NCBI RefSeq assembly: GCF_900188025.1
Contig: NZ_FZNO01000011.1
Location: 62,001-126,000 of the forward strand
Source of the DNA: Blastococcus mobilis
Lineage (GTDB): Bacteria; Actinomycetota; Actinomycetes; Mycobacteriales; Geodermatophilaceae
Direction: 5' to 3'
Length of the DNA: 64,000 bases
The notes under the pieces were generated by a model. That model was not told where the DNA came from. It did not search any database and was given only the letters and a program-made list of their open reading frames with translations. This document shows positions 1 to 64,000 of this stretch, in pieces. Numbering within the stretch: the stretch's first letter is position 1; every line of letters starts with the position of its first letter. A program made the position numbers and the translations under genes.

Positions 1-1
1 C

Positions 2-544
2 ACCCACCACCGGCCGCGGAAGGTCCACAAGCCCGAGCTCGTCGTGCTCTGCGACGTGAGCGGATCGGTGGCGGGGTTCAGCCACTTCACGCTGATGCTG
101 ACCCAGGCCCTGCGGGAGCACTTCACCGGCGTGCGGGCCTTCGCGTTCGTCGACACCACCGACGAGGTGACCCGCTTCTTCAAGCCCGGTGCCGACGTCG
201 TCGACGCGATCGCCCGGATCGGGCGCGAGGCCGACGTCGTGGGTTTCGACGGGCACAGCGACTACGGGACCGCCTTCGAGGTGTTCGCCGACCGCTGGGC
301 GTCCGCGGTCGGCCCGAAGACGTCGCTGCTGGTCCTCGGCGACGGTCGGACGAACTACCGGCAACCGGGCCTGCCCGTGCTGGCCGACCTGGTCCGGCGG
401 TCGCGGTCGGCGCACTGGCTCAATCCCGAGCCCCGGCGGTTGTGGGGCAGCGGTGACTCGGCCGCGAACCGTTACGGCGAGGTCATCGACATGGTGGAGT
501 GCCGCAACGCTGCCCAGCTGTCGGAGTTCGTCACCACCCTCTGA
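2..544 (+). CDS. VWA domain protein, CoxE-like (5' end outside window)
   Basis: The frame is open from the first bases, so the N-terminal part is missing; 180 residues are visible. The C-terminal half is a von Willebrand factor A fold with the metal-binding MIDAS motif D-V-S-G-S at visible residues 18-22, preceded by a hydrophobic strand (LVVLC). Later segments (LLVLGDGRTNY, and AHWLNPEPRRLWGSGDSA) match CoxE-like VWA proteins, which usually sit next to a MoxR-type AAA ATPase and act in metal-centre or complex assembly. The partner ATPase would lie upstream, outside the window. A strong hairpin follows at 744-774. The family call is firm; the specific role is inferred. Confidence 0.75.
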   Translation, partial: THHRPRKVHKPELVVLCDVSGSVAGFSHFTLMLTQALREHFTGVRAFAFVDTTDEVTRFFKPGADVVDAIARIGREADVVGFDGHSDYGTAFEVFADRWASAVGPKTSLLVLGDGRTNYRQPGLPVLADLVRRSRSAHWLNPEPRRLWGSGDSAANRYGEVIDMVECRNAAQLSEFVTTL

Positions 545-743
545 GCGTCCCGGTGCGGCGCACTGTCGACGGGGCGACACGTCGGCCGGTCGACAGGTCG
601 ATCCGGCGCCTCGTCGCCTGCCGTCGCGACACGCCGGGGTTCCGGAGCGCCGCCGTAACCGATGTCGTCCCCGAGCGTTGGTCAGGGCGGCGCCGCACCA
701 GGTGCGGACGTGCTCAATCGGGGCAGCGACGCACGGTGTCGAT

Positions 744-774
744 CGCGACCGGCTGCACGGGGGAGCCGGTCGCG
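744..774 (+). terminator. Hairpin terminator after VWA gene
   Basis: An 11-bp perfect stem (CGCGACCGGCT with AGCCGGTCGCG) closes a 9-base loop. There is no U tract, which is usual for high-GC actinobacteria. It lies 200 bases after the VWA stop and 96 bases before nadD. Confidence 0.5.
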
Positions 775-858
775 GCGGTCGCGGGTTCTCCACCTCCGGG
801 TGGGGCCCCGGCCGCGGCCGGCGCCGATCCTGACGGGGCCCGTCCCGGTGGTCCCCGA

Positions 859-864
859 TAGGCT
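859..864 (+). promoter_or_regulatory. -10 box TAGGCT of nadD (leaderless promoter)
   Basis: TAGGCT fits the actinobacterial TANNNT -10 element. The GTG start at 871 is 7 bases after its last T, where transcription is expected to begin, so the message would have no 5' leader. No Shine-Dalgarno sequence is visible. Confidence 0.5.
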
Positions 865-870
865 CGTCCG

Positions 871-1539
871 GTGGCAGGTGGCCGGGTCGGGATCATGGGC
901 GGGACGTTCGATCCCATTCACCACGGTCACCTCGTCGCCGCCAGCGAGGTCGCGGGCCTCTTCGGTCTGGACGAGGTCATCTTCGTGCCGACCGGCGAAC
1001 CGTGGCAGAAGAGTGAGCGCGCGGTCAGCCCCGCGGAGGACCGCTACCTCATGACCGTGATCGCCACGGCGTCCAACCCGCGGTTCTCCGTCAGCCGGGT
1101 CGACATCGACCGGGGCGGCCCGACGTACACCATCGACACCCTCACCGATCTCCATCGGCAGCGGCCCGACGCCGAGCTGTTCTTCATCACCGGCGCCGAT
1201 GCCCTGGCCCAGATCGTCAGCTGGCGGGAGAACCAGCAGTTGTTCGACCTGGCCCACTTCATCGGAGTCACCCGGCCGGGATTCCACCTCGCGGACTCCC
1301 ACCTGCCCGAGGGCGTCGTCAGCCTCGTCGAGGTGCCCGCCCTGGCGATCAGCTCGACCGACTGCCGCGAACGGGTCGGCCGGGGCATGCCGGTCTGGTA
1401 CCTCGTTCCCGACGGCGTCGTGCAGTACATCGACAAGCGCGACCTCTACCGCGAGGTGCCGCGTCGACCCGGCGCCGAGGTCATCCAGCACCCCGCTACC
1501 CAGCCCCCGACCGACCACCTCCAGGAGGTACCCCGATGA
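871..1539 (+). CDS. nadD: Nicotinate-nucleotide adenylyltransferase
   Basis: Makes nicotinate adenine dinucleotide from nicotinate mononucleotide and ATP, the penultimate step of NAD synthesis, in the cytoplasm. The nucleotidyltransferase signature [11 protein letters not shown] is at residues 10-20 and the second signature ISSTDCR at about 160-166. At 222 residues it is slightly longer than average because of a proline-rich tail after residue 195. The GTG start at 871 follows a -10 box at leaderless spacing. The gene overlaps rsfS by 4 bases (ATGA), so the two are translationally coupled, and nadD-rsfS-phosphatase is the common actinobacterial order. Confidence 0.95.
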
Positions 1540-1967
1540 CCGCCTCGGCCGAGGCGCGGGACACCGCGCTGCTCGCCGCTCAGGCGGCTGCGGACAAGCT
1601 CGCCACCGACGTCTCCATCGTCGACGTGAGCGACCGGCTCGCCATCACCGACGCCTTCGTCCTGGCCTCGGCGCCCAACGAGCGCCAGGTCCAGTCGATC
1701 GTCGACGAGGTGGAGGAGCGACTCCGCGAGCACGGCATCAAGCCCGTCCGTCGGGAGGGCGTCGCCGAGTCGAGGTGGGTCCTGCTCGACTTCGTGGACG
1801 TCGTGGTGCACGTCCAGCACGCCGAGGAGCGGGCGTACTACGCCCTCGAGCGGCTCTGGAAGGACTGCCCGACCATCCCGTTCGTCGACAACGCGAACCC
1901 TGCGCCGACCGGCGACACCGCGGCCGAGGGCGGCAGGTCCCCCGACGGGGAGACGTCCGGCCGGTGA
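1536..1967 (+). CDS. rsfS: Ribosome silencing factor RsfS
   Basis: Iojap/YbeB-family protein that binds ribosomal protein uL14 on the 50S subunit and blocks joining of the 30S subunit when nutrients are scarce. The 143-residue product contains the family core (residues 10-115), including the [16 protein letters not shown] segment and the [14 protein letters not shown] segment. The C-terminal 25 residues are a low-complexity tail. It overlaps nadD by 4 bases upstream and the phosphatase by 4 bases (GTGA) downstream, so it is the middle gene of a tightly coupled operon. Confidence 0.94.
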
Positions 1968-2686
1968 CGGGCAGAGCCCTGCCGGTGCCGCGGCTGGTCC
2001 TGTGGCGACACGGGCGGACCGAGTGGAACGCTGCCGGCCGTTTCCAGGGCCAGCTCGACCCGCCGCTGGACGACAGAGGCCGGCGACAGGCCGCCCAGGC
2101 GGCCCCGTACATCGCCGCCGGGCTGACGCCGGAGGACACCGTGGTGGTGTCCAGCGACCTCGTCCGGGCCACTGAGACCGCCCGGGCCCTGACGGCGGTG
2201 CTCGGAGTGCAGGTCCGGCTGGACGAGCGCCTGCGAGAGCACGGCATGGGCTCCTGGGAGGGGCTCACCCGGGCCGAGGTGGCCGACCGGTTCCCCGAGC
2301 AGTACGCCGCCTGGATGGCCGGTCGCCCGGTGCACGGCCGGGGCGGTGAGGACCCTTCGGCGGTCGCCGACCGTGCGCTGGAGGCCCTCGCGGACCTGCC
2401 CCCTGCCGGCGTGGCCGTGGTCGTGACCCATGGCGGCACCGCCGGACGGCTGATCGAGCGGCTCCTCGACCTGGGCCCGGAGCACCGCCGCATGTTCGGG
2501 CCTCTCGGCAACTGTGCGTGGAGCGAGCTGGTGGTGCAGGGCAGCCGCTGGCGGCTGCTGCGCCACAACAGCTCGGTGCTGCCCCAACCGGTGGGGCGTG
2601 TGGAGGGCGTGGGCCCGGGACCGACCGGAACGGTGGCGCCGGAGGGCGCACCGCCTCCCCCCGGCGACGCCGACGCCGTTCTGTAG
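1964..2686 (+). CDS. Histidine phosphatase family protein (phosphoglycerate mutase-like)
   Basis: Branch-1 histidine phosphatase of 240 residues. The R-H-G motif is at residues 15-17, with His16 as the predicted phosphohistidine, and the second catalytic His is in the VTHGG motif at about 156. The residue between them fitting the acid/base role is in REHGMGSWEG. Actinobacterial relatives beside nadD and rsfS are often annotated as broad-specificity phosphatases or glucosyl-3-phosphoglycerate phosphatase, but the substrate cannot be read from sequence. The GTG start at 1964 overlaps the rsfS stop; longer upstream extensions would run through rsfS. It ends with a TAG stop. Confidence 0.88.
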   Translation: MTGRALPVPRLVLWRHGRTEWNAAGRFQGQLDPPLDDRGRRQAAQAAPYIAAGLTPEDTVVVSSDLVRATETARALTAVLGVQVRLDERLREHGMGSWEGLTRAEVADRFPEQYAAWMAGRPVHGRGGEDPSAVADRALEALADLPPAGVAVVVTHGGTAGRLIERLLDLGPEHRRMFGPLGNCAWSELVVQGSRWRLLRHNSSVLPQPVGRVEGVGPGPTGTVAPEGAPPPPGDADAVL

Positions 2687-2739
2687 GTCCGCTGGACACG
2701 GCCGGTGAGTACCGCCGATGGTCGGCGACAGTGGCGGGC

Positions 2740-2745
2740 TAGCCT
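2740..2745 (+). promoter_or_regulatory. -10 box TAGCCT of degV (leaderless promoter)
   Basis: TAGCCT followed by six bases and then the GTG start at 2752 gives the same geometry as the nadD promoter, so a leaderless transcript is expected. Confidence 0.5.
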
Positions 2746-2751
2746 CGCCGG

Positions 2752-3642
2752 GTGTCCGTCGCCGTAGTCACCGATTCGACGGCCTACCTCCCCGATGAAC
2801 TCATCGAGGGCTACGGCATCCACGTCGTGCCCCTGTACGTGGTCCTCGCCGGGCATTCCGGCCGCGAAGGCTGGGACATCGGCCCGGGGGACGTCGCCCG
2901 GGCGCTGGCAGCCCGCGGGCACAGCGTCTCGACCTCTCGCCCGACGCCCGGGGACTTCGTGGCGGCCTACCGGCGTGCGCTGGCCGAGGGCGCCGACCGC
3001 CTCGTCTCCCTCCACCTGTCGTCGGAGCTGTCGGGGACGTGGGACGCCGCGCGGCTGGCCGCCTCCCAGGTCGGGGAGCACATCGTCACCGTCGTCGACA
3101 CGCGGTCGGCGGCCATGGGAGCCGGGTTCGCCGTCCTCGCCGCTGCCCGGTCGGCCGCGGCAGGTGCCGACGCGGCGACCGTCGCGCGGACGGCGCAGGA
3201 AATCGCGGACGCGACGCGGACCTTCTTCGTCGTCGACACCCTGGAGCACCTGCGTCGCGGTGGGCGCATCGGGTCCGCGGCCGCCGTCCTGGGATCGGCG
3301 CTCGCCGTCAAGCCGGTGCTGCACGTGCAGGACGGCCGGGTCGTTCCGCTGGAGAAGGTGCGGACGACGACCCGAGCGCTGCACCGGCTGGTCCAGCGCG
3401 CGGTCGAGGCTGCCGGGCAGGGGCCGGTCTCGATCGCCGTCCACCACCTCGCCGCTCCGGAGAAGGCCGCACGGCTCGCCGCGGAGATCCGCGAGCGGCT
3501 GCCGCAGGTGCGCGAGCTCCACGTCAGCGAGCTCGGCGCAGCGATCGGGGCACACGTGGGCCCCGGCGCGGTCGGGATCGTCGTGGCGCCGTTCTGGCGG
3601 GAACCGGACGAGGAGACGCATTCGGAGCCACCGGAGGACTGA
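2752..3642 (+). CDS. DegV family fatty-acid-binding protein
   Basis: DegV/FakB-type protein of 296 residues, close to the usual 280. The N-terminus VAVVTDSTAYLP carries the typical D-S-T/A ligand-binding start, and a STSRPTPGDF segment near residues 62-72 matches the phosphate- or carboxylate-binding loop. FakB proteins present bound fatty acids to a FakA kinase; no FakA homologue is visible here, so that role is inferred from family only. It is transcribed alone from a leaderless promoter and followed by comEA in the same direction. Confidence 0.9.
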   Translation: MSVAVVTDSTAYLPDELIEGYGIHVVPLYVVLAGHSGREGWDIGPGDVARALAARGHSVSTSRPTPGDFVAAYRRALAEGADRLVSLHLSSELSGTWDAARLAASQVGEHIVTVVDTRSAAMGAGFAVLAAARSAAAGADAATVARTAQEIADATRTFFVVDTLEHLRRGGRIGSAAAVLGSALAVKPVLHVQDGRVVPLEKVRTTTRALHRLVQRAVEAAGQGPVSIAVHHLAAPEKAARLAAEIRERLPQVRELHVSELGAAIGAHVGPGAVGIVVAPFWREPDEETHSEPPED

Positions 3643-3770
3643 GGGCAGCACGTGGCTCGGCATGCGCGCCAGGCTGCCGCCGGCTGCCTCTGACGCGGCT
3701 GCGGTCGTCCACAACCCGCCTCAGCGTCCACAGATGTGTCGGGGGACCGGTCGAGCGGTTCCGCTCTCCC

Positions 3771-3776
3771 TAACGT
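3771..3776 (+). promoter_or_regulatory. -10 box TAACGT of comEA
   Basis: TAACGT lies 7 bases before the GTG at 3784. This supports that codon, rather than the in-frame ATG at 3736 upstream of the box, as the true start of comEA. Confidence 0.45.
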
Positions 3777-3783
3777 CCGGTCG

Positions 3784-4644
3784 GTGCGCCTCCCCTCCCG
3801 CCGCAGCGACGACGCCGACGTCATCCGCCAGCGCCTGCGGCTGCTGCTGGACGAGCGCGACCGGCCGGGTGGGTGGATCCCCGATGACCTCGACGACGAG
3901 GAGCAGCGTTCCTCCGCCACGGGTCCGGGCTGGACCGGGGACGACACGGCCACCGCACCACTGGCGGATGACGAACCGGAGACCGGTGCGGGCCTTCCGG
4001 TGGGCGTCGGCCGGCACCGGGCGCCCGGTCCGGCGGCGCGCTGGGACCCAGGGCGGTACGGGGCGTCGTCCCTCTGGCTCGCGGGGCTGCTGGCCGCCCT
4101 CGTCCTGATCGGCTGGACGTGGCTGGACCGCCCGCGCGTGGCCGCGGTGGACGGCGCGCCCCCCGCGTCCACCGCGCCGCCGACCCCGCCGGTCGGTGAG
4201 GCCGCCGAGACCTCGGCGACAGTGGTGGTCGCCGTCGTCGGGCAGGTCGCCCACCCGGGACTGGTCACCCTCCCGTCCGGCTCGCGGGTGGCCGATGCGA
4301 TCGCGGCCGCGGGCGGACTGCTGGCCGAGGCCGATCCCGCCGCGGTGAACCTGGCGGCGGTGGTCTCCGACGGGGAACAGGTGGCCGTCGGATCGTCCGC
4401 CGCGATCCCGGCGGGAGGGGCGCCGGCGGGCACCGGGGCGGCCGGTGGCGGCGGCCTGGTGGACCTCAACGCCGCCGGCGTCGCGGAACTGGATGCGCTG
4501 CCCGGCATCGGCCCCGTGCTGGCCCAGCGGATCGTCGACCATCGCAGCCGTCACGGGGCGTTCCGGAGCGTCGAGGAGCTCGACGACGTGCCGGGTATCG
4601 GTCCGGGGACTTCGGCGGAGCTGGCCGAGCTGGTGACCGTGTGA
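3784..4644 (+). CDS. comEA: ComEA family DNA-binding competence protein
   Basis: Membrane-anchored DNA receptor of 286 residues for DNA uptake. A charged cytoplasmic N-terminus (residues 1-95) precedes one transmembrane helix (about 97-116), a SLBB-type domain (about 147-190) and a C-terminal helix-hairpin-helix pair (about 225-286). The last contains LNAAGVAELDALPGIG and a second PGIG. The GTG at 3784 is chosen because a -10 element sits just upstream; the alternative ATG at 3736 would add 16 residues. The stop overlaps the comEC start by 4 bases (GTGA). comEA-comEC-holA is the standard order. Confidence 0.92.
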   Translation: MRLPSRRSDDADVIRQRLRLLLDERDRPGGWIPDDLDDEEQRSSATGPGWTGDDTATAPLADDEPETGAGLPVGVGRHRAPGPAARWDPGRYGASSLWLAGLLAALVLIGWTWLDRPRVAAVDGAPPASTAPPTPPVGEAAETSATVVVAVVGQVAHPGLVTLPSGSRVADAIAAAGGLLAEADPAAVNLAAVVSDGEQVAVGSSAAIPAGGAPAGTGAAGGGGLVDLNAAGVAELDALPGIGPVLAQRIVDHRSRHGAFRSVEELDDVPGIGPGTSAELAELVTV

Positions 4645-7385
4645 ACGGTCCGCCCGCCCGATGGAGCTGGGTGGACCTCCGGCTGGCGCCACTTGCCGCG
4701 GCGGTGTGGCTCACCACCCTGCTGGCGCCGGTGACCGCGCCGTTCCTGCTGGGGTCGGCCGCCTGCGCGGCGTGCGTCCTCGCAGTCGCCCTCCACCGTC
4801 ACCGAGGACCGGCCACGGCGCTCGTTCTCACCGTCCTGGCCGGCGTCGCGGTCGCCGCAGCGACGGGGGCGGTCCGCGGGGTTGCACGGGAGGGCTCGCC
4901 CCTGCGCGCGGTCGCCGAGGCGGACGGGACGGCGTCGGTCGTCCTGGAGCTGGACGGCGATCCCCGTCTGCTCCGCGGGGCCGGGCCGCCCCGCGTCGTC
5001 GCGGACGCGACCGTGACCGTGCTCGTCGACGGGTCCACCACGCACCGGCTCCGGGCCGAGGTGCTGTTCTTCGGTCCTGCCGAGGAGTGGCGTCGCGTGT
5101 CCCCGGGACAGCGGGTACGTGTCCGTGTCGGCCTCTCCCTCCCCGAGCGAGGGGACGACGTGGTCGCGGTGGTCTCGGCCCGTGGCCCGCCCGCGGTCGT
5201 CGGCGAGCCGGACGTCCCTCAGCGGCTGGCCGGCGCCCTGCGGGAGGGGTTGAGCGGGTCGGCTCGGCGCGTCCTGGAGCCGGGACCCGCGGGGCTGCTG
5301 CCGGGCCTCGTCGTCGGCGACACCCGGGCGATGGACCCGGTGCTCGAGGAGGACTTCCGCCGCGCCGGGCTGGCGCACCTGACCGCGGTGTCGGGAGCCA
5401 ACGTCGCCATCGTGCTGGCCGGGGTGCTCGGGCCACTGCGCCGGCGGGCGGTGGACCGGAGGGTCCAGGCGGCCGTCGCCGGTCTGGCGCTCATGGGGTT
5501 CGTGGTTCTCGCCGGTCCCGGCCCGAGCGTCGTCCGCGCGGCGGCCATGGGCGCGGTGACCCTGCTGGCCCTGGCCTCCGGGCGCCCGCGGGCGGCTCTC
5601 CCGGCGCTGGGGGCCGCGGTGTGCGTGCTCCTGCTGGTCGACCCGGGGCTGGCCGGGGACCCCGGCTTCGCGCTCTCCGTCGCGGCCACCGCCGGCATCG
5701 TCCTGCTGGCGCCGGGCTGGTCCCGCCGGCTGCGGCAGCGGGGCTGCTGGGCGCCGCTGGCCGACGCGCTCGCCGTCAGCGCTGCGGCCGGAGTGGTCAC
5801 CGCGCCGATCGTCGCGGGGCTCTCGGGGACGGTCAGCCTCGTCTCCCTCCCCGCCAATCTGCTCGCGGGGCCGGCGGTCCCGGCGGCCACCGTGCTCGGC
5901 TTGGCCGCGACCGTCCTGGCGGTGCTCGTGCCGCCGCTGGGCGATGCCCTGGTCTGGCTGGCCGGCTGGCCGACACGATGGCTCGTCCTGGTCGCCGAGA
6001 GCGCGGCGGCCGTACCGGACGGTGCCGCGGGGTGGCCGGCCGGAACCCCCGGCGCCGTCCTGCTGACCGTCCTCCTGCTCGCCGGCGGCTGGATGCTGTG
6101 GCGCTTCCGGCGACTGCGACCGCTGGCGGTGGCTGCGGTCGTCGGCCTCGTGGTCGTGGGCTGGCCCGTGCGCCAGGCGGTGCGGGGCTGGCCTCCGGCG
6201 GGAAGCGTGGCGGTCGCCTGCGACGTGGGGCAGGGCGACGCCTTCGTCCTTCCCGCCGGGCCTGGTGCGGGGGTGCTCCTCGATGCGGGGCCGGACGTCG
6301 GGGCCGTGGACCGCTGCCTGGACCGGCTCGGGATCGATGCGCTGCCTCTCGTTCTCATCTCGCACCTGGACGCCGACCACGTGGGTGGGCTGGCCGGGGC
6401 CCTCGGCGGCCGAGAGATCGGAGTGGTGGCGACGGGCACCCTGTCGCCTGCCGACGATCGGGCGCACGCGTTCGACGGACTGGTGCACCGTGCCGGCGGG
6501 ACGCGGGCCGTCCTGGTCCCCGGCGACCGCCGCCGCACCGGCGGCGTCGCCGTGCAGGTGCTGGCGCCGGCACCGGAGCGGGCCACCGGGGCGGCCGAGG
6601 CCAACGACCTGTCACTCGTCGTCCGGGTGGAGGTGCGCGGCCTGCGGATCCTGTTCAGCGGCGACCTGGGCGCGGAGGCGGAGGCGCGGCTCGTCGCGGA
6701 CGGAACCGATCTGCGCGCGGACGTGCTGAAGGTGCCGCACCACGGCAGCGGGGACGCCGACCCGGAGTTCCTCGCAGCCAGCGGCGCCCGCGTGGCCCTC
6801 ATCTCCGTGGGTGCCGACAACACCTACGGTCATCCCGCCGACCGGCTGCTGACCTGGCTGGCGCGGGCGGGGATGCGGGTGCACCGCACCGACCGCGAGG
6901 GCGACCTGGCCGTGGTCGGTTCCGCCGATGGATGGGGTGTCGCCTCCCGGGAGGGGGACGGCGCGGCGGCGGCTCACCCCGGCGGCGTCGGTGGAGGCGC
7001 AGCGGGACGGCACCCGGCCGCGGCCGCCGGGCGTCGTCGGTCCTCCGTGACACGATGCAGACGTGCCGGCCCGACCAGTGGAACCCACCTCCCGGCTGCG
7101 CGTCGTGATGGGGGAGGAGGAGCTGCTGCGCGCGCGGGCGGTCAACGCCGTCCGCACCGCCGTGCTCGCCCGCCACCCCGACACCGAGGTGCACGAGCTC
7201 GCCGCCGCCGGCCTCCCGATCGGGCAGCTGGCCGACGTGCTGGCGCCGTCGCTGTTCGGCGGTCACCGGCTCGTGGTGGTCGTCGGCGTGCAGGAGGCCG
7301 CCGGCGCACTGTCGGACTCGTTGATCAGTTACGCCAAGGACCCCGACCCCGACCTCACCCTCGTCGTGGTCCACTTCGGGGGTAA
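4641..7385 (+). CDS. comEC: ComEC/Rec2 competence channel protein, with unusual open C-terminal extension
   Basis: Multi-pass inner-membrane channel for single-stranded DNA entry. An N-terminal soluble DUF4131 region is followed by the competence domain (signature around [12 protein letters not shown], residues 245-260), several more helices, and a C-terminal metallo-beta-lactamase-like domain ([11 protein letters not shown] near 572, PHHGSGD near 698, NTYGHP near 728). Recognisable homology ends near residue 762 (base about 6925). The frame then has no stop until 7383-7385, adding about 150 low-complexity residues and overlapping holA by 323 bases. The tail is probably not functional; a frameshift near 6930-7050 is an alternative. 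Confidence 0.85.
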
Positions 7386-8067
7386 GCGCAACGAGGCGCT
7401 GGTCAAGGCCTTCACCGCCGCAGGAGCGGCGGTGGACGAGTGCCCCAAGCTGAAGTCGCCCGGCGACCTGGCGGCGTTCGCCCGCAACGAGGTCCGTCAG
7501 TTCGGCGGGCGCATCACCGCGGACGCCGTGGCGGCCCTCGTCGACGCCATCGGCAACGATCTGCGGCAGCTCTCGGCCGCGGCGAGCCAGTTGGTGTCGG
7601 ACTTCGGCGGCACGATCGACGGGGACGCCGTCGCCCGGTTCCATCGCGGTCAGGCGGAGGTCACCGGGTTCACCGTTGCCGAGCGGGTCCTGGTCGGTGA
7701 CCGAGCGGGCTCCATCGAGATGCTGCGCTGGGCCCTCGAGCGCGGGGTGCCGCACGTGCTGATCGCCGACGCCATCGCCGACGGCGTCCGGACCGCGGCC
7801 CGGGTCGCCTCGTTGAGCTCCACGAACCCCGGCGAGCTCGCCCGCACGCTGAAGATGCCGCCCTGGAAGATCAAGAAGGCGCAGACCCAGAGCCGGGGCT
7901 GGAGCATCGACGGGCTCCAGCAGGCGATCGCTGTCGCCGCCGAACTCAACGCCCACGTGAAGGGTGCCGCGGCCAGCGCGGACTACGCCCTCGAGCGTGC
8001 GGTCCGCCGGATCGTCACGATCCGCGCTGAGACCGGCCGCGGCAGCCGGGCGCGCGCCGGCTACTGA
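7063..8067 (+). CDS. holA: DNA polymerase III subunit delta
   Basis: Clamp-loader delta subunit that opens the beta sliding clamp; 334 residues, the usual size. The N-terminal AAA-like region begins [16 protein letters not shown] beta-clamp interaction segment [12 protein letters not shown] lies near residues 63-75, and the C-terminal collar domain runs from about 210 ([21 protein letters not shown] and PPWKIKKA). It follows comEC as in most bacteria. The GTG start at 7063 lies 7 bases after a CACGAT element, so it may be transcribed separately as a leaderless message despite the overlapping comEC frame. It is convergent with rpsT. Confidence 0.93.
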
Positions 8068-8113
8068 CCGCCCGTCGCGGACGGTGCGGCACCGTCACCG
8101 GCTCCGAGAACGC

Positions 8114-8147
8114 GACGAGCCCCGTCCCGGAGGGGAGGGGGCTCGTT
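8114..8147. terminator. Bidirectional terminator between holA and rpsT
   Basis: Stem CGAGCCCC/GGGGCTCG, extended by an A-T and a G-T pair, sits in the middle of the 109-base gap between two convergent genes. Confidence 0.6.
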
Positions 8148-8176
8148 CGGTCCGCGCCGGAGCGCGGCGCACCGGC

Positions 8177-8437
8177 TCAGAGGCCGGCGACCTGCTTGGC
8201 CAGACCCGACTTGCGGTTGGCCGCCTGGTTCTTGTGGATGACGCCCTTGCTGGCAGCCTTGTCGAGCGCCTTGGAGGCGGTCGCCAGAGCGGTGGCCGCG
8301 GCGGCGGCGTCCCCGGACTCGGCAGCCGTGCGGACGCGCCGGACGGCCGTCTTGAGGGCGGACTTGACGGCAACGTTGCGCTGGCGCGCCTTCTCGTTGG
8401 TCTTGATCCGCTTCATCTGGGACTTGATGTTCGCCAC
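8177..8437 (-). CDS. rpsT: 30S ribosomal protein S20
   Basis: Primary 16S rRNA-binding protein of the small subunit. The 86-residue, lysine-rich, helical product begins [18 protein letters not shown] and ends [13 protein letters not shown], a full match to bS20. The GTG at 8437 is chosen because it gives the conserved ANIKSQ N-terminus; a longer open frame extends upstream without homology. It is transcribed opposite to lepA, the classic rpsT/lepA divergent arrangement. Confidence 0.96.
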
Positions 8438-8657
8438 GCGTGAGCCTCGGTGTCTCGCAGGAGGGAGTACTTCTGACAGTGCGTCCGGGCGCAGAGCAGG
8501 AAAGGGCAGTACCTCAGCAGCGCCGCGCCGGCGGACCGGTCTGCCAAGATACCAGCGTCGTCCCGGAGACCCCAACCCGCCGTCCGATGCCCTCTCGGCA
8601 CGGGGTGGCACGGCGGTCGCCCAGCCCACCCCGGTGCCGTGGGACGATGGCGGCACT

Positions 8658-10502
8658 GTGACGACTCCTGCCACCACTGATCCGGCCCGTATCCGGAACT
8701 TCTGCATCATCGCCCACATCGACCACGGCAAGTCGACGTTGGCCGACCGGATGCTCGAGGTCACCGGGATCATCGAGGCACGGCAGATGCGCGCCCAGTA
8801 CCTCGACCGCATGGACATCGAGCGTGAGCGCGGCATCACCATCAAGGCGCAGAACGTGCGCCTGCCGTGGAAGCCGCGATCGGGCGAGCATGCCGGTGAC
8901 GAGTACGTCCTCGACATGATCGACACCCCGGGGCACGTCGACTTCACCTACGAGGTGTCCCGGTCGCTGGCCGCCTGCGAGGGCGCGGTCCTCCTGGTGG
9001 ACGCCGCGCAGGGGATCGAGGCCCAGACGCTGGCCAACCTCTACCTGGCGCTCGAGAACGACCTCACGATCATCCCGGTCCTCAACAAGATCGACCTGCC
9101 TGCAGCTCAGCCGGAGAAGTACGCCGCGGAGATCGCCCACATCATCGGCTGCGACCCCGACGACGTCCTGCGGGTCAGCGGCAAGACCGGTGAGGGCGTG
9201 CCGGAGCTGCTCGACCGGATCGTGCAGGAGATCCCCGCCCCGACCGGTGTGGCCGAGGGGCCCGCCCGGGCGATGATCTTCGACTCGGTCTACGACATCT
9301 ACCGCGGTGTCATCACCTACGTGCGCGTGGTCGACGGCCGCATCTCCGCCCGCGACAAGATCAAGATGATGTCGACCGGCGCGACGCACGAGTTGCTCGA
9401 GATCGGCGTCATCTCGCCGGAGCCCAAGCCGGTGGAGAGCCTCGGGGTCGGGGAGGTCGGCTACTTCATCACGGGTGTGAAGGACGTCCGGCAGTCCCGG
9501 GTCGGCGACACCGTCACCCTGCAGCGCAAGCCGGCGGCGGAGTCGATCGGCGGCTACCGCGACCCGAAGCCGATGGTCTACTCCGGCCTCTACCCGATCG
9601 ACGGCAGCGAGTACCCGTTGCTGCGCGAGGCGCTGGACAAGCTGCTGCTCAACGACGCCGCGCTGACCTACGAGCCCGAGACCTCGGCGGCGCTCGGGTT
9701 CGGCTTCCGTGTCGGCTTCCTCGGCCTGCTCCACCTGGAGATCGTCCGGGAGCGGCTCGAGCGCGAGGCCGGTATCAGCCTCATCTCCACCGCACCCAAC
9801 GTGGTCTACCGCGTGGTCATGGAGGACGGCTCGGAGATCACCGTGACCAACCCCAGCGACTGGCCGATGGGGAAGATCTCCACGATCTACGAGCCGGTCG
9901 TCAACGCCACGATCATCGCGCCCAGCGACTACACCGGCGCGATCATGGAGCTCTGCCAGGGCCGCCGCGGCCAGCTGGGCGGCATGGACTACCTGTCGGA
10001 GTCCCGGGTCGAGCTGCGGTACACGCTGCCGCTCGGCGAGATCATCTTCGACTTCTTCGACGCCCTGAAGTCGCGCACCCGCGGCTACGCGTCCCTCGAC
10101 TACTCCGAGGCCGGGGAGCAGGAGTCGTCGCTGGTGAAGGTCGACATCCTGCTCCAGGGCGAGGCCGTCGACGCGTTCAGCGCCATCGTGCACAAGGACA
10201 AGGCCTACAGCTACGGCGTCATGATGGCCGGCAAGCTGCGCGAGCTCATCCCGCGGCAGCAGTTCGAGGTGCCGATCCAGGCAGCCGTCGGCTCGCGGGT
10301 CATCGCCCGCGAGACCGTCCGCGCCATCCGCAAGGACGTCCTGGCCAAGTGCTACGGCGGTGACATCACCCGCAAGCGCAAGCTGCTGGAGAAGCAGAAG
10401 GAGGGCAAGAAGCGGATGAAGATGGTCGGCCGCGTCGAGGTCCCCCAGGAGGCGTTCGTCGCCGCCCTCTCCACCAACGAGTCGACCGCTTCCAAGAAGT
10501 GA
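8658..10502 (+). CDS. lepA: Elongation factor 4 (LepA)
   Basis: Translational GTPase that back-translocates or remodels ribosomes under stress, 614 residues. Motifs: G1 AHIDHGKS at residues 19-26, G3 DTPGH near 88-92 and G4 NKID near 143-146. EF-G-like domains II, III and V follow, then the LepA-specific C-terminal domain with its basic tail ([19 protein letters not shown]). The GTG at 8658 is chosen because it places the conserved [17 protein letters not shown] close to the N-terminus; the upstream open frame is a shadow of rpsT. It overlaps the MOSC gene by 4 bases. Confidence 0.97.
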
Positions 10503-11155
10503 GCGCGCGGCTGGAGGCCGTCTGCGTCTCCGGGGCCGAGCTGCTGCCGCTACCCGGCCGGAGGCCGAACCGCAGCGGGATCGACAAGAAGCCGGTGGCC
10601 GGACGCGTCGCCGTCCACCAGCTGGGCCTGGAGGGCGACGTCCAGGTCAACCGCAAGCACCACGGCGGCGAGGGCCAGGCGGTCTACGCCTACGCCCAGG
10701 AGGACGCCGATTTCTGGATCGCCGAGCTCGGCCGCGAGCTTCCGCCCGGCCGGTTCGGCGAGAACCTGCGGGCCAGCGGTCTGGACCTGACCGGCGCGCT
10801 GCTCGGGGAGCAGTGGCGGATCGGGACGGCGCTGTTCGAGGTGACCGCGCCGCGTATCCCGTGCGCGAACTTCGCCCGCTTCTGGGACGAGCCGCAGCTG
10901 GTCAAGCGCTTCAGCGACCGAGGCGCGACGGGCGCGTACCTGCGGGTCCTGGAGACCGGCGAGATCGGCGCGGGGGACGCGATCGATGTCGTCCACCGTC
11001 CGGACCACGCGGTCACGACCGGCCGCACGTTCCGGATCCTCACGACGCAGAAGTCCCGCGTGGCCGAGCTCGCCCCGGCCCTGCACCACCTCCCGGTGAA
11101 GGACCAGCCCAAGCTGCGGGCACGCATCGACGCGCGGACCGGCGTCAGCGCCTGA
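10499..11155 (+). CDS. MOSC domain-containing protein (YiiM-like)
   Basis: MOSC domain protein of 218 residues, of the family that handles molybdenum-cofactor-bound sulfur and includes YiiM hydroxylaminopurine reductases. Typical elements are [18 protein letters not shown] (residues 26-43), the [14 protein letters not shown] segment, FGENL near 86-90, and the conserved cysteine in RIPCANF near residue 122. The GTG start overlaps the lepA stop by 4 bases, so it is translationally coupled to lepA. The stop is only 16 bases from the convergent VOC gene. Confidence 0.88.
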
Positions 11156-11171
11156 ACGCGGGTGCTGAGCC

Positions 11172-11582
11172 TCAGTGGAGCCAGGGAGCGTGGGACAGGC
11201 CCACGATCAGTCCCTCCGCCGTCTGGAGCCGAGCGACCGTCTGTCCCCAGGGCTCGGTCCGCGCGCCGTGCAGCAGACGGAACCCGCCGCCCTCGAGCTC
11301 CGCAGCCCCCTCGGCCACGGCTTCCGGGTCGGCGAGCTCGAACTCGATGCTGACCTGGGGTACTGGTCGGTCGGGCGGCCAGGTGTCCGTACCGCAGCAG
11401 GCCCGTGCCGCCTCGGCGAGGGGCCAGACGCCGAAGTGCTTGCTCCCGTCGATCCGCTCGCTGGCGAAGTAGTCCCCGTCCAGCCGCTCGAGGGGGAGCC
11501 CGAGGGCCGACACGTACAGCTGTCTGCTCGTGGCCGGGTCCGGCGCGATGACGCTGACGCTGGCGATGAACTGCACGTCCAC
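11172..11582 (-). CDS. VOC family (glyoxalase/bleomycin-resistance fold) protein
   Basis: Small protein of 136 residues with the two beta-alpha-beta-beta-beta modules of the vicinal-oxygen-chelate fold. It starts VQFIASVSVIAPDPATSRQLYVSALGL, typical of glyoxalase-like dioxygenase domains, and ends with GLIVGLSHAPW. Substrate and metal ligands cannot be assigned with confidence. It is a single gene convergent with the MOSC gene. Confidence 0.8.
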   Translation of the reverse strand: MDVQFIASVSVIAPDPATSRQLYVSALGLPLERLDGDYFASERIDGSKHFGVWPLAEAARACCGTDTWPPDRPVPQVSIEFELADPEAVAEGAAELEGGGFRLLHGARTEPWGQTVARLQTAEGLIVGLSHAPWLH

Positions 11583-11709
11583 GACCCACAGACTGGCATC
11601 GATCCAGCGGGTTCGGCGTTCTCGCCGCCTCCGCCTGCTCGCGGCGGCGACGCGCTACTGTCCGCCGCGGTACGCCGGGGACCCCACCCGGCCCCACGGG
11701 AGGGTTCAC

Positions 11710-12411
11710 ATGCGCCGCACGGCCGCGCCACTGCTCGCGTTCGCGCTGTTCGTCGTCCCTGCGCTGTCGGCCTGTGGCGGAGCCGCCACCGAGACGGAGT
11801 CGCCCGCCGACCTGCTGGCGCACGCCAAGCACACCCTCGACGAGACCGAGAGCCTGCACTTCGTCCTGGACAGCGAGGGTGCGCCGGAGACCGGCACCGA
11901 ACTCGTGGGCGGCGAAGGGGACATCGCCCGGCCGGCGTCCTTCGAAGGCACCCTGAAGGTGCTCGCGATGGGGTCCACCCTCGATCTGGCGGTGGTCTCG
12001 GTCGACGGGACCGTCTACGCCCAGCTGCCCTTCGCCTCCGGGTTCAGCGTCGTCGACCCGGCGCAGTTCGGTTTCGGTGACCCGGGCGTGCTGATCGACC
12101 CCGACACCGGCATCTCCCAGCTGCTGGCGGCAGCCGAGAACGCGGAGCTGGGGGAGGAGCGCCGGGTGGACGGCGAGGTCGTCCGTGAGGTGACCGCCGA
12201 CCTGCCCGGTGAGCTGGTGGAGCAGATCCTCACCAGCGAGGACCCGGCGCGCGCCGTCCGCGCCCGTTTCTCCATCGCGGAGGAGAGCGGGGAGCTGCTC
12301 CGCGCCGAGCTGACCGGGCCGTTCTTCACCGCCGAGGAGGACGCCACGTACACCCTCGAGCTGAGCGATTTCGGGGCCGATGTCGAGATCACCGCACCGA
12401 CCACCGGCTGA
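11710..12411 (+). CDS. LppX/LprAFG family lipoprotein (LprG-like)
   Basis: Secreted lipoprotein of 233 residues. The N-terminal signal peptide ends in a lipobox L-S-A-C with the lipidated Cys at about residue 21. The mature part is the LppX_LprAFG fold, a half beta-barrel with a hydrophobic pocket; the DLLAHAKHTLDETESLHF segment is characteristic. In Mycobacterium the relative LprG carries triacylated lipids and works with the MFS protein encoded next to it (Rv1410c/P55). The same pairing occurs here, because the MFS gene overlaps this one by 32 bases. The ATG is at 11710 after AGGG. Confidence 0.87.
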   Translation: MRRTAAPLLAFALFVVPALSACGGAATETESPADLLAHAKHTLDETESLHFVLDSEGAPETGTELVGGEGDIARPASFEGTLKVLAMGSTLDLAVVSVDGTVYAQLPFASGFSVVDPAQFGFGDPGVLIDPDTGISQLLAAAENAELGEERRVDGEVVREVTADLPGELVEQILTSEDPARAVRARFSIAEESGELLRAELTGPFFTAEEDATYTLELSDFGADVEITAPTTG

Positions 12412-14167
12412 GCCGGCGCCGGGCGCGGTCCAGCGCTCCGCGCCCGGCCTCCCGGTCGTCGTCCTCGCGACCCTGGCGGTCCTGGTCACCGCGGCCGACA
12501 CCTACGTCGTCGTCCTGGCGCTGCCCGACATCCTCACCGGTGTCGGCGTCGGGCTCGACGAGCTGCAGCGGGCCACCCCCATCGTCGGAGGCTTCCTGCT
12601 CGGCTACACCGCGACGCTGCCGCTGCTGGGACGGCTGGCCGACCTGCGCGGGCGGGCCCCCGTGCTGGTCGGTTGCCTGCTGCTGTTCGCGCTGGGGTCG
12701 CTGCTCACCGCCACGGCCGACGCGCTGGGTCCCGCCGTCCTCGGCCGGGGCCTGCAGGGCATCGGCGCCGGAGGCCTCGTGCCCGCGACGCTCGCGCTCG
12801 TCGCGGACCGTTGGCCGCCGGAGCGGCGGGCGCTGCCCCTCGGCGTCGTCGGCGCGGTGCAGGAGGCCGGCGCCGTGCTGGGGCCGCTGGCGGGCGCCGC
12901 CGTGCTGGCGTTCGCCGACTGGCGGGCGATCTTCTGGCTGAACCTGCTGCTGGGGCTCGGGCTGGCGGCCGGCGTCGCGGTGGCGGCGCGGACGCGGCGT
13001 CCCGACGTCGTGGGCCTGGCCCTGGCCGCCCTCTCCGGCCTGGCCGTGGGCCTCCAGCTGGCCGAGCCGGCGGTGCTGGCCGAGGACGTCACCCTCGGGC
13101 TGCTCTACGTGCCGCTGGCCGAGCCCTGGCCGTGGACGACGCCGCTGGTGCTGGTCGCGCTGGTCGCCGCCGCGGGCCTGGTGGCGCGCAGCCTCGCCCA
13201 CCCGACCGGCGCACTCCTGCCGCTGCGAGGACTGGGCGGACGCGCGCGCGAGGTCGACGCGCTGGGGTCGGCGCTCGCGGTGGTGGCGCTGGGGTCGCTG
13301 GTGTGGGCGTTCGCCGCTGCGGACACCGCCACGCAGGTGGTCGCCCACGGCTGGCTGCTGCTGCCGGTGGCCGCCGTCGCGGCGCTGCTGTTCGTGCTGC
13401 AGGAGCGGCGGGCGGCCGACCCCGTGCTGCCGCTGGACGCGCTGCGCCCGGTGGGTGCCTGGGGTGCGCTGGTGGTGAACCTGCTGGTGGGCGTGGCGCT
13501 GGTGGCGGCGCTGGTGGACGTCCCGCTGTTCGCGCGTGCCACCACGACGCCGGGTGACCAGCTGGGCGCCGCGCTGGTGCTCCTGCGGCTGCTGATCGCC
13601 GTCCCGGTGGGCGCGGTCGCCGGCGGCTGGCTGTGCCGCCTGGTCGCGCCCAGGTGGGTCGCCGCGGGCGGGATGGCGCTGACGGCGGTGGCGTTCGTGG
13701 CGATGACCGGATGGGGGGAGCGCTCGCTCGACGGTGCGGGGTCGACCGTCGTCCTGCTCGCCGCCGGCCTGGGGTTCGGGCTGGCCATCGCGCCGGTCAA
13801 CGCGGTGCTGCTGGCCGTGACCGCGTCCGCGGTGCACGGCAGCGCGAGCGCGCTGGCCGTGGTCGCGCGCACCGTCGGGATGCTGGTCGGGCTCTCCCTG
13901 CTGACCGCGGTCGCGCTGCGGCGGTTCACCGCGGCGATCGACGCGATCGGCTCGCCCTTCGAGCTGTGCCCGCAGACCCCTGCCGACTGCCCGGCCTACG
14001 ACACCGCCACCGACGCGGCCCTGCTCACCCAGCTGCACACCGTCTTCGCCGGCGCGGCGATCGCGGCCGCGCTCGCCGCCGTCGCCGCCGTCGTGCTGCT
14101 CCGTGGCGCTGCGGTCGGGGCCGCGGCGGTCAGGGGCGCGGCGGTCAGGGGTTCAGCGCGAGCCTGA
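12380..14167 (+). CDS. MFS transporter, DHA2/P55-like, partner of the LprG-like lipoprotein
   Basis: Polytopic exporter of 595 residues with about 14 predicted membrane helices and MFS motif A-like GRLADLRGRAPV near residues 83-94. A periplasmic loop near the C-terminal end (about 520-545) contains CPQTPADCPAYD with two cysteines, as in P55-type transporters. It overlaps the lipoprotein gene by 32 bases, so the pair is co-expressed. The context suggests export of lipid or lipid-like molecules handed to the lipoprotein, inferred from the mycobacterial LprG-P55 pair. The C-terminus overlaps the convergent Clp-N gene by 23 bases and ends in an alanine/arginine repeat. Confidence 0.86.
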   Translation: MSRSPHRPPAEPAPGAVQRSAPGLPVVVLATLAVLVTAADTYVVVLALPDILTGVGVGLDELQRATPIVGGFLLGYTATLPLLGRLADLRGRAPVLVGCLLLFALGSLLTATADALGPAVLGRGLQGIGAGGLVPATLALVADRWPPERRALPLGVVGAVQEAGAVLGPLAGAAVLAFADWRAIFWLNLLLGLGLAAGVAVAARTRRPDVVGLALAALSGLAVGLQLAEPAVLAEDVTLGLLYVPLAEPWPWTTPLVLVALVAAAGLVARSLAHPTGALLPLRGLGGRAREVDALGSALAVVALGSLVWAFAAADTATQVVAHGWLLLPVAAVAALLFVLQERRAADPVLPLDALRPVGAWGALVVNLLVGVALVAALVDVPLFARATTTPGDQLGAALVLLRLLIAVPVGAVAGGWLCRLVAPRWVAAGGMALTAVAFVAMTGWGERSLDGAGSTVVLLAAGLGFGLAIAPVNAVLLAVTASAVHGSASALAVVARTVGMLVGLSLLTAVALRRFTAAIDAIGSPFELCPQTPADCPAYDTATDAALLTQLHTVFAGAAIAAALAAVAAVVLLRGAAVGAAAVRGAAVRGSARA

Positions 14168-14711
14168 GCTCGGCACGGAGGGCGGGCAGGTCGACGCCGC
14201 GGTCGTGCAGCACCTTCATGGCCAGTCCCTCGCCGTCGCGGATCAGGCCGAGCAGGATGTGCCCGTCGGTGATGCTGCGCGACTTCATGGCCAGCGCCTC
14301 GCGCAGCGACAGCTCCAGCACCTTCTTCGCCCGGGGCGAGAAGGGGATGTGCCCGCCGCGCCTGCCACCCGGGCCACGCGCGCCGACGGAGCGGTCCTCC
14401 GAGCGCTTGTCCAGGGCGCCCGGGCCGAACGCCTCCTCGACCTTGTCCCGGATCGCGTCCAGGTCGATGCCCAGGCTGCCCAGCGCGTCGGCGTCCAGGT
14501 CGTCTCCCGTCACGAGGGTGCGCACCGCCTCCACCACCGCTGCGTGGCTGATGCCGTGGCCGCTGAGGGCCCGTGCCGTCGTCGCCCCCGGATGGGCCAG
14601 CATGCTCAGCAGGAGGTGCTCGGTGCCGATGCGGGGGTGCCGGAGTGCCCGTGCCTCCACCTGGGCCCCGATGACCACGTTCCGGGCCTCGTGCGTGAAG
14701 CGTTCGAACAT
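14145..14711 (-). CDS. Clp N-terminal-domain protein without ATPase (ClpC adaptor-like)
   Basis: A 188-residue protein made of two Clp-N repeats (residues 1-75, MFERFTHEARNVVIGAQVEARALRHPRIGTEHLLL; and about 100-180, ending HDRGVDLPALRAEL) with no AAA+ module. Such stand-alone proteins are common in Actinobacteria and may act as ClpC decoys, adaptors or substrate binders; this is inference. It lies 2 bases after the small HTH gene on the same strand, so the two form an operon controlled by the operator at 14954-14999. Its stop lies inside the convergent MFS gene. Confidence 0.85.
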   Translation of the reverse strand: MFERFTHEARNVVIGAQVEARALRHPRIGTEHLLLSMLAHPGATTARALSGHGISHAAVVEAVRTLVTGDDLDADALGSLGIDLDAIRDKVEEAFGPGALDKRSEDRSVGARGPGGRRGGHIPFSPRAKKVLELSLREALAMKSRSITDGHILLGLIRDGEGLAMKVLHDRGVDLPALRAELRLALNP

Positions 14712-14713
14712 CG

Positions 14714-14947
14714 TCAGTCCCTCCGTCGGAGCGGCCCTCGGCCGCGGGCGTACTTCTTGTGCACCGCCTGCCGGCTGACGCCGAGCTGCTCGGCGATCTG
14801 CTCCCAGGTCCAGCCCTGGTCGCGCGCGTTGTCGACCTGCAGCGCCTCCAGGCGCTCGACGAGGACGCGCAGCGACCGGACCGCCTTCAACCCGATCGAC
14901 GGGTCGCGGCTCGCGGCGGCGGCGGCCACCTCTGCTGTGTCGACCAT
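14714..14947 (-). CDS. Small helix-turn-helix protein paired with Clp-N gene
   Basis: A 77-residue protein with a C-terminal helix-turn-helix (GWTWEQIAEQLGVSRQAVHKKYARG) after a helical N-terminal half (VRSLRVLVERLEALQVDNARDQ). It is probably the autoregulator of the pair. The ATG at 14947 is chosen over a TTG at 14956 because a -10 box TAGGTT (minus strand) ends 8 bases before that ATG, giving a leaderless start; the TTG would lie inside the palindrome. The Clp-N gene follows after 2 bases. Confidence 0.8.
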   Translation of the reverse strand: MVDTAEVAAAAASRDPSIGLKAVRSLRVLVERLEALQVDNARDQGWTWEQIAEQLGVSRQAVHKKYARGRGPLRRRD

Positions 14948-14953
14948 GGCTGT

Positions 14954-14999
14954 CAACCTAGGTTGCCTTCACGGGCTGGTGTCAACCGAAATTGACACC
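14954..14999 (-). promoter_or_regulatory. Promoter with embedded operators for the HTH/Clp-N operon
   Basis: Two symmetric elements sit on the promoter. CAACCTAGGTTG (14954-14965) is a perfect 12-bp palindrome that contains the -10 box. GGTGTCAA-N6-TTGACACC (14978-14999) is a perfect 8-bp inverted repeat whose one arm supplies a TTGACA -35 on the minus strand. GGTTGACA therefore occurs twice in direct orientation plus once inverted. A dimeric HTH protein bound here would block RNA polymerase, consistent with autorepression by the 77-residue protein. Confidence 0.55.
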
Positions 15000-15010
15000 G
15001 GCAGTGGAAG

Positions 15011-15057
15011 ACGCGCTGAGCGCCCTCATCCGGGCGGGTCGAGGGCGCTCAGCGTGT
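15011..15057 (-). terminator. Strong hairpin terminator of the MDR oxidoreductase gene
   Basis: A 17-bp stem (14 perfect pairs CGCTGAGCGCCCTC/GAGGGCGCTCAGCG, then a G-T, a C-G and an A-T pair) closes a 13-base loop. It lies 66 bases beyond the stop of the minus-strand oxidoreductase and upstream of the HTH promoter. Confidence 0.65.
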
Positions 15058-15122
15058 GTTGATCATGGAGCGGGTGGGCCGGGATCGGCGGCCGGGCTCA
15101 GGACCCGGGTGCAGCGCGACCC

Positions 15123-16088
15123 TCAGAGCGTGAAGACGATCTTCCCGGCGGTGCGGCCCTCGAGCATCCGCTCGAAGCCCTCGCGGGCCTGCGTCAGCGG
15201 CAGCTCGACATCGATCTGCGGCCGGATCCCGGTGGCGCTGCACAGCTGGATGAGCGACTCGAGCTCGGCACGGGTGCCCATGGTCGAGCCGATGACCGAG
15301 AGCTGGGTGAAGAAGATCCGGTTGAGCTCGGCACCCGGGTTGAAGCCGGTGGTCGCGCCGGAGATGACCAGCACGCCGCCGGGCTTGAGCGACTTGATGC
15401 TGTGGCTCCAGGTGGCCTCACCGACGGTCTCCATGACCCCGTCCACCCGCTCGGGCAGCCGGGCGCCGGTCTCGAACGCCTGGTCCGCGCCGAGGGCGAG
15501 GGCCGCGGCCCGCTTCTCCTCGCTGCGCCCGGTCACCCACATCCGGTAGCCGGCGGCCTTCCCGAGCACGATCAGCGCCGTCGCGACGCCGCCGCTGGCA
15601 CCCTGCACGAGCACGGTCTGCCCAGGCCGCAGCCCCGAACGGACGAACAGCATCCGGTAGGCGGTGAGCCAGGCGGTCGGGAGACAGGCTGCCTCGGCGA
15701 AGGACAGGTCGGCGGGCTTGGGCAGCACGTTCCGCTTCGGGACGACGACCTTCTCGGCCATCGTGCCCTGATGCAGTTCGGAGAACAGCGTCCGCTTGGG
15801 GTCCAGCGTCTCGTCGCCGGTCCAGCCCGGGCTCGCGACCACGCCGTGGACGACGACCTCGTTGCCGTCCTCGTCGAGGCCGGCGGCGTCCGTGCCGAGG
15901 ATCATCGGCATCCGCTCCTGCGGCAGGCCGATGCCCTGGAGGCTGAACAGGTCGTGGTGGTTGAGCGAGACGGCCCTGACCTGGATCGTCGTCCAGCCGT
16001 CGGGCGCCTCCGGCTCCGGTCGGTCACCGACCTCCAGGACGGAGAGCGGGTCCTTCGGGGCGGGCGTGGAGACGAAGGCAGCAAGCAT
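15123..16088 (-). CDS. Zinc-independent MDR oxidoreductase (quinone-reductase-like)
   Basis: Medium-chain dehydrogenase/reductase of 321 residues. The N-terminal GroES-like part contains LNHHDLFSLQG and LGTDAAGLD. The Rossmann part has the nucleotide loop GASGGVATA near residue 168, then WVTGRSEEKRAAALALGAD. The structural-zinc cysteines of classical alcohol dehydrogenases are not evident, so an NADPH-dependent quinone or enoyl reductase is more likely. It is a single gene, ended by the strong hairpin at 15011-15057 and divergent from the gene at 16161. Confidence 0.85.
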   Translation of the reverse strand: MLAAFVSTPAPKDPLSVLEVGDRPEPEAPDGWTTIQVRAVSLNHHDLFSLQGIGLPQERMPMILGTDAAGLDEDGNEVVVHGVVASPGWTGDETLDPKRTLFSELHQGTMAEKVVVPKRNVLPKPADLSFAEAACLPTAWLTAYRMLFVRSGLRPGQTVLVQGASGGVATALIVLGKAAGYRMWVTGRSEEKRAAALALGADQAFETGARLPERVDGVMETVGEATWSHSIKSLKPGGVLVISGATTGFNPGAELNRIFFTQLSVIGSTMGTRAELESLIQLCSATGIRPQIDVELPLTQAREGFERMLEGRTAGKIVFTL

Positions 16089-16160
16089 GGTCGGACGCTA
16101 GCCGAGCGTGATCGCGACGGCGACGGGAGTTCCGGCCACCGCGTCCCTATGCTCCGCCGC

Positions 16161-17024
16161 GTGATCACGACGCGGGTGGCCGGGCGGGGCATCGACGCCG
16201 TGACCCGTGGCTGGGTCAGGCTGACCGGACGGCGGGTCGACCTCGGTCGCGAGGCGTGGCTGGCCGGCCCCACCGGCGACGTCGATCGGATCGGCGACGC
16301 CTGGCTGGAGCGCGAGATGGCCCGCTGCGACGGCCGGGGCGGCGAGCAGGCCGACGGTGCGGGCCTGCTCCCGTCCCTGTCGGTGCTCGACGGGATCGGG
16401 TTCGACGCCGCGGCACTGCGCCCGGAGGTCCGCGACTTCTACGAGCACACCTCCTGCTGGCGGCTGCAGGTCTGGGCGCAGTGGTCGTCGGCCGCCTGGC
16501 CGTTCGGCTGGCTCGTGTCGGCGGTCTTCGCCCGCCGGCTGGAACAGCTGAGCCTGCCGCTGCGCCCGCTCGACGTCGCCCACGGCATGAGCAGCGACGT
16601 CCGCACCGTGGTCGGTCCCGACGGCCGGCTGATCGGCACGTCGTGGCACCGCCGGCTGCGCTCGACCGGCGACACGGTGTTCAGCGGCTGGTACGGGACG
16701 GTCACCCCGCCCGGCGCCGCACGACCGAGCGTGCGGGTGATCTTCCCGCTGCCGCACGGGCGGCTCGTCGTCCTGCTGCGTCCGACGGCAACCGCCGACG
16801 GGGCGCTCCTGCTGACCTCGGGGCCCGGGGCCTGGGGTGAGGACGGCGCCTACCTGGTGGTGCAACCGCACGGAGGTGACCGCGCCTGGGCCCGCCGCAT
16901 CCCCGTCCACGAGCGGTTCGACGTGCACGTCGACGGTGAGGGCGTGCTGCGCACCGACCATGCGATCACGCTCTGGCGGCTGCCGGTGCTCCGGCTGCAC
17001 TACCGCCTGGACCGGGTGGACTGA
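16161..17024 (+). CDS. Conserved hypothetical protein
   Basis: A 287-residue protein I do not recognise. It has no signal peptide, although a hydrophobic WSSAAWPFGWLVSAVFA stretch lies near residue 110. The C-terminal half is rich in short beta strands (VRVIFPLPHGRLVVLLRP) and ends WRLPVLRLHYRLDRVD. The GTG at 16161 is chosen because TATGCT at 16148-16153 is a good -10 at leaderless spacing; a much longer open frame upstream is the shadow of the divergent oxidoreductase. Composition matches its neighbours, so there is no sign of recent transfer. Confidence 0.65.
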   Translation: MITTRVAGRGIDAVTRGWVRLTGRRVDLGREAWLAGPTGDVDRIGDAWLEREMARCDGRGGEQADGAGLLPSLSVLDGIGFDAAALRPEVRDFYEHTSCWRLQVWAQWSSAAWPFGWLVSAVFARRLEQLSLPLRPLDVAHGMSSDVRTVVGPDGRLIGTSWHRRLRSTGDTVFSGWYGTVTPPGAARPSVRVIFPLPHGRLVVLLRPTATADGALLLTSGPGAWGEDGAYLVVQPHGGDRAWARRIPVHERFDVHVDGEGVLRTDHAITLWRLPVLRLHYRLDRVD

Positions 17025-17053
17025 CGTCGCCCGGGCGTGGCCCAGAGCTGCCC

Positions 17054-17647
17054 TCAGCCGCGTGCCGGCGGGCAGATCCCTGTCACGTGGCGGAGCTCGC
17101 CCCGTTCGCCGGTCGCCTCCGCGTCGATCCTCAGCTCCGGGATGGTCACCTGGACGGTCCCGGTGACGGCGGCCTCGCGGGCGATGACGGACAGGAGGCA
17201 GCGCACCCCCGGCCCGGGCGGGATGACCTCGAAGCGCAGCGGTCCCTCGCCGTCCCAGACGACCCCCTCGACCACGGCCGTACCGGAGACGTCCGGCCCG
17301 GTGGGGGAGGAGCACGCCAGTGGCAGCGTGCCCGCCGTGGAGGCGAACGTGAGCGTCCGCACGGTGGCGGGGATGTTGTCCTCCTCGCCGGTCACGCACT
17401 CGTATCCCGCGACGAAGACCTCCAGGTCGGCGAACGGGGCACGATCCTCGGGAGCGAAGACATCGAGGAACACCGTCATGCCGGGCACCTCGGCCGAGGG
17501 CAGCGCCGCCAGCGCGTAGTCGTCGTTCGTCACGGTGACGCCACCGCCCGCGGGCGGGGTGGCGCCGGCCGTGGCAGCACCGCTCCACCCCAGCGCGGCC
17601 GCGACCACCCCGACGGTCATGACCCGGACCGCTCCTGTGCTCCTCAT
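17054..17647 (-). CDS. Secreted hypothetical protein
   Basis: A 197-residue product with a clear Sec signal peptide (basic MRSTGAVR, hydrophobic VMTVGVVAAALGW, cleavage near ATA-GA). The mature part is beta-rich and contains four cysteines (in AGYECVTG, LPLACSS, VRCLLS and TGICPP) that could form two disulfides. No enzyme motif was recognised; it may be a cell-surface or extracellular beta-sandwich protein. The ATG at 17647 has a purine-rich GGAAGGGGGA ribosome-binding site upstream; longer alternatives would bury the signal peptide. Its stop is 30 bases from the convergent gene at 16161-17024. Confidence 0.7.
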   Translation of the reverse strand: MRSTGAVRVMTVGVVAAALGWSGAATAGATPPAGGGVTVTNDDYALAALPSAEVPGMTVFLDVFAPEDRAPFADLEVFVAGYECVTGEEDNIPATVRTLTFASTAGTLPLACSSPTGPDVSGTAVVEGVVWDGEGPLRFEVIPPGPGVRCLLSVIAREAAVTGTVQVTIPELRIDAEATGERGELRHVTGICPPARG

Positions 17648-17810
17648 CGCAGGTCCCCCTTCCTCGGCGGGCGCACCGGCGCGCGCCCGCGGGAGCACCG
17701 TGGCACCCGCGCCCCGCGGCGTCATCCGGCCCCCGCGCTGCCGCGCTCCGCCGTCGGCGCGTCGGCCGGACACGCCGGATCATCCGCCCCGCGAAGACCC
17801 GCCGAGGACG

Positions 17811-18818
17811 TCAGCGGACGACGACGACGAACTCCTCGCGGGGGACGAACTCGCCGATCACCGGAGCTCCGGGCACCTCGCCGCCCAGCAGCAGCCCACC
17901 GGAGGTCTGGGCATCGGCCAGCAGCAGCGCCTCGTCCTCCGACACCGCGGACAGGTCGGTGTGCGGGCGGACCCAGTCGAGGTTGCGCCGCGTCCCACCG
18001 GACACGAACCCCGCGGCCAGCGCCTCCCGGGCCCCGGCCAGGTAGGGGACGGCGGCGGCGTCGACCACCGCGGTCACGCCGCTGGCCCGCGCCATCTTGT
18101 AGAGGTGCCCGAGCAGACCGAACCCCGTCACGTCGGTGCCGGCGCGGATCCCGGCGCCCACCGCGGCCTGCCCGGCGTCGCGGTTGAGCGCGGTCATGGA
18201 CGCGACCGCCTCCTGCGAGACCTCCCCGGTCGCCTTCATCCGGCTGTTGAGGACGCCGACCCCCAGCGGCTTGGTCAGGGAGAGCGCCGTCCCGGCCACC
18301 GCGGCGTCGTTGCGGATGATCCGGTCGAGGTCCACCAGGCCGGTCACGGCCATCCCGTACTTGGGCTCGGGGTCGTCGATCGAGTGCCCGCCGCCGACGT
18401 GGCAGCCGGCGTCCTGCGCCACCTCCAGGCCGCCGCGCAGCACCTCGGCCGCGAGCTCGGCGGGCAGGACGTCGCGCGGCCAGCCCAGCAGGTTGACGGC
18501 GACGACCGGGGTGCCGCCCATCGCGTAGACGTCGGACAACGCGTTGGCCGCGGCGATCCGGCCGAAGGCGTACGCGTCGTCGACGACGGGGGTGAAGAAG
18601 TCGGTGGTGAGCACCAGCCCCTGGCCGGTCGCGATCCTGACCACTGCGGCGTCGTCGCCGTCGTCCAGGCCGACGACCAGTTCGGCGTTCGGTGACGTCG
18701 GGCCGGTGAAGGTGAGCCCGGCGACGACGGACTCGAGCTCGCCGGGCGGGATCTTGCAGGCGCAGCCGCCGCCGTGCGCGTACTGGGTGAGGCGGGTGTG
18801 GGTGGGGGCGGTAGTCAC
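17811..18818 (-). CDS. selD: Selenide, water dikinase (selenophosphate synthetase)
   Basis: Makes selenophosphate, the selenium donor for Sec-tRNA, from selenide and ATP; 335 residues. The N-terminal active-site loop HGGGCACK (residues about 15-22) has cysteines at both positions where relatives carry Cys or Sec, so SelD itself is not a selenoprotein here. Later motifs are DDAAVVRI, TDFFTPVVDD and GGGHSIDDPEPKYG. The GTG at 18818 follows a TAGATT -10 box (18826-18831, minus strand) at leaderless spacing. It lies 10 bases downstream of the WYL gene and is divergent from tRNA-Sec-selA-selB, completing the selenocysteine locus. Confidence 0.95.
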   Translation of the reverse strand: MTTAPTHTRLTQYAHGGGCACKIPPGELESVVAGLTFTGPTSPNAELVVGLDDGDDAAVVRIATGQGLVLTTDFFTPVVDDAYAFGRIAAANALSDVYAMGGTPVVAVNLLGWPRDVLPAELAAEVLRGGLEVAQDAGCHVGGGHSIDDPEPKYGMAVTGLVDLDRIIRNDAAVAGTALSLTKPLGVGVLNSRMKATGEVSQEAVASMTALNRDAGQAAVGAGIRAGTDVTGFGLLGHLYKMARASGVTAVVDAAAVPYLAGAREALAAGFVSGGTRRNLDWVRPHTDLSAVSEDEALLLADAQTSGGLLLGGEVPGAPVIGEFVPREEFVVVVR

Positions 18819-18825
18819 GTCCCTG

Positions 18826-18831
18826 AATCTA
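18826..18831 (-). promoter_or_regulatory. -10 box TAGATT of selD (leaderless)
   Basis: On the minus strand TAGATT is followed by seven bases and the GTG start of selD. It overlaps the stop of the WYL gene, so selD has its own promoter in addition to any read-through. Confidence 0.45.
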
Positions 18832-19410
18832 GGCGCGACCCCCGGGGAGGACGACCAGCCGGGCAGGCCTTGCCGCGGACGTCCTGCCCGGTGCCCGGTC
18901 CTCCGGGTGCGTGTCGACCGGCGGGCGGCCGAGATCGGTCACGTCCCGCCGCGGCGCCGTCTCGTCGGTGATCTCTGCGCTCTCGATGCGGTCCACGCGG
19001 AACCAGCGCAGCGCCTGCCGCTCCCGGCACCACGCCACCAGGAACCAGTGCCTGCCGCTCCGCGCCAGCAGGACCGGTTCGACCTGCCGGCGGGAGGCGC
19101 TGCCCCTGCTGTCCCGGTAGCGGAGGACCAGCACGCGGGAACGGGTCACGGCCCGCTCGACGACCGACCGGATCTCGGCGGAGTGGCCTGCCTCGGCGCT
19201 GACCCACAGGCTCGTGGCGAGCAACTGGGCGCGCCGGCCCGCGTCGGGCTCGAGCGCGTCGAGGACCTTCTCCAGCGCAGTCCTTCCGTCGGGGGCGTAC
19301 GGGCCGTCGGGCTGGGCTGCGAGCGCGACGGCGACCGCTGCCGCCTCCTCGGGCGTGAGGGTGGCCGGCGGCAGGATCGCAGCGGGGTGGCGGGGCTCGG
19401 TACGGCTCAC
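18829..19410 (-). CDS. WYL domain protein lacking the usual N-terminal HTH
   Basis: A 193-residue protein with a WYL ligand-sensing domain. TPEEAAAVAVALAAQP near residues 19-35 is the linker region typical of DeoR-type WYL regulators, and RQVEPVLLARSGRHWFLVAWCRERQALRWFRVDRI (about 108-142) is the WYL core. The winged-helix domain that normally precedes the linker is absent: only about 18 residues come before it, and the upstream 113 bases to tRNA-Sec hold a CGG repeat and no HTH-coding sequence. It is either truncated or a stand-alone sensor. Lying 10 bases before selD, it may tune selenium metabolism (inference). Confidence 0.75.
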   Translation of the reverse strand: MSRTEPRHPAAILPPATLTPEEAAAVAVALAAQPDGPYAPDGRTALEKVLDALEPDAGRRAQLLATSLWVSAEAGHSAEIRSVVERAVTRSRVLVLRYRDSRGSASRRQVEPVLLARSGRHWFLVAWCRERQALRWFRVDRIESAEITDETAPRRDVTDLGRPPVDTHPEDRAPGRTSAARPARLVVLPGGRA

Positions 19411-19443
19411 GTCGCGGATGCTGGCAGGGGCCTCCGACAGTTC

Positions 19444-19475
<32 letters not shown>

Positions 19476-19511
19476 CGGCGACCGACGCCTGGCGCCTGGA
19501 GGGCAGGCACG

Positions 19512-19517
19512 TAAGCT
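19512..19517 (+). promoter_or_regulatory. -10 box TAAGCT of tRNA-Sec
   Basis: TAAGCT ends 7 bases before the first base of the mature tRNA (19524), so transcription is predicted to start at or within a base of the tRNA 5' end, leaving almost no leader for RNase P. Confidence 0.5.
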
Positions 19518-19523
19518 GCCCGC

Positions 19524-19619
19524 GGAGGCGTCAGGGTGTCTGGTGACCCCCGCGGCCTCTAAAGCCGACGTGACCGAGTACCTCGGTCAGGCGGGTTCGA
19601 TTCCCGTCCGCCTCCGCCA
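19524..19619 (+). tRNA. selC: tRNA-Sec with anticodon CUA (reads UAG)
   Basis: A 96-base tRNA including encoded CCA (19617-19619). Acceptor stem GGAGGCG/CGCCTCC is 7 pairs with a T-C mismatch at the eighth. The D-arm contains GGGT/ACCC. Anticodon stem CGGC/GCCG surrounds the loop C-T-C-T-A-A-A, with anticodon C19559-T19560-A19561. The variable arm is an 8-bp stem TGACCGAG/CTCGGTCA with a 3-base loop, the long arm expected of tRNA-Sec. The T-arm is GCGGG/CCCGT around TTCGATT. Length, long arm and position directly before selA-selB identify it as tRNA-Sec. The loop pattern CU-NNN-AA is conserved, but the anticodon is CUA instead of UCA, so it should decode UAG. Confidence 0.93.
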
Positions 19620-19650
19620 CATTCCCTTCCCGGACCTACGCTGCGGAGCG

Positions 19651-20961
19651 ATGAGCGCCGATCCCCGCCGGCAGGTGCCGCGCACCGACACCCTGCTCGC
19701 CGACCCCCTGCTCGCCGCCGCCGGCGAGCGGCTGGGGCGCGGCCTGGTCAAGGGTGCCGTCCAGCAGGTGCAGCAGCGGATCCGGGACGGCGAGGTCGCG
19801 CCCCCCGACGCGGTCGGCGCGGTGCTCGCCTCGCTCCCGGGCACCGCGAGCAGCCTGCGCCCGGTCCTGAATGCGACGGGCGTGCTGGTGCACACCAACC
19901 TGGGCCGGTCGCCCCTGTCGGCCGCGGCCGTCGAGGCGATCACCGCGGCGGCCGGTACCACCGACGTCGAACTGGACCTGACCACGGGACGGCGCGGCCC
20001 GCGGGGCGAGGCCGCCATCGCCGCCCTGCTCGCCGCGGTACCGGCCGCCGAGGCCGCGATCGTGGTCAACAACTGCGCCGCCGCGCTCGCCCTGGTGGCC
20101 ACCGCACTCGGGCAGGGACGCGAGCTCGTCCTGGCTCGGGGCGAGCTGGTCGAGATCGGCGACGGCTTCCGCATCCCCGAACTGCTGGCCTCCACCGGCG
20201 CCCGGCTGCGCGAGGTCGGGACGACGAACCGGGTCACGCTCGCCGACTACCGCAGCGCCCTCGGCCCCGACACCGGCGCCGTCCTCAAGGTGCACCCGTC
20301 GAACTTCGTCGTCCGCGGATTCACCCGGCAGGTCGAGGTCGCTGAACTCGCCGCCGCCCTGGCCGGCACCGGCACGCCACTGGTCGCCGACATCGGCTCC
20401 GGCCTCCTGCGCCCGCATCCGCTGCTGCCCGAGGAGCCGGACCTGCAGAGCACGCTCGCCGCAGGCGCGGACGCCGTCGTGGCCAGCGGCGACAAGCTGC
20501 TCGGTGGTCCCCAGGCGGGACTGGTCCTGGGCCGCGCCGAGCTGGTGCAGCGGCTGCGACGGCATCCGCTCTACCGCGCCCTACGGGTGGACAAGACCAC
20601 CCTCGCGGCGCTCGAGGCGACGCTGCGCGGCCCGCTGCCGCCGGTCCAGGAGATGCTCGCCGCCGACCTCGACGGTCTGCGCTCGCGCGCCCGCTCTCTG
20701 GCGGCGCGCCTCACGACGGCGGGGATCGAGGCGGTGGCCGTGGACGCGGACGCCCGGGTCGGCGGGGGAGGCGCGCCGGAACAGCCGCTGCCGAGCGCGG
20801 CGGTCGCGCTGCCGGCGTCCTTCGCGGAGCGCCTGCGCCGCGGCGCCCCACCGGTGGTGGGCTACGTCGAGGGCGACCGCACGCTGCTGAACCTGCGCAG
20901 CGTTCCGCCGTCCGCCGACGACGACCTCGCCGCGGCCGTCCTGGCGGTGGCCGCGCCGTGA
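19651..20961 (+). CDS. selA: L-seryl-tRNA(Sec) selenium transferase
   Basis: PLP enzyme that converts Ser-tRNA-Sec to Sec-tRNA-Sec using selenophosphate; 436 residues. The N-terminal domain is followed by the fold-type-I core with LNATGVLVHTNLGRSPLS near residues 73-90. The Schiff-base lysine is Lys282 in SGDKLLGGPQAG. The ATG at 19651 lies 31 bases after the tRNA-Sec 3' end, so tRNA and enzyme may share a transcript; TACGCT at 19637-19642 could also serve as its own -10. The stop overlaps selB by 4 bases. Confidence 0.96.
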   Translation: MSADPRRQVPRTDTLLADPLLAAAGERLGRGLVKGAVQQVQQRIRDGEVAPPDAVGAVLASLPGTASSLRPVLNATGVLVHTNLGRSPLSAAAVEAITAAAGTTDVELDLTTGRRGPRGEAAIAALLAAVPAAEAAIVVNNCAAALALVATALGQGRELVLARGELVEIGDGFRIPELLASTGARLREVGTTNRVTLADYRSALGPDTGAVLKVHPSNFVVRGFTRQVEVAELAAALAGTGTPLVADIGSGLLRPHPLLPEEPDLQSTLAAGADAVVASGDKLLGGPQAGLVLGRAELVQRLRRHPLYRALRVDKTTLAALEATLRGPLPPVQEMLAADLDGLRSRARSLAARLTTAGIEAVAVDADARVGGGGAPEQPLPSAAVALPASFAERLRRGAPPVVGYVEGDRTLLNLRSVPPSADDDLAAAVLAVAAP

Positions 20962-22724
20962 GCAGCGACGTCGACCACATGGACGTCATCGCGACCGCGG
21001 GGCACGTCGACCACGGCAAGTCCGCGCTGGTGCGTGCGCTCACCGGGATGGAGCCCGACCGCTGGGCGGAGGAGCGCCGCCGCGGGCTCACGATCGACCT
21101 CGGTTTCGCCTGGACGACGCTGCGGTCCGGGCGCCGGGTCGCGGTCGTCGACGTGCCCGGCCACGAGCGGTTCGTCGGCAACATGCTCGCCGGGGTGGGC
21201 CCGGTGCCCGCCGCGTTGCTGGTGGTGGCGGCCGACGACGGCTGGTCGGCGCAGACCGCGGAGCACGTCGCGGTCCTGGACGCGCTGGGGGTGCGGCACG
21301 CGCTGCTGGCGGTGACGAAGTGCGACCTCGCCGACCCCCGCCCGGTCATGGCGGACGTCCGCGAGCGGCTGGCCGCCACGTCCATGGGGGAGGTCCCCGC
21401 GGTCGCCGTGAGCGCCCTGACCGGTGCCGGCGTGCCCGGGCTCGATGCCGCGCTCGAGACACTGCTGGCCGCGCTGCCCCCCGCCGACCCCGCCGCGCCG
21501 GTGCGGTTGTGGATCGACCGGGCCTTCACCATCCGCGGCGCCGGCACCGTGGTGACCGGCACCCTGGCCGCCGGCAGCGTCGCCGGTGGGGACCGGTTGC
21601 TGCTCGGCGACCGCGAGGTCGTCGTCCGGCGGGTCCAGTCCCTCGGCGCGCCGGTCGAGCGGGCCTCGGCCACCGCCCGCGTGGCGCTCAACCTCCGGGA
21701 CGTCGCGGTCGAGGAGCTGGCCCGCGGCGATGCCCTCCTGACCCCCGGCGCGTTCCGCCGGACCGAGGTCGTGGACGTCACCCTGACCGCCGAGCCGGAG
21801 GAGCGGCTGCCGGCCCAAGCGATGGTCCACGTCGGCTCGGCGACGGTCGGCGCCCGGCTGCGGCCGCTGGACGGTGCCGTGGTGCGGCTGCGCCTGCTGT
21901 CGCCCCTGCCCCTGCGGGTGGGGGACCGGTTGCTGCTGCGCGACCCGGGGGCCCGACGGGTCCTCGGCGCCGACGTCCGGGACGTCGATCCGCCAGAGCT
22001 GCGGCGGCGGGGGGCCGCCCGACAACGCGCAGCAGAGCTCGCCGCCCAGCCGGAGGGGGTGGCCGGCGCCGCGGCCGACCTGGCGCGGCGGCGAATCGTC
22101 CGGGCCGACGACTTCGCGGTCATGGGCTGGCCGGTGCCCTCCGACGCCACCCTGCACGGGCCCTGGCTGATGACGGCCGGGCTCGCCGACGAACTCGCGG
22201 CCCGCGTACCGGACGTCGTCACCCGTTACCGGAGGCTCCGTCCGCTCGAACCGGGTCCGCCGGTGGAGGTCGTGCGCCGGGCACTGGAACTGCCGGACGT
22301 CGAGCTGGTGAGCGCGGTCGTCCGACCGCCGCTCGTGCTCCGTGAGGGCCGGGTCGTCGACGGGACGGCGGGGCTGCCGGCGGAGGTGCAGCGCGCGGTC
22401 GACGGCATCCGGGCCCGCCTGGCCGAGGACCCGTTCGCGGCCCCCGAGGCGCCCGAACTGGTGGCCGCCGGGCTCGGGGTGCGGGAACTGGCGGCCGCCG
22501 CGCGCAGCGGACAGCTGGTGCGGATCGCCGACGGCGTCTATCTGGCGCCGGGGATCGCGGAGGAGGCGCGCAGACGGCTGGCGACGATCGCGCAGCCGTT
22601 CACCCTCAGCCAGGCCCGGCAGGCGTGGGGGACCAGCCGCCGGGTCGCCGTCCCGCTCGCGGAGTGGCTGGACGCCCAGGGCGTCACGGTCCGGCTGCCG
22701 GACAACACCCGCCGCCTGCGCTGA
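20958..22724 (+). CDS. selB: Selenocysteine-specific elongation factor SelB
   Basis: GTPase that delivers Sec-tRNA to the ribosome by binding the SECIS hairpin; 588 residues. G motifs: GHVDHGKS at 15-22, DVPGH at 65-69, TKCD at 120-123. EF-Tu-like domains II and III follow (RAFTIRGAGTVVTGTL near 190). The C-terminal region carries the winged helices that bind SECIS RNA (LAEDPFAAPEAPELVAAGLGVRELAAAARSGQLVRIADGVYLAPG, and TLSQARQAWGTSRR near the end). In this organism it must act at UAG rather than UGA codons, given the CUA anticodon of the adjacent tRNA. The GTG start overlaps selA by 4 bases. Confidence 0.96.
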   Translation: MSSDVDHMDVIATAGHVDHGKSALVRALTGMEPDRWAEERRRGLTIDLGFAWTTLRSGRRVAVVDVPGHERFVGNMLAGVGPVPAALLVVAADDGWSAQTAEHVAVLDALGVRHALLAVTKCDLADPRPVMADVRERLAATSMGEVPAVAVSALTGAGVPGLDAALETLLAALPPADPAAPVRLWIDRAFTIRGAGTVVTGTLAAGSVAGGDRLLLGDREVVVRRVQSLGAPVERASATARVALNLRDVAVEELARGDALLTPGAFRRTEVVDVTLTAEPEERLPAQAMVHVGSATVGARLRPLDGAVVRLRLLSPLPLRVGDRLLLRDPGARRVLGADVRDVDPPELRRRGAARQRAAELAAQPEGVAGAAADLARRRIVRADDFAVMGWPVPSDATLHGPWLMTAGLADELAARVPDVVTRYRRLRPLEPGPPVEVVRRALELPDVELVSAVVRPPLVLREGRVVDGTAGLPAEVQRAVDGIRARLAEDPFAAPEAPELVAAGLGVRELAAAARSGQLVRIADGVYLAPGIAEEARRRLATIAQPFTLSQARQAWGTSRRVAVPLAEWLDAQGVTVRLPDNTRRLR

Positions 22725-22764
22725 CCCGGCGCGATAGCGTTTCGTGGTCGCTCAATGGCCTAGC

Positions 22765-23139
22765 GTGAGCGACTTCTCGAACGGCTCCGTCTTCAAGCTC
22801 AGTGCCATCCATCCGCAGGAGATCGGACCGGCCGTGGCACCGCTGATGATCCAGGGCGAGCAGATCGTCGCCTGCTTCAAGGCGATGCGGGACTTCGTCG
22901 TCTTCACCGACAAGCGCCTGATCGCGGTCAACGTGCAGGGCATGACCGGCAAGAAGCGGGACTTCACCTCGCTGCCGTACAGCAAGGTGCAGGCCTTCTC
23001 GATCGAGACGGCGGGAACGTTCGACCTGGACGCGGAGCTCGATCTCTGGTTCAGCGGCCTGGGCAAGGTCCGCCTGGAGTTCAAGGGCGACGCCGACATC
23101 CGGCAGCTCGGCCAGATGATCGCCACCTACGTCCTCTGA
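22765..23139 (+). CDS. PH domain-containing protein (bacterial PH, PF08000-like)
   Basis: A 124-residue protein with a single bacterial pleckstrin-homology-like domain. The conserved core reads GEQIVACFKAMRDFVVFTDKRLIAVNVQG, then KRDFTSLPYSKVQAFSIETAGTFDLDAELDLWFSG. The function of this family is unknown. The GTG at 22765 gives the usual SDFSNGS start; an in-frame GTG at 22744 would add 7 residues but lies too close to the TAGCGT -10 box at 22735-22740. It is a single gene, convergent with the enoyl-CoA hydratase across a strong hairpin. Confidence 0.85.
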   Translation: MSDFSNGSVFKLSAIHPQEIGPAVAPLMIQGEQIVACFKAMRDFVVFTDKRLIAVNVQGMTGKKRDFTSLPYSKVQAFSIETAGTFDLDAELDLWFSGLGKVRLEFKGDADIRQLGQMIATYVL

Positions 23140-23152
23140 CGGACCGGGTCCT

Positions 23153-23192
23153 CGCTGCGTCCCCGCCCACCGCAGCGGGCAGGGACGCAGCG
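23153..23192. terminator. Bidirectional terminator
   Basis: An 11-bp perfect stem CGCTGCGTCCC/GGGACGCAGCG with an 18-base loop lies in the 63-base gap between convergent genes. Confidence 0.65.
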
Positions 23193-23202
23193 CCGGCCGA
23201 GG

Positions 23203-23970
23203 TCAGTCGGCGGCGGGCACCCAGCGGGCGGGCCGCTTCTCGCGGAACGACGCGATGCCCTCCTGGCCCTCCTCGCTCGCGAAGAACCGCGCCGAGAGCT
23301 CGAGCAGGTCGTCGAAGTCGAGGCTGGAGCCGGCCCGCAGCAGGCGCTTGGTCTCGGCCAGCGCGGCGGGGGCGCCCGCGGCCAGCGCGGTGAGCTGACC
23401 GGCCAGGACGTCGTCCACCTCGTCGTCGGGCGCCATCAGGTCGATGAGCCCACCGGTGGCGGCCAGCTCCGCGCCGAACACCTCGCCGGTCAGCATCAGC
23501 CGGTGCGCCACGTGCGGCACCATCCGCGGCAGGACGACGGCGGAGATGACCGCCGGGACGATCCCGAGCCGGACCTCGGAGAAGGCGAACGTCGCCGAGG
23601 CGCCGGCGACGACGACGTCGCAGGCGGCCAGGAGCCCGACGCCGCCCGCCCGGGCCGGACCCCGGACGACGGCGACCACCGGCTTCCCGGACGACCAGAT
23701 CAGCTCCAGCAGCTCGGGGAACTCGCGCACCCCCTGGTCCTCGGTGCTGCCACCCGCGGCCTCTGCGAGGTCCATGCCGGAGCAGAACACCCGGCCGGTG
23801 TGGTCGAGCACCACGACCCGCACCGCGTCGTCGGCGAACGCGTCGGCCAGCGCCGCCCGGAGCTGCGTGCGCATGGCGCGGGAGAGGGCGTTGCGGTTGG
23901 CGGGGGAGTCGAGGGTCAGCGTCGCGACTCCGCGCGCCACCTCCACGTGCACCACACGATCGGAAGTCAC
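23203..23970 (-). CDS. Enoyl-CoA hydratase/isomerase family protein
   Basis: Crotonase-fold protein of 255 residues that would hydrate or isomerise enoyl-CoA thioesters. The oxyanion-hole regions are SGMDLAEAAG (about 66-75) and ARAGGVGLLAACDVVVAGASATFAFSEVRLGIVP (about 103-135). The first catalytic Glu region of true hydratases is not obvious, so an isomerase or other crotonase activity is possible. The GTG at 23970 is chosen because it gives VTSDRVVHVEVARGVATLTLDSP and follows CAGGAT at leaderless spacing. It is divergent from hemW with only 48 bases between. Confidence 0.88.
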   Translation of the reverse strand: MTSDRVVHVEVARGVATLTLDSPANRNALSRAMRTQLRAALADAFADDAVRVVVLDHTGRVFCSGMDLAEAAGGSTEDQGVREFPELLELIWSSGKPVVAVVRGPARAGGVGLLAACDVVVAGASATFAFSEVRLGIVPAVISAVVLPRMVPHVAHRLMLTGEVFGAELAATGGLIDLMAPDDEVDDVLAGQLTALAAGAPAALAETKRLLRAGSSLDFDDLLELSARFFASEEGQEGIASFREKRPARWVPAAD

Positions 23971-24018
23971 AGCGGCATCCTGCCGGTCGCCGGCGGCGGC
24001 GCGGCACACTGGGACCAG

Positions 24019-25257
24019 ATGACCACCGTCCTGCCGCTGCTGCCGGCCCCAGGGCCGCCGGCCGGATCGCCCGGGCCCGACCGGCTACCCGAGAGCGCCC
24101 GCGAGCACCTGGCCACCACGCCCTTCGGCCTCTACGTGCACGTGCCGTTCTGCGCGACCCGCTGCGGCTACTGCGACTTCAACACCTACACCTCCGACGA
24201 GCTCGGGCTCGGCGCCAACCGCGCGGAGTACGCCGGAACGGCGATCGCCGAGCTGCGCCGCGCCGCCGAGACACTCGGGCCGGACCTGCCGACGGTCTCC
24301 ACCGTGTTCGTGGGAGGGGGCACGCCGACCCTCCTGCCCGCGAACGACCTCGCCGCCGTCCTGGCCGAGATCCACCGGCTCTTCCCGGTCGCCGACGAGA
24401 TCGAGGTGACGACGGAGGCCAATCCCGAGACCGTCGACCGCGCCTACCTGGGCCGACTGCGCGAGGCCGGCTTCACCCGCGTCAGTCTCGGCATGCAGTC
24501 CGCGGCCGAGCACGTGCTGGCGGTGCTCGACCGCCGGCACACCCCCGGCCGGGCGGTCGAGGCCGCGCGGGAGGCCCGCGCCGCGGGGTTCGAGCACGTC
24601 AACCTCGACCTCATCTACGGGACGCCGGGCGAGACCGACGCCGACTGGGCGGCCTCCCTGGATGCCGTGCTGGCCGGTCCGGTCGACCACGTGAGCGCCT
24701 ATGCGCTCATCGTCGAGGAGGGCACCCGGCTGGCCCGCCGGATCAACCGCGGCGAGCTGCCGATGCCCGACGACGACGTGCTGGCCGACCGCTACGAGCA
24801 GGCCGATGCCACGCTGCGGACGGCCGGCTTCGAGTGGTACGAGGTGTCGAACTGGGCGACGTCCGACGCCGCCCGTTGCCGGCACAACGAGCTGTACTGG
24901 GCCAACGCCAACTGGTGGGGGGTGGGTCCGGGCGCGCACAGCCACGTCGGCGGGCTGCGCTGGTGGAACGTCAAGCACCCCGCCGCCTACGCCGACCGGC
25001 TGAGCGCGGGGCTCAGCCCGGCCCAGGACGCCGAGCTGCTCGACGACGCCGACCGTGCTCTCGAGACCGTCATGCTCGGACTGCGGCTGCGGGAGGGGCT
25101 CGCACTCGGGCTGCTGTCGGAGGCCGGCCGGGCACGGGCCGCGGACGCCGTCGCCCGGGGGTTGCTGGACCCGGTCGCGCACACCGCCGGGCGGGCCGTG
25201 CTCACCGACCGCGGACGGCTGCTCGCCGACGCGGTCGTCCGCGACCTCACCGACTGA
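24019..25257 (+). CDS. hemW: Radical SAM heme chaperone HemW
   Basis: Radical SAM protein of 412 residues, formerly called HemN-like oxygen-independent coproporphyrinogen oxidase, now regarded as a heme chaperone. The iron-sulfur cluster motif C45-xxx-C49-xx-C52 (FCATRCGYC) is intact, followed by the GGGTPTLL SAM-binding segment. The C-terminal HemN domain ends near DRGRLLADAVVRDL. HemW proteins lack the extra N-terminal residues needed for coproporphyrinogen oxidase activity. The ATG at 24019 follows CACACT. It is divergent from the enoyl-CoA hydratase gene. Confidence 0.92.
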   Translation: MTTVLPLLPAPGPPAGSPGPDRLPESAREHLATTPFGLYVHVPFCATRCGYCDFNTYTSDELGLGANRAEYAGTAIAELRRAAETLGPDLPTVSTVFVGGGTPTLLPANDLAAVLAEIHRLFPVADEIEVTTEANPETVDRAYLGRLREAGFTRVSLGMQSAAEHVLAVLDRRHTPGRAVEAAREARAAGFEHVNLDLIYGTPGETDADWAASLDAVLAGPVDHVSAYALIVEEGTRLARRINRGELPMPDDDVLADRYEQADATLRTAGFEWYEVSNWATSDAARCRHNELYWANANWWGVGPGAHSHVGGLRWWNVKHPAAYADRLSAGLSPAQDAELLDDADRALETVMLGLRLREGLALGLLSEAGRARAADAVARGLLDPVAHTAGRAVLTDRGRLLADAVVRDLTD

Positions 25258-25442
25258 GCAAGGTTCCCTCTGCCCCCCACATAGAAGGACCCCGTCCTCC
25301 TCACGGCTGTCAGCGGGCTGCCCGCGCGCACTGGCGACGGCGCGACGCCCCGCTCACCCGAAAGAGCCGCGTAAGCTGGCTCTTTCTGGGTTATGGTGCC
25401 CGTTCCGGCAACGGCGCCGGATCGGTGAGGGGGTGGTCGACG
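25258..25442. other. Regulatory gap downstream of hemW
   Basis: No gene is seen in these 185 bases. A weak hairpin AGGAC-CCC-GTCCT near 25287-25299 may end hemW. The second half carries the inverted repeat and promoter of the next unit. Confidence 0.5.
25360..25397 (+). promoter_or_regulatory. Inverted repeat plus -10 box ahead of the DksA-like unit
   Basis: GAAAGAGCC-N9-GGCTCTTTC is a perfect 9-bp inverted repeat (25360-25386), immediately followed by TATGGT (25392-25397). The repeat covers the -35 region, so it is more likely a regulator binding site than a terminator. Confidence 0.45.
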
Positions 25443-25619
25443 ATGGACGCGTACGCGTTCCGCGATGCGGGCTCCCCGCCCGGCCCCCCTGCCGCTTCCG
25501 TCCCCGCCCTCTCCGGCGGGATGCTGCTCGCCCTGGCGATGAACCGGCGAGCACGTGGCCTCCGAGGACTCGACGTCCTCCGCCGCAGCCAGGACCGGGC
25601 CCCGCCGCAGTTCTCCTGA
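25443..25619 (+). CDS. Possible small protein (58 aa)
   Basis: Short ORF with a good ribosome-binding site (GGTGAGGGGG) and an ATG at 25443, about 40 bases after the predicted transcription start. Third codon positions are almost all G or C in the first two thirds, as in real genes here. The sequence (MDAYAFRDAGSPPGPP..., LSGGMLLALAMNRRARGLRG) resembles no family I know. It could be a small protein or leader peptide upstream of the DksA-like gene. Confidence 0.35.
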   Translation: MDAYAFRDAGSPPGPPAASVPALSGGMLLALAMNRRARGLRGLDVLRRSQDRAPPQFS

Positions 25620-25703
25620 CTCCCTCCCGGAGTCGCAACCGCCCGTCCTGACGCGCCACCAACCGGTGACCGCGTCTTCCCGTGTTGCCTGAAGGAGTTC
25701 CGC

Positions 25704-26024
25704 ATGTCCACCAGCCTCGACACCCCTCTCACCCCGGCCGGCTCGCACGACCGCTTCCGCAGCCTGCTCGCGGAGCAGCGCGCCGACTGCGTCCGTGAGC
25801 GTGAGGCCGCTCTCGCCGAGTGCGCGCAGTCCGTCCCCGACCCGGTGGCGCAGCGCCGCAGCGCCGACCTGCTCCTGACCATCGAGCAGATCGACGCTGC
25901 CCTCGCTCGGATCGAGGCGGGCACCTACGGCCGCTGCACCGGCTGCCAGCGCCAGATCCCGGAGGAGCGCCTCGAGCTGCGCCCGTTCGCCGGCACCTGC
26001 GTGGCGTGCACCGCGGCACGCTGA
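25704..26024 (+). CDS. TraR/DksA-type C4 zinc-finger protein
   Basis: A 106-residue protein: a helical N-terminal coiled-coil part (RFRSLLAEQRADCVREREAALAEC) followed by the DksA C4 zinc finger C-T-G-C ... C-V-A-C near residues 78-102. In this family the preceding segment reads ALARIEAGTYGRC, as here. Relatives bind RNA polymerase through the secondary channel, but the short coiled coil makes ppGpp-dependent activity uncertain. The ATG is at 25704 with GAAGGAG upstream. The next gene starts one base after its stop. Confidence 0.88.
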   Translation: MSTSLDTPLTPAGSHDRFRSLLAEQRADCVREREAALAECAQSVPDPVAQRRSADLLLTIEQIDAALARIEAGTYGRCTGCQRQIPEERLELRPFAGTCVACTAAR

Positions 26025-26025
26025 C

Positions 26026-27306
26026 ATGTCCCCCCGTCGTCGCGCGCAGTACCCGTCGCCGGCACGGACGCCGCAGGACGTCGCCGTCATCGGCGCCGGG
26101 ATGGTCGGGCTCGCCACCGCCTGGTTCCTGCAGGAGGGCGGTGCGCGCGTCACCGTCTACGAGCGGGACAGCGTGGCCGCCGGTGCCTCCTGGGGCAACG
26201 CCGGCTGGCTGACCCCCAGCCTGACGGCGCCGCTGCCCGAGCCCGCCGTGCTCCGGTACGGGCTGCGGGCCGTGCTCAGCCCGAGCTCGCCGGTCTACCT
26301 GCCGCTCCGGGCCGACCGTGGCCTGCTCCGTTTCCTCACCTCGTTCGTGCGGCACAGCACGCCTCGGCAGTGGCGGCGGGGGATGGCCGCCTACGTGCCG
26401 CTCAACGAACGGGCCCTGGACGCCTTCGACGTCCTGATCGCCAGTGGCGTCGAAGCGCAGACGCACCGCAGCGAGCCCTTCCTGGCCGTCTACCGCTCCG
26501 AGCGGGAGCGCGAGGGTCTGCTGGCGGAGCTGCGCGCGATACGGGAGACCGGTCAGCCGGACGTCCTCTTCGGGCCGATGACCGGCGAGGAGGCCCGCGC
26601 CCTGGAGCCGACGCTGACCGACGAGGCCGGCGCCGCCGTCCAGGTGTACGGGCAGCGTTACCTGCATCCCCCGGAGTTCGTGCGCTCGCTCGGGCTCGCG
26701 GTGCGGGCTCAGGGCGGTGCCGTGCTGGAGGGCGCCGGCGTCACCGGCCTGCGGGACACCGGCGCCGGCGTCGTCGTGACGACGGGTGCCGGTGAGCGGC
26801 GGCACGACGCGGTGGTCGTGGCGACCGGCGCGTGGCTCGACGCGCTGGTGCGGCAGTTCGGCGTCCGGCAGCCGGTCCAGGCCGGCCGCGGCTACAGCTT
26901 CAGCGTCCCGGTCGAGCGGTTGCCGGCCGGACCGCTGTACTTCCCGCAGCAGCGGGTGGCCTGCACGCCGTTGGGCAGCAGGCTGCGCGTCGCCGGGATG
27001 ATGGAGTTCCGGCGGCCGGACGAGCCGCTGGATCCCCGCCGGATCACGGCCATCGTCGATGCCGTGCGGCCCTTCCTGGCCGGCGTCGACCTCGACGACC
27101 GGCAGAACGAGTGGGTCGGTTCCCGCCCGTGCACCGGTGACGGTCTGCCGCTGCTGGGGGGCACGCGCTCCCCGCGTGTCTTCGTCGCCGGCGGACACGG
27201 CATGTGGGGGATCGCGCTCGGCCCGATCACCGGCATGCTGATGGCGCAGGCGGTGCTCAAGGGCGAGGTCCCGGCGGAGCTGCGCCCCTTCGACCCGCTC
27301 CGCTGA
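26026..27306 (+). CDS. FAD-dependent oxidoreductase, DadA/D-amino-acid dehydrogenase-like
   Basis: DAO-family flavoprotein of 426 residues. The dinucleotide-binding motif GAGMVG is at residues 23-28, followed by [21 protein letters not shown], the region typical of DadA-type enzymes. The C-terminal FAD-contact motif is [39 protein letters not shown], very close to DadA. Expected reaction: oxidative deamination of a D-amino or imino acid with electrons passed to the respiratory chain. It starts one base after the DksA-like gene, so they are probably co-transcribed. Confidence 0.85.
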
Positions 27307-27320
27307 CCGGTGGGGACCGG

Positions 27321-27698
27321 CTAGACCTTGCGGGGGTTGGGCACCGGCGGCTGCGCGGGGATCGAGGCGGTCGCCGGGCCCGACGGCGCCTGCACGGGGG
27401 TGAGCGCGTCGAGGTCGAGCACGCGGACGTGGATGACGTTGCGCTGCTGCAGCGCGGCACGCAGCGCGCGGTGCAGCCCGTCCTCCAGGTACAGGTCGCC
27501 GTGCCACTGCACCGCGTGGGGGAACAGGTCTCCGTAGAAGGTCGAGTCGTCCGCGAGGAGCGCGTCGAGCGCCAGCTCCTTCTTGGTCGTCGTGAGCGTG
27601 TCCATCCGCACCTGGCGGGGCGGGATCATCGCCCAGTCCCGCGTGGACAAGCCGTGGTCGGGATACGGGCGACCGTCACGTACCGCTTTGAAGATCAG
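27321..27698 (-). CDS. Rv2375-like conserved protein next to hrcA (CTG start)
   Basis: Small protein of 125 residues whose family is conserved beside hrcA in Actinobacteria (Rv2375 in M. tuberculosis). It is sometimes labelled a VapB-type antitoxin, without evidence here of a toxin partner. The conserved core is [14 protein letters not shown], then [37 protein letters not shown]. The family N-terminus [16 protein letters not shown] is encoded upstream of the first ATG/GTG/TTG, directly after a CTG at 27698 that has GGAGGG about 8 bases upstream; I therefore call a CTG start. It ends with TAG. Confidence 0.78.
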
Positions 27699-27835
27699 GG
27701 AACCGACCCTCCGCTCTCTGCCCCTGGACGAGGGCGCCGACGGCCCACCCTAGCCGCCGGGCACGCGGAGCGCCGCCGTCCAACGGTGGGGGTGGGACTG
27801 CCCGCGAGCCCCGCGACGCACTGGCACGACGGACG

Positions 27836-27841
27836 TATGCT
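27836..27841 (+). promoter_or_regulatory. -10 box TATGCT of hrcA
   Basis: A good TANNNT element directly abuts the CIRCE operator, so the predicted start point falls inside CIRCE. Confidence 0.55.
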
Positions 27842-27844
27842 GGT

Positions 27845-27871
27845 CTGGCACTCTGGCCGTGCGAGTGCCAG
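27845..27871 (+). promoter_or_regulatory. CIRCE operator (HrcA binding site)
   Basis: Arms CTGGCACTC and GAGTGCCAG separated by exactly 9 bases match the CIRCE consensus (TTAGCACTC-N9-GAGTGCTAA), allowing T-to-G changes typical of high-GC genomes. It lies 46 bases before hrcA and mediates autorepression of hrcA-dnaJ. Confidence 0.93.
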
Positions 27872-27917
27872 TCCGAGGCGCTGCGCGGCCCGTCGACCGG
27901 TACGGGGAGGTGGCACC

Positions 27918-28940
27918 GTGGCGCACGACGAACGCCGCCTGGAGGTCCTCCGGGCCATCGTCCAGGACTACGTCTCCACCAACGACCCGGTGGGCAGCAA
28001 GGCCCTGGCCGAGCGCCACGACCTCGGTGTGTCCCCGGCGACCATCCGCAACGACATGGCGGTGCTGGAGGAGCAGGGCTACATCACCCAGCCGCACACC
28101 AGTGCCGGCCGGGTGCCCACGGACAAGGGCTACCGCCTGTTCGTCGACCGGCTGTCGGCGGTCAAGCCGCTGTCGGTGGCCGAGCGGCGGGCGATCGAGC
28201 GCTTCCTCGACGGCGCCGTCGACCTGCACGACGTCCTCAGCCGCAGCGTCCGGTTGCTGGCTCAGCTGACCCGCCAGGTGGCGGTGGTGCAGTACCCCAC
28301 GCTGTCCCGCAGCGCGGTGCGCCACCTCGAGGTCGTCCACCTGGCCGCGGCCCGACTGATGCTGGTGCTCATCACCGACACCGGCCGGGTCGAGCAGCGG
28401 GTCGTCGACAGTCCCGTGGACGTCGACGCCGAGGCCGTCGCCGAACTGCGCACACTGCTCAACTCCGCGTTCGGCGGCGCCAAGCTCGTCGAGGCCGGCG
28501 ACAAGGTGCCGGACCTGCTGAACACCGCGCCGCCGCACCTGCGGGGCCTGATCGCCACGGTCAGCGCCACCCTGATGGAGACGCTCGTCGAGCCCAGCGA
28601 GGACCGGCTGGTCATCGGCGGGACGGCGAACCTGGCACGCGCCAATGCACTGGACTTTCCGGGCACCCTCCGGCCGTTGCTGGAGGCGCTGGAAGAACAG
28701 GTGGTCGTCCTGCGGTTGATGAGCCAGGTGGACGCGAGCACGGTGCTGGTGCGGATCGGTGAGGAGAACGCCCACGAGGCGCTCACCGGGGCGTCGTTCG
28801 TCTCCGTCGGCTACGGCTCGGGCGACCGAGCCCTGGGCGGGCTCGGGGTCGTCGGGCCCACGCGCATGGACTATCCGATGAACATGGCCGCGGTTCGCGC
28901 CGTGGCCCGCTACGTCGGCCACCTGCTGGCCGAGAGCTGA
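27918..28940 (+). CDS. hrcA: Heat-inducible transcriptional repressor HrcA
   Basis: Repressor of class I heat-shock genes; it binds CIRCE and is kept active by GroEL. The 340-residue product has an N-terminal winged helix ([30 protein letters not shown], with [12 protein letters not shown] just after) and a C-terminal GAF-like dimerisation domain ending SVGYGSG and [15 protein letters not shown]. The GTG at 27918 has GGGGAGG upstream and lies just after the CIRCE. dnaJ follows after 15 bases and rsmE after that, the usual actinobacterial order. Confidence 0.96.
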
Positions 28941-28955
28941 GGCTGAGACTTCTCG

Positions 28956-30089
28956 ATGGCAACCGACTACTTCGGCGTGCTGGGCGTGTCCCGCGATGCC
29001 AGTGACAGCGACATCAAGCGCGCCTACCGGCGGCTGGCTCGGGATCTGCACCCCGACGTGAACGGGGATCCGGGCGCCAAGGAGCGCTTCCAGGAGGTCA
29101 CCCGCGCCTACGAGGCGCTGACCGACCCCGACAAGCGCCGCATCGTCGACCTCGGCGGGGACCCGTTCGACCCGGGGAGTGGTGGCGGGGCCAGTGGCTT
29201 CGGCGGCGCCGGGTTCGGTGGTCTCGGCGACATCATGGACGCCTTCTTCGGCGGGGCGGCGACCCGCGGTCCGCGCAGCCGCACCCGTGCCGGGCGGGAC
29301 GCGCTCATCCCGGTCGAGCTGGAGCTGGACGAGACGGTCTTCGGCACCACCAAGGACATCACCGTCGACACCGCCGTCCTGTGCACCGTGTGCACCGGTG
29401 CCGGCACGGCGCCCGGCACCCACCCGACGACCTGCACCACCTGTTCCGGCCGCGGCGAGGTGCAGAGCGTCCAGCGGGGCTTCCTCGGCCAGGTCGTCTC
29501 CAGCCGGGTCTGCCCGACCTGCTCCGGCACCGGCCAGGTCATCCCCGAGCCGTGCCGGGAGTGCGGTGGCGACGGGCGGGTCCGAGCGCGCCGCACCCTG
29601 CAGGTGAAGGTGCCCCCGGGCGTCGAGGACGGCATGCGGATCCGGCTCACCGGCCAGGGCGAGGTCGGCCCCGGCGGTGGCCCGGCCGGCGACCTGTACG
29701 TGGAGATCCACGAGCGGCCGCACGAGGTCTTCACCCGTGACGGCGAGGACCTGCACTGCCGGGTCACACTGCCGATGACCTCCGCCGCCCTCGGGACGAC
29801 GCTCAGCCTCAAGACGCTGGACGGCGAGGAGGAGCTCGACATCCGGCCGGGCACCCAGTCCGGCAGCGTGCTCACCCTGCGGGCGCACGGCGCACCGCGG
29901 CTGCGGTCCACCGGGCGCGGCAATCTGGTCGTCCACGTGGAGGTCTCGACGCCGACCCGCCTGGACGCCGAACAGGAGAAGCTGCTCCGCGAGCTCGCGG
30001 CGCTGCGCGGGGAGGACCAGGCCGACTCGCACCGCGAGGCGCAGGGCGGGCTCTTCTCCCGGGTCCGCGACGCGTTCAACGGGCGCTGA
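28956..30089 (+). CDS. dnaJ: Molecular chaperone DnaJ
   Basis: Co-chaperone that stimulates DnaK ATPase and presents unfolded proteins; 377 residues. J-domain with H32-P-D34, a Gly/Phe-rich linker (about 72-95), four CxxCxGxG-type zinc repeats ([32 protein letters not shown]; about 143-212), then the two C-terminal substrate-binding barrels. In Actinobacteria the copy beside hrcA is the second DnaJ (DnaJ2), the first being with dnaK-grpE. It is expressed from the CIRCE-controlled promoter. Confidence 0.96.
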
Positions 30090-30090
30090 C

Positions 30091-30852
30091 GTGAGTGGCC
30101 CGGGCGTCGGCGTCCCGGAACTGGACGGCGCCCCGCTGTTCCTGCTGGAGACCCTGCCCGACACCGAGCAGCTGCTGGTCACCGGTGCAGAGGGCCGGCA
30201 CGCGGTCGAGGTGCTGCGGCTGGCGCCCGGTGAGCGGGTGCGCGTGAGCGACGGTCAGGGCGCCGTCGCCGAGGGCGATGTCATGGCCGCCGGGTCCGAG
30301 GGGCTGCGGATCGCCGTCCGGGCCCGTTTCGAGGTCCCCGCGCCCAGCCCCGAGTTCGTCCTGGTACAGGCCCTGCCCAAGGGGGACCACGGGCCGCTGG
30401 CCGTCGACCTGGCCACCGAGCTGGGGGTGGACCGGATCGTGCCGTGGACGGCCGCCCGCTGCGTGACCCGCTGGCGGGAGAACCGCGTCGCCAAGGGCGT
30501 GGCCAAGTGGCGGTCGGCGGCCCGGGCGGCCAGCAAGCAGTCCCGGCGCCCCCGGGTCCCCGAGGTGACCGAGCCGATGACGACCCGCGAGGTCTGCGGG
30601 ATGCTCGCCGACGTGGACCTCGCGGTGGTGCTGCACGAGCGGGCCCGCCGTCCGCTGGCCGAGCTGCAGATCCCGAGCGACGGCGTGATCGCCGTCATCG
30701 TCGGCCCGGAGGGCGGGCTCACCGACGGTGAGGTCGTCGCCTTCCGCGCCGCCGGCGCCGAGGCGGTCCGCCTGGGCCCGGAGGTGCTGCGCACGTCCAC
30801 GGCCGGCGCCGCCACGCTGGCGGCGCTGTCCATGCGGACCCGCTGGGTCTGA
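30091..30852 (+). CDS. rsmE: 16S rRNA (uracil(1498)-N(3))-methyltransferase
   Basis: SPOUT-class methyltransferase of 253 residues that methylates U1498 of 16S rRNA. An N-terminal PUA-like domain (GRHAVEVLRLAPGERVRVSDGQG) precedes the knotted C-terminal domain with the SAM-binding segments IAVIVGPEGGLTDGEV and VRLGPEVLRTSTAG. The GTG at 30091 is one base after the dnaJ stop, so it is co-transcribed with hrcA-dnaJ. Confidence 0.94.
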   Translation: MSGPGVGVPELDGAPLFLLETLPDTEQLLVTGAEGRHAVEVLRLAPGERVRVSDGQGAVAEGDVMAAGSEGLRIAVRARFEVPAPSPEFVLVQALPKGDHGPLAVDLATELGVDRIVPWTAARCVTRWRENRVAKGVAKWRSAARAASKQSRRPRVPEVTEPMTTREVCGMLADVDLAVVLHERARRPLAELQIPSDGVIAVIVGPEGGLTDGEVVAFRAAGAEAVRLGPEVLRTSTAGAATLAALSMRTRWV

Positions 30853-30943
30853 GTTCTCTGCTCTGAGCCTCCTCGTCACCGGCCCCGCGGACCAGGAAGC
30901 GGACAGAGCAGCTCTCGCACCACCCCAGATGCGGCGCACCCTT

Positions 30944-30978
30944 GACCGGACCGGACCGGACCGGACCGGACCGGACCG
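30944..30978. repeat. GACCG pentanucleotide tandem repeat (7 copies)
   Basis: Seven perfect head-to-tail copies of GACCG lie 26 bases before the GTG of the membrane protein gene. Because the unit is 5 bases, copy-number changes would alter promoter or leader spacing, or the frame of any upstream start. Confidence 0.85.
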
Positions 30979-31003
30979 GGTCCGTCTGTCCGGGAGGGCG
31001 TCC

Positions 31004-31492
31004 GTGGGTACCGAGCCGACGAGACGAGCCGCACGCGACGGCAAGGTGCTCCGACGGCGCACGCTGCTCATCGCCTGGATCACGATCGTTCTGGCCAGCC
31101 TGCACTTCATCGACCACGTCATCCGCGGCTACTACGTGATCGACCACGGGCTCGACCCGTCGTGGAACCACAGCGGCTGGCCCTTCCTGCCCGACGTCAC
31201 TCCGTTCACCGCCAGCCTGGTCGGGGTCTACGGCCTGCTGGGCGTCGGGATCTGGCTCACCAGCCGCGACCGGGTGGGGGCCCGCTACTGGTTGACCGCG
31301 GCCGTGCTGCTCGCCGCTCTGGTGATCGTGGTGCACTTCGTCGGTCCCCGGGCGGAGACTCCGACGGTGATCTACCGGAGCTGGGACGACCCTGTCCTCG
31401 GCGTCCTGGCCGTCCTGGACACCGTCGCAATCATCGCGGCAGTACTCGCCATGGGCCTCAACGCCGTCCTGTGGGTGCGCCGATCGGGATGA
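31004..31492 (+). CDS. Hypothetical membrane protein
   Basis: A 162-residue protein with four predicted membrane helices (about 22-40, 66-85, 94-113, 135-158) and a conserved-looking HFIDHVIRGYYVIDH stretch after the first helix. The family is not recognised. The GTG at 31004 has GGGAGGG upstream; the frame stays open through the GACCG repeat, so a longer start upstream cannot be excluded. It stands alone between rsmE and the convergent ybdD-cstA pair. Confidence 0.7.
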   Translation: MGTEPTRRAARDGKVLRRRTLLIAWITIVLASLHFIDHVIRGYYVIDHGLDPSWNHSGWPFLPDVTPFTASLVGVYGLLGVGIWLTSRDRVGARYWLTAAVLLAALVIVVHFVGPRAETPTVIYRSWDDPVLGVLAVLDTVAIIAAVLAMGLNAVLWVRRSG

Positions 31493-31555
31493 GGGGCGGG
31501 AGGGGACCCGCGGCGCAGCGGGGGTCGATCGTGGAGCTCCTGGGTCCGGCCGGTT

Positions 31556-31768
31556 CTAGCAGCAGCGGCTGATCGGGTTCTTCTCCGCGGCGTCGGCCCG
31601 GGCGCGCTCGAACTCGCGCCGGCTCATGGGTGTGTGGCCGTGGGCGGTGCAGTGCACGAGGTAGTCGTCCCAGCGGGCTTCCCCGGTCAGTTCGCGCAGG
31701 TACCAGCGCACGTTCCGCAGGGCCCGGGCGATCGCGCGACCGCCTCGGGCGTAGGCGGTATCCGTCAC
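31556..31768 (-). CDS. YbdD/YjiX family small protein
   Basis: A 70-residue protein of the YbdD/YjiX family (RALRNVRWYLRELTGEARWDDYLVHCTAHGHTPMSRREFERARADAA), nearly always encoded directly after a CstA-type transporter, as here (4-base overlap). It is thought to modulate transporter activity. It ends in Cys-Cys and uses a TAG stop. Confidence 0.88.
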   Translation of the reverse strand: MTDTAYARGGRAIARALRNVRWYLRELTGEARWDDYLVHCTAHGHTPMSRREFERARADAAEKNPISRCC

Positions 31769-34008
31769 GACCGCCCCCTGTCAGAGCCACTGTCGAAGGT
31801 GCCGTGGGTACCCGCGCCGGCGCCGACCAGCCGCTCGTGCTCGGCGATGGCCTGCTTCTCCTCGGCCGTCGGGAAGATGCCGGCGGGCTCCACGAGGTTC
31901 GACGGCACGGCCGGTTCCTCCGTCGTCGGCAGCTGTCCCACCCGGATCGCCCGCGTGATCACCACGGCGGCGTGCACGACCACGACCAGCACCAGCAGTG
32001 CGAAGAATGCCTGCAGGACGCCGTTGAGCGTGGAGTTGAAGATGATCTGGTCCATCTGCCCCTGGTCCTGCGCGGGAGCCAGGACCTCGCCGGCGTCCCG
32101 GGCCTCGCGGTACGTCTGGGCCTGGGTGAAGTAGCCGACCCTCGGGTCCCCGGAGAAGACCTTCTGGAAGCTCGCGGTCATGGTCACCACGAGGTCCCAG
32201 GCCAGCGGAATGGCGGTCACCCAGGCGTAGCGCAGCTTCCCGTGCTTGATCAGCAGCACCGTGCACAGCGTCAGCGCGATGGCGGCGAGCAGCTGGTTGG
32301 CGATGCCGAACAGCGGGAAGAGCTGGTTGACCCCGCCCAGCGGGTCGGTGACCCCGATGTAGAGGACCGAGCCCCAGAGGCCGACGACGATGGCGCTGGC
32401 GATGATGTTGCCCGGCCGCCACGACAGGTCGCCGAAGCGCTTCCAGACGTTGCCGATCGTGTCCTGCAGCATGAACCGGCCCACCCGGGTGCCGGCGTCG
32501 ACGGCGGTGAGGATGAACAGCGCCTCGAACATGATCGCGAAGTGGTACCAGAAGGCCTGACCGCCGCCGCCGAAGGCCTGACTGAAGATCTGCGAGATGC
32601 CGACGGCCAGCGTCGGAGCACCGCCGGTGCGCGAGACCAGGGTGTCCTCCTGCACGGCCGCCGACGCCGCGGCGAGGGTCTGGGCGGAGGTGTCGAACCC
32701 CAGCCCGTTCACATAGGCGGCGGCGGACTCCGCGGTCCCCCCGGTGGCACCGGCCGGGCTGTTCATGGCGAAGTAGAGGCCCTGGTCGATGACGGCGGCG
32801 GCGATCAGCGCACTGATGGCCACGAAGGACTCCATCAGCATGCCGCCGTAGCCGATCAGGCGGACCTGGCTCTCCTTGGCCACCATCTTCGGGGTCGTCC
32901 CCGACGAGATGAGGGCGTGGAACCCGGACAACGCCCCGCAGGCGATGGTGATGAACACGAACGGGAAGAGCGAGCCGGCGAAGACGGGGCCGGTCCCCTC
33001 GCGCGCGAAGTCGGTGATGGCCTCGGCCTGCAGCACCGGCCGCGCGATGAGCAGGCCGAGCGCGAGCAGGACGATGACGCCGATCTTCATGAAGGTCGAC
33101 AGGTAGTCGCGCGGCGTGAGCAGCAGCCAGACCGGCAGGACCGAGGCCACGAAGCCGTAGACCACCAGCGCCAGGACCAGCCACTCCTTGGACAGGGTCA
33201 GCGCGTCGCCGAGCCCGGTGTCCTGGATCCAGCCACCACCCACGATCGCCAGCAGCAGCAGGGCGACCCCGATGCCGGTGGCCTCGAGCACTCTTCCTGG
33301 TCGGATCGTGCGCAGGTAGATGCCCATGAAGATCGCGATGGGGATGGTCAGCGCGATCGAGAAGACACCCCAGGGGGACTCGGCCAGGGCGTTGACCACG
33401 ATGAGGGCGAGCACCGCCAGGATGATGATCATGATCGCGAAGACGGCGATCAGGGCGGCGATCCCGCCGACGATCCCGATCTCCTCGCGGATCATCTGGC
33501 CGAGGCTCTTCCCGTTGCGGCGCATCGAGAAGAACATGACCGTCAGGTCCTGGACGGCCCCGGCGAAGATGACGCCGACGACGATCCAGATCGTCCCGGG
33601 CAGGTAGCCCATCTGGGCGGCGAGGACCGGACCGACGAGCGGGCCGGCGCCGGCGATGGCGGCGAAGTGGTGGCCGAAGAGGACCCGGCGGTCCGTGACG
33701 TCGAAGTCGACGCCGTTCTGCAGCCGCTCGGCAGGGGTGGCTCGCTTGTCGTCGGCCCGGAGCACCTTGTACGTGATGAACCGGGCGTAGAAGCGGTAGG
33801 CGATCGCATAGGAGCAGAGCGCGGCGAACAGCATCCACAGCGCCGATACCGTCTCGCCGCGGGCCAGGGCCAGCACCGTCCAGCAGACCGCGCCGACGGC
33901 GGCCACCGCCGTCCAGATCAGGACGGACTTCATCGATCCCCGGCCGCCGGTGGCCGGACCGGCCGACGAGCTCCCGCCGGAGTCCTCGGTGGTGATCGTT
34001 CCGGACAT
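31765..34008 (-). CDS. cstA: Carbon starvation protein CstA (peptide/pyruvate transporter)
   Basis: Polytopic transporter of 747 residues with about 16-18 helices. Signature segments are GPLVGPVLAAQMGYLPGTIWI and GVIFAGAVQDLTVMFFSMRRNGKSLGQMI near residues 115-170, and FGIANQLLAAIALTL in the C-terminal third. Family members take up peptides or pyruvate when carbon is scarce. A 25-residue Gly/Ser-rich start precedes the conserved part, and an ATG (MKSVLIW) 25 codons in is an alternative. The likely -10 TAAGCT on the minus strand is at 34059-34064. It is divergent from the Liv-type operon. Confidence 0.93.
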   Translation of the reverse strand: MSGTITTEDSGGSSSAGPATGGRGSMKSVLIWTAVAAVGAVCWTVLALARGETVSALWMLFAALCSYAIAYRFYARFITYKVLRADDKRATPAERLQNGVDFDVTDRRVLFGHHFAAIAGAGPLVGPVLAAQMGYLPGTIWIVVGVIFAGAVQDLTVMFFSMRRNGKSLGQMIREEIGIVGGIAALIAVFAIMIIILAVLALIVVNALAESPWGVFSIALTIPIAIFMGIYLRTIRPGRVLEATGIGVALLLLAIVGGGWIQDTGLGDALTLSKEWLVLALVVYGFVASVLPVWLLLTPRDYLSTFMKIGVIVLLALGLLIARPVLQAEAITDFAREGTGPVFAGSLFPFVFITIACGALSGFHALISSGTTPKMVAKESQVRLIGYGGMLMESFVAISALIAAAVIDQGLYFAMNSPAGATGGTAESAAAYVNGLGFDTSAQTLAAASAAVQEDTLVSRTGGAPTLAVGISQIFSQAFGGGGQAFWYHFAIMFEALFILTAVDAGTRVGRFMLQDTIGNVWKRFGDLSWRPGNIIASAIVVGLWGSVLYIGVTDPLGGVNQLFPLFGIANQLLAAIALTLCTVLLIKHGKLRYAWVTAIPLAWDLVVTMTASFQKVFSGDPRVGYFTQAQTYREARDAGEVLAPAQDQGQMDQIIFNSTLNGVLQAFFALLVLVVVVHAAVVITRAIRVGQLPTTEEPAVPSNLVEPAGIFPTAEEKQAIAEHERLVGAGAGTHGTFDSGSDRGRS

Positions 34009-34457
34009 GAGCGCCCCCTCGCACTGCTGCCGGCGCCGGGTCGCGCCTGCCGGTTGGCAGCTTAGGGAGCGGGCACCGTTTCCGGCGCCTCGGGCGTCCC
34101 GACCGTTATGACCGTCAGCGGAGCGCGGAGCGGTCCCGCGCGCTGATCGGGGGAGGCGAACCGGTCGAGCATCCGGGAAGAGGGCGAGGAATCGCCACGA
34201 TCAGGAGTCCGATCCTGAACGGCACGGTTGCCGAACCGGTGGCCGGGCGCCGGTGCGATCACGTTCTGGAAACGGTGGCCCCGTCCGGCGGCGAGGAGCC
34301 GAAGCCGTGTGCTTACTGTGACGCCTGCGACAGGCCGGCATCACCCGTCGGCCGCCAGCCATCCGCCGCCGGGCGGATGCCGGATCGTCGCCGGTCCCGG
34401 GCCCGTCGCGCGCCCGGTGGCCGAACACGGTCCGGGTGCCCTGACAACGGGAGAGAC
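34009..34457. other. Divergent regulatory region between cstA and the first Liv operon
   Basis: No gene is supported in 449 bases; small ORFs here overlap each other and have no motif. Seen: a minus-strand -10 TAAGCT (34059-34064) for cstA; an inverted repeat TCAGGA-N6-TCCTGA (34201-34218); CGGTT-GCCG-AACCG (34225-34238); and a plus-strand TACTGT (34314-34319) that could be the -10 of the transporter operon. The two repeats are candidate regulator sites. Confidence 0.45.
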
Positions 34458-35633
34458 ATGCGCACCAAGCTCACCACCGTCGCCGCGGCCACAGCGGCCA
34501 CCGTCATCCTCGCCTCCTGTGGCTCCGGCGACGGAGACGGCGGAGGGGACGCCGCGGCCGAGCGGACCGGCGAGGGCACCGGCGACTCCTGCACCATCGA
34601 GGGTGCGGTGCCCATCGGGGCCGTCCTCAGCCTGACCGGCGCCGCAGCCAGCTACGGCGAGTCGCAGCAGCGCGGGCTGGAACTGGCGGCCGAACAGCTG
34701 GCCGAGAAGGGCGGCGTCACCTACGACCTCACGATCGAGGACGACCAGACCGACCCCCGTCAGGGCATCACGCTCTTCGACCAGTTCGTCTCCCAGGACG
34801 TCAGCCTGATCATCGGCCCGACGTTGTCCAACGCCGCGGTGCAGGCCGACCCGATCGCGCAGGAGGCGGGGGTCCCGGTCCTCGGCATCTCCAACACCGC
34901 CGCCGGTGTCACCGAGATCGGCGACTACATCTTCCGCAACTCGCTCACCGAGTCCGCGGTGATCCCGCAGACCATCGCCAAGGCCACCGAGGAGTACGGC
35001 CTGGAGAACGTCGTCGTCATGTACAGCAACGACGACGCGTTCACCGAGTCCGGCTACGAGGCCTTCGCCGACGCGCTCGAGGACGAGGGCGTCGAGGTGG
35101 CGGAGGAGATCAGGTTCTCCAAGTCCGACACCGACTTCCGCGCGCTCCTGACCCAGGCGCAGGAGAGCGATCCGGACGCGCTCGTCGTCTCGGCGCTGAT
35201 CGAGGCCGCCATCCCGCTGGTCACGCAGGCCCGGGAGCTCGGCATCGACGTGCCCATCATCGGTGGCAACGGCTTCAATAACCCGCGGCTGATGGCCGAC
35301 GCGGGCGACGCGGCCGAGGGCGTCGTCGTCGGCGCCGCCTGGAACTCCTCCTCGGACAACCCGGAGAACCAGGCGTTCCTGAAGGACTTCGAGGCCAAGT
35401 ACGACGCCCGGCCCGACCAGTTCGCCGCGCAGGCGTACGCCGGTCTGATGCTCGTGGACCAGGCCGTGCGGGCGAACTGCTCGGCCGACCGTGAGGACAT
35501 CAAGGCAGCGCTCGGCGAGCTCGAGGACATCCCGACCGTGCTCGGCGAGTTCTCCATCGACGAGAACCGCGACGCCGTCCACCCGGCCGTCGTGCAGGTC
35601 GTCCAGGACGGGGCGTTCGCCGTCCTGGAGTGA
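34458..35633 (+). CDS. Branched-chain amino-acid-type ABC transporter substrate-binding lipoprotein
   Basis: Type I periplasmic-binding fold of 391 residues. The lipoprotein signal peptide ends in the lipobox L-A-S-C (Cys about residue 21). The mature part begins after a Gly/Asp/Glu-rich linker with IGAVLSLTGAAASYGESQQRGLELA, the LivJ/LivK-type ligand entry. Ligands for this family include branched-chain amino acids, amides and aromatic acids; the ligand is unknown here. The ATG has GGGAGAG upstream. It is the first gene of an operon with permease LivH, fused LivM-LivG and LivF. Confidence 0.9.
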   Translation: MRTKLTTVAAATAATVILASCGSGDGDGGGDAAAERTGEGTGDSCTIEGAVPIGAVLSLTGAAASYGESQQRGLELAAEQLAEKGGVTYDLTIEDDQTDPRQGITLFDQFVSQDVSLIIGPTLSNAAVQADPIAQEAGVPVLGISNTAAGVTEIGDYIFRNSLTESAVIPQTIAKATEEYGLENVVVMYSNDDAFTESGYEAFADALEDEGVEVAEEIRFSKSDTDFRALLTQAQESDPDALVVSALIEAAIPLVTQARELGIDVPIIGGNGFNNPRLMADAGDAAEGVVVGAAWNSSSDNPENQAFLKDFEAKYDARPDQFAAQAYAGLMLVDQAVRANCSADREDIKAALGELEDIPTVLGEFSIDENRDAVHPAVVQVVQDGAFAVLE

Positions 35634-35710
35634 CCCGGCGTCCGTGCCCGGCCGGGGAACCGGCCGGGCACGGCGCCTCGGCCTGCATCCACGACGAGTT
35701 AAGGACCGCT

Positions 35711-36586
35711 GTGCAGCAGCTGCTCAACGGCATCTTCATCGGTTCGATCTACGCGTTGTTCGCCATCGGGTTCACCCTGGTGTTCGGCATCCTGGACCGG
35801 CTGAACCTTGCCCATCCCGCCGTCTTCGCCGCCTCGGCGTTCGTGGGCATCGAGCTCGTCGAGCGGGGCGGGCTGTCGCTCTGGGCAGCACTTCCGATCG
35901 TGTTCGTGTTCGGCGCGGTGCTGGGTCTGCTCATCGAGCGGCTGGCGTTCCGCCCGCTGAAGGGCCGGGCCGACGCGCACTTCGCGGGGCTGATCTCGTC
36001 CATCGCCCTGGCCGGGATGGTCATCGCCCTGCTCCAGTGGCGGTACGGCCCCGACACCCGACGGTTCCCGGCCGGATCGTTCCCCGACACCCGGTACGAG
36101 GTGGCCGGCGCACAGGTGACCCTCGTGCAGGTGGTGATCCTGGGCGTGTCCCTCGCCCTGATGGTCGGCCTGACCTACATGGTCACGAGGAGCCGGCTGG
36201 GCCGCGGGATGCGGGCGGTGGCGGAGAACCCGACGGCGGCTCGCGTGCTCGGCGTGAACGTCGACCGGATCACCGCCGTCACCTTCGCCATCTCCTCGGC
36301 GCTGGGCGCGGTCGCCGGCGTCCTGTTCGCCATCAACGTCAACACCGCCCAACTGGGCATGGGCTCGGCGATCGAGCTCAAGGGGCTGGCCGTGATCATC
36401 GTCGGTGGCATGGGATCCCTGCCCGGCGCGCTCATCGGGGGCCTGGTGCTCGGGCTGGCCGAGGTCTTCGCGGTGCAGTACATCGGCTCGTCCTGGCGTG
36501 ACGTGATCGCCTTCGGCCTGCTGTTCGTCATCCTGCTGCTGCGGCCCCAGGGCCTGCTGGGCGCCCGGAAGGTGCGGGAGGTCTGA
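35711..36586 (+). CDS. ABC transporter permease, LivH type
   Basis: Inner-membrane permease of 291 residues and about 8 helices; starts MQQLLNGIFIGSIYALFAIGFTLVFGILDRLNLAH, the classic LivH N-terminus. The cytoplasmic coupling-helix region RGMRAVAENPTAARVLGVNVDRI lies near residues 164-186. The GTG at 35711 is preceded by AAGGA; the longer ATG start at 35630 lies inside the previous gene and adds non-homologous residues. The stop overlaps the next ATG by one base. Confidence 0.92.
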   Translation: MQQLLNGIFIGSIYALFAIGFTLVFGILDRLNLAHPAVFAASAFVGIELVERGGLSLWAALPIVFVFGAVLGLLIERLAFRPLKGRADAHFAGLISSIALAGMVIALLQWRYGPDTRRFPAGSFPDTRYEVAGAQVTLVQVVILGVSLALMVGLTYMVTRSRLGRGMRAVAENPTAARVLGVNVDRITAVTFAISSALGAVAGVLFAINVNTAQLGMGSAIELKGLAVIIVGGMGSLPGALIGGLVLGLAEVFAVQYIGSSWRDVIAFGLLFVILLLRPQGLLGARKVREV

Positions 36587-38427
36587 TGCTCCTCGAGTAC
36601 GCGACCCCGCTGACCTTCATCGCCCTCGGGGCGATCTTCGCCTACTCCTTCTACGCCGTGCTGATCGCCGGCCAGCTCAGCCTCGGCCAGGCGGGCTTCG
36701 CCTCCGTGGCGGCGTTCTCCGCGGCAGCCCTCGCCCCCAGCGGCAACGACGTCGGGGAGGTGCCCGCCCTGCTGATCGCGGTCGCGATCGGCATGACGCT
36801 CGGGGCCCTGGCCGCCGTCGTGCTGGGTCTGCCGACGATGCACCTGCGCGGGGTCTTCCTCGCCATCGCGACCCTCGGGTTCGCCGAAGCCGTGCGTGTC
36901 GTGCTGCTCAACTCCGAGTGGACCGGCGGCGCCCAGGGGCTGGCGGTTCCCCGGATCCTCACCGTCGGCATGGCGTGGATCGCGCTCGCCGTCGTCGCGT
37001 ACTGGTTCTGGCGGATGGGCCGCTCCCGCTACGGCCGGGCGCTCGAGGCCATCCGCGAGGACGAGCTCGCCGCCCGGTCCATGGGCATAGACGTGGGGCG
37101 CCACCGCCTCGCCGCGTTCGTCACCGCCGGTGCGGTCGCCGGCCTGTACGGGGTGCTGTTCGCCTACTACGTGCGCCTCATCGCACCGGGCGACTTCGAC
37201 TTCGCCGCCGCCGTCGAGGGCCTGGTCACCGCTGTGGTCGGCGGTTCCACCATGTTCCTGGGCCCGCTGCTGGGCAGTGGCTTCCAGACGATGATCCCGG
37301 AACTCCAGCGGGCCGTCGGGGTCGAGGCCGGCTGGATCCGCCCCTTCCTGGCCAGCCTGCTCCTGCTCGTGGTGATCCTCTTCCTCCCCGGAGGACTGGC
37401 CAGCCTCCTCCCGCGGCGCACCCGCCTGCCGGCGGCGAGCGGCGACGGGAACGGCGCCGGGGACGGCAACCGGCCGTCGCACCTCGCCGCCCGCCGCCAC
37501 CCCGCCGCCGGCGAGACCGTGGTCACCCTCGTGGGACTCGGCAAGGAGTACGGCGGGGTCCACGCCGTCCGGGACGTCGACCTGGAGGTCCGCAGCGGCG
37601 AGGTCGTCGGCCTGATCGGGCCCAACGGTGCCGGCAAGACCACGCTGGTCAACATGATCAGTGGGCTGGTGCCGCCGAGCTCCGGCCGCGCCACCGTGCT
37701 GGGCGTGCCGGTCGGTCGCACCCCGGTCCACAAGGTCGCGGCGGCCGGAGTGAGCCGCACCTTCCAGCACTCCAAGCTGTTCAACCGGCTGTCGGCGCTG
37801 GAGAACGTCCTGGTCGGGGCCCACCTGGTCAGCCGCCCGACCTTCCTGCGCCGGCTGCTGTGGCTGCCCTCGGCCCGCCGGGACGAGCAGGCCGCGCTGG
37901 AGCAGGCAGCCCGGTGCCTGCACCGGGTGGGGCTGGCCGATGCGGCCGGCACGCGGGCGTCGGCCCTGTCCTACGGCGACCAGCGGCGGCTGGAGATCGC
38001 CCGGGCGCTCGCATCGGAACCGTCCCTGCTCATCCTCGACGAGCCGGCCGCAGGCATGAACCACGTCGAGGCCTCGACCCTGTCGGCACTGATCAGGTCG
38101 CTGGCCGCGGACGGGCTGACGATCCTGTTCATCGAGCACAACGTCGGCATGGTGCTGGAGACCTGCACCCGGGTGGTCGTCCTCAACTTCGGTGAGGTGA
38201 TCGCCAGCGGCACGCCGCAGGACATCGCCTCGGATCCCGCCGTCATCGAGGCCTACCTGGGCACCGAGGACGACGAGCCGGTCACCGGTTCGGTCGCCGA
38301 GGGAACCCTCGCCGACCCGACCGGGGGCAGCGCGGAGGTCATGGCGGCGGACTCCGTCGCCAACGTGCGCCCGGGCGCGGCCGACACGCTAGAGCCGCCG
38401 GACACGACCCCGAGGAATGCGTCATGA
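36586..38427 (+). CDS. Fused LivM permease - LivG ATP-binding ABC transporter protein
   Basis: Two transporter subunits in one 613-residue chain. Residues 1-280 form a LivM-type permease (LAGQLSLGQAGFASVAAFSAA; GRSRYGRALEAIREDELAARSMGID). A Gly/Arg-rich linker (about 282-310) leads to a LivG-type ATPase with Walker A GPNGAGKTT at 345-353, signature SYGDQRRLEIARAL near 463-476 and Walker B LLILDEPA near 482-489. A 50-residue acidic tail follows. The fusion fixes a 1:1 ratio of permease and ATPase. It starts one base inside the livH stop and overlaps livF by 4 bases. Confidence 0.92.
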   Translation: MLLEYATPLTFIALGAIFAYSFYAVLIAGQLSLGQAGFASVAAFSAAALAPSGNDVGEVPALLIAVAIGMTLGALAAVVLGLPTMHLRGVFLAIATLGFAEAVRVVLLNSEWTGGAQGLAVPRILTVGMAWIALAVVAYWFWRMGRSRYGRALEAIREDELAARSMGIDVGRHRLAAFVTAGAVAGLYGVLFAYYVRLIAPGDFDFAAAVEGLVTAVVGGSTMFLGPLLGSGFQTMIPELQRAVGVEAGWIRPFLASLLLLVVILFLPGGLASLLPRRTRLPAASGDGNGAGDGNRPSHLAARRHPAAGETVVTLVGLGKEYGGVHAVRDVDLEVRSGEVVGLIGPNGAGKTTLVNMISGLVPPSSGRATVLGVPVGRTPVHKVAAAGVSRTFQHSKLFNRLSALENVLVGAHLVSRPTFLRRLLWLPSARRDEQAALEQAARCLHRVGLADAAGTRASALSYGDQRRLEIARALASEPSLLILDEPAAGMNHVEASTLSALIRSLAADGLTILFIEHNVGMVLETCTRVVVLNFGEVIASGTPQDIASDPAVIEAYLGTEDDEPVTGSVAEGTLADPTGGSAEVMAADSVANVRPGAADTLEPPDTTPRNAS

Positions 38428-39173
38428 GCGACCCTATCCTCACCGTGACCGACCTGCGGGTCAGCTACGGGCGCGTCGAGGCCGTCCGCGGGGTCTCCTT
38501 CTCGGCCGAGCCGGGCTCACTGGTCACGCTGGTGGGCGCCAACGGCGCCGGGAAGTCCTCGGTCATCAACGCCGTATCGGGGATGCTGCGGCCGGCCGGC
38601 GGGCGGATCACCTTCGAGGGCTGCGACATCACCCGGACCCCGGCGCACAAGCTGGTGGCCCAGGGGCTGGTCCAGGTGCCGGAGGGCCGGCAGATCCTGG
38701 CCACCCTCACCATCGAGGACAACCTCCGGATGGGCGCGTGGCACACCGGCGGCACGGCGCAGCAGTCCATGGACGCGATGTACGAGCGCTTCCCGGTGCT
38801 GGCCCAGCGGCGCGCCCTGCCCGCCGGTGCGCTCTCCGGCGGTGAGCAGCAGATGCTCGCCATCGCCCGAGCCCTGGTGGCCAAGCCGACCGTGATGCTG
38901 ATGGACGAGCCGTCGATGGGCCTGGCGCCCAAGATCGTCGACGAGGTGTTCCGGGTGATCGGGGAGATCCGGGCGTCCGGCACGACTGTGGTGCTCGTCG
39001 AGCAGAACGCCCGGCGGGCGCTGCGGGCGGCCGACCACGGGTACGTGCTGCAGAACGGGGCGGTCGTGCACTCCGGGCCGGCGGTCGGGCTGCTCGCCGA
39101 CGAACGGATCGTCCAGGCCTACCTGGGCGTCGAGACGGGGCGGGCCGGCGAGGACGGCCGCGCCGGGCCCTAG
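38424..39173 (+). CDS. ABC transporter ATP-binding protein, LivF type
   Basis: Cytoplasmic ATPase of 249 residues completing the first Liv-type importer. Walker A GANGAGKSS near residues 38-46, signature LSGGEQQMLAIARAL (about 137-151), Walker B VMLMDEPSMGLAP, and the LivF-specific VPEGRQIL segment. Its start overlaps the fused LivM-LivG stop by 4 bases. It ends with TAG, followed by a TAGCTA palindrome and a hairpin. Confidence 0.93.
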   Translation: MSDPILTVTDLRVSYGRVEAVRGVSFSAEPGSLVTLVGANGAGKSSVINAVSGMLRPAGGRITFEGCDITRTPAHKLVAQGLVQVPEGRQILATLTIEDNLRMGAWHTGGTAQQSMDAMYERFPVLAQRRALPAGALSGGEQQMLAIARALVAKPTVMLMDEPSMGLAPKIVDEVFRVIGEIRASGTTVVLVEQNARRALRAADHGYVLQNGAVVHSGPAVGLLADERIVQAYLGVETGRAGEDGRAGP

Positions 39174-39219
39174 CTAGCTAGGGGCTGCGGAAGCCGGCTC
39201 GGCCAGGCACCTCCGCAGC
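39168..39219 (+). terminator. Palindrome and hairpin terminator of the first Liv operon
   Basis: CCCTAGCTAGCTAGGG (39168-39183) is a perfect 16-bp palindrome overlapping the stop codon. It is followed at 39184-39219 by stem GCTGCGGA/TCCGCAGC with a 20-base loop that contains a smaller GGC/GCC stem. The hairpin is the likely terminator. Confidence 0.5.
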
Positions 39220-39222
39220 GGT

Positions 39223-39236
39223 TGACGTCGGTGTCA
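39223..39236 (+). promoter_or_regulatory. Operator-like site D (TGACGT-CG-GTGTCA)
   Basis: Matches TGAYRYNNRYGTCA, shared with three other upstream regions. It overlaps a TTGACG -35; CAGTAT about 18 bases later could be the -10. Next gene: the SDR at 39280. Confidence 0.45.
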
Positions 39237-39279
39237 TTTTCTCGGCAGTATCGCTCCCTTGTGACGAGGAAGGCATCTG

Positions 39280-40029
39280 ATGGGCGGGTTGGCAGGCTTC
39301 ACGGGCAAGGTCGCGCTCGTCACCGGCGGCAGCCGAGGTCTCGGTCGCGAGATCGCGCTGGCGTTGGCCGCAGCCGGGGCAGACGTGATCGTCGCCAGCC
39401 GGAACATGGACGCCTGCCGTGTCGTCGCCGACGAGGTGAAAACACTGGGCGGCTCCGCCCTCCCGTACGCATGCCACGTCGGGAGGTGGAATGACCTCGA
39501 CGGTCTGGTGGAGGCCTCGTACGACCGTTTCGGCCGGGTCGACGTGCTAGTGAACAACGCCGGGAAGTCGCCGCCCTATCCATCGCTCACGGGAGTCACC
39601 GAGGCGATGTATGACAGCGTCGTCGGCCTCAACCTGAAGGGTCCCTTCCGGCTCTCGGTGCTGGTCGGCACCCGCATGTTCGAGGGCGCCGGCGGCACGA
39701 TCGTGAACATCTCCAGCGTCGCGTCGCTCCGCCCCCGACCCGATGTCGTGCCGTACGCCGCGGCGAAGGCGGGGCTCAACGCGACGACGATCGCGCTGGC
39801 CCACGCCTTCGCCCCCAAGGTCCGGGTCAACGCGATCGTCCCCGGCGGCTTCCGCACCGACATCAGCAAGCACTGGACGCCGGAGTTCGCCGCTGACCTG
39901 GCCGGGCAGGCGGCGCTGGGACGGCTGGGCGAGCCGAGGGAGATCGTCGGCGCGGCGCTGTTCCTGGCGGGGGAGGCGTCCAGTTTCACCACCGGCGCGC
40001 TGCTCACCGTGGACGGCGGGACGGCGTGA
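39280..40029 (+). CDS. SDR family oxidoreductase
   Basis: Classical short-chain dehydrogenase of 249 residues. NAD(P)-binding TGGSRGLG at 15-22, NNAG near 91-94, catalytic Ser in NISSVAS, and Tyr159-x3-Lys163 (YAAAK). The C-terminus ends SFTTGALLTVDGG, typical of 3-oxoacyl-ACP reductase-like SDRs. The substrate is unknown; the context suggests an alcohol or 3-hydroxyacyl-CoA intermediate of the catabolic cluster. The ATG at 39280 has GGAAGG upstream. Operator-like site D precedes it. Confidence 0.88.
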   Translation: MGGLAGFTGKVALVTGGSRGLGREIALALAAAGADVIVASRNMDACRVVADEVKTLGGSALPYACHVGRWNDLDGLVEASYDRFGRVDVLVNNAGKSPPYPSLTGVTEAMYDSVVGLNLKGPFRLSVLVGTRMFEGAGGTIVNISSVASLRPRPDVVPYAAAKAGLNATTIALAHAFAPKVRVNAIVPGGFRTDISKHWTPEFAADLAGQAALGRLGEPREIVGAALFLAGEASSFTTGALLTVDGGTA

Positions 40030-40107
40030 GCCGGGCACGCCGGTCGCTCCCCCCGGCCGGCCGTCCCCGGCACCGGGCGGTCCGGGCGCCGGAGACGGAG
40101 GCCGCCG

Positions 40108-41154
40108 ATGCCCGGGCCGCCTAGCACCCTGGACGCACGGGCGATCCAGCCTCTCCTCCAACGGTGGGCACGGGCCGTCGTCCGGCCGGACGCCCGCGTC
40201 GAGGCGGTCCGCCCGATGCCCGGCAACTCGGGCCTCAGCTTCGGGTTCACCGCGGTGGGGGACGCGGGCGGGGAGGAGTCCTTCGTCGTCCGGCTGGCGC
40301 CTCCCGGGGTGCGCCGTCGGGGCAACACGGACGTCCTCCGTCAGGTGCCGCTCCTCCGAGCCCTCCACGAGCACGCGGTGCCCATCGCCCCGGTGCGGTG
40401 GTGGACCGACGACCCGGAGTGGTTCGGGACGGATGCGCTCGTCCAGGAGTACGTCCCGGCGCTGCCGCTGCACATGACGGACGCCTCCCTCGGTGTCCGC
40501 GTGCCCGAGGCCGAGGTGCCCGTCCTGCTCGACCGCGCGGTGGACACGCTCGTCGCGATCCACCGGGTCCCGGTCGAGTCGCTGTCCGGCTGGGAGGCGC
40601 CCCGGTCCATCGACACGGAGCTCGCCTTCTGGGACGACGTGCTGCGGTCCGCCGACGACGCCGACTGGCTCGCGGCAGGCCGGGACCTGCGGGCGCACCT
40701 GGCCGACGCCGCACCGGCCGGCCCGCGGACGGGCCTGTTCCACGGGGACTACCAGACCAACAACGTCCTCTTCGACGAGCGCGCGCAGGTGGCCGCGGTG
40801 GTCGACTGGGAGATCGCGGGCCTCGGACCCCAGTGGCTCGACCTCGGGTGGCTGATGATGATGTGCGACCCGGCGTGCTGGCACCCGAGCTACCGGGGAC
40901 GGATGCGCGTCGTGGCGCGGCCGCGGGACCTGCTGCGCCGGTACGAGGCCACGTCCGGCGCTCGGGTGGACCAGCCCCGCTGGTACCAGGCGCTCGCGTG
41001 CTACCGCTTCGGCGCGATCGCCGCCTTCAACTACCGCCTGCACCGGACGGGCCGGCGGGTCGACGAGTTGTACGCCGCCATGGCGCCCTCGGTCGGCGCC
41101 CTGTTCGAGCGGGGCGTGCACCTGCTGCGCGAGCCCGACGGCCAGGTGGACTGA
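40108..41154 (+). CDS. Phosphotransferase family protein (APH fold)
   Basis: Aminoglycoside-phosphotransferase-like kinase fold of 348 residues. The catalytic loop HGDYQTNNVLFDE is at about 212-224 and the metal-binding V-D-W motif has Asp233. Such proteins are commonly encoded among acyl-CoA dehydrogenases and CoA ligases, as in the ACAD10/11 N-terminal domain that phosphorylates 4-hydroxyacyl-CoAs, so a metabolic kinase role is more likely than antibiotic resistance. The ATG at 40108 follows GGAGG. Confidence 0.82.
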   Translation: MPGPPSTLDARAIQPLLQRWARAVVRPDARVEAVRPMPGNSGLSFGFTAVGDAGGEESFVVRLAPPGVRRRGNTDVLRQVPLLRALHEHAVPIAPVRWWTDDPEWFGTDALVQEYVPALPLHMTDASLGVRVPEAEVPVLLDRAVDTLVAIHRVPVESLSGWEAPRSIDTELAFWDDVLRSADDADWLAAGRDLRAHLADAAPAGPRTGLFHGDYQTNNVLFDERAQVAAVVDWEIAGLGPQWLDLGWLMMMCDPACWHPSYRGRMRVVARPRDLLRRYEATSGARVDQPRWYQALACYRFGAIAAFNYRLHRTGRRVDELYAAMAPSVGALFERGVHLLREPDGQVD

Positions 41155-41249
41155 CCGGTGAGCCGCCGGTCGGACGTCCCCCGTCGACGGGGGCCAATCC
41201 TTCGGATCCGGAGCCCGCGGGCCCCGGTCCCTCACGCCTCGGAGGGCAG

Positions 41250-42230
41250 ATGAAGGTCGACCTCAATCTCGTCACGGCGACGCTGGCCGAGATGCCGGAG
41301 CGCGTCGAGCAGGCGCGGTCGGCCGGCTACGACGGGCTCTTCGTCGCCGAGACGCGCCAGGATCCGTTCCCCGCCCTGGCCGTCGCGGGCAGCCGGGCGG
41401 ACGACATCGATCTGGGCAGCTCGATCGCGCTCGCGTTCACGCGCAGCCCGATGACGACGGCGGTCACCGCGTGGGAGCTCCAGCGCGCCAACGGACGGTT
41501 CATCCTGGGATTGGGCAGTCAGGTCCGCAAGCACGTCGAGCGCCGCTTCTCGTGCGCCTACGACCCCCCGCTGCCTCGGCTCCGCGAGTACGTCGCCGCG
41601 GTGCGCCACATCTGGGAGGCCTTCCAGGGCGCGCACCCGCTGGACTTCCACGGCGAGTTCTACGAGCTGGACTTCCTGCCCGAGGCCGTCAACCCGGGGC
41701 CGATCGAGCACCCGCAGCCCAAGATCTACCTGGCCTCCCTCGGGCCGGGCATGTACCGGACGGCGGGGGCCGTGGCCGACGGCGCGTTCGTGCATCCCCT
41801 GCACACGGTGAACTACCTCAAGGACGTGGCCGAACCCGCGGTCGCCGAGGGGCTGGCGACGCAGGGCAGGGAGCGGGACGACTTCGCGCTGTCGGTCACC
41901 GTCTTCACGGTGGTGGGGTCCGGCGAACCGGCTGATCGCATGCGTGAGACGGTGCGCGGCCAACTGGCCTTCTACAGCTCGACACCCACGTACCGGCGCG
42001 TGCTGGAGCACGCGGGTTGGGAGAGGGTCGGGGAGCGGCTCCAGGGCCTGGTCAAGGCCGGTCGGCATGCCGAGATGCCGGCCGAGGTGCCCGACGACAT
42101 GCTGGACGACTTCTGCATCGTCGCCGGGACGTGGCCGGAGGCGGCAGAGATCGCCCGCGCCCGGTACGCGGGTGTCGCGGATCGCATCTCGTTCTACAAC
42201 CCTCCGGCGCCGGGGAAGGCCCTCACGTGA
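41250..42230 (+). CDS. LLM class F420-dependent oxidoreductase (TIGR03617-like)
   Basis: Luciferase-like monooxygenase-fold protein of 326 residues. It begins MKVDLNLVTATLAEMPERVEQARSAGYDGLFVAETRQDPF and contains RFILGLGSQVRKHVERRF, both typical of actinobacterial F420-dependent LLM enzymes. It probably performs hydride transfer to or from a catabolic intermediate; cofactor choice (F420 versus FMN) is inferred from the family. The ATG has GGAGGG upstream. It overlaps the MaoC-like gene by 4 bases. Confidence 0.85.
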   Translation: MKVDLNLVTATLAEMPERVEQARSAGYDGLFVAETRQDPFPALAVAGSRADDIDLGSSIALAFTRSPMTTAVTAWELQRANGRFILGLGSQVRKHVERRFSCAYDPPLPRLREYVAAVRHIWEAFQGAHPLDFHGEFYELDFLPEAVNPGPIEHPQPKIYLASLGPGMYRTAGAVADGAFVHPLHTVNYLKDVAEPAVAEGLATQGRERDDFALSVTVFTVVGSGEPADRMRETVRGQLAFYSSTPTYRRVLEHAGWERVGERLQGLVKAGRHAEMPAEVPDDMLDDFCIVAGTWPEAAEIARARYAGVADRISFYNPPAPGKALT

Positions 42231-42711
42231 GCGGCGATCGGACTGCGGCCCCGGCCGGCCGCCCGCGGGACCTCTACGGGGAGGACCTCGAGGTGGGGGT
42301 CGATCTCCCGACGGGTGCGTACATCATGACCGCGGAGGAGATCGTCGAGTTCGCCAGCGCATGGGACCCGCAGTTCTTCCACGTCGACGCGGACGCCGCG
42401 GCAGACGGCTACTTCGGCGAGCTCATCGCGAGCGGGGTCCACACGCTGGCCGTCTTCCAGCGGCTCGCCGTCGATGCGCACTTCGCGCGCTGGAACATCA
42501 TCGCGGGCCGGCGCATCCACGACCTGCGCTTTCTCGTGCCCTCCGCGCCGGAGACCGGCTGACCGGCCGTCTCGTCGTCGACTCCATCGAGCGGGACGGC
42601 CGCGGACGGGCCGCCCTGCAGATCCGCGGCGAGCTGACCAACCAGCACGGTCAGGCGGTGATGGGGCTGACCATGGACTCGCTCATCCTCACGAGGCCCG
42701 GGACGTCCTAG
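42227..42711 (+). pseudogene. MaoC-like dehydratase, interrupted by a -1 frameshift
   Basis: Hot-dog-fold R-hydratase. The first part (42227-42562) reads FASAWDPQFFHVDADAA, with the expected Asp and His of the hydratase motif, but stops early at TGA 42560-42562. Homology continues without a gap in the -1 frame: after VP at about 42541 the other frame gives LRAGDRLTGRLVVDSIERDGRG, the normal MaoC C-terminal half, ending with TAG at 42709-42711. One missing C in a C run (CCCC to CCC) explains it. Restored length is about 161 residues. It is a pseudogene, a sequencing indel or a slippage site; the rest is well preserved. Confidence 0.75.
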
Positions 42712-42777
42712 CCGGAGCCGGGCCACCGCCTCCGCCGAACGCGGCCCGCCGGGCTCTCGCGCACCCCAGGCAAAAAC

Positions 42778-42791
42778 TGATACACATGTCA
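42778..42791 (+). promoter_or_regulatory. Operator-like site A (TGATAC-AC-ATGTCA)
   Basis: Second match to TGAYRYNNRYGTCA, within CTGATACACATGTCAG, 42 bases before the MBL-fold gene. Confidence 0.5.
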
Positions 42792-42832
42792 GCATGACTC
42801 CGGTGGTGGCCTCGGGCCTCGGTGCGTGACCC

Positions 42833-43864
42833 GTGACGGGACGCACCGGCAGGGACGGATGGGCGGACGAGGGCGTCTTCGAGGTGGCCTCCGGGGTGCA
42901 CCGGATCCCGCTTCCGCTGCCCAGTGACGGACTGCGCGCGGTCAACGTCTACGTCGTCGCGGGGGACGACGGGCCCGTGCTGATCGACTCGGGCTGGGCG
43001 ATCGCCGCCGCCCGCGAGCAACTCGGGAACGGCCTGCGCGAGCTCGGCTACGAGCTGCCGGACGTCCGCCGGTTCCTGGTCACCCACGCCCACCGCGACC
43101 ACTACGAGCAGGCGGTGCACCTCCGCCGGGAGTTCGGCGCGTCGGTCAGCCTGGGTGCCGGTGAGCAGCCGTCGCTGGAGCTGCTCCAGCGCGCGGACGG
43201 CCACCCCTTCGACCCGCAGCTGCGGCTGCTCACCGCCCTGGGCGCCGCATCGCTCGCCGAGACCATCGCCGCCCAGGTGGTCGACGTGGGGGCCGACCCC
43301 GAGGACTGGCAGTCGCCGGACACCTGGCTCCAGGACGGCGACATCGCGATCGCAGGGGACCGCGCGCTGACGGTCGTCCCGACGCCCGGCCACACCACGG
43401 GTCACGTCGTCTTCCACGACCGGGCGGACGCGCTGCTGTTCACCGGTGACCACGTCCTCCCCACCATCACCCCGTCGGTGGGCTTCGAACCGGTGCTGTC
43501 CCCGACCGCGCTGAGCGACTTCCTGGGGTCCCTGGCCCGGGTCCGTCAGTTGCCGGACGCCCTCCTGCTCCCGGCGCACGGGCCGGTGTCGCCGAGCGTC
43601 CACGCGCGGGTCGACGAGCTGCTCGAGCACCACGACGTCCGGCTGGCGCAGACGCTCGGGTACGTCGGGGCCGGTGCCGACACCGGCCTCGACGTCGCGA
43701 GCTCCCTCCGGTGGACCCGTCACGAGCGCCGGCTGGACGAGCTGAACCCGTTCAACCAGCTGCTCGCCCTGGCGGAGACCGCTGCCCACCTCGACCTGCT
43801 CGTCGCACAGGGCCGCGTGACCTGCGCGATCGAGGACGGCGTCCGCCACTACCAGGCGGCGTGA
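42833..43864 (+). CDS. MBL-fold metallo-hydrolase
   Basis: Metallo-beta-lactamase-fold hydrolase of 343 residues with the metal motif H85-x-H87-x-D89-H90 (HAHRDH) and further ligands in PTPGHTTGHVVF and LFTGDHVLP. The C-terminal third (FLGSLARVRQLPDALLLPAHGPVSPSVHARVDELLEHH) matches the glyoxalase II/LACTB2-like group; it may hydrolyse a CoA thioester or lactone in the catabolic route. GTG start at 42833; operator-like site A lies upstream. Confidence 0.85.
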   Translation: MTGRTGRDGWADEGVFEVASGVHRIPLPLPSDGLRAVNVYVVAGDDGPVLIDSGWAIAAAREQLGNGLRELGYELPDVRRFLVTHAHRDHYEQAVHLRREFGASVSLGAGEQPSLELLQRADGHPFDPQLRLLTALGAASLAETIAAQVVDVGADPEDWQSPDTWLQDGDIAIAGDRALTVVPTPGHTTGHVVFHDRADALLFTGDHVLPTITPSVGFEPVLSPTALSDFLGSLARVRQLPDALLLPAHGPVSPSVHARVDELLEHHDVRLAQTLGYVGAGADTGLDVASSLRWTRHERRLDELNPFNQLLALAETAAHLDLLVAQGRVTCAIEDGVRHYQAA

Positions 43865-43936
43865 CGACTCCTCCTCGGTGGAGCACGGCCGCACCACACA
43901 CGTCACCGCCCGGTGGCTTCTCGGAAGGGGCACCGC

Positions 43937-44725
43937 ATGTCGGATCTGTTGGACCTCAAGGGGCGGGTGGCCATGGTCACCGGCGCCGGTCAAGGCGTCG
44001 GCAGGCAGGTCGCGCTCGACCTCGCCGCCCACAACGCCGGCGTCGTCGTCGTCAACGACTTCTTCCCTGATCGGGCGGCGGCCGTCGCCGAGGAGATCAG
44101 GGAGGCCGGGACCAAGGCCGTCCCGGTCGCGTTCGACGTGACCGACCACGACGCGGTGCAGGCGGGCATCGCCGCGGCGGCCGCGGAGGCCGGCTCCGTC
44201 GACATCCTGGTCAACAACGCCGGCAACGCCGGGCCCGAGCACTCGATCTCCGATGCCCGGCCGTTCTGGGAGACCGGACCCGAGGAATGGGCCCCGTGGA
44301 TCGGCTCCAACTTCTTCGGTGTCCTCAACTGCGCCCGAGCGGTGGTCCCCGACATGGTGTCCCGGGGATACGGGCGGATCGTCACGGTCATCTCCGACGC
44401 GGGCCGCGTCGGCGAGCCGAATCTCGTCGTCTACTCCGGCGCAAAGGCCGGTGCGGCCGGCTTCACGCGGGGGCTGGCCAAGGCCGTCGGGCGGCACGGG
44501 ATCACGGCCAACGGCATCGCCCTCTCGGCGATGCGCACCCCAGCCAGCGAGCCGCTGCTCGGCGACCCGGAGATGGTGCGCAAGATGCTGCGCAACTACG
44601 TGGTCAAACGGCTCGGCGAGCCCTCGGACGCCTCCGCGATGGCGCTGTTCCTCGCCTCCGACGCGGCGTCGTGGATCACCGGTCAGACGTACCCGGTCAA
44701 CGGTGGGTACGCCTTCGCGCAGTGA
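43937..44725 (+). CDS. SDR family oxidoreductase
   Basis: Short-chain dehydrogenase of 262 residues: TGAGQGVG at 15-22, NNAG near 96-99, Tyr166-x3-Lys170 (YSGAK), and C-terminal SWITGQTYPVNGG. The usual catalytic Ser lies in a VISDAGR context where ISS is typical, a small deviation. The ATG at 43937 has GGAAGGGG upstream, favouring it over an ATG 24 bases earlier. It follows the MBL gene by 72 bases in the same direction. Confidence 0.87.
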   Translation: MSDLLDLKGRVAMVTGAGQGVGRQVALDLAAHNAGVVVVNDFFPDRAAAVAEEIREAGTKAVPVAFDVTDHDAVQAGIAAAAAEAGSVDILVNNAGNAGPEHSISDARPFWETGPEEWAPWIGSNFFGVLNCARAVVPDMVSRGYGRIVTVISDAGRVGEPNLVVYSGAKAGAAGFTRGLAKAVGRHGITANGIALSAMRTPASEPLLGDPEMVRKMLRNYVVKRLGEPSDASAMALFLASDAASWITGQTYPVNGGYAFAQ

Positions 44726-44756
44726 GGGTCCCGGTCCTTCCTGTCGCCCGGGGGCG

Positions 44757-45428
44757 CTAGTCCGCCAGGGCTCCGGCAGGACCGGCCGGGACCCCGTTGG
44801 ACAGGTACCCCACCGCGCGGCCCCACACGGTCACGATGTTGTCGACCATGACGTCCTGCGGCCACGTGCGGCCCCTCAGGAACCGTGCGGTGCAGGCCTC
44901 GTCCACCATGCCGGCGAGGAGCTCGGCCACGATCTCCGGCTCCATGCCGTCCATCCGGGCGTGGGCCCCCGAGCTCTCGATCCCGCGCTGGATCTTGTGG
45001 ACGAACTGCCGTCGGTAGTCGTCACGGAGCCGGGTGAAGCGCGGATTGGACGCCGACATCTGATCGAGCAGCAGCCACAGGTCCACGTTCTCGGCGAAGC
45101 CGGACACGTACCGGGCGACGGTGGCGTGGACGCTCTCGAGGGGGGTATCGCGCCGCCAGACGCTGCGCGACTGCTCCTTGAGATCGGCCCACATGTTCTC
45201 GAGCAGGGTCGAGTAGATGTCTTCCTTGTTGTCGAAGTAGAGGTAGAACGTGCCGTGCGCGCGGCCCGCGGCGCGAGCGATCTGGGCGACGGTCGCGCGC
45301 GCGTAGCCGTGCTCGCTGAGGACCGCCCGCGCGGCCGCCAGCAGCGCCCGCCTGGTCGCCTCCGTGCGTCGCTGCTGGCCCGTCGGCGGTGGCCGCTCCG
45401 TCAGGCTCGCGCCTGGCCGAGATGTCAT
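44757..45428 (-). CDS. TetR/AcrR family transcriptional regulator
   Basis: A 223-residue regulator. The N-terminal HTH (RALLAAARAVLSEHGYARATVAQIARAAGRAHGTFYLYFDNKEDIYSTLL, about residues 22-70) is a good TetR match; the C-terminal ligand domain is all-helical. Its central position in the catabolic region makes it the best candidate for the protein that binds the shared TGAYRYNNRYGTCA sites. The ATG at 45428 is preferred; a longer GTG start at 45509 would add 27 non-conserved residues. It is divergent from the LLM oxidoreductase at 45528. TAG stop. Confidence 0.88.
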   Translation of the reverse strand: MTSRPGASLTERPPPTGQQRRTEATRRALLAAARAVLSEHGYARATVAQIARAAGRAHGTFYLYFDNKEDIYSTLLENMWADLKEQSRSVWRRDTPLESVHATVARYVSGFAENVDLWLLLDQMSASNPRFTRLRDDYRRQFVHKIQRGIESSGAHARMDGMEPEIVAELLAGMVDEACTARFLRGRTWPQDVMVDNIVTVWGRAVGYLSNGVPAGPAGALAD

Positions 45429-45527
45429 CGCGTTCCCAATCCTCGTGAAACCTGAGCTGTTTCGCTCGCGGTCACGTCCCATCCCGGCGGGGCCGCCCCC
45501 ACCCACCAACGATGACAGAGGTTACTG

Positions 45528-46556
45528 ATGTTGCAGAGTCCAGCGCGGGCCGGCATCACCCTCGGGGTGCAGAACGGCCTCCGGGTGGAGCACCTTCCCG
45601 AGGTCGCCAGGCAGGCGGAGGCCCTCGGGTACACCGAGCTCTGGAGCGAGGAGGCCGGGGGCGGCGATGCGGTGACGGGCCTCGCCGCGGCCGCGGTGAC
45701 CACGCGCTCGGTGGGCCTCGGCACCGGGATCATCCCCGTGTTCGGGCGGGCGCCGGCGGTCGTCGCCATGGAGGCGGCGAGCCTCCAACTGCTCTCCGGC
45801 GGGCGGTTCCGGCTCGGTCTCGGTGCGTCCACGCCCACGATCGCCACCTCCTGGCGCGGTGAGGCCTACGAGCGTCCGCTCGAGCGGCTCGTCGAGTACG
45901 TGGACGTCGTCCGGCGGCTGTTGGCGGGCGAGAAGGTGACCCACCACGGGCAAGTCCACCTCGACGGGTACCGACTGCAGCTGCCCGCCCCGCTGCCCCC
46001 GGTGCCACCGGTGTACCTGGCGGCGCTGGGGGAGCGGGCGCTCACCCTCGCCGGCCGGCATGCCGACGGCGTGATCCTCGGGAACATGACGCCGCGGGGC
46101 GTGGCCCAGAGCGTGGAGACGGTGCGCAACGCGGCCGCCGACAGCGGTCGGACACCGGAGGCCGTCGACATCATCGGCCGGGTCACCGTGCTCGTCGAGG
46201 AGGATCTCGACCTCGCCCGCGCGACGGTGGGCCGCATCGCCGGGTTCTACCTCAGCACCGACGTCTACCGCCGGTCGCTCACCCGGCAGGGGTTCGGCGC
46301 CGAGGTGGACCGCTTCGCGGCGACGTGGGACGGCGGCGAGCGGGCCGCGGCGGTGGAGCAGCTGAGCGACGAGATCCTCAACGCCTTCGCCGTGTTCGGG
46401 GACGAGCAGACGGTCACGCGCGGGATCGCCCGGTTCCGGGAGGCGGGGCTGCAGGCGCCCATCCTCTACCCGATCGTCCAGGGCGCGACGCCCGCCGACG
46501 GGGACGGTGCCGTGGAACGGCTGGTCGCGGTAGCCTCCCGGCTCCGTGCCTCGTGA
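45528..46556 (+). CDS. LLM class F420-dependent oxidoreductase
   Basis: Luciferase-like fold of 342 residues: LPEVARQAEALGYTELWSEEAGGGDAVTGLAAAAVTTRSVGLGTGIIPVFGR is a characteristic barrel start, and GGRFRLGLGASTPTIATSWRG forms the cofactor-binding region. Expected to use F420 or FMN. It is divergent from the TetR gene with 99 bases between and is followed by the second Liv-type operon. The ATG at 45528 follows a weak AGAGG site. Confidence 0.87.
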   Translation: MLQSPARAGITLGVQNGLRVEHLPEVARQAEALGYTELWSEEAGGGDAVTGLAAAAVTTRSVGLGTGIIPVFGRAPAVVAMEAASLQLLSGGRFRLGLGASTPTIATSWRGEAYERPLERLVEYVDVVRRLLAGEKVTHHGQVHLDGYRLQLPAPLPPVPPVYLAALGERALTLAGRHADGVILGNMTPRGVAQSVETVRNAAADSGRTPEAVDIIGRVTVLVEEDLDLARATVGRIAGFYLSTDVYRRSLTRQGFGAEVDRFAATWDGGERAAAVEQLSDEILNAFAVFGDEQTVTRGIARFREAGLQAPILYPIVQGATPADGDGAVERLVAVASRLRAS

Positions 46557-46608
46557 CGTGGCGAGGGTTACGAGATGGCCTCGTTTCGAGCCGACGGACC
46601 CAAACTCT

Positions 46609-46622
46609 TGACACGCATGTCA
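46609..46622 (+). promoter_or_regulatory. Operator-like site B (TGACAC-GC-ATGTCA)
   Basis: Third match to TGAYRYNNRYGTCA. It overlaps a TTGACA -35 hexamer (46608-46613) ahead of the second Liv-type operon, so binding would block RNA polymerase. Confidence 0.55.
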
Positions 46623-46673
46623 GTTGTGCCAGAGCCTCCTGTGAGCCACCTCACCCGACAGGGGGATCGCTTC

Positions 46674-47489
46674 GTGCAGCCAGCCACCGCGAGCCAGCCG
46701 ATCGCCGCCGACCGCCCACCGCCGCCCGCCCTGAGTGCCGAGGGGCTCTCGCTCTCCTTCGGCGGTGTGAAGGCCCTGCAGGACGTCACGATGGAGCTCC
46801 GGAAGAGCGAGCTGCTCGCCGTCATCGGGCCGAACGGAGCGGGGAAGACCTCCCTGCTGAACTGCCTCACCGGGTTCTACCGGCCTCAGCAGGGCCGGGT
46901 CGTCCTCGACGGCGCGAAGGTGATCTCCGGCCTGCCGACGCACAAGATCGCGCGGCTGGGCGTGAGCCGGACGTTCCAGGGGACGCACCTGTTCACCGGC
47001 ATGACGGTCCTGGACAACATCATGATCGGCCGCTACGCCCACATGCGGACGAACCTGGCGCAGGCGTTCCTCTACGTGCCGTGGACGCGCCGCGAGGAGG
47101 TGCAGCACCGCGAGTTCGTCGAGGACATCATCGACTTCCTCGAGATCACCACGGTGCGCAAGCGGGTTGTCGGTGAGCTGGGCTACGGCCTGCGGAAGCG
47201 GGTGGACCTCGCCCGGGCACTCGCGATGGAGCCCTCGGTCCTCCTGATGGACGAGCCGATGGCCGGCATGAACCTCGAGGAGAAGGAAGACCTCGCCCGG
47301 TTCATCCTCGACGTCCGCGAGGCACGCGGCATCCCCATCGTCATCGTCGAGCACGACATGGCCGTGGTCATGGACATCGCCGACCGGATCGTCGTCCTCG
47401 ACTTCGGCCGCAAGATCAGCGAGGGCACTCCTGCCGAGGTCAGCGGCGACCCGGTCGTCATCAAGGCCTACCTCGGGGAGGCGCATTGA
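46674..47489 (+). CDS. ABC transporter ATP-binding protein, LivG type
   Basis: ATPase of 271 residues of the second Liv-type importer. Walker A GPNGAGKTS near 52-60, LivG-specific GVSRTFQGTHLF, signature region ELGYGLRKRVDLARAL, where LSYG is replaced by LGYG, and Walker B VLLMDEPMAGMN. The GTG at 46674 is chosen because GGGGGA lies 7 bases upstream; an ATG at 46575 would start upstream of the promoter and operator, and a GTG at 46641 lacks a ribosome-binding site. It overlaps the CoA ligase gene by 4 bases. Confidence 0.9.
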   Translation: MQPATASQPIAADRPPPPALSAEGLSLSFGGVKALQDVTMELRKSELLAVIGPNGAGKTSLLNCLTGFYRPQQGRVVLDGAKVISGLPTHKIARLGVSRTFQGTHLFTGMTVLDNIMIGRYAHMRTNLAQAFLYVPWTRREEVQHREFVEDIIDFLEITTVRKRVVGELGYGLRKRVDLARALAMEPSVLLMDEPMAGMNLEEKEDLARFILDVREARGIPIVIVEHDMAVVMDIADRIVVLDFGRKISEGTPAEVSGDPVVIKAYLGEAH

Positions 47490-49486
47490 ACGCGCACGGC
47501 TCGACCGCGACGGCCACCGCCGCCGAGACCGGGACCGAGGCCGCGGTCCGCACCCTGCCGCAGATCCTGCTCGAGCAGGCGCGCCGCCGGCCGACGGAGG
47601 TCGCGCAGCGCGAGAAGGACTTCGGGCTGTGGCGTCCCTACACCTGGTCGGAGGTCGTGTCCCAGGTCCGGAATCTCGCCCTGGGCCTCCGGGAACTGGG
47701 GCTCCGGCGGGGCGAGACCGTCGGGATCATCGGCGAGAACGAGGTCGAGCACTTCTGGACCGAGTACGCGGTCCAGGCCCTCGGCGGCAAGGTCGTCTCG
47801 ATGTACCCCGACCTCACGTCGGAGGAAGCCAAGTTCCTGCTCGAGGACTCCGAGGCCGTCGTCGTGGTCGCGGAGGACCAGGAGCAGGTGGACAAGATCC
47901 TCGAGATCCTCGACGAGCTGCCGGCGGTCCGCGCGGTCGTCTACTGGGACGACCGCGGCATGTGGGCCTACCGCGACGCGCGGCTGCGGACCCTCCAGCA
48001 GGTCCAGGCCGCGGGGGAGAAGGTGCACGAGGCGCAGCCCGAGCTCTTCGAGAGCATCGTCGGCGAGGGCGACCCCGGCGACGTCGCCGTCCTCAGCTAC
48101 ACGTCGGGCACCACCGGCCGCCCCAAGGGCGTCGTGACCACCCACCGGATGCTCCTGGACAACGCGTACCGGGTGCTCGACGCCATCCCGCTCAAGCCTG
48201 GGAGCGAGTACCTCAGCTACATCTCCCCGGCGTGGGCGACCGAGCAGATCTTCGGCGTCACGATGGGGCTGGTCGTTCCCTTCGTCCTCAACTTCCCCGA
48301 GGAGCCGGAGACCGTCCGGGAGAACATCCGCGAGCTGGCCGTTGACGCGCTCGTCTTCAGCCCTCGGCAGTGGGAGAGCCTCGCCGCCTCCGTGCAGGGG
48401 AAGATGGCCGAGGCCGGCCGGGTGCGCCGGGCGATCTACGGATGGGGTCTGAAGGCCGGGCACACCTACAAGGTCGCCCGCCTCGAAGGCCGGCAGCCGG
48501 GTGTGTTGGCGCGGCTGAACCACGCGCTCGCCCACCGGGTCGTGCTCCGTCCCGTCCTGGACCAGCTGGGCCTGATCAAGGCCCGCTTCGCCGTCTCCGG
48601 CGGCTCCTCCATGGCGCCGGACGTCTTCCGCTTCTTCCACGCCCTGGGCGTCCCCCTGCGCAACATCTACGGCACCAGCGAGATGGGGCTGTTCACCCTG
48701 CACCAGGGCGACACCTACAACGTGGAGACGGTCGGCCACTGGATGAAGACGCGGCCCGCCATCGGGCCGCCGCTGGAGTCGCGCATCAGCGAGGAGGGCG
48801 AGCTCCAGGTGCGCGGCGGCGCAGGCTTCTCCGGCTACTACAACCAGCCGGAGAAGAGCGCGGCGAAGTACACGCCGGACGGCTGGTTCCAGACCGGCGA
48901 CGCGGTCACCGTCACCGACGACGGCGAACTGGTCTTCCTCGAGCGGCTGGAGGACATGCGCCGGCTGGCCACCGGCGTGCCGTTCCCGCCCCAGTTCATC
49001 GAGATCCGGCTCCGCTTCAGTCCCTACATCCGGGACGTGATGGTGCTCGGTGACGAGACCCGCGACTTCGTGGCGGCGCTGGTCAACATCGACGGCGAGA
49101 TGATCGGCAACTGGGCCGAGGAGCGGGGGATCGGCTACACGACCTTCCAGGACCTCTCCCAGAAGCCCCAGGTCCGGGAGCTGATCCGCCGCGAGATCGA
49201 CCGGATCAGCGAACTGCTGCCCGAGGGCAGTCGAGTACGGCGCTTCATCAACCTGCCCAAGGAACTCGACGCCGACGAGGGCGAGCTGACCCGCACCCGC
49301 AAGCTCCGCCGCGACTTCCTGGAGGTCCGCTACAAGGACCTCATCGAAGGCATCTACGACGGGAGCTCCACCGTCGACGTCGAGATCCCCATCACCTACC
49401 AAGACGGGCGCAAGGGCGTGCTCCGCGCGAAGACCGTCGCTACCGACGTCGACCAGCCCGTTCCGGGCGGAGAGGAGGTCCGGTGA
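47486..49486 (+). CDS. AMP-dependent acyl-CoA synthetase embedded in the transporter operon
   Basis: ANL-superfamily acyl-CoA ligase of 666 residues, in the long-chain/bile-acid-type size range. The P-loop-like AMP motif YTSGTTGRPKG starts at residue 205; NIYGTSEMGLFT and GWFQTGDAVTVTDDGELVFLERLEDMRRL are the later adenylation motifs. Lying between LivG and LivH, it probably traps the imported substrate as a CoA ester, a design known from vectorial acylation. TTG start at 47486, coupled to LivG by overlap; it overlaps the permease gene by 4 bases. Confidence 0.9.
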   Translation: MNAHGSTATATAAETGTEAAVRTLPQILLEQARRRPTEVAQREKDFGLWRPYTWSEVVSQVRNLALGLRELGLRRGETVGIIGENEVEHFWTEYAVQALGGKVVSMYPDLTSEEAKFLLEDSEAVVVVAEDQEQVDKILEILDELPAVRAVVYWDDRGMWAYRDARLRTLQQVQAAGEKVHEAQPELFESIVGEGDPGDVAVLSYTSGTTGRPKGVVTTHRMLLDNAYRVLDAIPLKPGSEYLSYISPAWATEQIFGVTMGLVVPFVLNFPEEPETVRENIRELAVDALVFSPRQWESLAASVQGKMAEAGRVRRAIYGWGLKAGHTYKVARLEGRQPGVLARLNHALAHRVVLRPVLDQLGLIKARFAVSGGSSMAPDVFRFFHALGVPLRNIYGTSEMGLFTLHQGDTYNVETVGHWMKTRPAIGPPLESRISEEGELQVRGGAGFSGYYNQPEKSAAKYTPDGWFQTGDAVTVTDDGELVFLERLEDMRRLATGVPFPPQFIEIRLRFSPYIRDVMVLGDETRDFVAALVNIDGEMIGNWAEERGIGYTTFQDLSQKPQVRELIRREIDRISELLPEGSRVRRFINLPKELDADEGELTRTRKLRRDFLEVRYKDLIEGIYDGSSTVDVEIPITYQDGRKGVLRAKTVATDVDQPVPGGEEVR

Positions 49487-50367
49487 TCCAGCTCATCGAG
49501 TACGCGCTGAACGGGGCGCTGCTAGGCCTGTTGTACGCGCTCATCGCCATGGGCTTCGTGGTGATCTACCGAGCATCGAAGGTCTTCAACTTCGCCCAGG
49601 GCGAGCTGGTGGTGGTCGGCGCCTTCCTCGTCTGGTTCTTCACCCTCGACCTCGGCCTGCCGCTCTACGTGGGCCTGGCGCTGGCGCTCGCGGGCGCGGC
49701 GATCTTCGGGCTCGTCATCGAGCCCCTGCTGTTCCGGCGCCTGGTGGGGCAGTCCACCTTCGCGATGGTCATGGTGACGATCGGCCTGCTGATCCTGCTG
49801 CGCGGGCTGGTCCTCGTGATCTTCGGGCCGTCGGTCCGTCCCTTCCCGGCACTCATCTCCACGAGCCCGGTGAACATCGGGGACATCACGCTCAACCGGG
49901 GCCTGCTCTTCGGCGGGATCTTCACGATCGTGCTCGCGATCGGCGTCTCCCTGTACTTCTCGCGGACCCGGCCCGGACTGCGCATGACGGTGGTCGCGGA
50001 GGACCACCAGATCGCCCAGTCCATGGGCATCTCCGTCCGGCGGTCCATCGCCTACGCCTGGGCCATGGGCATGGTGCTCTCGACGTTGGCCGCCGTGTTC
50101 TACCTGAACGGCAAATCGGTCACCTTCCTGGTCTCCGAGATCGGTTTCGCGGCGCTCCCCGTGGCGCTGCTGGCCGGCCTGGAGTCGGTGGGTGGCCTTA
50201 TCCCGGCCGGGATCATCGTCGGGGTGGCCCAGGGGCTCGCCGCCGGCTACATCGACCCGCTCATCGGCGGGAGTTTCTCGGCCGTCTTCCCGTACCTCGT
50301 CATGGTGACCATTCTTTTCCTCCGGCCGTCGGGTCTCTTCGGCTGGCGGATCGTCGAGAGGGTGTAG
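49483..50367 (+). CDS. ABC transporter permease, LivH type
   Basis: Membrane permease of 294 residues, about 8 helices; starts IQLIEYALNGALLGLLYALIAMGFVVIYRASKVFNFAQGE, the LivH signature. The coupling loop GLRMTVVAEDHQIAQSMGISVRRS lies near residues 166-188. GTG start overlapping the ligase stop by 4 bases. TAG stop, with the next ATG immediately after. Confidence 0.92.
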   Translation: MIQLIEYALNGALLGLLYALIAMGFVVIYRASKVFNFAQGELVVVGAFLVWFFTLDLGLPLYVGLALALAGAAIFGLVIEPLLFRRLVGQSTFAMVMVTIGLLILLRGLVLVIFGPSVRPFPALISTSPVNIGDITLNRGLLFGGIFTIVLAIGVSLYFSRTRPGLRMTVVAEDHQIAQSMGISVRRSIAYAWAMGMVLSTLAAVFYLNGKSVTFLVSEIGFAALPVALLAGLESVGGLIPAGIIVGVAQGLAAGYIDPLIGGSFSAVFPYLVMVTILFLRPSGLFGWRIVERV

Positions 50368-51426
50368 ATGTCCATGCAGCCGGCGGGCGTCTTCGCCCAG
50401 AGCTACGTGCGGGACATGGCGATATTCCGCACCTGGAAGCAGGGACTCGCCCTGGGCATCTTCCTGCTGGCACTGCTCCTCGTCCCCGCAGTGCTCGGTG
50501 CCCGCTACGTCGCCATCGCCAACATCATGCTGATCACCGCGGTCGTGGTCCTCGGACTGCAGATCACGACCGGCTTCGCGGGGCAGGTGAACCTGGGTCA
50601 GGCGGCATTCATGGGAATGGGTGCCTACACGGCCGGGGCGTTGTCCTCCGGGCAGCAGTGGCCGTTCCTGGTCACGGTCCCGATCGCGGGCATCGTGGCG
50701 GCCCTGTTCGGCGCCATCTTCGGACTGGCGGCCGTCCGGATCCGCGGCTTCTACCTCGCGTTGACGACCATCGCCGCGCAGTTCATCTTCGTGTTCGCCG
50801 TCCTGAACCTGCCCACGTCCTGGACCGGCGGGGCGCAGGGCCTGCGCGTCGAGACGGCGTCGATCTTCGGCTTCGTGTTCAACACCGACAACCGCATGTA
50901 CTACCTGATCCTCGCGATCACGGCGATCATGACGATCGGGGCCTACGGGATCGTGCGGAGCCGGCACGGGCGCGCCTTCGTCGCCGTCCGGGACGACGAC
51001 CTGGCGGCCGGCTTCACCGGCGTGAACGTGGTGGGCACGAAGGCGACGGCGTTCTTCGTCGGAGCGTTCTACGCCGGCGTCGGTGGTGCGCTCTGGGCCT
51101 ACTACATCCGGTTCGTCTCCGCCGACCAGTTCACCTTGTTCAACTCGGTCTACTACATGGGAATGGTCATCGTCGGCGGCCTGGGTTCCATCGCGGGCGC
51201 ATTCGTGGGCGTGTTCCTGATCCGCGCCGCCCAGGAGATCCTCACCGCCGTCGGCCCCTCGATCGCCGACGTGTTCCCGGCGCTCGGCAGCAGCGTCGTC
51301 TTCGCCAGCGTGAACATCGTCCTGGGCGCGGCGATCGCACTGATGCTCATCCTCGAACCCCGCGGCGTGATGCACCGCTACAACGTCCTCAAACGCGCCT
51401 ACCGATTGTGGCCCTATCCGCATTAG
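50368..51426 (+). CDS. ABC transporter permease, LivM type
   Basis: Membrane permease of 352 residues. LivM signature ITTGFAGQVNLGQAAFMGMGAYTAGAL near residues 66-92; coupling helix RSRHGRAFVAVRDDDLAAGFTGVNV near 194-218. The ATG follows the livH TAG directly. TAG stop. Together with LivG, LivH, LivF and the lipoprotein it forms a complete importer. Confidence 0.92.
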   Translation: MSMQPAGVFAQSYVRDMAIFRTWKQGLALGIFLLALLLVPAVLGARYVAIANIMLITAVVVLGLQITTGFAGQVNLGQAAFMGMGAYTAGALSSGQQWPFLVTVPIAGIVAALFGAIFGLAAVRIRGFYLALTTIAAQFIFVFAVLNLPTSWTGGAQGLRVETASIFGFVFNTDNRMYYLILAITAIMTIGAYGIVRSRHGRAFVAVRDDDLAAGFTGVNVVGTKATAFFVGAFYAGVGGALWAYYIRFVSADQFTLFNSVYYMGMVIVGGLGSIAGAFVGVFLIRAAQEILTAVGPSIADVFPALGSSVVFASVNIVLGAAIALMLILEPRGVMHRYNVLKRAYRLWPYPH

Positions 51427-51492
51427 CCGGGCCCACCTGTCCGTCGCTCCTCCGATCCGCATCCTGGCTACCTCCTAGAGATGGAGAAAGAA

Positions 51493-52764
51493 ATGGCGAG
51501 CAAGAGAAACGGCCGTGTCCTCGCGGCCTCCGTGGCGGCGGCAACCCTGCTCACCGCCTGCGGCGGCGACGACGAGGGCGGTGGCGGCGGTGGCGGCGGC
51601 GAGGGGGCGTCGGGGGGCGCGACCTACAACCAGGCGTGGCTGGTCGACTTCTCCGGGCCGTACGCCGACGTCTACGACGAACTGCAGGCGGCCCGCGAGG
51701 CGACCAACGAGTGGTGGAACGACCAGGTGGGCAGCGAGATCGGCGTCCAGCTGTCGGGCGAGGTGTACGACCACCGCTACGACGCCGCCCAGGTCGCGAG
51801 CCTCTGGCCGGGCATCCTCTCCGAGATCCAGCCGATCATGGCGATGGGCGTCGGCGGTCCCGACGTCGCCGCCCTCCAGCAGCGGCTGCCCAGCGACAAG
51901 GTGCCGATGCTGATGAACACGGCCGGCTACGGCTACGCCTGGGAGCCCGACCAGTGGGTGTTCAACCCACGGGCCACCTACGTCCACGAGGCCGCCGGTT
52001 TCGTCGACTGGTTCAAGGAGGCCCAGAAGATCGACGGGCCGGTGAAGGTCGCCATGATCTCCTCCGAGGCGTCCCCCGCCTACGTGGACATGGTCGACGG
52101 CATCGAGGGCTTCGCGGAGGCCAACCCGGACGTGGCCGAGGTGGTCGCGGTCGAGTTCGCCGAGGTGCAGCCGGCCGACCTGAGCAGCCAGGTGCGCCGG
52201 ATCGTGGGCGCCGAGGCGGACGTGATCCTCATCCAGACCAACACCACGCAGGCCGTCGTCACCATGCAGGCCCTCGAGTCGCTCAACCAGGACATCCCGA
52301 TCATGTTGAGCTCGCACAACAGCCTGCAGGCCACGGCCGACGCCGCCGGTGGGCTGGAGAAGCTCGAGGGCGACTTCGAGTCGTTCGGCTTCGTCGTCCC
52401 CGCCGAGGAAGAGGGCGAGGCGTACGAGTTCTACAAGATGCTGACCGAGGACTACGGCCTCGAGGCGGAGTGGACGGTGCCGACGGTCCAGGGCATCGCG
52501 CACCAGCTGTACGCCAACCGGGTCGTCGAGCAGGCGGTCGAGATGGTGGGTGCCGAGAACCTCACCGGCCAGGCCATCTACGACGCGATCCTCGAGGTCC
52601 AGCTGACCTCCGAGGACCTGTTCGGGTTCCTGCCCGACCTCGACTGGACGCCGGAGGCGCCGTTCCCGACCAGCGGGCTCACCACCAGCATCGGGACGGT
52701 GGCCGACGGCACGTACGCGCGCGCCGAGCTCAACCACGAGATCCCGGAGCTCGAGAAGTGGTAG
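51493..52764 (+). CDS. ABC transporter substrate-binding lipoprotein
   Basis: Type I periplasmic-binding protein of 423 residues. The signal peptide has lipobox L-T-A-C (Cys near residue 21) followed by a Gly/Glu linker. The mature region (TYNQAWLVDFSGPYADVYDELQAAREATNEWWNDQVG) resembles the group whose operons contain a CoA ligase. The ATG at 51493 is chosen over that at 51481 because GGAGAA lies 6 bases before it. TAG stop; the next GTG overlaps it. Confidence 0.87.
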   Translation: MASKRNGRVLAASVAAATLLTACGGDDEGGGGGGGGEGASGGATYNQAWLVDFSGPYADVYDELQAAREATNEWWNDQVGSEIGVQLSGEVYDHRYDAAQVASLWPGILSEIQPIMAMGVGGPDVAALQQRLPSDKVPMLMNTAGYGYAWEPDQWVFNPRATYVHEAAGFVDWFKEAQKIDGPVKVAMISSEASPAYVDMVDGIEGFAEANPDVAEVVAVEFAEVQPADLSSQVRRIVGAEADVILIQTNTTQAVVTMQALESLNQDIPIMLSSHNSLQATADAAGGLEKLEGDFESFGFVVPAEEEGEAYEFYKMLTEDYGLEAEWTVPTVQGIAHQLYANRVVEQAVEMVGAENLTGQAIYDAILEVQLTSEDLFGFLPDLDWTPEAPFPTSGLTTSIGTVADGTYARAELNHEIPELEKW

Positions 52765-53648
52765 CAGGTCCCGCGGCACGGTCCGGGGGTGCCCTCGCCG
52801 AGGGCGCCCCCGGGTCGGCCCCGTCCACGGCTGACCAGGGCGGCCCCGGCGGGTCGCCGCTCCTCGAGCTCAGCAACGTCGAGGTGACCTACAGCGGGGT
52901 CATCCTGGTCCTCAAGGGCATCAACATCACGGTGCCCCAGCGGGGCTGCGTGGCGCTCCTGGGCCCCAACGGCGCCGGCAAGAGCACCACCCTCAAGGCG
53001 GTCTCGGGCGTGCTCAAGACCGAGGAGGGCCTCGTCAGCGCCGGCCAGGTGCGCTTCGCCGGCGAGCGGATCGACACGCTGGCGGCCGAGCGGACCGTCC
53101 GCAAGGGCATCCTGCACGTGATGGAGGGCCGCAAGGTCCTCGAGCACATGACGGTCGAGCAGAACCTCGTGGCCGGTGGGCACCTGCAGCGGAGCAAGGA
53201 CGCCAAGGAGTCGCTCGAGCTGACCTACGAGTACTTCCCGCGGCTGGCCGACCTGCGCGGCCGGACGTCCGGTTACCTCTCCGGCGGCGAGCAGCAGATG
53301 CTCGTCATCGGCCGCGCGCTCATGGCCAGGCCGAAGCTCATGATGATCGACGAGCCGTCCCTCGGCCTGGCGCCGCTCATGGTCGAGGAGATCTTCTCGA
53401 TCCTGCACCGGCTCCGGCAGGAGGACCTGGCGCTGGTGATCGTGGAGCAGAACACCGCCGCGGCTCTGGCGCTGGCCGACTACGGGTACGTCCTGGACAA
53501 CGGCCGCATCGTGCTGGACGGCACGGCCGAGAGCCTGCGGTCCAACGAGGACATCCGCGAGTTCTACCTGGGCCTCGGCGCCACGGGGGAGCGCAAGAGC
53601 TTCCGCGACATCAAGCACTACCGCCGCCGGAAGCGGTGGCTGGGGTGA
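52758..53648 (+). CDS. ABC transporter ATP-binding protein, LivF type
   Basis: ATPase of 296 residues with a 35-residue low-complexity start. Walker A GPNGAGKST near 69-77, signature LSGGEQQMLVIGRALMA, Walker B LMMIDEPSLGLAP, and LivF segment VMEGRKVL. The C-terminus carries an extra basic tail (KSFRDIKHYRRRKRWLG). The GTG at 52758 has GGAG upstream and overlaps the previous TAG. Its stop overlaps the selenoprotein GTG by 4 bases, placing the selenoprotein in this operon. Confidence 0.92.
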   Translation: MVAGPAARSGGALAEGAPGSAPSTADQGGPGGSPLLELSNVEVTYSGVILVLKGINITVPQRGCVALLGPNGAGKSTTLKAVSGVLKTEEGLVSAGQVRFAGERIDTLAAERTVRKGILHVMEGRKVLEHMTVEQNLVAGGHLQRSKDAKESLELTYEYFPRLADLRGRTSGYLSGGEQQMLVIGRALMARPKLMMIDEPSLGLAPLMVEEIFSILHRLRQEDLALVIVEQNTAAALALADYGYVLDNGRIVLDGTAESLRSNEDIREFYLGLGATGERKSFRDIKHYRRRKRWLG

Positions 53649-54567
53649 GCCGCGACGGCGGGGCCGGCGGCGACCGGGATCCGATCGACTACATCGCCCG
53701 CACGCGGGACACGTACACCAAGCTGGGCTACCAGCCCTATGCGTGGGTGCACAGCGACGAGGACCCGCCCATGGCGGAGCTTTCGAAGCCGCTGTCGGAG
53801 TGCCGGCTCGGCCTCGCCTCCTCTGGTGGCGTGTACCGCGTCGGTCAGGTGGCCTTCCACTAAAGGACGACACGTCCTTCCGGGCGATCGACACGTCGGT
53901 GCCGACCTCGGAGCTCCGGGTCACGCACTTCGCGTACGACACGACGGATGCGCGCCGCGATCCCAACTGCGTCCTGCCGCTGGACCCGCTGCGGGACCTC
54001 GTGTCGGAGGGGCGGATCGGAGCGCTCGCGCCCACCGCGTTCGGTTGCATGGGCGGCGTCTACTCCGCGCGCCGGGTGCGGGAGCAGCTCGCTCCCGAGC
54101 TCGCCCGGCACATGCTGGCGGAGGGGATCGACGCCGCCCTGCTGGTGCCCGTCTAGCCGGTGTGCCATCAGTCAGTTGGACTGATCGCGCGTCATCTGGA
54201 GGCCGCGGGCCTCCCCACGGTCACGCTGTCGAGCGCGCGGACGATCACCGCCGCCGTCCGTCCGCCGCGGAGCGTGTTCGTGGACTTCCCCCTCGGCCAC
54301 ACGGCGGGACCGCCCGGCGACCCCGCCGCGCAGGCGGCCGTCGTGAGTGCGGCGCTGGACTGCCTGGAGACGGCCGCGAAGCCGGGGACGATCGTCGATC
54401 TCGACCTGACCTGGCCCGGTGGTCCGGGCTGGAAGCGCGAGGACGCCGGCGAGACCCGGAAGCCCCGCGACGACACACCGCAGTACCAGCACGACGACGA
54501 CCGGGTGGCCGCCGAGGCTGCGCACCGGGCCGGACGCTGCCGCGCCTGCATCGGCATCGACGGCTGA
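53645..54567 (+). CDS. GrdB/PrdB-family selenoprotein with UAG-encoded selenocysteine (frameshifted)
   Basis: Glycine/betaine/sarcosine/D-proline reductase selenoprotein B-family protein. Segment 1 (53645-53860; DPIDYIARTRDTYTKLGYQPYAWV, CRLGLASSGGVYRVGQVAFH) runs into TAA at 53861. Segment 2 continues the same protein in the -1 frame from 53860 (LKDDTSFRAI, VTHFAYDTTDARRDPN). It meets TAG at 54154-54156 after AALLVPV, and the frame continues PVCHQSVGLIARHLEAAGLPTV to TGA at 54565. With both events bridged the product has 307 residues, with Sec171-P-V-Cys174 as the redox motif. A SECIS-like hairpin follows the TAG. GTG start coupled to livF. The TAA frameshift may be a sequencing indel or an inactivating mutation; the TAG is the predicted Sec codon. 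The substrate is unknown. Confidence 0.82.
53855..53866 (+). other. Apparent -1 frameshift point in the selenoprotein gene
   Basis: Reading CAC at 53858-53860 then TAA ends frame 2; slipping back one base gives CTA-AAG-GAC and restores the family sequence FH-x-KDD with normal length. A missing base after CAC explains it (for example CAC-TAC-AAG or CAC-CTA-AAG before loss). Confidence 0.65.
54154..54156 (+). other. In-frame TAG predicted to encode selenocysteine
   Basis: The TAG falls between conserved LLVPV and PVCHQ segments of the selenoprotein B family, at the position of the redox Sec/Cys, and matches the CUA anticodon of tRNA-Sec at 19524-19619. Confidence 0.85.
54157..54193 (+). promoter_or_regulatory. 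SECIS-like hairpin downstream of the TAG
   Basis: Apical stem ATCAGTC/GACTGAT (54167-54173 with 54179-54185) with 5-base loop AGTTG, 10 bases after the TAG. Below a C-C mismatch, further pairs including G-T wobbles extend the stem to 54159/54193. Placement just 3' of the codon and a GU-containing apical loop fit bacterial SECIS elements bound by SelB. Confidence 0.7.
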
Positions 54568-54629
54568 CCCCGCGGACGCCCCCGGGGAGGCGCGGGGCTA
54601 TTGACTGCCCGGTCGCGCGTCGGCAAAAC

Positions 54630-54643
54630 TGATACGAACGTCA
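54630..54643 (+). promoter_or_regulatory. Operator-like site C (TGATAC-GA-ACGTCA)
   Basis: Fourth match to TGAYRYNNRYGTCA, within CTGATACGAACGTCAG. It lies upstream of the acyl-CoA dehydrogenase operon and implies that the coding start is downstream of it. Confidence 0.5.
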
Positions 54644-54678
54644 GAAGCGCTGTTTCCGCAGACCTCACGAATGGTCAG

Positions 54679-55830
54679 GTGAGCATGGACGCCACGTCGT
54701 ACGAGAGCTTCAGGACCGGCCTGTTCGAGGCGATCTGGCGGGATCTCGACCCGCTCGAGGAAGAGATCGAGAACACCGAGAGCCTGCCGTACGACCGGCT
54801 GATGCCGCTGCTGCGCGGGATGCGGGCGTTCGGGCTGACCATCCCGGAGGAGTACGGCGGCGTCGGGCTGTCGATGTCGCAGTACCTGCCGGTGCTCGGC
54901 GAGTTCGCGAAGGTCCAGGGCGGCATCCGCGTCGTCGTCCACGTCCACAACTCCATGGCGCACGCCCTCTGGGAACTGGGCAACGAGGAGCAGCGGAAGG
55001 CGGTCCTCCCCGGCTGCGTCGACGGCACGAACTCGGTGGCCTTCGCCCTGACCGAGCCCGACCACGGCAGCGGGGCGGACCTCGGCACGACGATCGTGCG
55101 CGACGGCGACGACTACGTGATCAACGGCCGCAAGTGGCTGATCACCAACTCCGACTTCGCCACCCACTTCATCGTGTTCGGCAAGACCGACCCCACCGGC
55201 GGCGAGGAGGCGGTCAGCGCCGTCCTCGTGGAGCGGGACACCCCGGGATTCACCATCGAGGCGCTGCCGGAGACCATGGGCTGCAAGGGCGGGCAGCACG
55301 GTCTGCTGACCTTCGTCGACGTCCGCGTGCCGGTGGCCAACCTCCTCGGCGAGGAGGGGCGGGGCCTGGCGCAGATGGAGCAGGCGCTGGAGATCAGCCG
55401 GGTCTTCATCGCGGCCACGTCGCTGGGCACCGCCGAGCGGTCGCTGGAGCTCGCGCTGCAGCACGCGAAGGAACGGGTGACCTTCGGCAAGCCCCTCGCC
55501 GCCCGGCAGGGCATCCAGCGCTACCTGGCCGAGATGGCCACGGACGTCTACGCGCTCCGGAACATGATCAGCGACGCCGCCGAGAAGTGGGACCGGGGGC
55601 TGCGCATCCCCGCCGAGGCATCGATGTGCAAGCTGTTCGGTCTCGAGGCCGTGGGGCGGGTGACCGACCGGGCTCTCCTGGTGTTCGGGGGCATCGGCTA
55701 CACCCGCAAGCACCCGATCGAACGGCTGTACCGCGACGCGCGGCTGAACTGGCTGGAGGAGGGGCCGCCCACCATCCAGTACATGGTCGCCGCGGGCGCG
55801 CTGCTGAACGGTTACGAATGGGACCGGTGA
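54679..55830 (+). CDS. Acyl-CoA dehydrogenase
   Basis: FAD enzyme of 383 residues that oxidises an acyl-CoA to the enoyl-CoA. Standard blocks: FALTEPDHGSGADLGTT (FAD/substrate region), WLITNSDFATHFIVFGKT, RVTFGKPLAARQGIQRYLAEMATDVYALR, and the C-terminal RDARLNWLEEGPPTIQ with the predicted catalytic Glu in the EEG segment. The GTG at 54679 (or ATG at 54685) is chosen because operator C at 54630 lies inside the longer TTG-start frame from 54601. It overlaps the SDR gene by 4 bases; first gene of a six-gene operon. Confidence 0.92.
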   Translation: MSMDATSYESFRTGLFEAIWRDLDPLEEEIENTESLPYDRLMPLLRGMRAFGLTIPEEYGGVGLSMSQYLPVLGEFAKVQGGIRVVVHVHNSMAHALWELGNEEQRKAVLPGCVDGTNSVAFALTEPDHGSGADLGTTIVRDGDDYVINGRKWLITNSDFATHFIVFGKTDPTGGEEAVSAVLVERDTPGFTIEALPETMGCKGGQHGLLTFVDVRVPVANLLGEEGRGLAQMEQALEISRVFIAATSLGTAERSLELALQHAKERVTFGKPLAARQGIQRYLAEMATDVYALRNMISDAAEKWDRGLRIPAEASMCKLFGLEAVGRVTDRALLVFGGIGYTRKHPIERLYRDARLNWLEEGPPTIQYMVAAGALLNGYEWDR

Positions 55831-56585
55831 CGGGCTCGTGCGCCGGCAAGGTGGTGCTCGTCGTGGGCGGCACCCGGGGGATCGGGCGCGCCTGCTGCCT
55901 GGACCTCGCCCGCGCCGGCGCGACGGTCGTGGTGTCGGGCCGTTCGGAGAAGAATGCCGAGGAGGTCGCCCAGGCGGTCCGTGACCTCGGCGCCGAGGCG
56001 AGCGCGGCCATCCACGACGTCAGTGACGTCGACGCGACCACGGCGGTGGTCGACGACGTGCACCGGCAGTACGGGCGGATCGACGGGCTGGTGGCCAACG
56101 CCGGCATGAACCCGTACTTCATCCGCGCGGAGAAGCTGACCCCCGAGGAGTGGGACGATTCCATGGCGGTCAACCTCCGGGGCCTGTTCTTCGCGATCCA
56201 GGCCGTCGGCAGGCACATGCTGGCGGCGGGCCGCGGGTCGATCGTCACCATGTCGTCGGTCACCGCGCAGCGCGGGGTCCTGCGCGGTCTGCCGTACGTG
56301 GCCGCGAAGGGTGGCCTCGATGCCATGACGCGCACGCTCGCCGTCGAGTGGGCCGACCGTGGGGTGCGCGTCAACGGTGTGGCCCCGGGCTACATCGAGA
56401 CGGACCTGACCGAGGGCGTGCGGCAGAACGACAGCCTCCGGGACATGGTCCTGCGCAAGGTGCCCGCCGCCCGGTTCGGCGCGGCGGACGAGGTGGCCGC
56501 GCTGGCCACCTTCCTGGTCTCCGACGCGGCCGCGTACATGACCGGCCAGGTCGTCACCGTGGACGGCGGCTACGCCGTCTCCTAG
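55827..56585 (+). CDS. SDR family oxidoreductase (3-oxoacyl reductase-like)
   Basis: Short-chain dehydrogenase of 252 residues: GGTRGIG at 14-20, NAG near 91-93 (VANAG), Ser in TMSSVTA, Tyr157-x3-Lys161 (YVAAK), C-terminal YMTGQVVTVDGG. Probably oxidises a 3-hydroxyacyl-CoA between the dehydrogenase and the thiolase of the same operon. The GTG overlaps the acyl-CoA dehydrogenase stop by 4 bases. TAG stop. Confidence 0.88.
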   Translation: MTGSCAGKVVLVVGGTRGIGRACCLDLARAGATVVVSGRSEKNAEEVAQAVRDLGAEASAAIHDVSDVDATTAVVDDVHRQYGRIDGLVANAGMNPYFIRAEKLTPEEWDDSMAVNLRGLFFAIQAVGRHMLAAGRGSIVTMSSVTAQRGVLRGLPYVAAKGGLDAMTRTLAVEWADRGVRVNGVAPGYIETDLTEGVRQNDSLRDMVLRKVPAARFGAADEVAALATFLVSDAAAYMTGQVVTVDGGYAVS

Positions 56586-56609
56586 CAGCACCGGATGAGG
56601 GAGCGCACC

Positions 56610-57815
56610 ATGAGAGACGTCTTCGTCGGCGGCGTGGGCATGACCGCCTTCGGCAAGTTCCCCGACCGCACGGTGGGGGCGCTCGCGACCGACGCGACCA
56701 CCGGCGCACTCCAGGACGCGGGCCTCGGCGTCCCCGACGTCGAGACGGTCTTCTACGCGAACGCGACGGCCGGGCTGATGACCGGTCAGGAGATGGTCCG
56801 CGGCCAGATCGCCCTGCGCGAGACGGGGCTGCTCGGCAAGCCGATCGTCAACGTGGAGAACGCCTGCGCGTCCGCGTCGACGGCGGCCAACCTGGCGTGG
56901 CTGTCCGTCGCGTCCGGGCAGGTCGACATCGCCCTCGCCGTGGGCGCCGAGAAACTGTCGCACCCCGACAAGACCCGGGCGTTCACCGCGCTGGCCGCGG
57001 CGGTCGACCAGGAGCGGCTGGACGAGCTGAAGGCCGCGCTCTACAACGAGCAGGCCGATCCCGCCGCGACGGGTGACCGGTCGTTCTTCATGGACGTGTA
57101 CGCCGACATGGCGCAGAAGTACATGGCGCGCAGCGGTGCGACGGCCGAGGACTTCGCCGCCGTGGCGGTCAAGAGCCACCGGCACGCCGCGCTCAACCCC
57201 CGGGCGCAGTACCGCAACCAGGTGACCGTGGAGGAGGTGCTCGGGAGCCGCCGGATCAGCGGTCCGCTCACCCTGCTCATGTGCTCGCCCATCGGTGACG
57301 GGGCGGCGGCGATCGTGTTCTGCTCCGAGGAGGTGGCGTCCCGGCTGGAGACGCCCAAGGTGCGCGTCCGCGCGTCGTCGCTGGTGTCCGGCCGCGAGGG
57401 CCACTCGTCCGAGACGGCCGCCGAGCGCGCCGCCCAGCGAGCCTACGAGGTGGCCGGCCTCGGGCCGGAGGACGTCGACGTCGCGGAGGTCCACGACGCG
57501 GCCGCCCCGGCGGAGCTGATTATCTACGAGGAGCTCGGGCTGTGCGCGCCCGGCGAGGGGCCGAAGCTGCTGGCCTCCGGTGACACGGCGCTCGGCGGCC
57601 GGATCCCGGTCAACACCAGCGGCGGGCTGATCAGCAAGGGGCACCCGGTCGGCGCCACGGGCCTCGCGCAGCTCGTCGAGCTCACCGAGCAGCTCCGCGG
57701 GACCCTGGGGGAGCGGCAGGTCGAGGGCGCGCGGGTCGCCATCGCCGAGAACGGCGGCGGCTACCTGGGGCCCGACCCGGCCGCGGTGTGCGTGACGATC
57801 CTGTCCCGGGACTGA
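56610..57815 (+). CDS. Thiolase family protein (SCP-x/lipid-transfer type)
   Basis: Thiolase-fold protein of 401 residues. The nucleophile Cys86 lies in NVENACASAS, the HDAAAPAE motif supplies the His, and GHPVGATG is present. The second catalytic Cys of classical thiolases is replaced (IAENGGGYLG where C-x-GGG is usual), as in SCP-x-type thiolases and Ltp aldolases acting on branched or steroid-like acyl-CoAs. The ATG at 56610 has GGGAG upstream; an ATG at 56595 is in frame. Its stop overlaps the ligase ATG by one base. Confidence 0.88.
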   Translation: MRDVFVGGVGMTAFGKFPDRTVGALATDATTGALQDAGLGVPDVETVFYANATAGLMTGQEMVRGQIALRETGLLGKPIVNVENACASASTAANLAWLSVASGQVDIALAVGAEKLSHPDKTRAFTALAAAVDQERLDELKAALYNEQADPAATGDRSFFMDVYADMAQKYMARSGATAEDFAAVAVKSHRHAALNPRAQYRNQVTVEEVLGSRRISGPLTLLMCSPIGDGAAAIVFCSEEVASRLETPKVRVRASSLVSGREGHSSETAAERAAQRAYEVAGLGPEDVDVAEVHDAAAPAELIIYEELGLCAPGEGPKLLASGDTALGGRIPVNTSGGLISKGHPVGATGLAQLVELTEQLRGTLGERQVEGARVAIAENGGGYLGPDPAAVCVTILSRD

Positions 57816-59440
57816 TGGGCGCCGGCGGGCCCGCGGTGGGAGCGCCGCGGCCGGTTCCCAGCGTCACGGTGGCCGACCTCCTGCGGCGGAGCTACGAGCA
57901 GTTCTCGGCCCGCTCCGCCGTCGTCCAGGACGACCGGGTGGTCACGTACGGGGAGCTGGGCGCGCGCGCCCTGCGGGTCGCGGCCGCGCTGCGCGCCCAC
58001 GGGCTCGTCCACGGTGACCGGGTCGTGCTGCTGACCTCGAACCGCGCCGAGTTCTTCGAGGTCGAGCACGCGGCCTTCCGGGGCGGGTTCGTCCGGCTGG
58101 CGCTGAGCCCCCGGCTGCACCCCAAGGAGGTCGCGCACATCCTGCGCGACGCGGGGGCGCGTGCCCTGTTCGTCGACCCGGAGTGGGCGGCCCGGATCGG
58201 CGACGTCCTGGCCGGCTGTCCCGACGTCACCCTGGCGGTCGGGTTCGGGGAGCCGCCCCCGGACGCGCCCCTGCACCTGTCCTACGGCGAGCTCCTCGCC
58301 CGGTCACCGGATGCCGAGCCGGTGCCCTGGCTGGTGGAGCCGGAGGACATCGCCGCGCTGCTGTACACGTCGGGCACCACCGGCCTGCCGAAGGGCGCCG
58401 CGCTCAGCCACCGCAACTGGGCGGCCATGATGCGCAACTGCCTGGTGGAGATGCCCCCGCTCGACGAGTCGGACCTGCTGCTGCACGTCGCGCCGCTGAG
58501 CCACTTCTCCGGGTACACCGCCAGCCCCTGCTTCGTGCGGGGAGCGGGGAACCTGGTGCTGCCCCGGTTCGACCCGCGGGAGACGCTCCAGGCGCTGCGC
58601 GACCACCCGGTCACGATCCTCCCCATGGTCCCCACCATGATCAACATGGTGACCGCCGCGGCGGAGGACGAGGGCGCCGAGGTCCGGACGTCGCTGCGGG
58701 CGGTCATCTACGGCGGCGCCGCCATCGCCCCCGACCGGCTCCGCCGGGCGACGCGCGTCTTCGGGGACGTGTTCCTCCAGTTCTACGGGCTGTCCGAGAC
58801 GCCCATGCCGCTGACCTCGCTGTCCCGGGCGGCGCACGTGTTCGACCCGGCCGGACCGGTGCCCGAGCGGCTGGCCTCGGCCGGCCGGGTCAACCCCTTC
58901 GTCGAGCTGCGGCTGGTGGGGGACGACGGCGCGGACTCGCCGCCGGGCGAGGTGGGGGAGATCGTCGTCCGCGGGGACACCGTCATGCGCGGCTACTGGG
59001 ACAAGCCCGACGAGACCGCGCAGATGATCGACGGAGAGGGCTGGGCCGCCACCGGTGACCTGGGGCGGATGGACGCCGAGGGCTACCTCTACGTCGTCGA
59101 CCGCAAGAAGGACATGATCGTCACCGGCGGCTACAACGTCTACCCGACCGAGGTCGAGAACGCGATCTCCACGCTGCCCGGCGTCGCCGAGGTGGCCGTC
59201 GTCGGTGCCCCGGACGAGCGCTTCGGCGAGTGCATCGTGGCGGTCGTCGCCCCGCGCCCCGGCCACACGGTCACCGACCGGGACGTCGTCGGTGTCTGCA
59301 CCGACCAGCTCGCCGACTACAAGAAGCCCCGCAGGGTCCTGTTCGTGGACGAACTGCCCAAGACGGGCTCGGGGAAGATCCAGCGCAAGCGAATCCGGGA
59401 GCCGCTGTGGGCGGCGGAGACACGACGGGTGGGCGGTTGA
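57815..59440 (+). CDS. AMP-binding acyl-CoA ligase
   Basis: ANL-superfamily ligase of 541 residues. YTSGTTGLPKGAAL starts at residue 184; FLQFYGLSETPMPLT, GWAATGDLGRMDAEGYLYVVDRKKDMIVTGGYNVYP and the catalytic Lys motif KTGSGKIQRK near the C-terminus are all intact. Size fits medium-chain or aromatic acid CoA ligases. The ATG at 57815 overlaps the thiolase stop (TGATG). It is followed one base later by the CaiB/BaiF gene. Confidence 0.92.
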   Translation: MGAGGPAVGAPRPVPSVTVADLLRRSYEQFSARSAVVQDDRVVTYGELGARALRVAAALRAHGLVHGDRVVLLTSNRAEFFEVEHAAFRGGFVRLALSPRLHPKEVAHILRDAGARALFVDPEWAARIGDVLAGCPDVTLAVGFGEPPPDAPLHLSYGELLARSPDAEPVPWLVEPEDIAALLYTSGTTGLPKGAALSHRNWAAMMRNCLVEMPPLDESDLLLHVAPLSHFSGYTASPCFVRGAGNLVLPRFDPRETLQALRDHPVTILPMVPTMINMVTAAAEDEGAEVRTSLRAVIYGGAAIAPDRLRRATRVFGDVFLQFYGLSETPMPLTSLSRAAHVFDPAGPVPERLASAGRVNPFVELRLVGDDGADSPPGEVGEIVVRGDTVMRGYWDKPDETAQMIDGEGWAATGDLGRMDAEGYLYVVDRKKDMIVTGGYNVYPTEVENAISTLPGVAEVAVVGAPDERFGECIVAVVAPRPGHTVTDRDVVGVCTDQLADYKKPRRVLFVDELPKTGSGKIQRKRIREPLWAAETRRVGG

Positions 59441-59441
59441 C

Positions 59442-60626
59442 GTGACGGGCACGGACACGGGCGGGCGTGGTCCCCTCAGCGGGATCGTCGTCCTGAGCCT
59501 CGCGGAGCAGTACCCCGGGCCCTACGCCACGTTGCTCATGGCGGACATGGGCGCCGACGTGATCCTCGTCGAGCGCCCCGCAGGGGGAGATCCGGCCCGG
59601 CAGTTCCCGGCGTTCCACGAGGCGCTGAACCGCAACAAGCGGTCGGTGACGCTCGACCTGAAGTCGTCCGAGGGGCGGGAGGCCCTGGTGCGGCTCGCGC
59701 GCACCGCCGACGTGCTGCTCGAGGGGTACCGGCCGGGGACGATGGGCCGGCTCGGACTCGGCCCGGACGTGCTGCACGAGGCGAACCCACGGCTGGTGAT
59801 CGCCTCCATCAGCGGGTTCGGGCAGGACGGCCCCTACCGCGACCGGCCCGCGCACGACCTGTCGTACCTGGCGACCGCCGGCATGCTCCACGAGTACGTG
59901 TCGGGGGACCGCACCGGGCCGGTCGGCCAGCTCGCCATCGGCGACCTGGCGAGCGCCATGTTCGCCACGGTGGGGGTCCTCGCGGCGCTGCTGCAGCGCG
60001 CCACCACCGGCTCGGGCGCCCACGTCGACGTGTCCATGACCGACGGCCTGGTCTCCTGGATGAGCACCCAGCTGGTCCCCGTGCTCAACGGCGAGCCGCT
60101 GGCCGGCATCGAGCACGAACCGGGGTACGGCCTCTACCGCACCTCCGACGGCCTGATCACCCTGAGCGTCGCCCACGAGGACTGGTTCTGGCGGCCGCTG
60201 TGCGACGTGCTCGGGATGCAGGACGTGGCCGCCCTCACCGGGCCGGAGCGGATCGCCCGCGAGGACGAGCTGCGGGAGCGGATCGGCACGGAGCTGGCCA
60301 CGCGGACCCGCGACGAGTGGGTGGCGGTGCTGGACGCGGCCGGGGTGCCGGTCGGGCCAGTGCACACCCTCGAGGAGGTCGGCGACGACCCGCACGTGCG
60401 GGCACGGGGGCTGCTGGTCGACATCCCGGCCGACGGCGTCCGACCGCGGCGCCAGCACGTCCGCCAGCCGTTGCTGTTCGACGGGGTGGCCCCGGCGCCG
60501 ACGCGGCACGTCCCGGCTCTCGGGGAGCACACCGAGGAGGTGCTGGCCGCCGTCGCCGAGGAGGTCGCCGGCGCGCACGGGCCGGGCACGCCGGACGGTG
60601 CCCTCCGACCGGTGGCGGGGAGCTGA
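59442..60626 (+). CDS. CaiB/BaiF family CoA-transferase
   Basis: Family III CoA-transferase of 394 residues, moving CoA between acids through an aspartyl-CoA intermediate. The predicted catalytic residue is Asp168 in AIGDLASAMFA, matching Asp169 of formyl-CoA transferase. N-terminal LSGIVVLSLAEQYPGPYATLLMADMGADVILVE and LNRNKRSVTLDLKSSEGREAL are family signatures. GTG start one base after the ligase stop. Same operon as the acyl-CoA dehydrogenase. Confidence 0.92.
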   Translation: MTGTDTGGRGPLSGIVVLSLAEQYPGPYATLLMADMGADVILVERPAGGDPARQFPAFHEALNRNKRSVTLDLKSSEGREALVRLARTADVLLEGYRPGTMGRLGLGPDVLHEANPRLVIASISGFGQDGPYRDRPAHDLSYLATAGMLHEYVSGDRTGPVGQLAIGDLASAMFATVGVLAALLQRATTGSGAHVDVSMTDGLVSWMSTQLVPVLNGEPLAGIEHEPGYGLYRTSDGLITLSVAHEDWFWRPLCDVLGMQDVAALTGPERIAREDELRERIGTELATRTRDEWVAVLDAAGVPVGPVHTLEEVGDDPHVRARGLLVDIPADGVRPRRQHVRQPLLFDGVAPAPTRHVPALGEHTEEVLAAVAEEVAGAHGPGTPDGALRPVAGS

Positions 60627-60630
60627 CGGC

Positions 60631-61278
60631 ATGGAGCTCTACGAGGTCATGCGGACCGCCCGGACCGCCCGGTCCTTCGATCCGCGTCCCGTCCCCGACG
60701 AGGTGCTGCACCGCATGCTCGACAACGCGCGGTTCGCCCCCAGCGGCGGCAACCGGCAGGGCTGGCGCGTCGTCGTCGTCCGGGACCAGGAGCGCAGGAC
60801 CGCGCTGAAGGACCTGTACATGGGGCCGTGGCGGGCCTACAGCGGCAAGGCGCGGGCGCTCGCGGGCAACCCGGACGCCGACGCCCTCTACGACCGTGCC
60901 GACCGGTTCGCCGAACGCCTCGACCGGGCGCCGGTGCACGTCCTGGTCTTCGTGCGGCTCAACGCCCTCGCCATCGCCGACGCGGACCTGGACCGGCCGA
61001 GCATCGTCGGCGGCGGCTCGATCTACCCGTTCGTGCAGAACTTCCTGCTCGCCTGCCGCGAGGAGGGCCTGGGGGCCTCGCTGACCACGATCCTGTGCAT
61101 GGTGGAGCCGGAGGTGCTCGCCATGCTCGGGGCCCCGGAGGGCCTGGCGCTGGCCGGGTTCATCGCCGTCGGCTACCCCCCGCCCGGGTTCACCGGCAAG
61201 CCGCTGAAGCGGAACCCGGTCGAGGACTTCGCCTTCTCGGAGACGTTCGCCGAGCCCTTCGTCGTCCCCGCCTCGTAG
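60631..61278 (+). CDS. Nitroreductase family protein
   Basis: FMN-dependent nitroreductase-fold protein of 215 residues: MRTARTARSFDPRPVPDEVLHRMLDNARFAPSGGNRQGWRVVVV contains the FMN-contacting R-x-R-x-F and APSGGNRQ segments; GASLTTILC and GFIAVGYPPP are typical C-terminal elements. It may be a reductase for an unsaturated catabolic intermediate. ATG with GGGGAG upstream. TAG stop; last gene of the operon, followed by a very strong hairpin. Confidence 0.88.
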   Translation: MELYEVMRTARTARSFDPRPVPDEVLHRMLDNARFAPSGGNRQGWRVVVVRDQERRTALKDLYMGPWRAYSGKARALAGNPDADALYDRADRFAERLDRAPVHVLVFVRLNALAIADADLDRPSIVGGGSIYPFVQNFLLACREEGLGASLTTILCMVEPEVLAMLGAPEGLALAGFIAVGYPPPGFTGKPLKRNPVEDFAFSETFAEPFVVPAS

Positions 61279-61282
61279 CGGA

Positions 61283-61310
61283 GAGCCGGCCGGCTGGGGC
61301 CGGCCGGCTC
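61283..61310. terminator. Strong bidirectional terminator
   Basis: A 12-bp perfect GC-rich stem GAGCCGGCCGGC/GCCGGCCGGCTC closes a 4-base loop TGGG, between the convergent nitroreductase and thiolase genes. Confidence 0.75.
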
Positions 61311-61316
61311 CTCGCG

Positions 61317-62462
61317 CTACACGGTGAGGATGTGGACGCTCGCCGCCCCGGCGTCGAGCCCGGTCGCGGCGCCGCCGAGCATCTGCGCCAGGCCGACCCG
61401 GGCGCCGGGCACCTGCCGGTCGCCGGCGCGGCCGCGGAGCTGATCGGTGAGCTCGCAGATGATCCGGACCCCGGAGGCGGCCAGCGGGTGGCCCAGGGAG
61501 AGCAGCCCGCCGCTGGGGTTGACCGGGATGCGGCCACCCAGGGACGTCGCGCCGGAGCGCAGCAGGCCCACCGACTCGCCGCGCGGGCACAGCCCCAGGT
61601 CCTCGTAGTGCACGAGCTCCTCGGTGGCGAAGGCGTCGTGCAGCTCGACCACGTCCACGTCCTCCGGACCGATGCCCGCCTGCTCGTACGCGGCGGCAGC
61701 GGCCTGGACGCCGAGCGGCATCGTCGTGAGGTCGGCCCGCTTGAAGTCGTAGTCGCCGGAGATCAGCGACGACCCGGTGATCCGGACCGGCTTCTCGGTG
61801 TACTTGCGGGCGAAGTCCGCGGATGCGAGTACCACGGCAGCGGCGCCGTCCGTGTTCGGGCAGCACTGCAGGAGGGTGATGGGGTCCGCGATCATCCGCG
61901 AGCCCAGCACCTCCTCGACGGTGAACCGCTTGCGGTACTGCGCCTTGGGGTTGAGCGCGCCGAACTCGTGCGCCTTCACCGAGACCTGCGCGAAGTCCTC
62001 CTCCTTGGCCCCGTGGGTCTCCATGAGCCGCTTGGCCTGCAGGGCGAACAGCACCGGCATCGACAGGCCCATCTGGCCGTCCAGGTCGTACCTGTCCGGC
62101 GGGATGAGCTTGCCGGCGACCGGGCTGGTGGTCATCGACTCCACCCCGATGGCGATGCCGACGTCGACGTAGCCGGCGGCGATGTCCTTGTACAGGCTGC
62201 GGACGGCGGTGGACCCGCCGGCGCAGGCGTTCTCGACATTGACCATCTCGATCCCGGTGACCCCGAGATCCTTGAGGATGGTCTGGCTGGTGATCATGGC
62301 CTCGTACACGCGGGAGGAGAACGCCGCCTGCAGGTCACCCGGGTCGATGCCGGCATCGGCGATGGCGGTGCGGGCAGCGGCGCCGCCCATCTCCGCGATG
62401 CCGCGCTCCGGGAACTTGCCGAACTCGCTCTGGCCCACGCCGAGGACGACGACGTCATGCAT
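61317..62462 (-). CDS. Thiolase/lipid-transfer protein (Ltp-type), paired with a DUF35 protein
   Basis: Thiolase-fold protein of 381 residues. Cys80 in NVENACAGGS, the HDAFATEE motif and GHPLAASG are present, but the second catalytic Cys is replaced (AQMLGGAATG). The directly upstream Zn-ribbon OB-fold gene (14-base gap) is the typical partner of Ltp/SCP-x thiolases and aldolases that shorten steroid or branched side chains. A 3-ketoacyl-CoA thiolase or a retro-aldol reaction is inferred. TAG stop. Confidence 0.88.
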   Translation of the reverse strand: MHDVVVLGVGQSEFGKFPERGIAEMGGAAARTAIADAGIDPGDLQAAFSSRVYEAMITSQTILKDLGVTGIEMVNVENACAGGSTAVRSLYKDIAAGYVDVGIAIGVESMTTSPVAGKLIPPDRYDLDGQMGLSMPVLFALQAKRLMETHGAKEEDFAQVSVKAHEFGALNPKAQYRKRFTVEEVLGSRMIADPITLLQCCPNTDGAAAVVLASADFARKYTEKPVRITGSSLISGDYDFKRADLTTMPLGVQAAAAAYEQAGIGPEDVDVVELHDAFATEELVHYEDLGLCPRGESVGLLRSGATSLGGRIPVNPSGGLLSLGHPLAASGVRIICELTDQLRGRAGDRQVPGARVGLAQMLGGAATGLDAGAASVHILTV

Positions 62463-62475
62463 GGTGGAACCCCTC

Positions 62476-62877
62476 TCAGGCCGGGACGAAGCGGTAGGCG
62501 AGCACGTCGGCGTCGTCCTCCCGCCACAGCGGGGCGATCTCGAGCTCCATGGGCATCCCCGACCGGAACGGCTTGTCCTCGACCGGCCGCAGCTGGGTGA
62601 AGATGCGCACGCCCCCGGGCAGCACCACGAACCCGACGGCGTGCCCGGGCGGGAAGTGCCGGTTGGGCATGTGGACGGTCGTCGCGCACAGGAGCTCCGC
62701 CTCGCCGCCCAGTTCGACCGTCTCGAGCTCCCGGCCCCGGCAGTCGAGGCACATGTCGGGGGCCGGGAACGAGACGCGACCGCAGCGCGTGCAGCGGCCC
62801 GCGAGCAGGGCCGGCCCGTCGGGGCCCTCCCGGAAGAGGCCCTCGCGGAACGGGGTGGAGGTGGTGGACGTGGTCAT
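62476..62877 (-). CDS. Zn-ribbon domain-containing OB-fold protein (DUF35-like)
   Basis: A 133-residue protein: the N-terminal rubredoxin-like zinc ribbon C-T-R-C ... C-L-D-C (about 32-49) is followed by an OB fold (ELLCATTVHMPNRHFPPGHAVGFVVLPGGVRIFTQL). These proteins bind the neighbouring thiolase or aldolase and are often required for its activity. ATG at 62877. It lies in an operon with the thiolase and the SDR at 62900-63667. Confidence 0.9.
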   Translation of the reverse strand: MTTSTTSTPFREGLFREGPDGPALLAGRCTRCGRVSFPAPDMCLDCRGRELETVELGGEAELLCATTVHMPNRHFPPGHAVGFVVLPGGVRIFTQLRPVEDKPFRSGMPMELEIAPLWREDDADVLAYRFVPA

Positions 62878-62899
62878 GGCCGCTCTTCTCGGGAGGGGA

Positions 62900-63667
62900 T
62901 CACGACGGGCTGAGGATCATGCCGCCGTCGAGGCGGATGGTCCGGCCGTTGTGCATGGGGTTGCGCACGATCTCCTCGACGAGCATGGCGAACTCGTCGG
63001 GGTGGCCCATGCGCTTCGGGAAGAGGGACTGGGCGATCAGGCCCTCCTTTACCGAGGGCGGGACCTGTGCGTACATGGGTGTGTCGAAGGCGCCCGGGGC
63101 GATGGTCATGACGCGGATGCCGTGCGCCGCCAGCTCCCTGCTGAGCGGCAACGTCATACCGACCAGGGCCGCCTTGGAGGCGCTGTAGGAGACCTGGCCG
63201 ATCTGCCCCTCCCACGCGGCACCGGACGACACGTTGATGATGACGCCGCGCTCGCCGTCCTCCTGCGGCTCGTTCTCCGCCATCCCCGGAACGGCGGCCC
63301 GCATCACGTGCACCGGGCCGTAGAGGTTGACCTTGATCCCCTTGTCGAAGGTCTCCAGCGGGATCGGGCCCTTGCGGCTGAGCAGCTTCGCCGGAGCGGC
63401 GATGGCCGCGGCGTTGACCACGATCCGGATCTCGCCGATCTCCCGGGCGTCGGCCAGGACGGCCTCGACCTCCTCGGGGTCGGTGATGTCGGTCCGGGCG
63501 AACCGGTAGCGGTCGCCCAGTTCCGCGGTGAGGTCCTTGCCCCGCTCGGCGTTCACGTCCAGGGCGACGACCGCCCGGGCGCCGCGGTCGAGCAGGCGAC
63601 GGGCGGTCGCCTCCCCGAGCCCCGACGCGCCACCGGTCACGACGGCGACCGAGTCCTCGATCCTCAC
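62900..63667 (-). CDS. SDR family oxidoreductase (3-hydroxyacyl-CoA dehydrogenase type II-like)
   Basis: Short-chain dehydrogenase of 255 residues: TGGASGLG at 11-18, DV/TDIT acidic positions favouring NAD, NAAA at 85-88 in place of NNAG, and Tyr161-x3-Lys165 (YSASK). The sequence resembles the HSD17B10/type II 3-hydroxyacyl-CoA dehydrogenase group ([20 protein letters not shown]-like start; [19 protein letters not shown]). It probably feeds the thiolase downstream. ATG at 63667; the CoA ligase gene upstream ends 53 bases before. Confidence 0.9.
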
Positions 63668-63719
63668 GGCTGTCTCCTTCCGGTGCGGGGCCGGCCGGCC
63701 CCGCGGGTCCAGGGCGTGG

Positions 63720-64000
63720 TCACGGCGAGCTGCCGGGCGGCCGCGGGGCGGCCGTGCCGCCGGTCGGCGCGACCTGCGGGACGTCGAGGGCGCGCAGCTT
63801 CTTCTTGTCGATCTTCCCGACCAGCGTCATCGGGAGGGCGTCGAGGACGACGACGTCCTTCGGCGTCTGGTGCGCGCCCTTGGCGCGCTTCACCAGGTCC
63901 TTGAGCTCCTCGCCGTCGAGTTCGGCCCCCGGCCGGGGGACGACGTACGCCGTGACGGCCTCGCCCCACTTCGGGTCTGGCCGCCCGACCACCGCCACCG
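63720..64000 (-). CDS. Acyl-CoA ligase C-terminal part (5' end outside window)
   Basis: The visible 92 residues are the C-terminal domain of an AMP-binding acyl-CoA ligase: VVGRPDPKWGEAVTAYVVPRPG, then DVVVLDALPMTLVGKIDKKKLR, with the catalytic lysine in the VGKIDKK motif. The rest of the gene continues beyond the right edge on the minus strand. It is probably the first gene of the ligase-SDR-OB-thiolase operon. Confidence 0.85.
   Translation of the reverse strand, partial: VAVVGRPDPKWGEAVTAYVVPRPGAELDGEELKDLVKRAKGAHQTPKDVVVLDALPMTLVGKIDKKKLRALDVPQVAPTGGTAAPRPPGSSP

Follow-up and report, generated by a model that had tools for sequence, protein, structure and literature searches.

Introduction

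Hairpin-dependent insertion of Sec driven by SelB is a known bacterial pathway. UAG-decoded selenoproteins of Geodermatophilaceae were reportedly described by Mukai et al. in 2016. The tRNA-Sec of this family carries the anticodon CUA, and the accessible text of the closest study, with reference to Mukai et al., names FDH, a UGSC-motif protein and AhpC, and no PrdB-like protein, as UAG-selenoproteins (Santesmasses et al., 2017; PMC5330540). A second described group comes from marine metagenomes where, according to the accessible text of two papers, the proline reductase PrdB selenoprotein family is abundant, has its Sec in a UxxC motif and includes some Cys homologues (PMC1088965, PMC2398784). 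This marine family was assigned to pfam07355 in the 2008 paper (PMC2398784).

We have analyzed a stretch of 64,000 nucleotides of the soil actinobacterium Blastococcus mobilis, referred to here as the window, that contains a PrdB-like gene with an in-frame TAG. UAG-Sec recoding is already known in Geodermatophilaceae; judging from the sequence comparisons described below, the PrdB-like protein is a new case, and the residue written by its TAG is almost certainly Sec. No earlier report of a UAG-coded PrdB-like protein was found in the accessible text of the open-licence literature. With the published UAG-selenoproteins the locus shares the tRNA-Sec with CUA, the TAG at the Sec site and a bSECIS after the codon (there in AhpC, as far as the accessible text of PMC5330540 goes), but here one column could be followed across relatives with TGA, with TAG and with Cys, and TAG occurs in several PrdB-like subfamilies. 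The UxxC motif is common to this protein and to the marine PrdB-type family as it appears in the accessible text, while the Sec codon here is UAG. With D-proline reductase PrdB (TIGR04483) and glycine reductase GrdB it has in common a homologous core and a Sec redox motif, although it scores far under the PrdB cut-off and its motif reads U-P-V-C-H-Q-S. The case would extend the short list of known natural UAG-selenoproteins by one protein family, and UAG-coded PrdB-like genes escape both gene callers and searches based on Cys or TGA. The features of the window are collected in Table 1.

Table 1. Features of the window, with positions counted from its first nucleotide
Feature	Position	Strand	Remarks
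selD-type gene	17811..18818	-	PF00586/PF02769, AIR-synthase-related
tRNA-Sec, anticodon CUA	about 19524..19615 (to 19619 at widest)	+	Rfam 67 bits against a cut-off of 47
selA	19666..20961	+	PF03841, E 1.6e-98; start approximate, taken as first residue of the N-terminal domain match
selB	20958..22724	+	SelB winged-helix domain
Branched-chain-type ABC transporter (two ATPases, two permeases, binding protein) and AMP-binding ligase	46575..53648	+	upstream of, and overlapping, the PrdB-like gene
PrdB-like gene, N-terminal piece	53645..53860	+	GTG start, 72 codons, then TAA; residues in frame in B. tunisiensis
Frame break	53858..53863	+	one nucleotide short compared with the intact B. tunisiensis gene
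PrdB-like selenoprotein gene (predicted), main piece	53860..54567	+	open to TGA 54565-54567 except for the in-frame TAG
TAG, predicted Sec codon	54154..54156	+	U in motif VPV-U-PVCHQSVGL; homologue codon column
bSECIS-like stem	54167..54185	+	7 pairs, 5-nt loop, directly 3' of the recoded codon
C-terminal CRAC motif (CxxC)	54538..54549	+	read from sequence

Results and Discussion

A PrdB-like reading frame that continues across a TAG

The piece encoded in the TAG frame reaches by itself 41.7 bits with PF07355 (GRDB superfamily), against a gathering score of 22. Its best NCBIfam match was TIGR04483, the PrdB equivalog, with an E value of 1e-38 and 133.2 bits, and the intact protein of B. tunisiensis reached 163.4 bits, both against a cut-off of 300. 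By these profile scores the protein is a member of the PF07355 superfamily, and since it passes the cut-off of the superfamily and misses that of the equivalog we call it PrdB-like and not PrdB. The preliminary description of this DNA had spoken of the GrdB/PrdB family, which stands at the level of the superfamily; full identity with the PrdB of D-proline reductase (133-163 bits, far under 300) was rejected. The piece is 235 residues long and the TIGR04483 alignment covers its residues 3-181; as the TAG is residue 99, the match spans the TAG on both sides and the earlier view of two halves of one conserved family is upheld. The TAG itself is present in frame 53860-54567 as had been claimed, preceded by AALLVPV and followed by PVCHQSVGLIARHLEAAGLPTV.

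A search for the partner subunit PrdA matched 0 of 11 genomes and also 0 of 14 control genomes, i.e., the control was silent. Comparison with the PDB sequences gave no relatives, the sole match up to E 1 having an E value of 0.78, and comparison of an AlphaFold model (mean pLDDT 73) with the PDB folds gave no match at E <= 0.001, the best being 1.7e-3.

The TAG stands at a Sec/Cys column

A scan of the species-genome collection gave 490 candidate stretches and from these 141 relatives, of which the best 80 were analyzed. At the column of the TAG, these best 80 of 141 relatives had TGA in 71 cases, Cys in seven, Thr in one and TAG in one (B. tunisiensis), that is, a Sec or Cys codon in 79. The two peptide patterns used in the search excluded the Sec column, and therefore this agreement, as read from the aligned codons, exceeds chance. 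The earlier proposals that the TAG occupies the redox residue of a U-P-V-C motif, and that homologues aligned across it should have Cys, TGA or TAG at that column, both agree with these counts. By the titles of their records, the TGA loci among the best 80 of 141 belong to Proteobacteria, Myxococcota, Acidimicrobiales, Chloroflexi and others. Two single loci deviate: L103 has Thr (ACT) in place of Sec, and L127 has TGA at the column while the Cys of UxxC is missing.

Within Geodermatophilaceae, a search of 112 genomes found nine PrdB-like matches in seven genomes. Seven of the matches are in genomes with the CUA tRNA-Sec (one each in the window's own genome G000, in B. tunisiensis G011 and in G015, two each in G117 and G149), and all of them have TAG at U-P-x-C; the two others, in G037 and G043 of genus g6, have TGA at this column. 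They fall into subfamilies with the motifs VPVUPVCH, VATUPVCH together with VATUPACH, TPTUPWCT, and APAUPDCC. The last includes a related pair with a codon switch, APA-TAG-PDCCRN in G117 (genus g5) and APA-TGA-PECCRN in G037 and G043 (g6); the tRNA-Sec is CUA in G117 and UCA in G043, and none was found in G037. A class-wide search of 394 genomes found a homologue in one genome besides the window's own, and that one was Cys-coded. A quick tree of 89 rows was made without L127; some of its long branches meet, so that its deep branching order is uncertain. In it the window and B. tunisiensis form a pair at 99 among TGA rows, and TGA and TAG require at least three changes over 79 rows.

These data bear on an alternative, namely a plain nonsense mutation at the TAG of a gene in decay. 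The window copy does have a break elsewhere, but B. tunisiensis, whose gene is unbroken, has the TAG at the Sec column as well, and so do five further homologues from CUA genomes. The codon column contradicts such a mutation, which we consider very improbable and have rejected.

Two further candidates were discarded. An apparent UAA-Sec case in G086 turned out to be the C-terminal stop, the in-frame TAA lying there while the column has Cys, and an extra TGA in G149 lies past the conserved core, off the Sec column.

A hairpin conserved in the Sec-coded relatives

The stem found after the TAG (AUCAGUC-AGUUG-GACUGAU) is part of a longer fold of -19.5 kcal/mol with a z value of -1.9, 9 of 200 shuffles being as good. 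We compared it over an alignment of 67 Sec-coded sequences composed of the window, L056 and 65 of the 71 TGA loci. L083 and L105 (51 bases identical to the kept L079 and L098), L091 (close to L089), the mutually identical L116 and L119 (close to L115) and L127 (without the motif C) were left out. Pairing was found in 97.9% of the cells, and in 97.1% with the dropped rows back (73 rows), while sliding one partner of the stem by 1-3 columns left 45% or less paired. Double changes affected three of the seven pairs in 18 cells of the 67 sequences. The covariation score was 0.176 versus 0.087 (sd 0.009) in the shuffles, none of 500 reaching 0.176. Two plain counts were unexceptional in shuffle control (a): the number of pairs with double changes was reached by 103 of 500 shuffles and that of further pair types by 331 of 500. 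In the Cys control of eight rows (the seven named Cys loci and G095), 58.9% of the cells pair and there are no double changes. The alignment thus indicates that the hairpin is kept through compensatory changes in the Sec-coded relatives and not in the Cys-coded ones.

The TAG subfamilies of G015, G117 and G149 and the TGA genes of G037 and G043 were outside this alignment and their pairs were counted separately. All seven pairs can form in G015 and in the first G149 gene, six in the second G149 gene, five and four in the two genes of G117, and three in the TGA genes of G037 and G043. A bSECIS-like hairpin is thus found in the window gene and its close relatives, with an incomplete stem in other TAG subfamilies, and the more distant Sec-coded genes L216, L217, L218, L013 and L014 may have another or a shifted SECIS, if any. 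When a covariance model built from the alignment was run over 273,911 bases, it hit six sites at E <= 1, each of them at a PrdB-like gene. Two of these, in the window and in B. tunisiensis, had been used for training; two more belong to the TAG genes of G015 and the first of G149, and the Cys-coded genes of G086 and G095 gave weaker hits. The model missed the remaining five Sec-coded genes of the scanned stretches. No Rfam family covers the element.

The hairpin also leaves its trace on codon usage. The window has a GC content of 72.7%, and within 10 codons after the TAG there is a cluster of rare codons (CAT 4.8%, TCA 1.2%, GTT 1.3%, GGA 5.2%, CGT 4.3% and again CAT 4.8%, as shares of the codons of each amino acid in 14 genes of the window), which the hairpin explains.

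The decoding apparatus in the window and its genome

The preliminary description had treated the TAG gene as an independent match to a tRNA with the anticodon CUA. The window indeed contains, besides the gene, an Rfam tRNA-Sec with CUA together with SelA, SelB and the SelD-type gene (Table 1), the last being presumably selD by its family and its position beside selA and selB. ARAGORN also calls a tRNA-Arg at 19950-20043 on the minus strand, antisense within selA, which has no Rfam match at the gathering threshold and is probably spurious.

The same code is found in a second selenoprotein family. The FdhA of the window's genome (G000 C61:17756-18496) has TAG at its Sec site, QARI-TAG-HSATVPGLG, as it is in G011 (two genes, L210 and L214), G015 and G029, while the site has TGA in G095 and G023, which are UCA genomes. 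UAG still serves as a stop: the 44 well-scored gene calls of the window (GC-based predictions made in this analysis) end in TGA in 36 cases and in TAG in 8.

ARAGORN labels the CUA tRNA-Sec as tRNA-Pyl, a label that is a likely source of wrong pyrrolysine annotations in Geodermatophilaceae, and PylS matches below the cut-off occur in all four genomes examined (best E 2.1e-6), both of which could be read as UAG standing for pyrrolysine here. As 13 of 14 controls give matches as well, we interpret the weak ones as other synthetases. Over the cut-off, PylS was found in none of the four Geodermatophilaceae genomes and in one of the 14 controls, presumably the Methanosarcina. Moreover, the tRNA passes the Rfam cut-off for tRNA-Sec (Table 1) and the column is UGA or Cys in the relatives, with a single Thr. 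With no PylS over the cut-off in the four genomes, pyrrolysine was rejected; its probability appears negligible.

A frame break in the window copy

In the preliminary description positions 53645-54567 were a single frame, with the U at residue 171. This does not hold, as the frame starting at 53645 (whose GTG overlaps the TGA stop of the upstream LivF-like ABC-transporter ATPase gene) ends at TAA 53861-53863, and the TAG frame, which is open from 53440, can be joined to it only by a -1 shift at 53858-53863; the residue number crosses this break, which went unmentioned there. The break lies 98 codons upstream of the TAG. In B. tunisiensis DSM 46838 (G011) the gene runs in a single frame through the site, with 88% identity over the C-terminal part.

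To see which frame the upstream part belongs to, the count of open codons was uninformative: all 78 relatives have at least 110, but the TAG frame of the window passes too, with 238 in what is a shadow frame. Consequently we used the position of an N-terminal motif, Y-[I/M]-x6-Y, 140-175 codons upstream. It is in the frame of the Sec or Cys codon in 73 of 78 relatives, five lacking it in that interval, whereas in the window it appears only in the other frame and not in that of the TAG. A stricter version of the motif matched 31 of the 78, and the other 47 show a similar motif in frame on inspection.

The break raises the question of whether the window copy was recently inactivated, in which case UAG-Sec would be true of the family but translation here would stop after 72 codons and no selenoprotein would be made. 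The TAA in the N-terminal frame and the missing nucleotide relative to B. tunisiensis (Table 1) speak for it. The gene also looks dispensable, given that within the window's genus a homologue at E <= 1e-6 was found only in G000, G011 and G015 of the 16 genomes searched. Against it, dN/dS versus B. tunisiensis is 0.13 over the 60 codons that precede the break and 0.17 over 53863-54564, the hairpin is letter-identical in the two strains over alignment columns 1-47, and a draft assembly of 88 contigs can hold single-base errors. These ratios indicate purifying selection, with respect to the B. tunisiensis gene, upstream and downstream of the break, which has therefore either arisen very recently or is an error of the assembly. 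The window copy may therefore be a fresh pseudogene or an artefact of the assembly, and we rate a recent inactivation at a little under an even chance.

Anticodons of tRNA-Sec across Geodermatophilaceae

The predicted use of UAG for Sec in PrdB-like genes follows a boundary inside the family. A CUA tRNA-Sec pattern was found in 101 of the 112 Geodermatophilaceae genomes, in nine of the 12 genera, and a UCA pattern in eight, seven of them in genera g6, g9 and g11 and one, G029, also with CUA. Four of the 112 genomes had neither pattern, all with a completeness of 82% or less. Of 55 tRNA stretches that were fetched and read directly, 49 had CUA, all within the nine CUA genera; the other six were two UCA, three CUUCAAC (UCA) read by eye and, in G045, a different tRNA with UGA. 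In a set of 30 tRNA loci that read UCA, seven are from g6, g9, g11 and G029, and the remainder belong to other families within the order. In the three genera that keep UCA the PrdB-like genes, where found, keep TGA. The codon switch is thus mapped to a boundary between nine CUA and three UCA genera of a single bacterial family, and related genes on either side make the route of stop-codon reassignment directly testable.

The change from UGA to UAG needs two base changes and hence implies an intermediate. One scenario is that the conversion was repeated (at least three changes on the tree) after the anticodon switch, with the hairpin of the window's subfamily staying in place, and that G029 may decode two stop codons as Sec; we regard this combination as unlikely. 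G029, a core Geodermatophilaceae, has a tRNA-Sec(CUA) and an extra tRNA-Sec(UCA) (L191:1173-1263, C17; L177, C11). The extra tRNA-Sec(UCA) is located in an IS-rich stretch with a GC of 0.61-0.75 that opens a contig whose GC is for the most part 0.72-0.81, and one SelB over the cut-off was found in this genome. A different situation is that of G007 (window's genus, 88% completeness), with two different CUA tRNA-Sec genes (L150, L155), possibly a mixed assembly.

Proposed mechanism and function

The codon column, the tRNA anticodon, the sel genes, the conserved hairpin and the matching code of PrdB-like genes and FdhA are all features of the sequences themselves. On this basis the gene very probably encodes a PrdB-like redox selenoprotein with a UAG-written Sec, decoded by tRNA-Sec(CUA), SelA, SelD and SelB with the help of the hairpin, UGA being the ancestral codon. 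SelA and SelD would charge tRNA-Sec(CUA) and SelB would carry the charged tRNA, recognise the hairpin 3' of the UAG and insert Sec there in competition with termination, UAG elsewhere remaining a stop. Sec would originally have been written UGA in this protein family. In the core Geodermatophilaceae the anticodon of tRNA-Sec would have switched from UCA to CUA, with TAG in the selenoprotein genes to match. What we infer is the insertion of Sec in the PrdB-like protein, its redox chemistry and any substrate.

As to the function, the protein would act through its U-x-x-C plus a C-terminal C-x-x-C. In the AlphaFold model of the B. tunisiensis protein, which is of medium confidence, the U-x-x-C (residue 173) is located between a strand (166-169) and a helix (174-189), and the C-terminal CxxC is present in 8 of 11 aligned Sec-coded rows, with one CxxxC and two rows that end earlier. 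This placement, together with the C-terminal motif, suggests that the protein is most likely a selenol/thiol reductase.

The neighbours give hints of a substrate. Downstream of the window gene are an SDR, a thiolase and a CoA-ligase; an acyl-CoA-dehydrogenase at 54684-55830 is a reading by eye, family scans of the scanned stretch having given none. In B. tunisiensis the region upstream has gene calls of similar size and an acyl-CoA-ligase match, and downstream there are caprolactamase/acetophenone-carboxylase-like and F420-type genes. The ABC transporter upstream (Table 1) and the downstream genes in both strains hint that an organic acid or amide may be imported and broken down. Clustering of the neighbours at 81 loci (the window and the best 80 of 141 relatives) revealed no partner gene that many of them have in common. 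Leaving aside the gene itself and a cluster that looks antisense, the commonest clusters were two, each present at 19 of the 81 loci, which by eye only are enoyl-CoA-hydratase-like and SDR-like.
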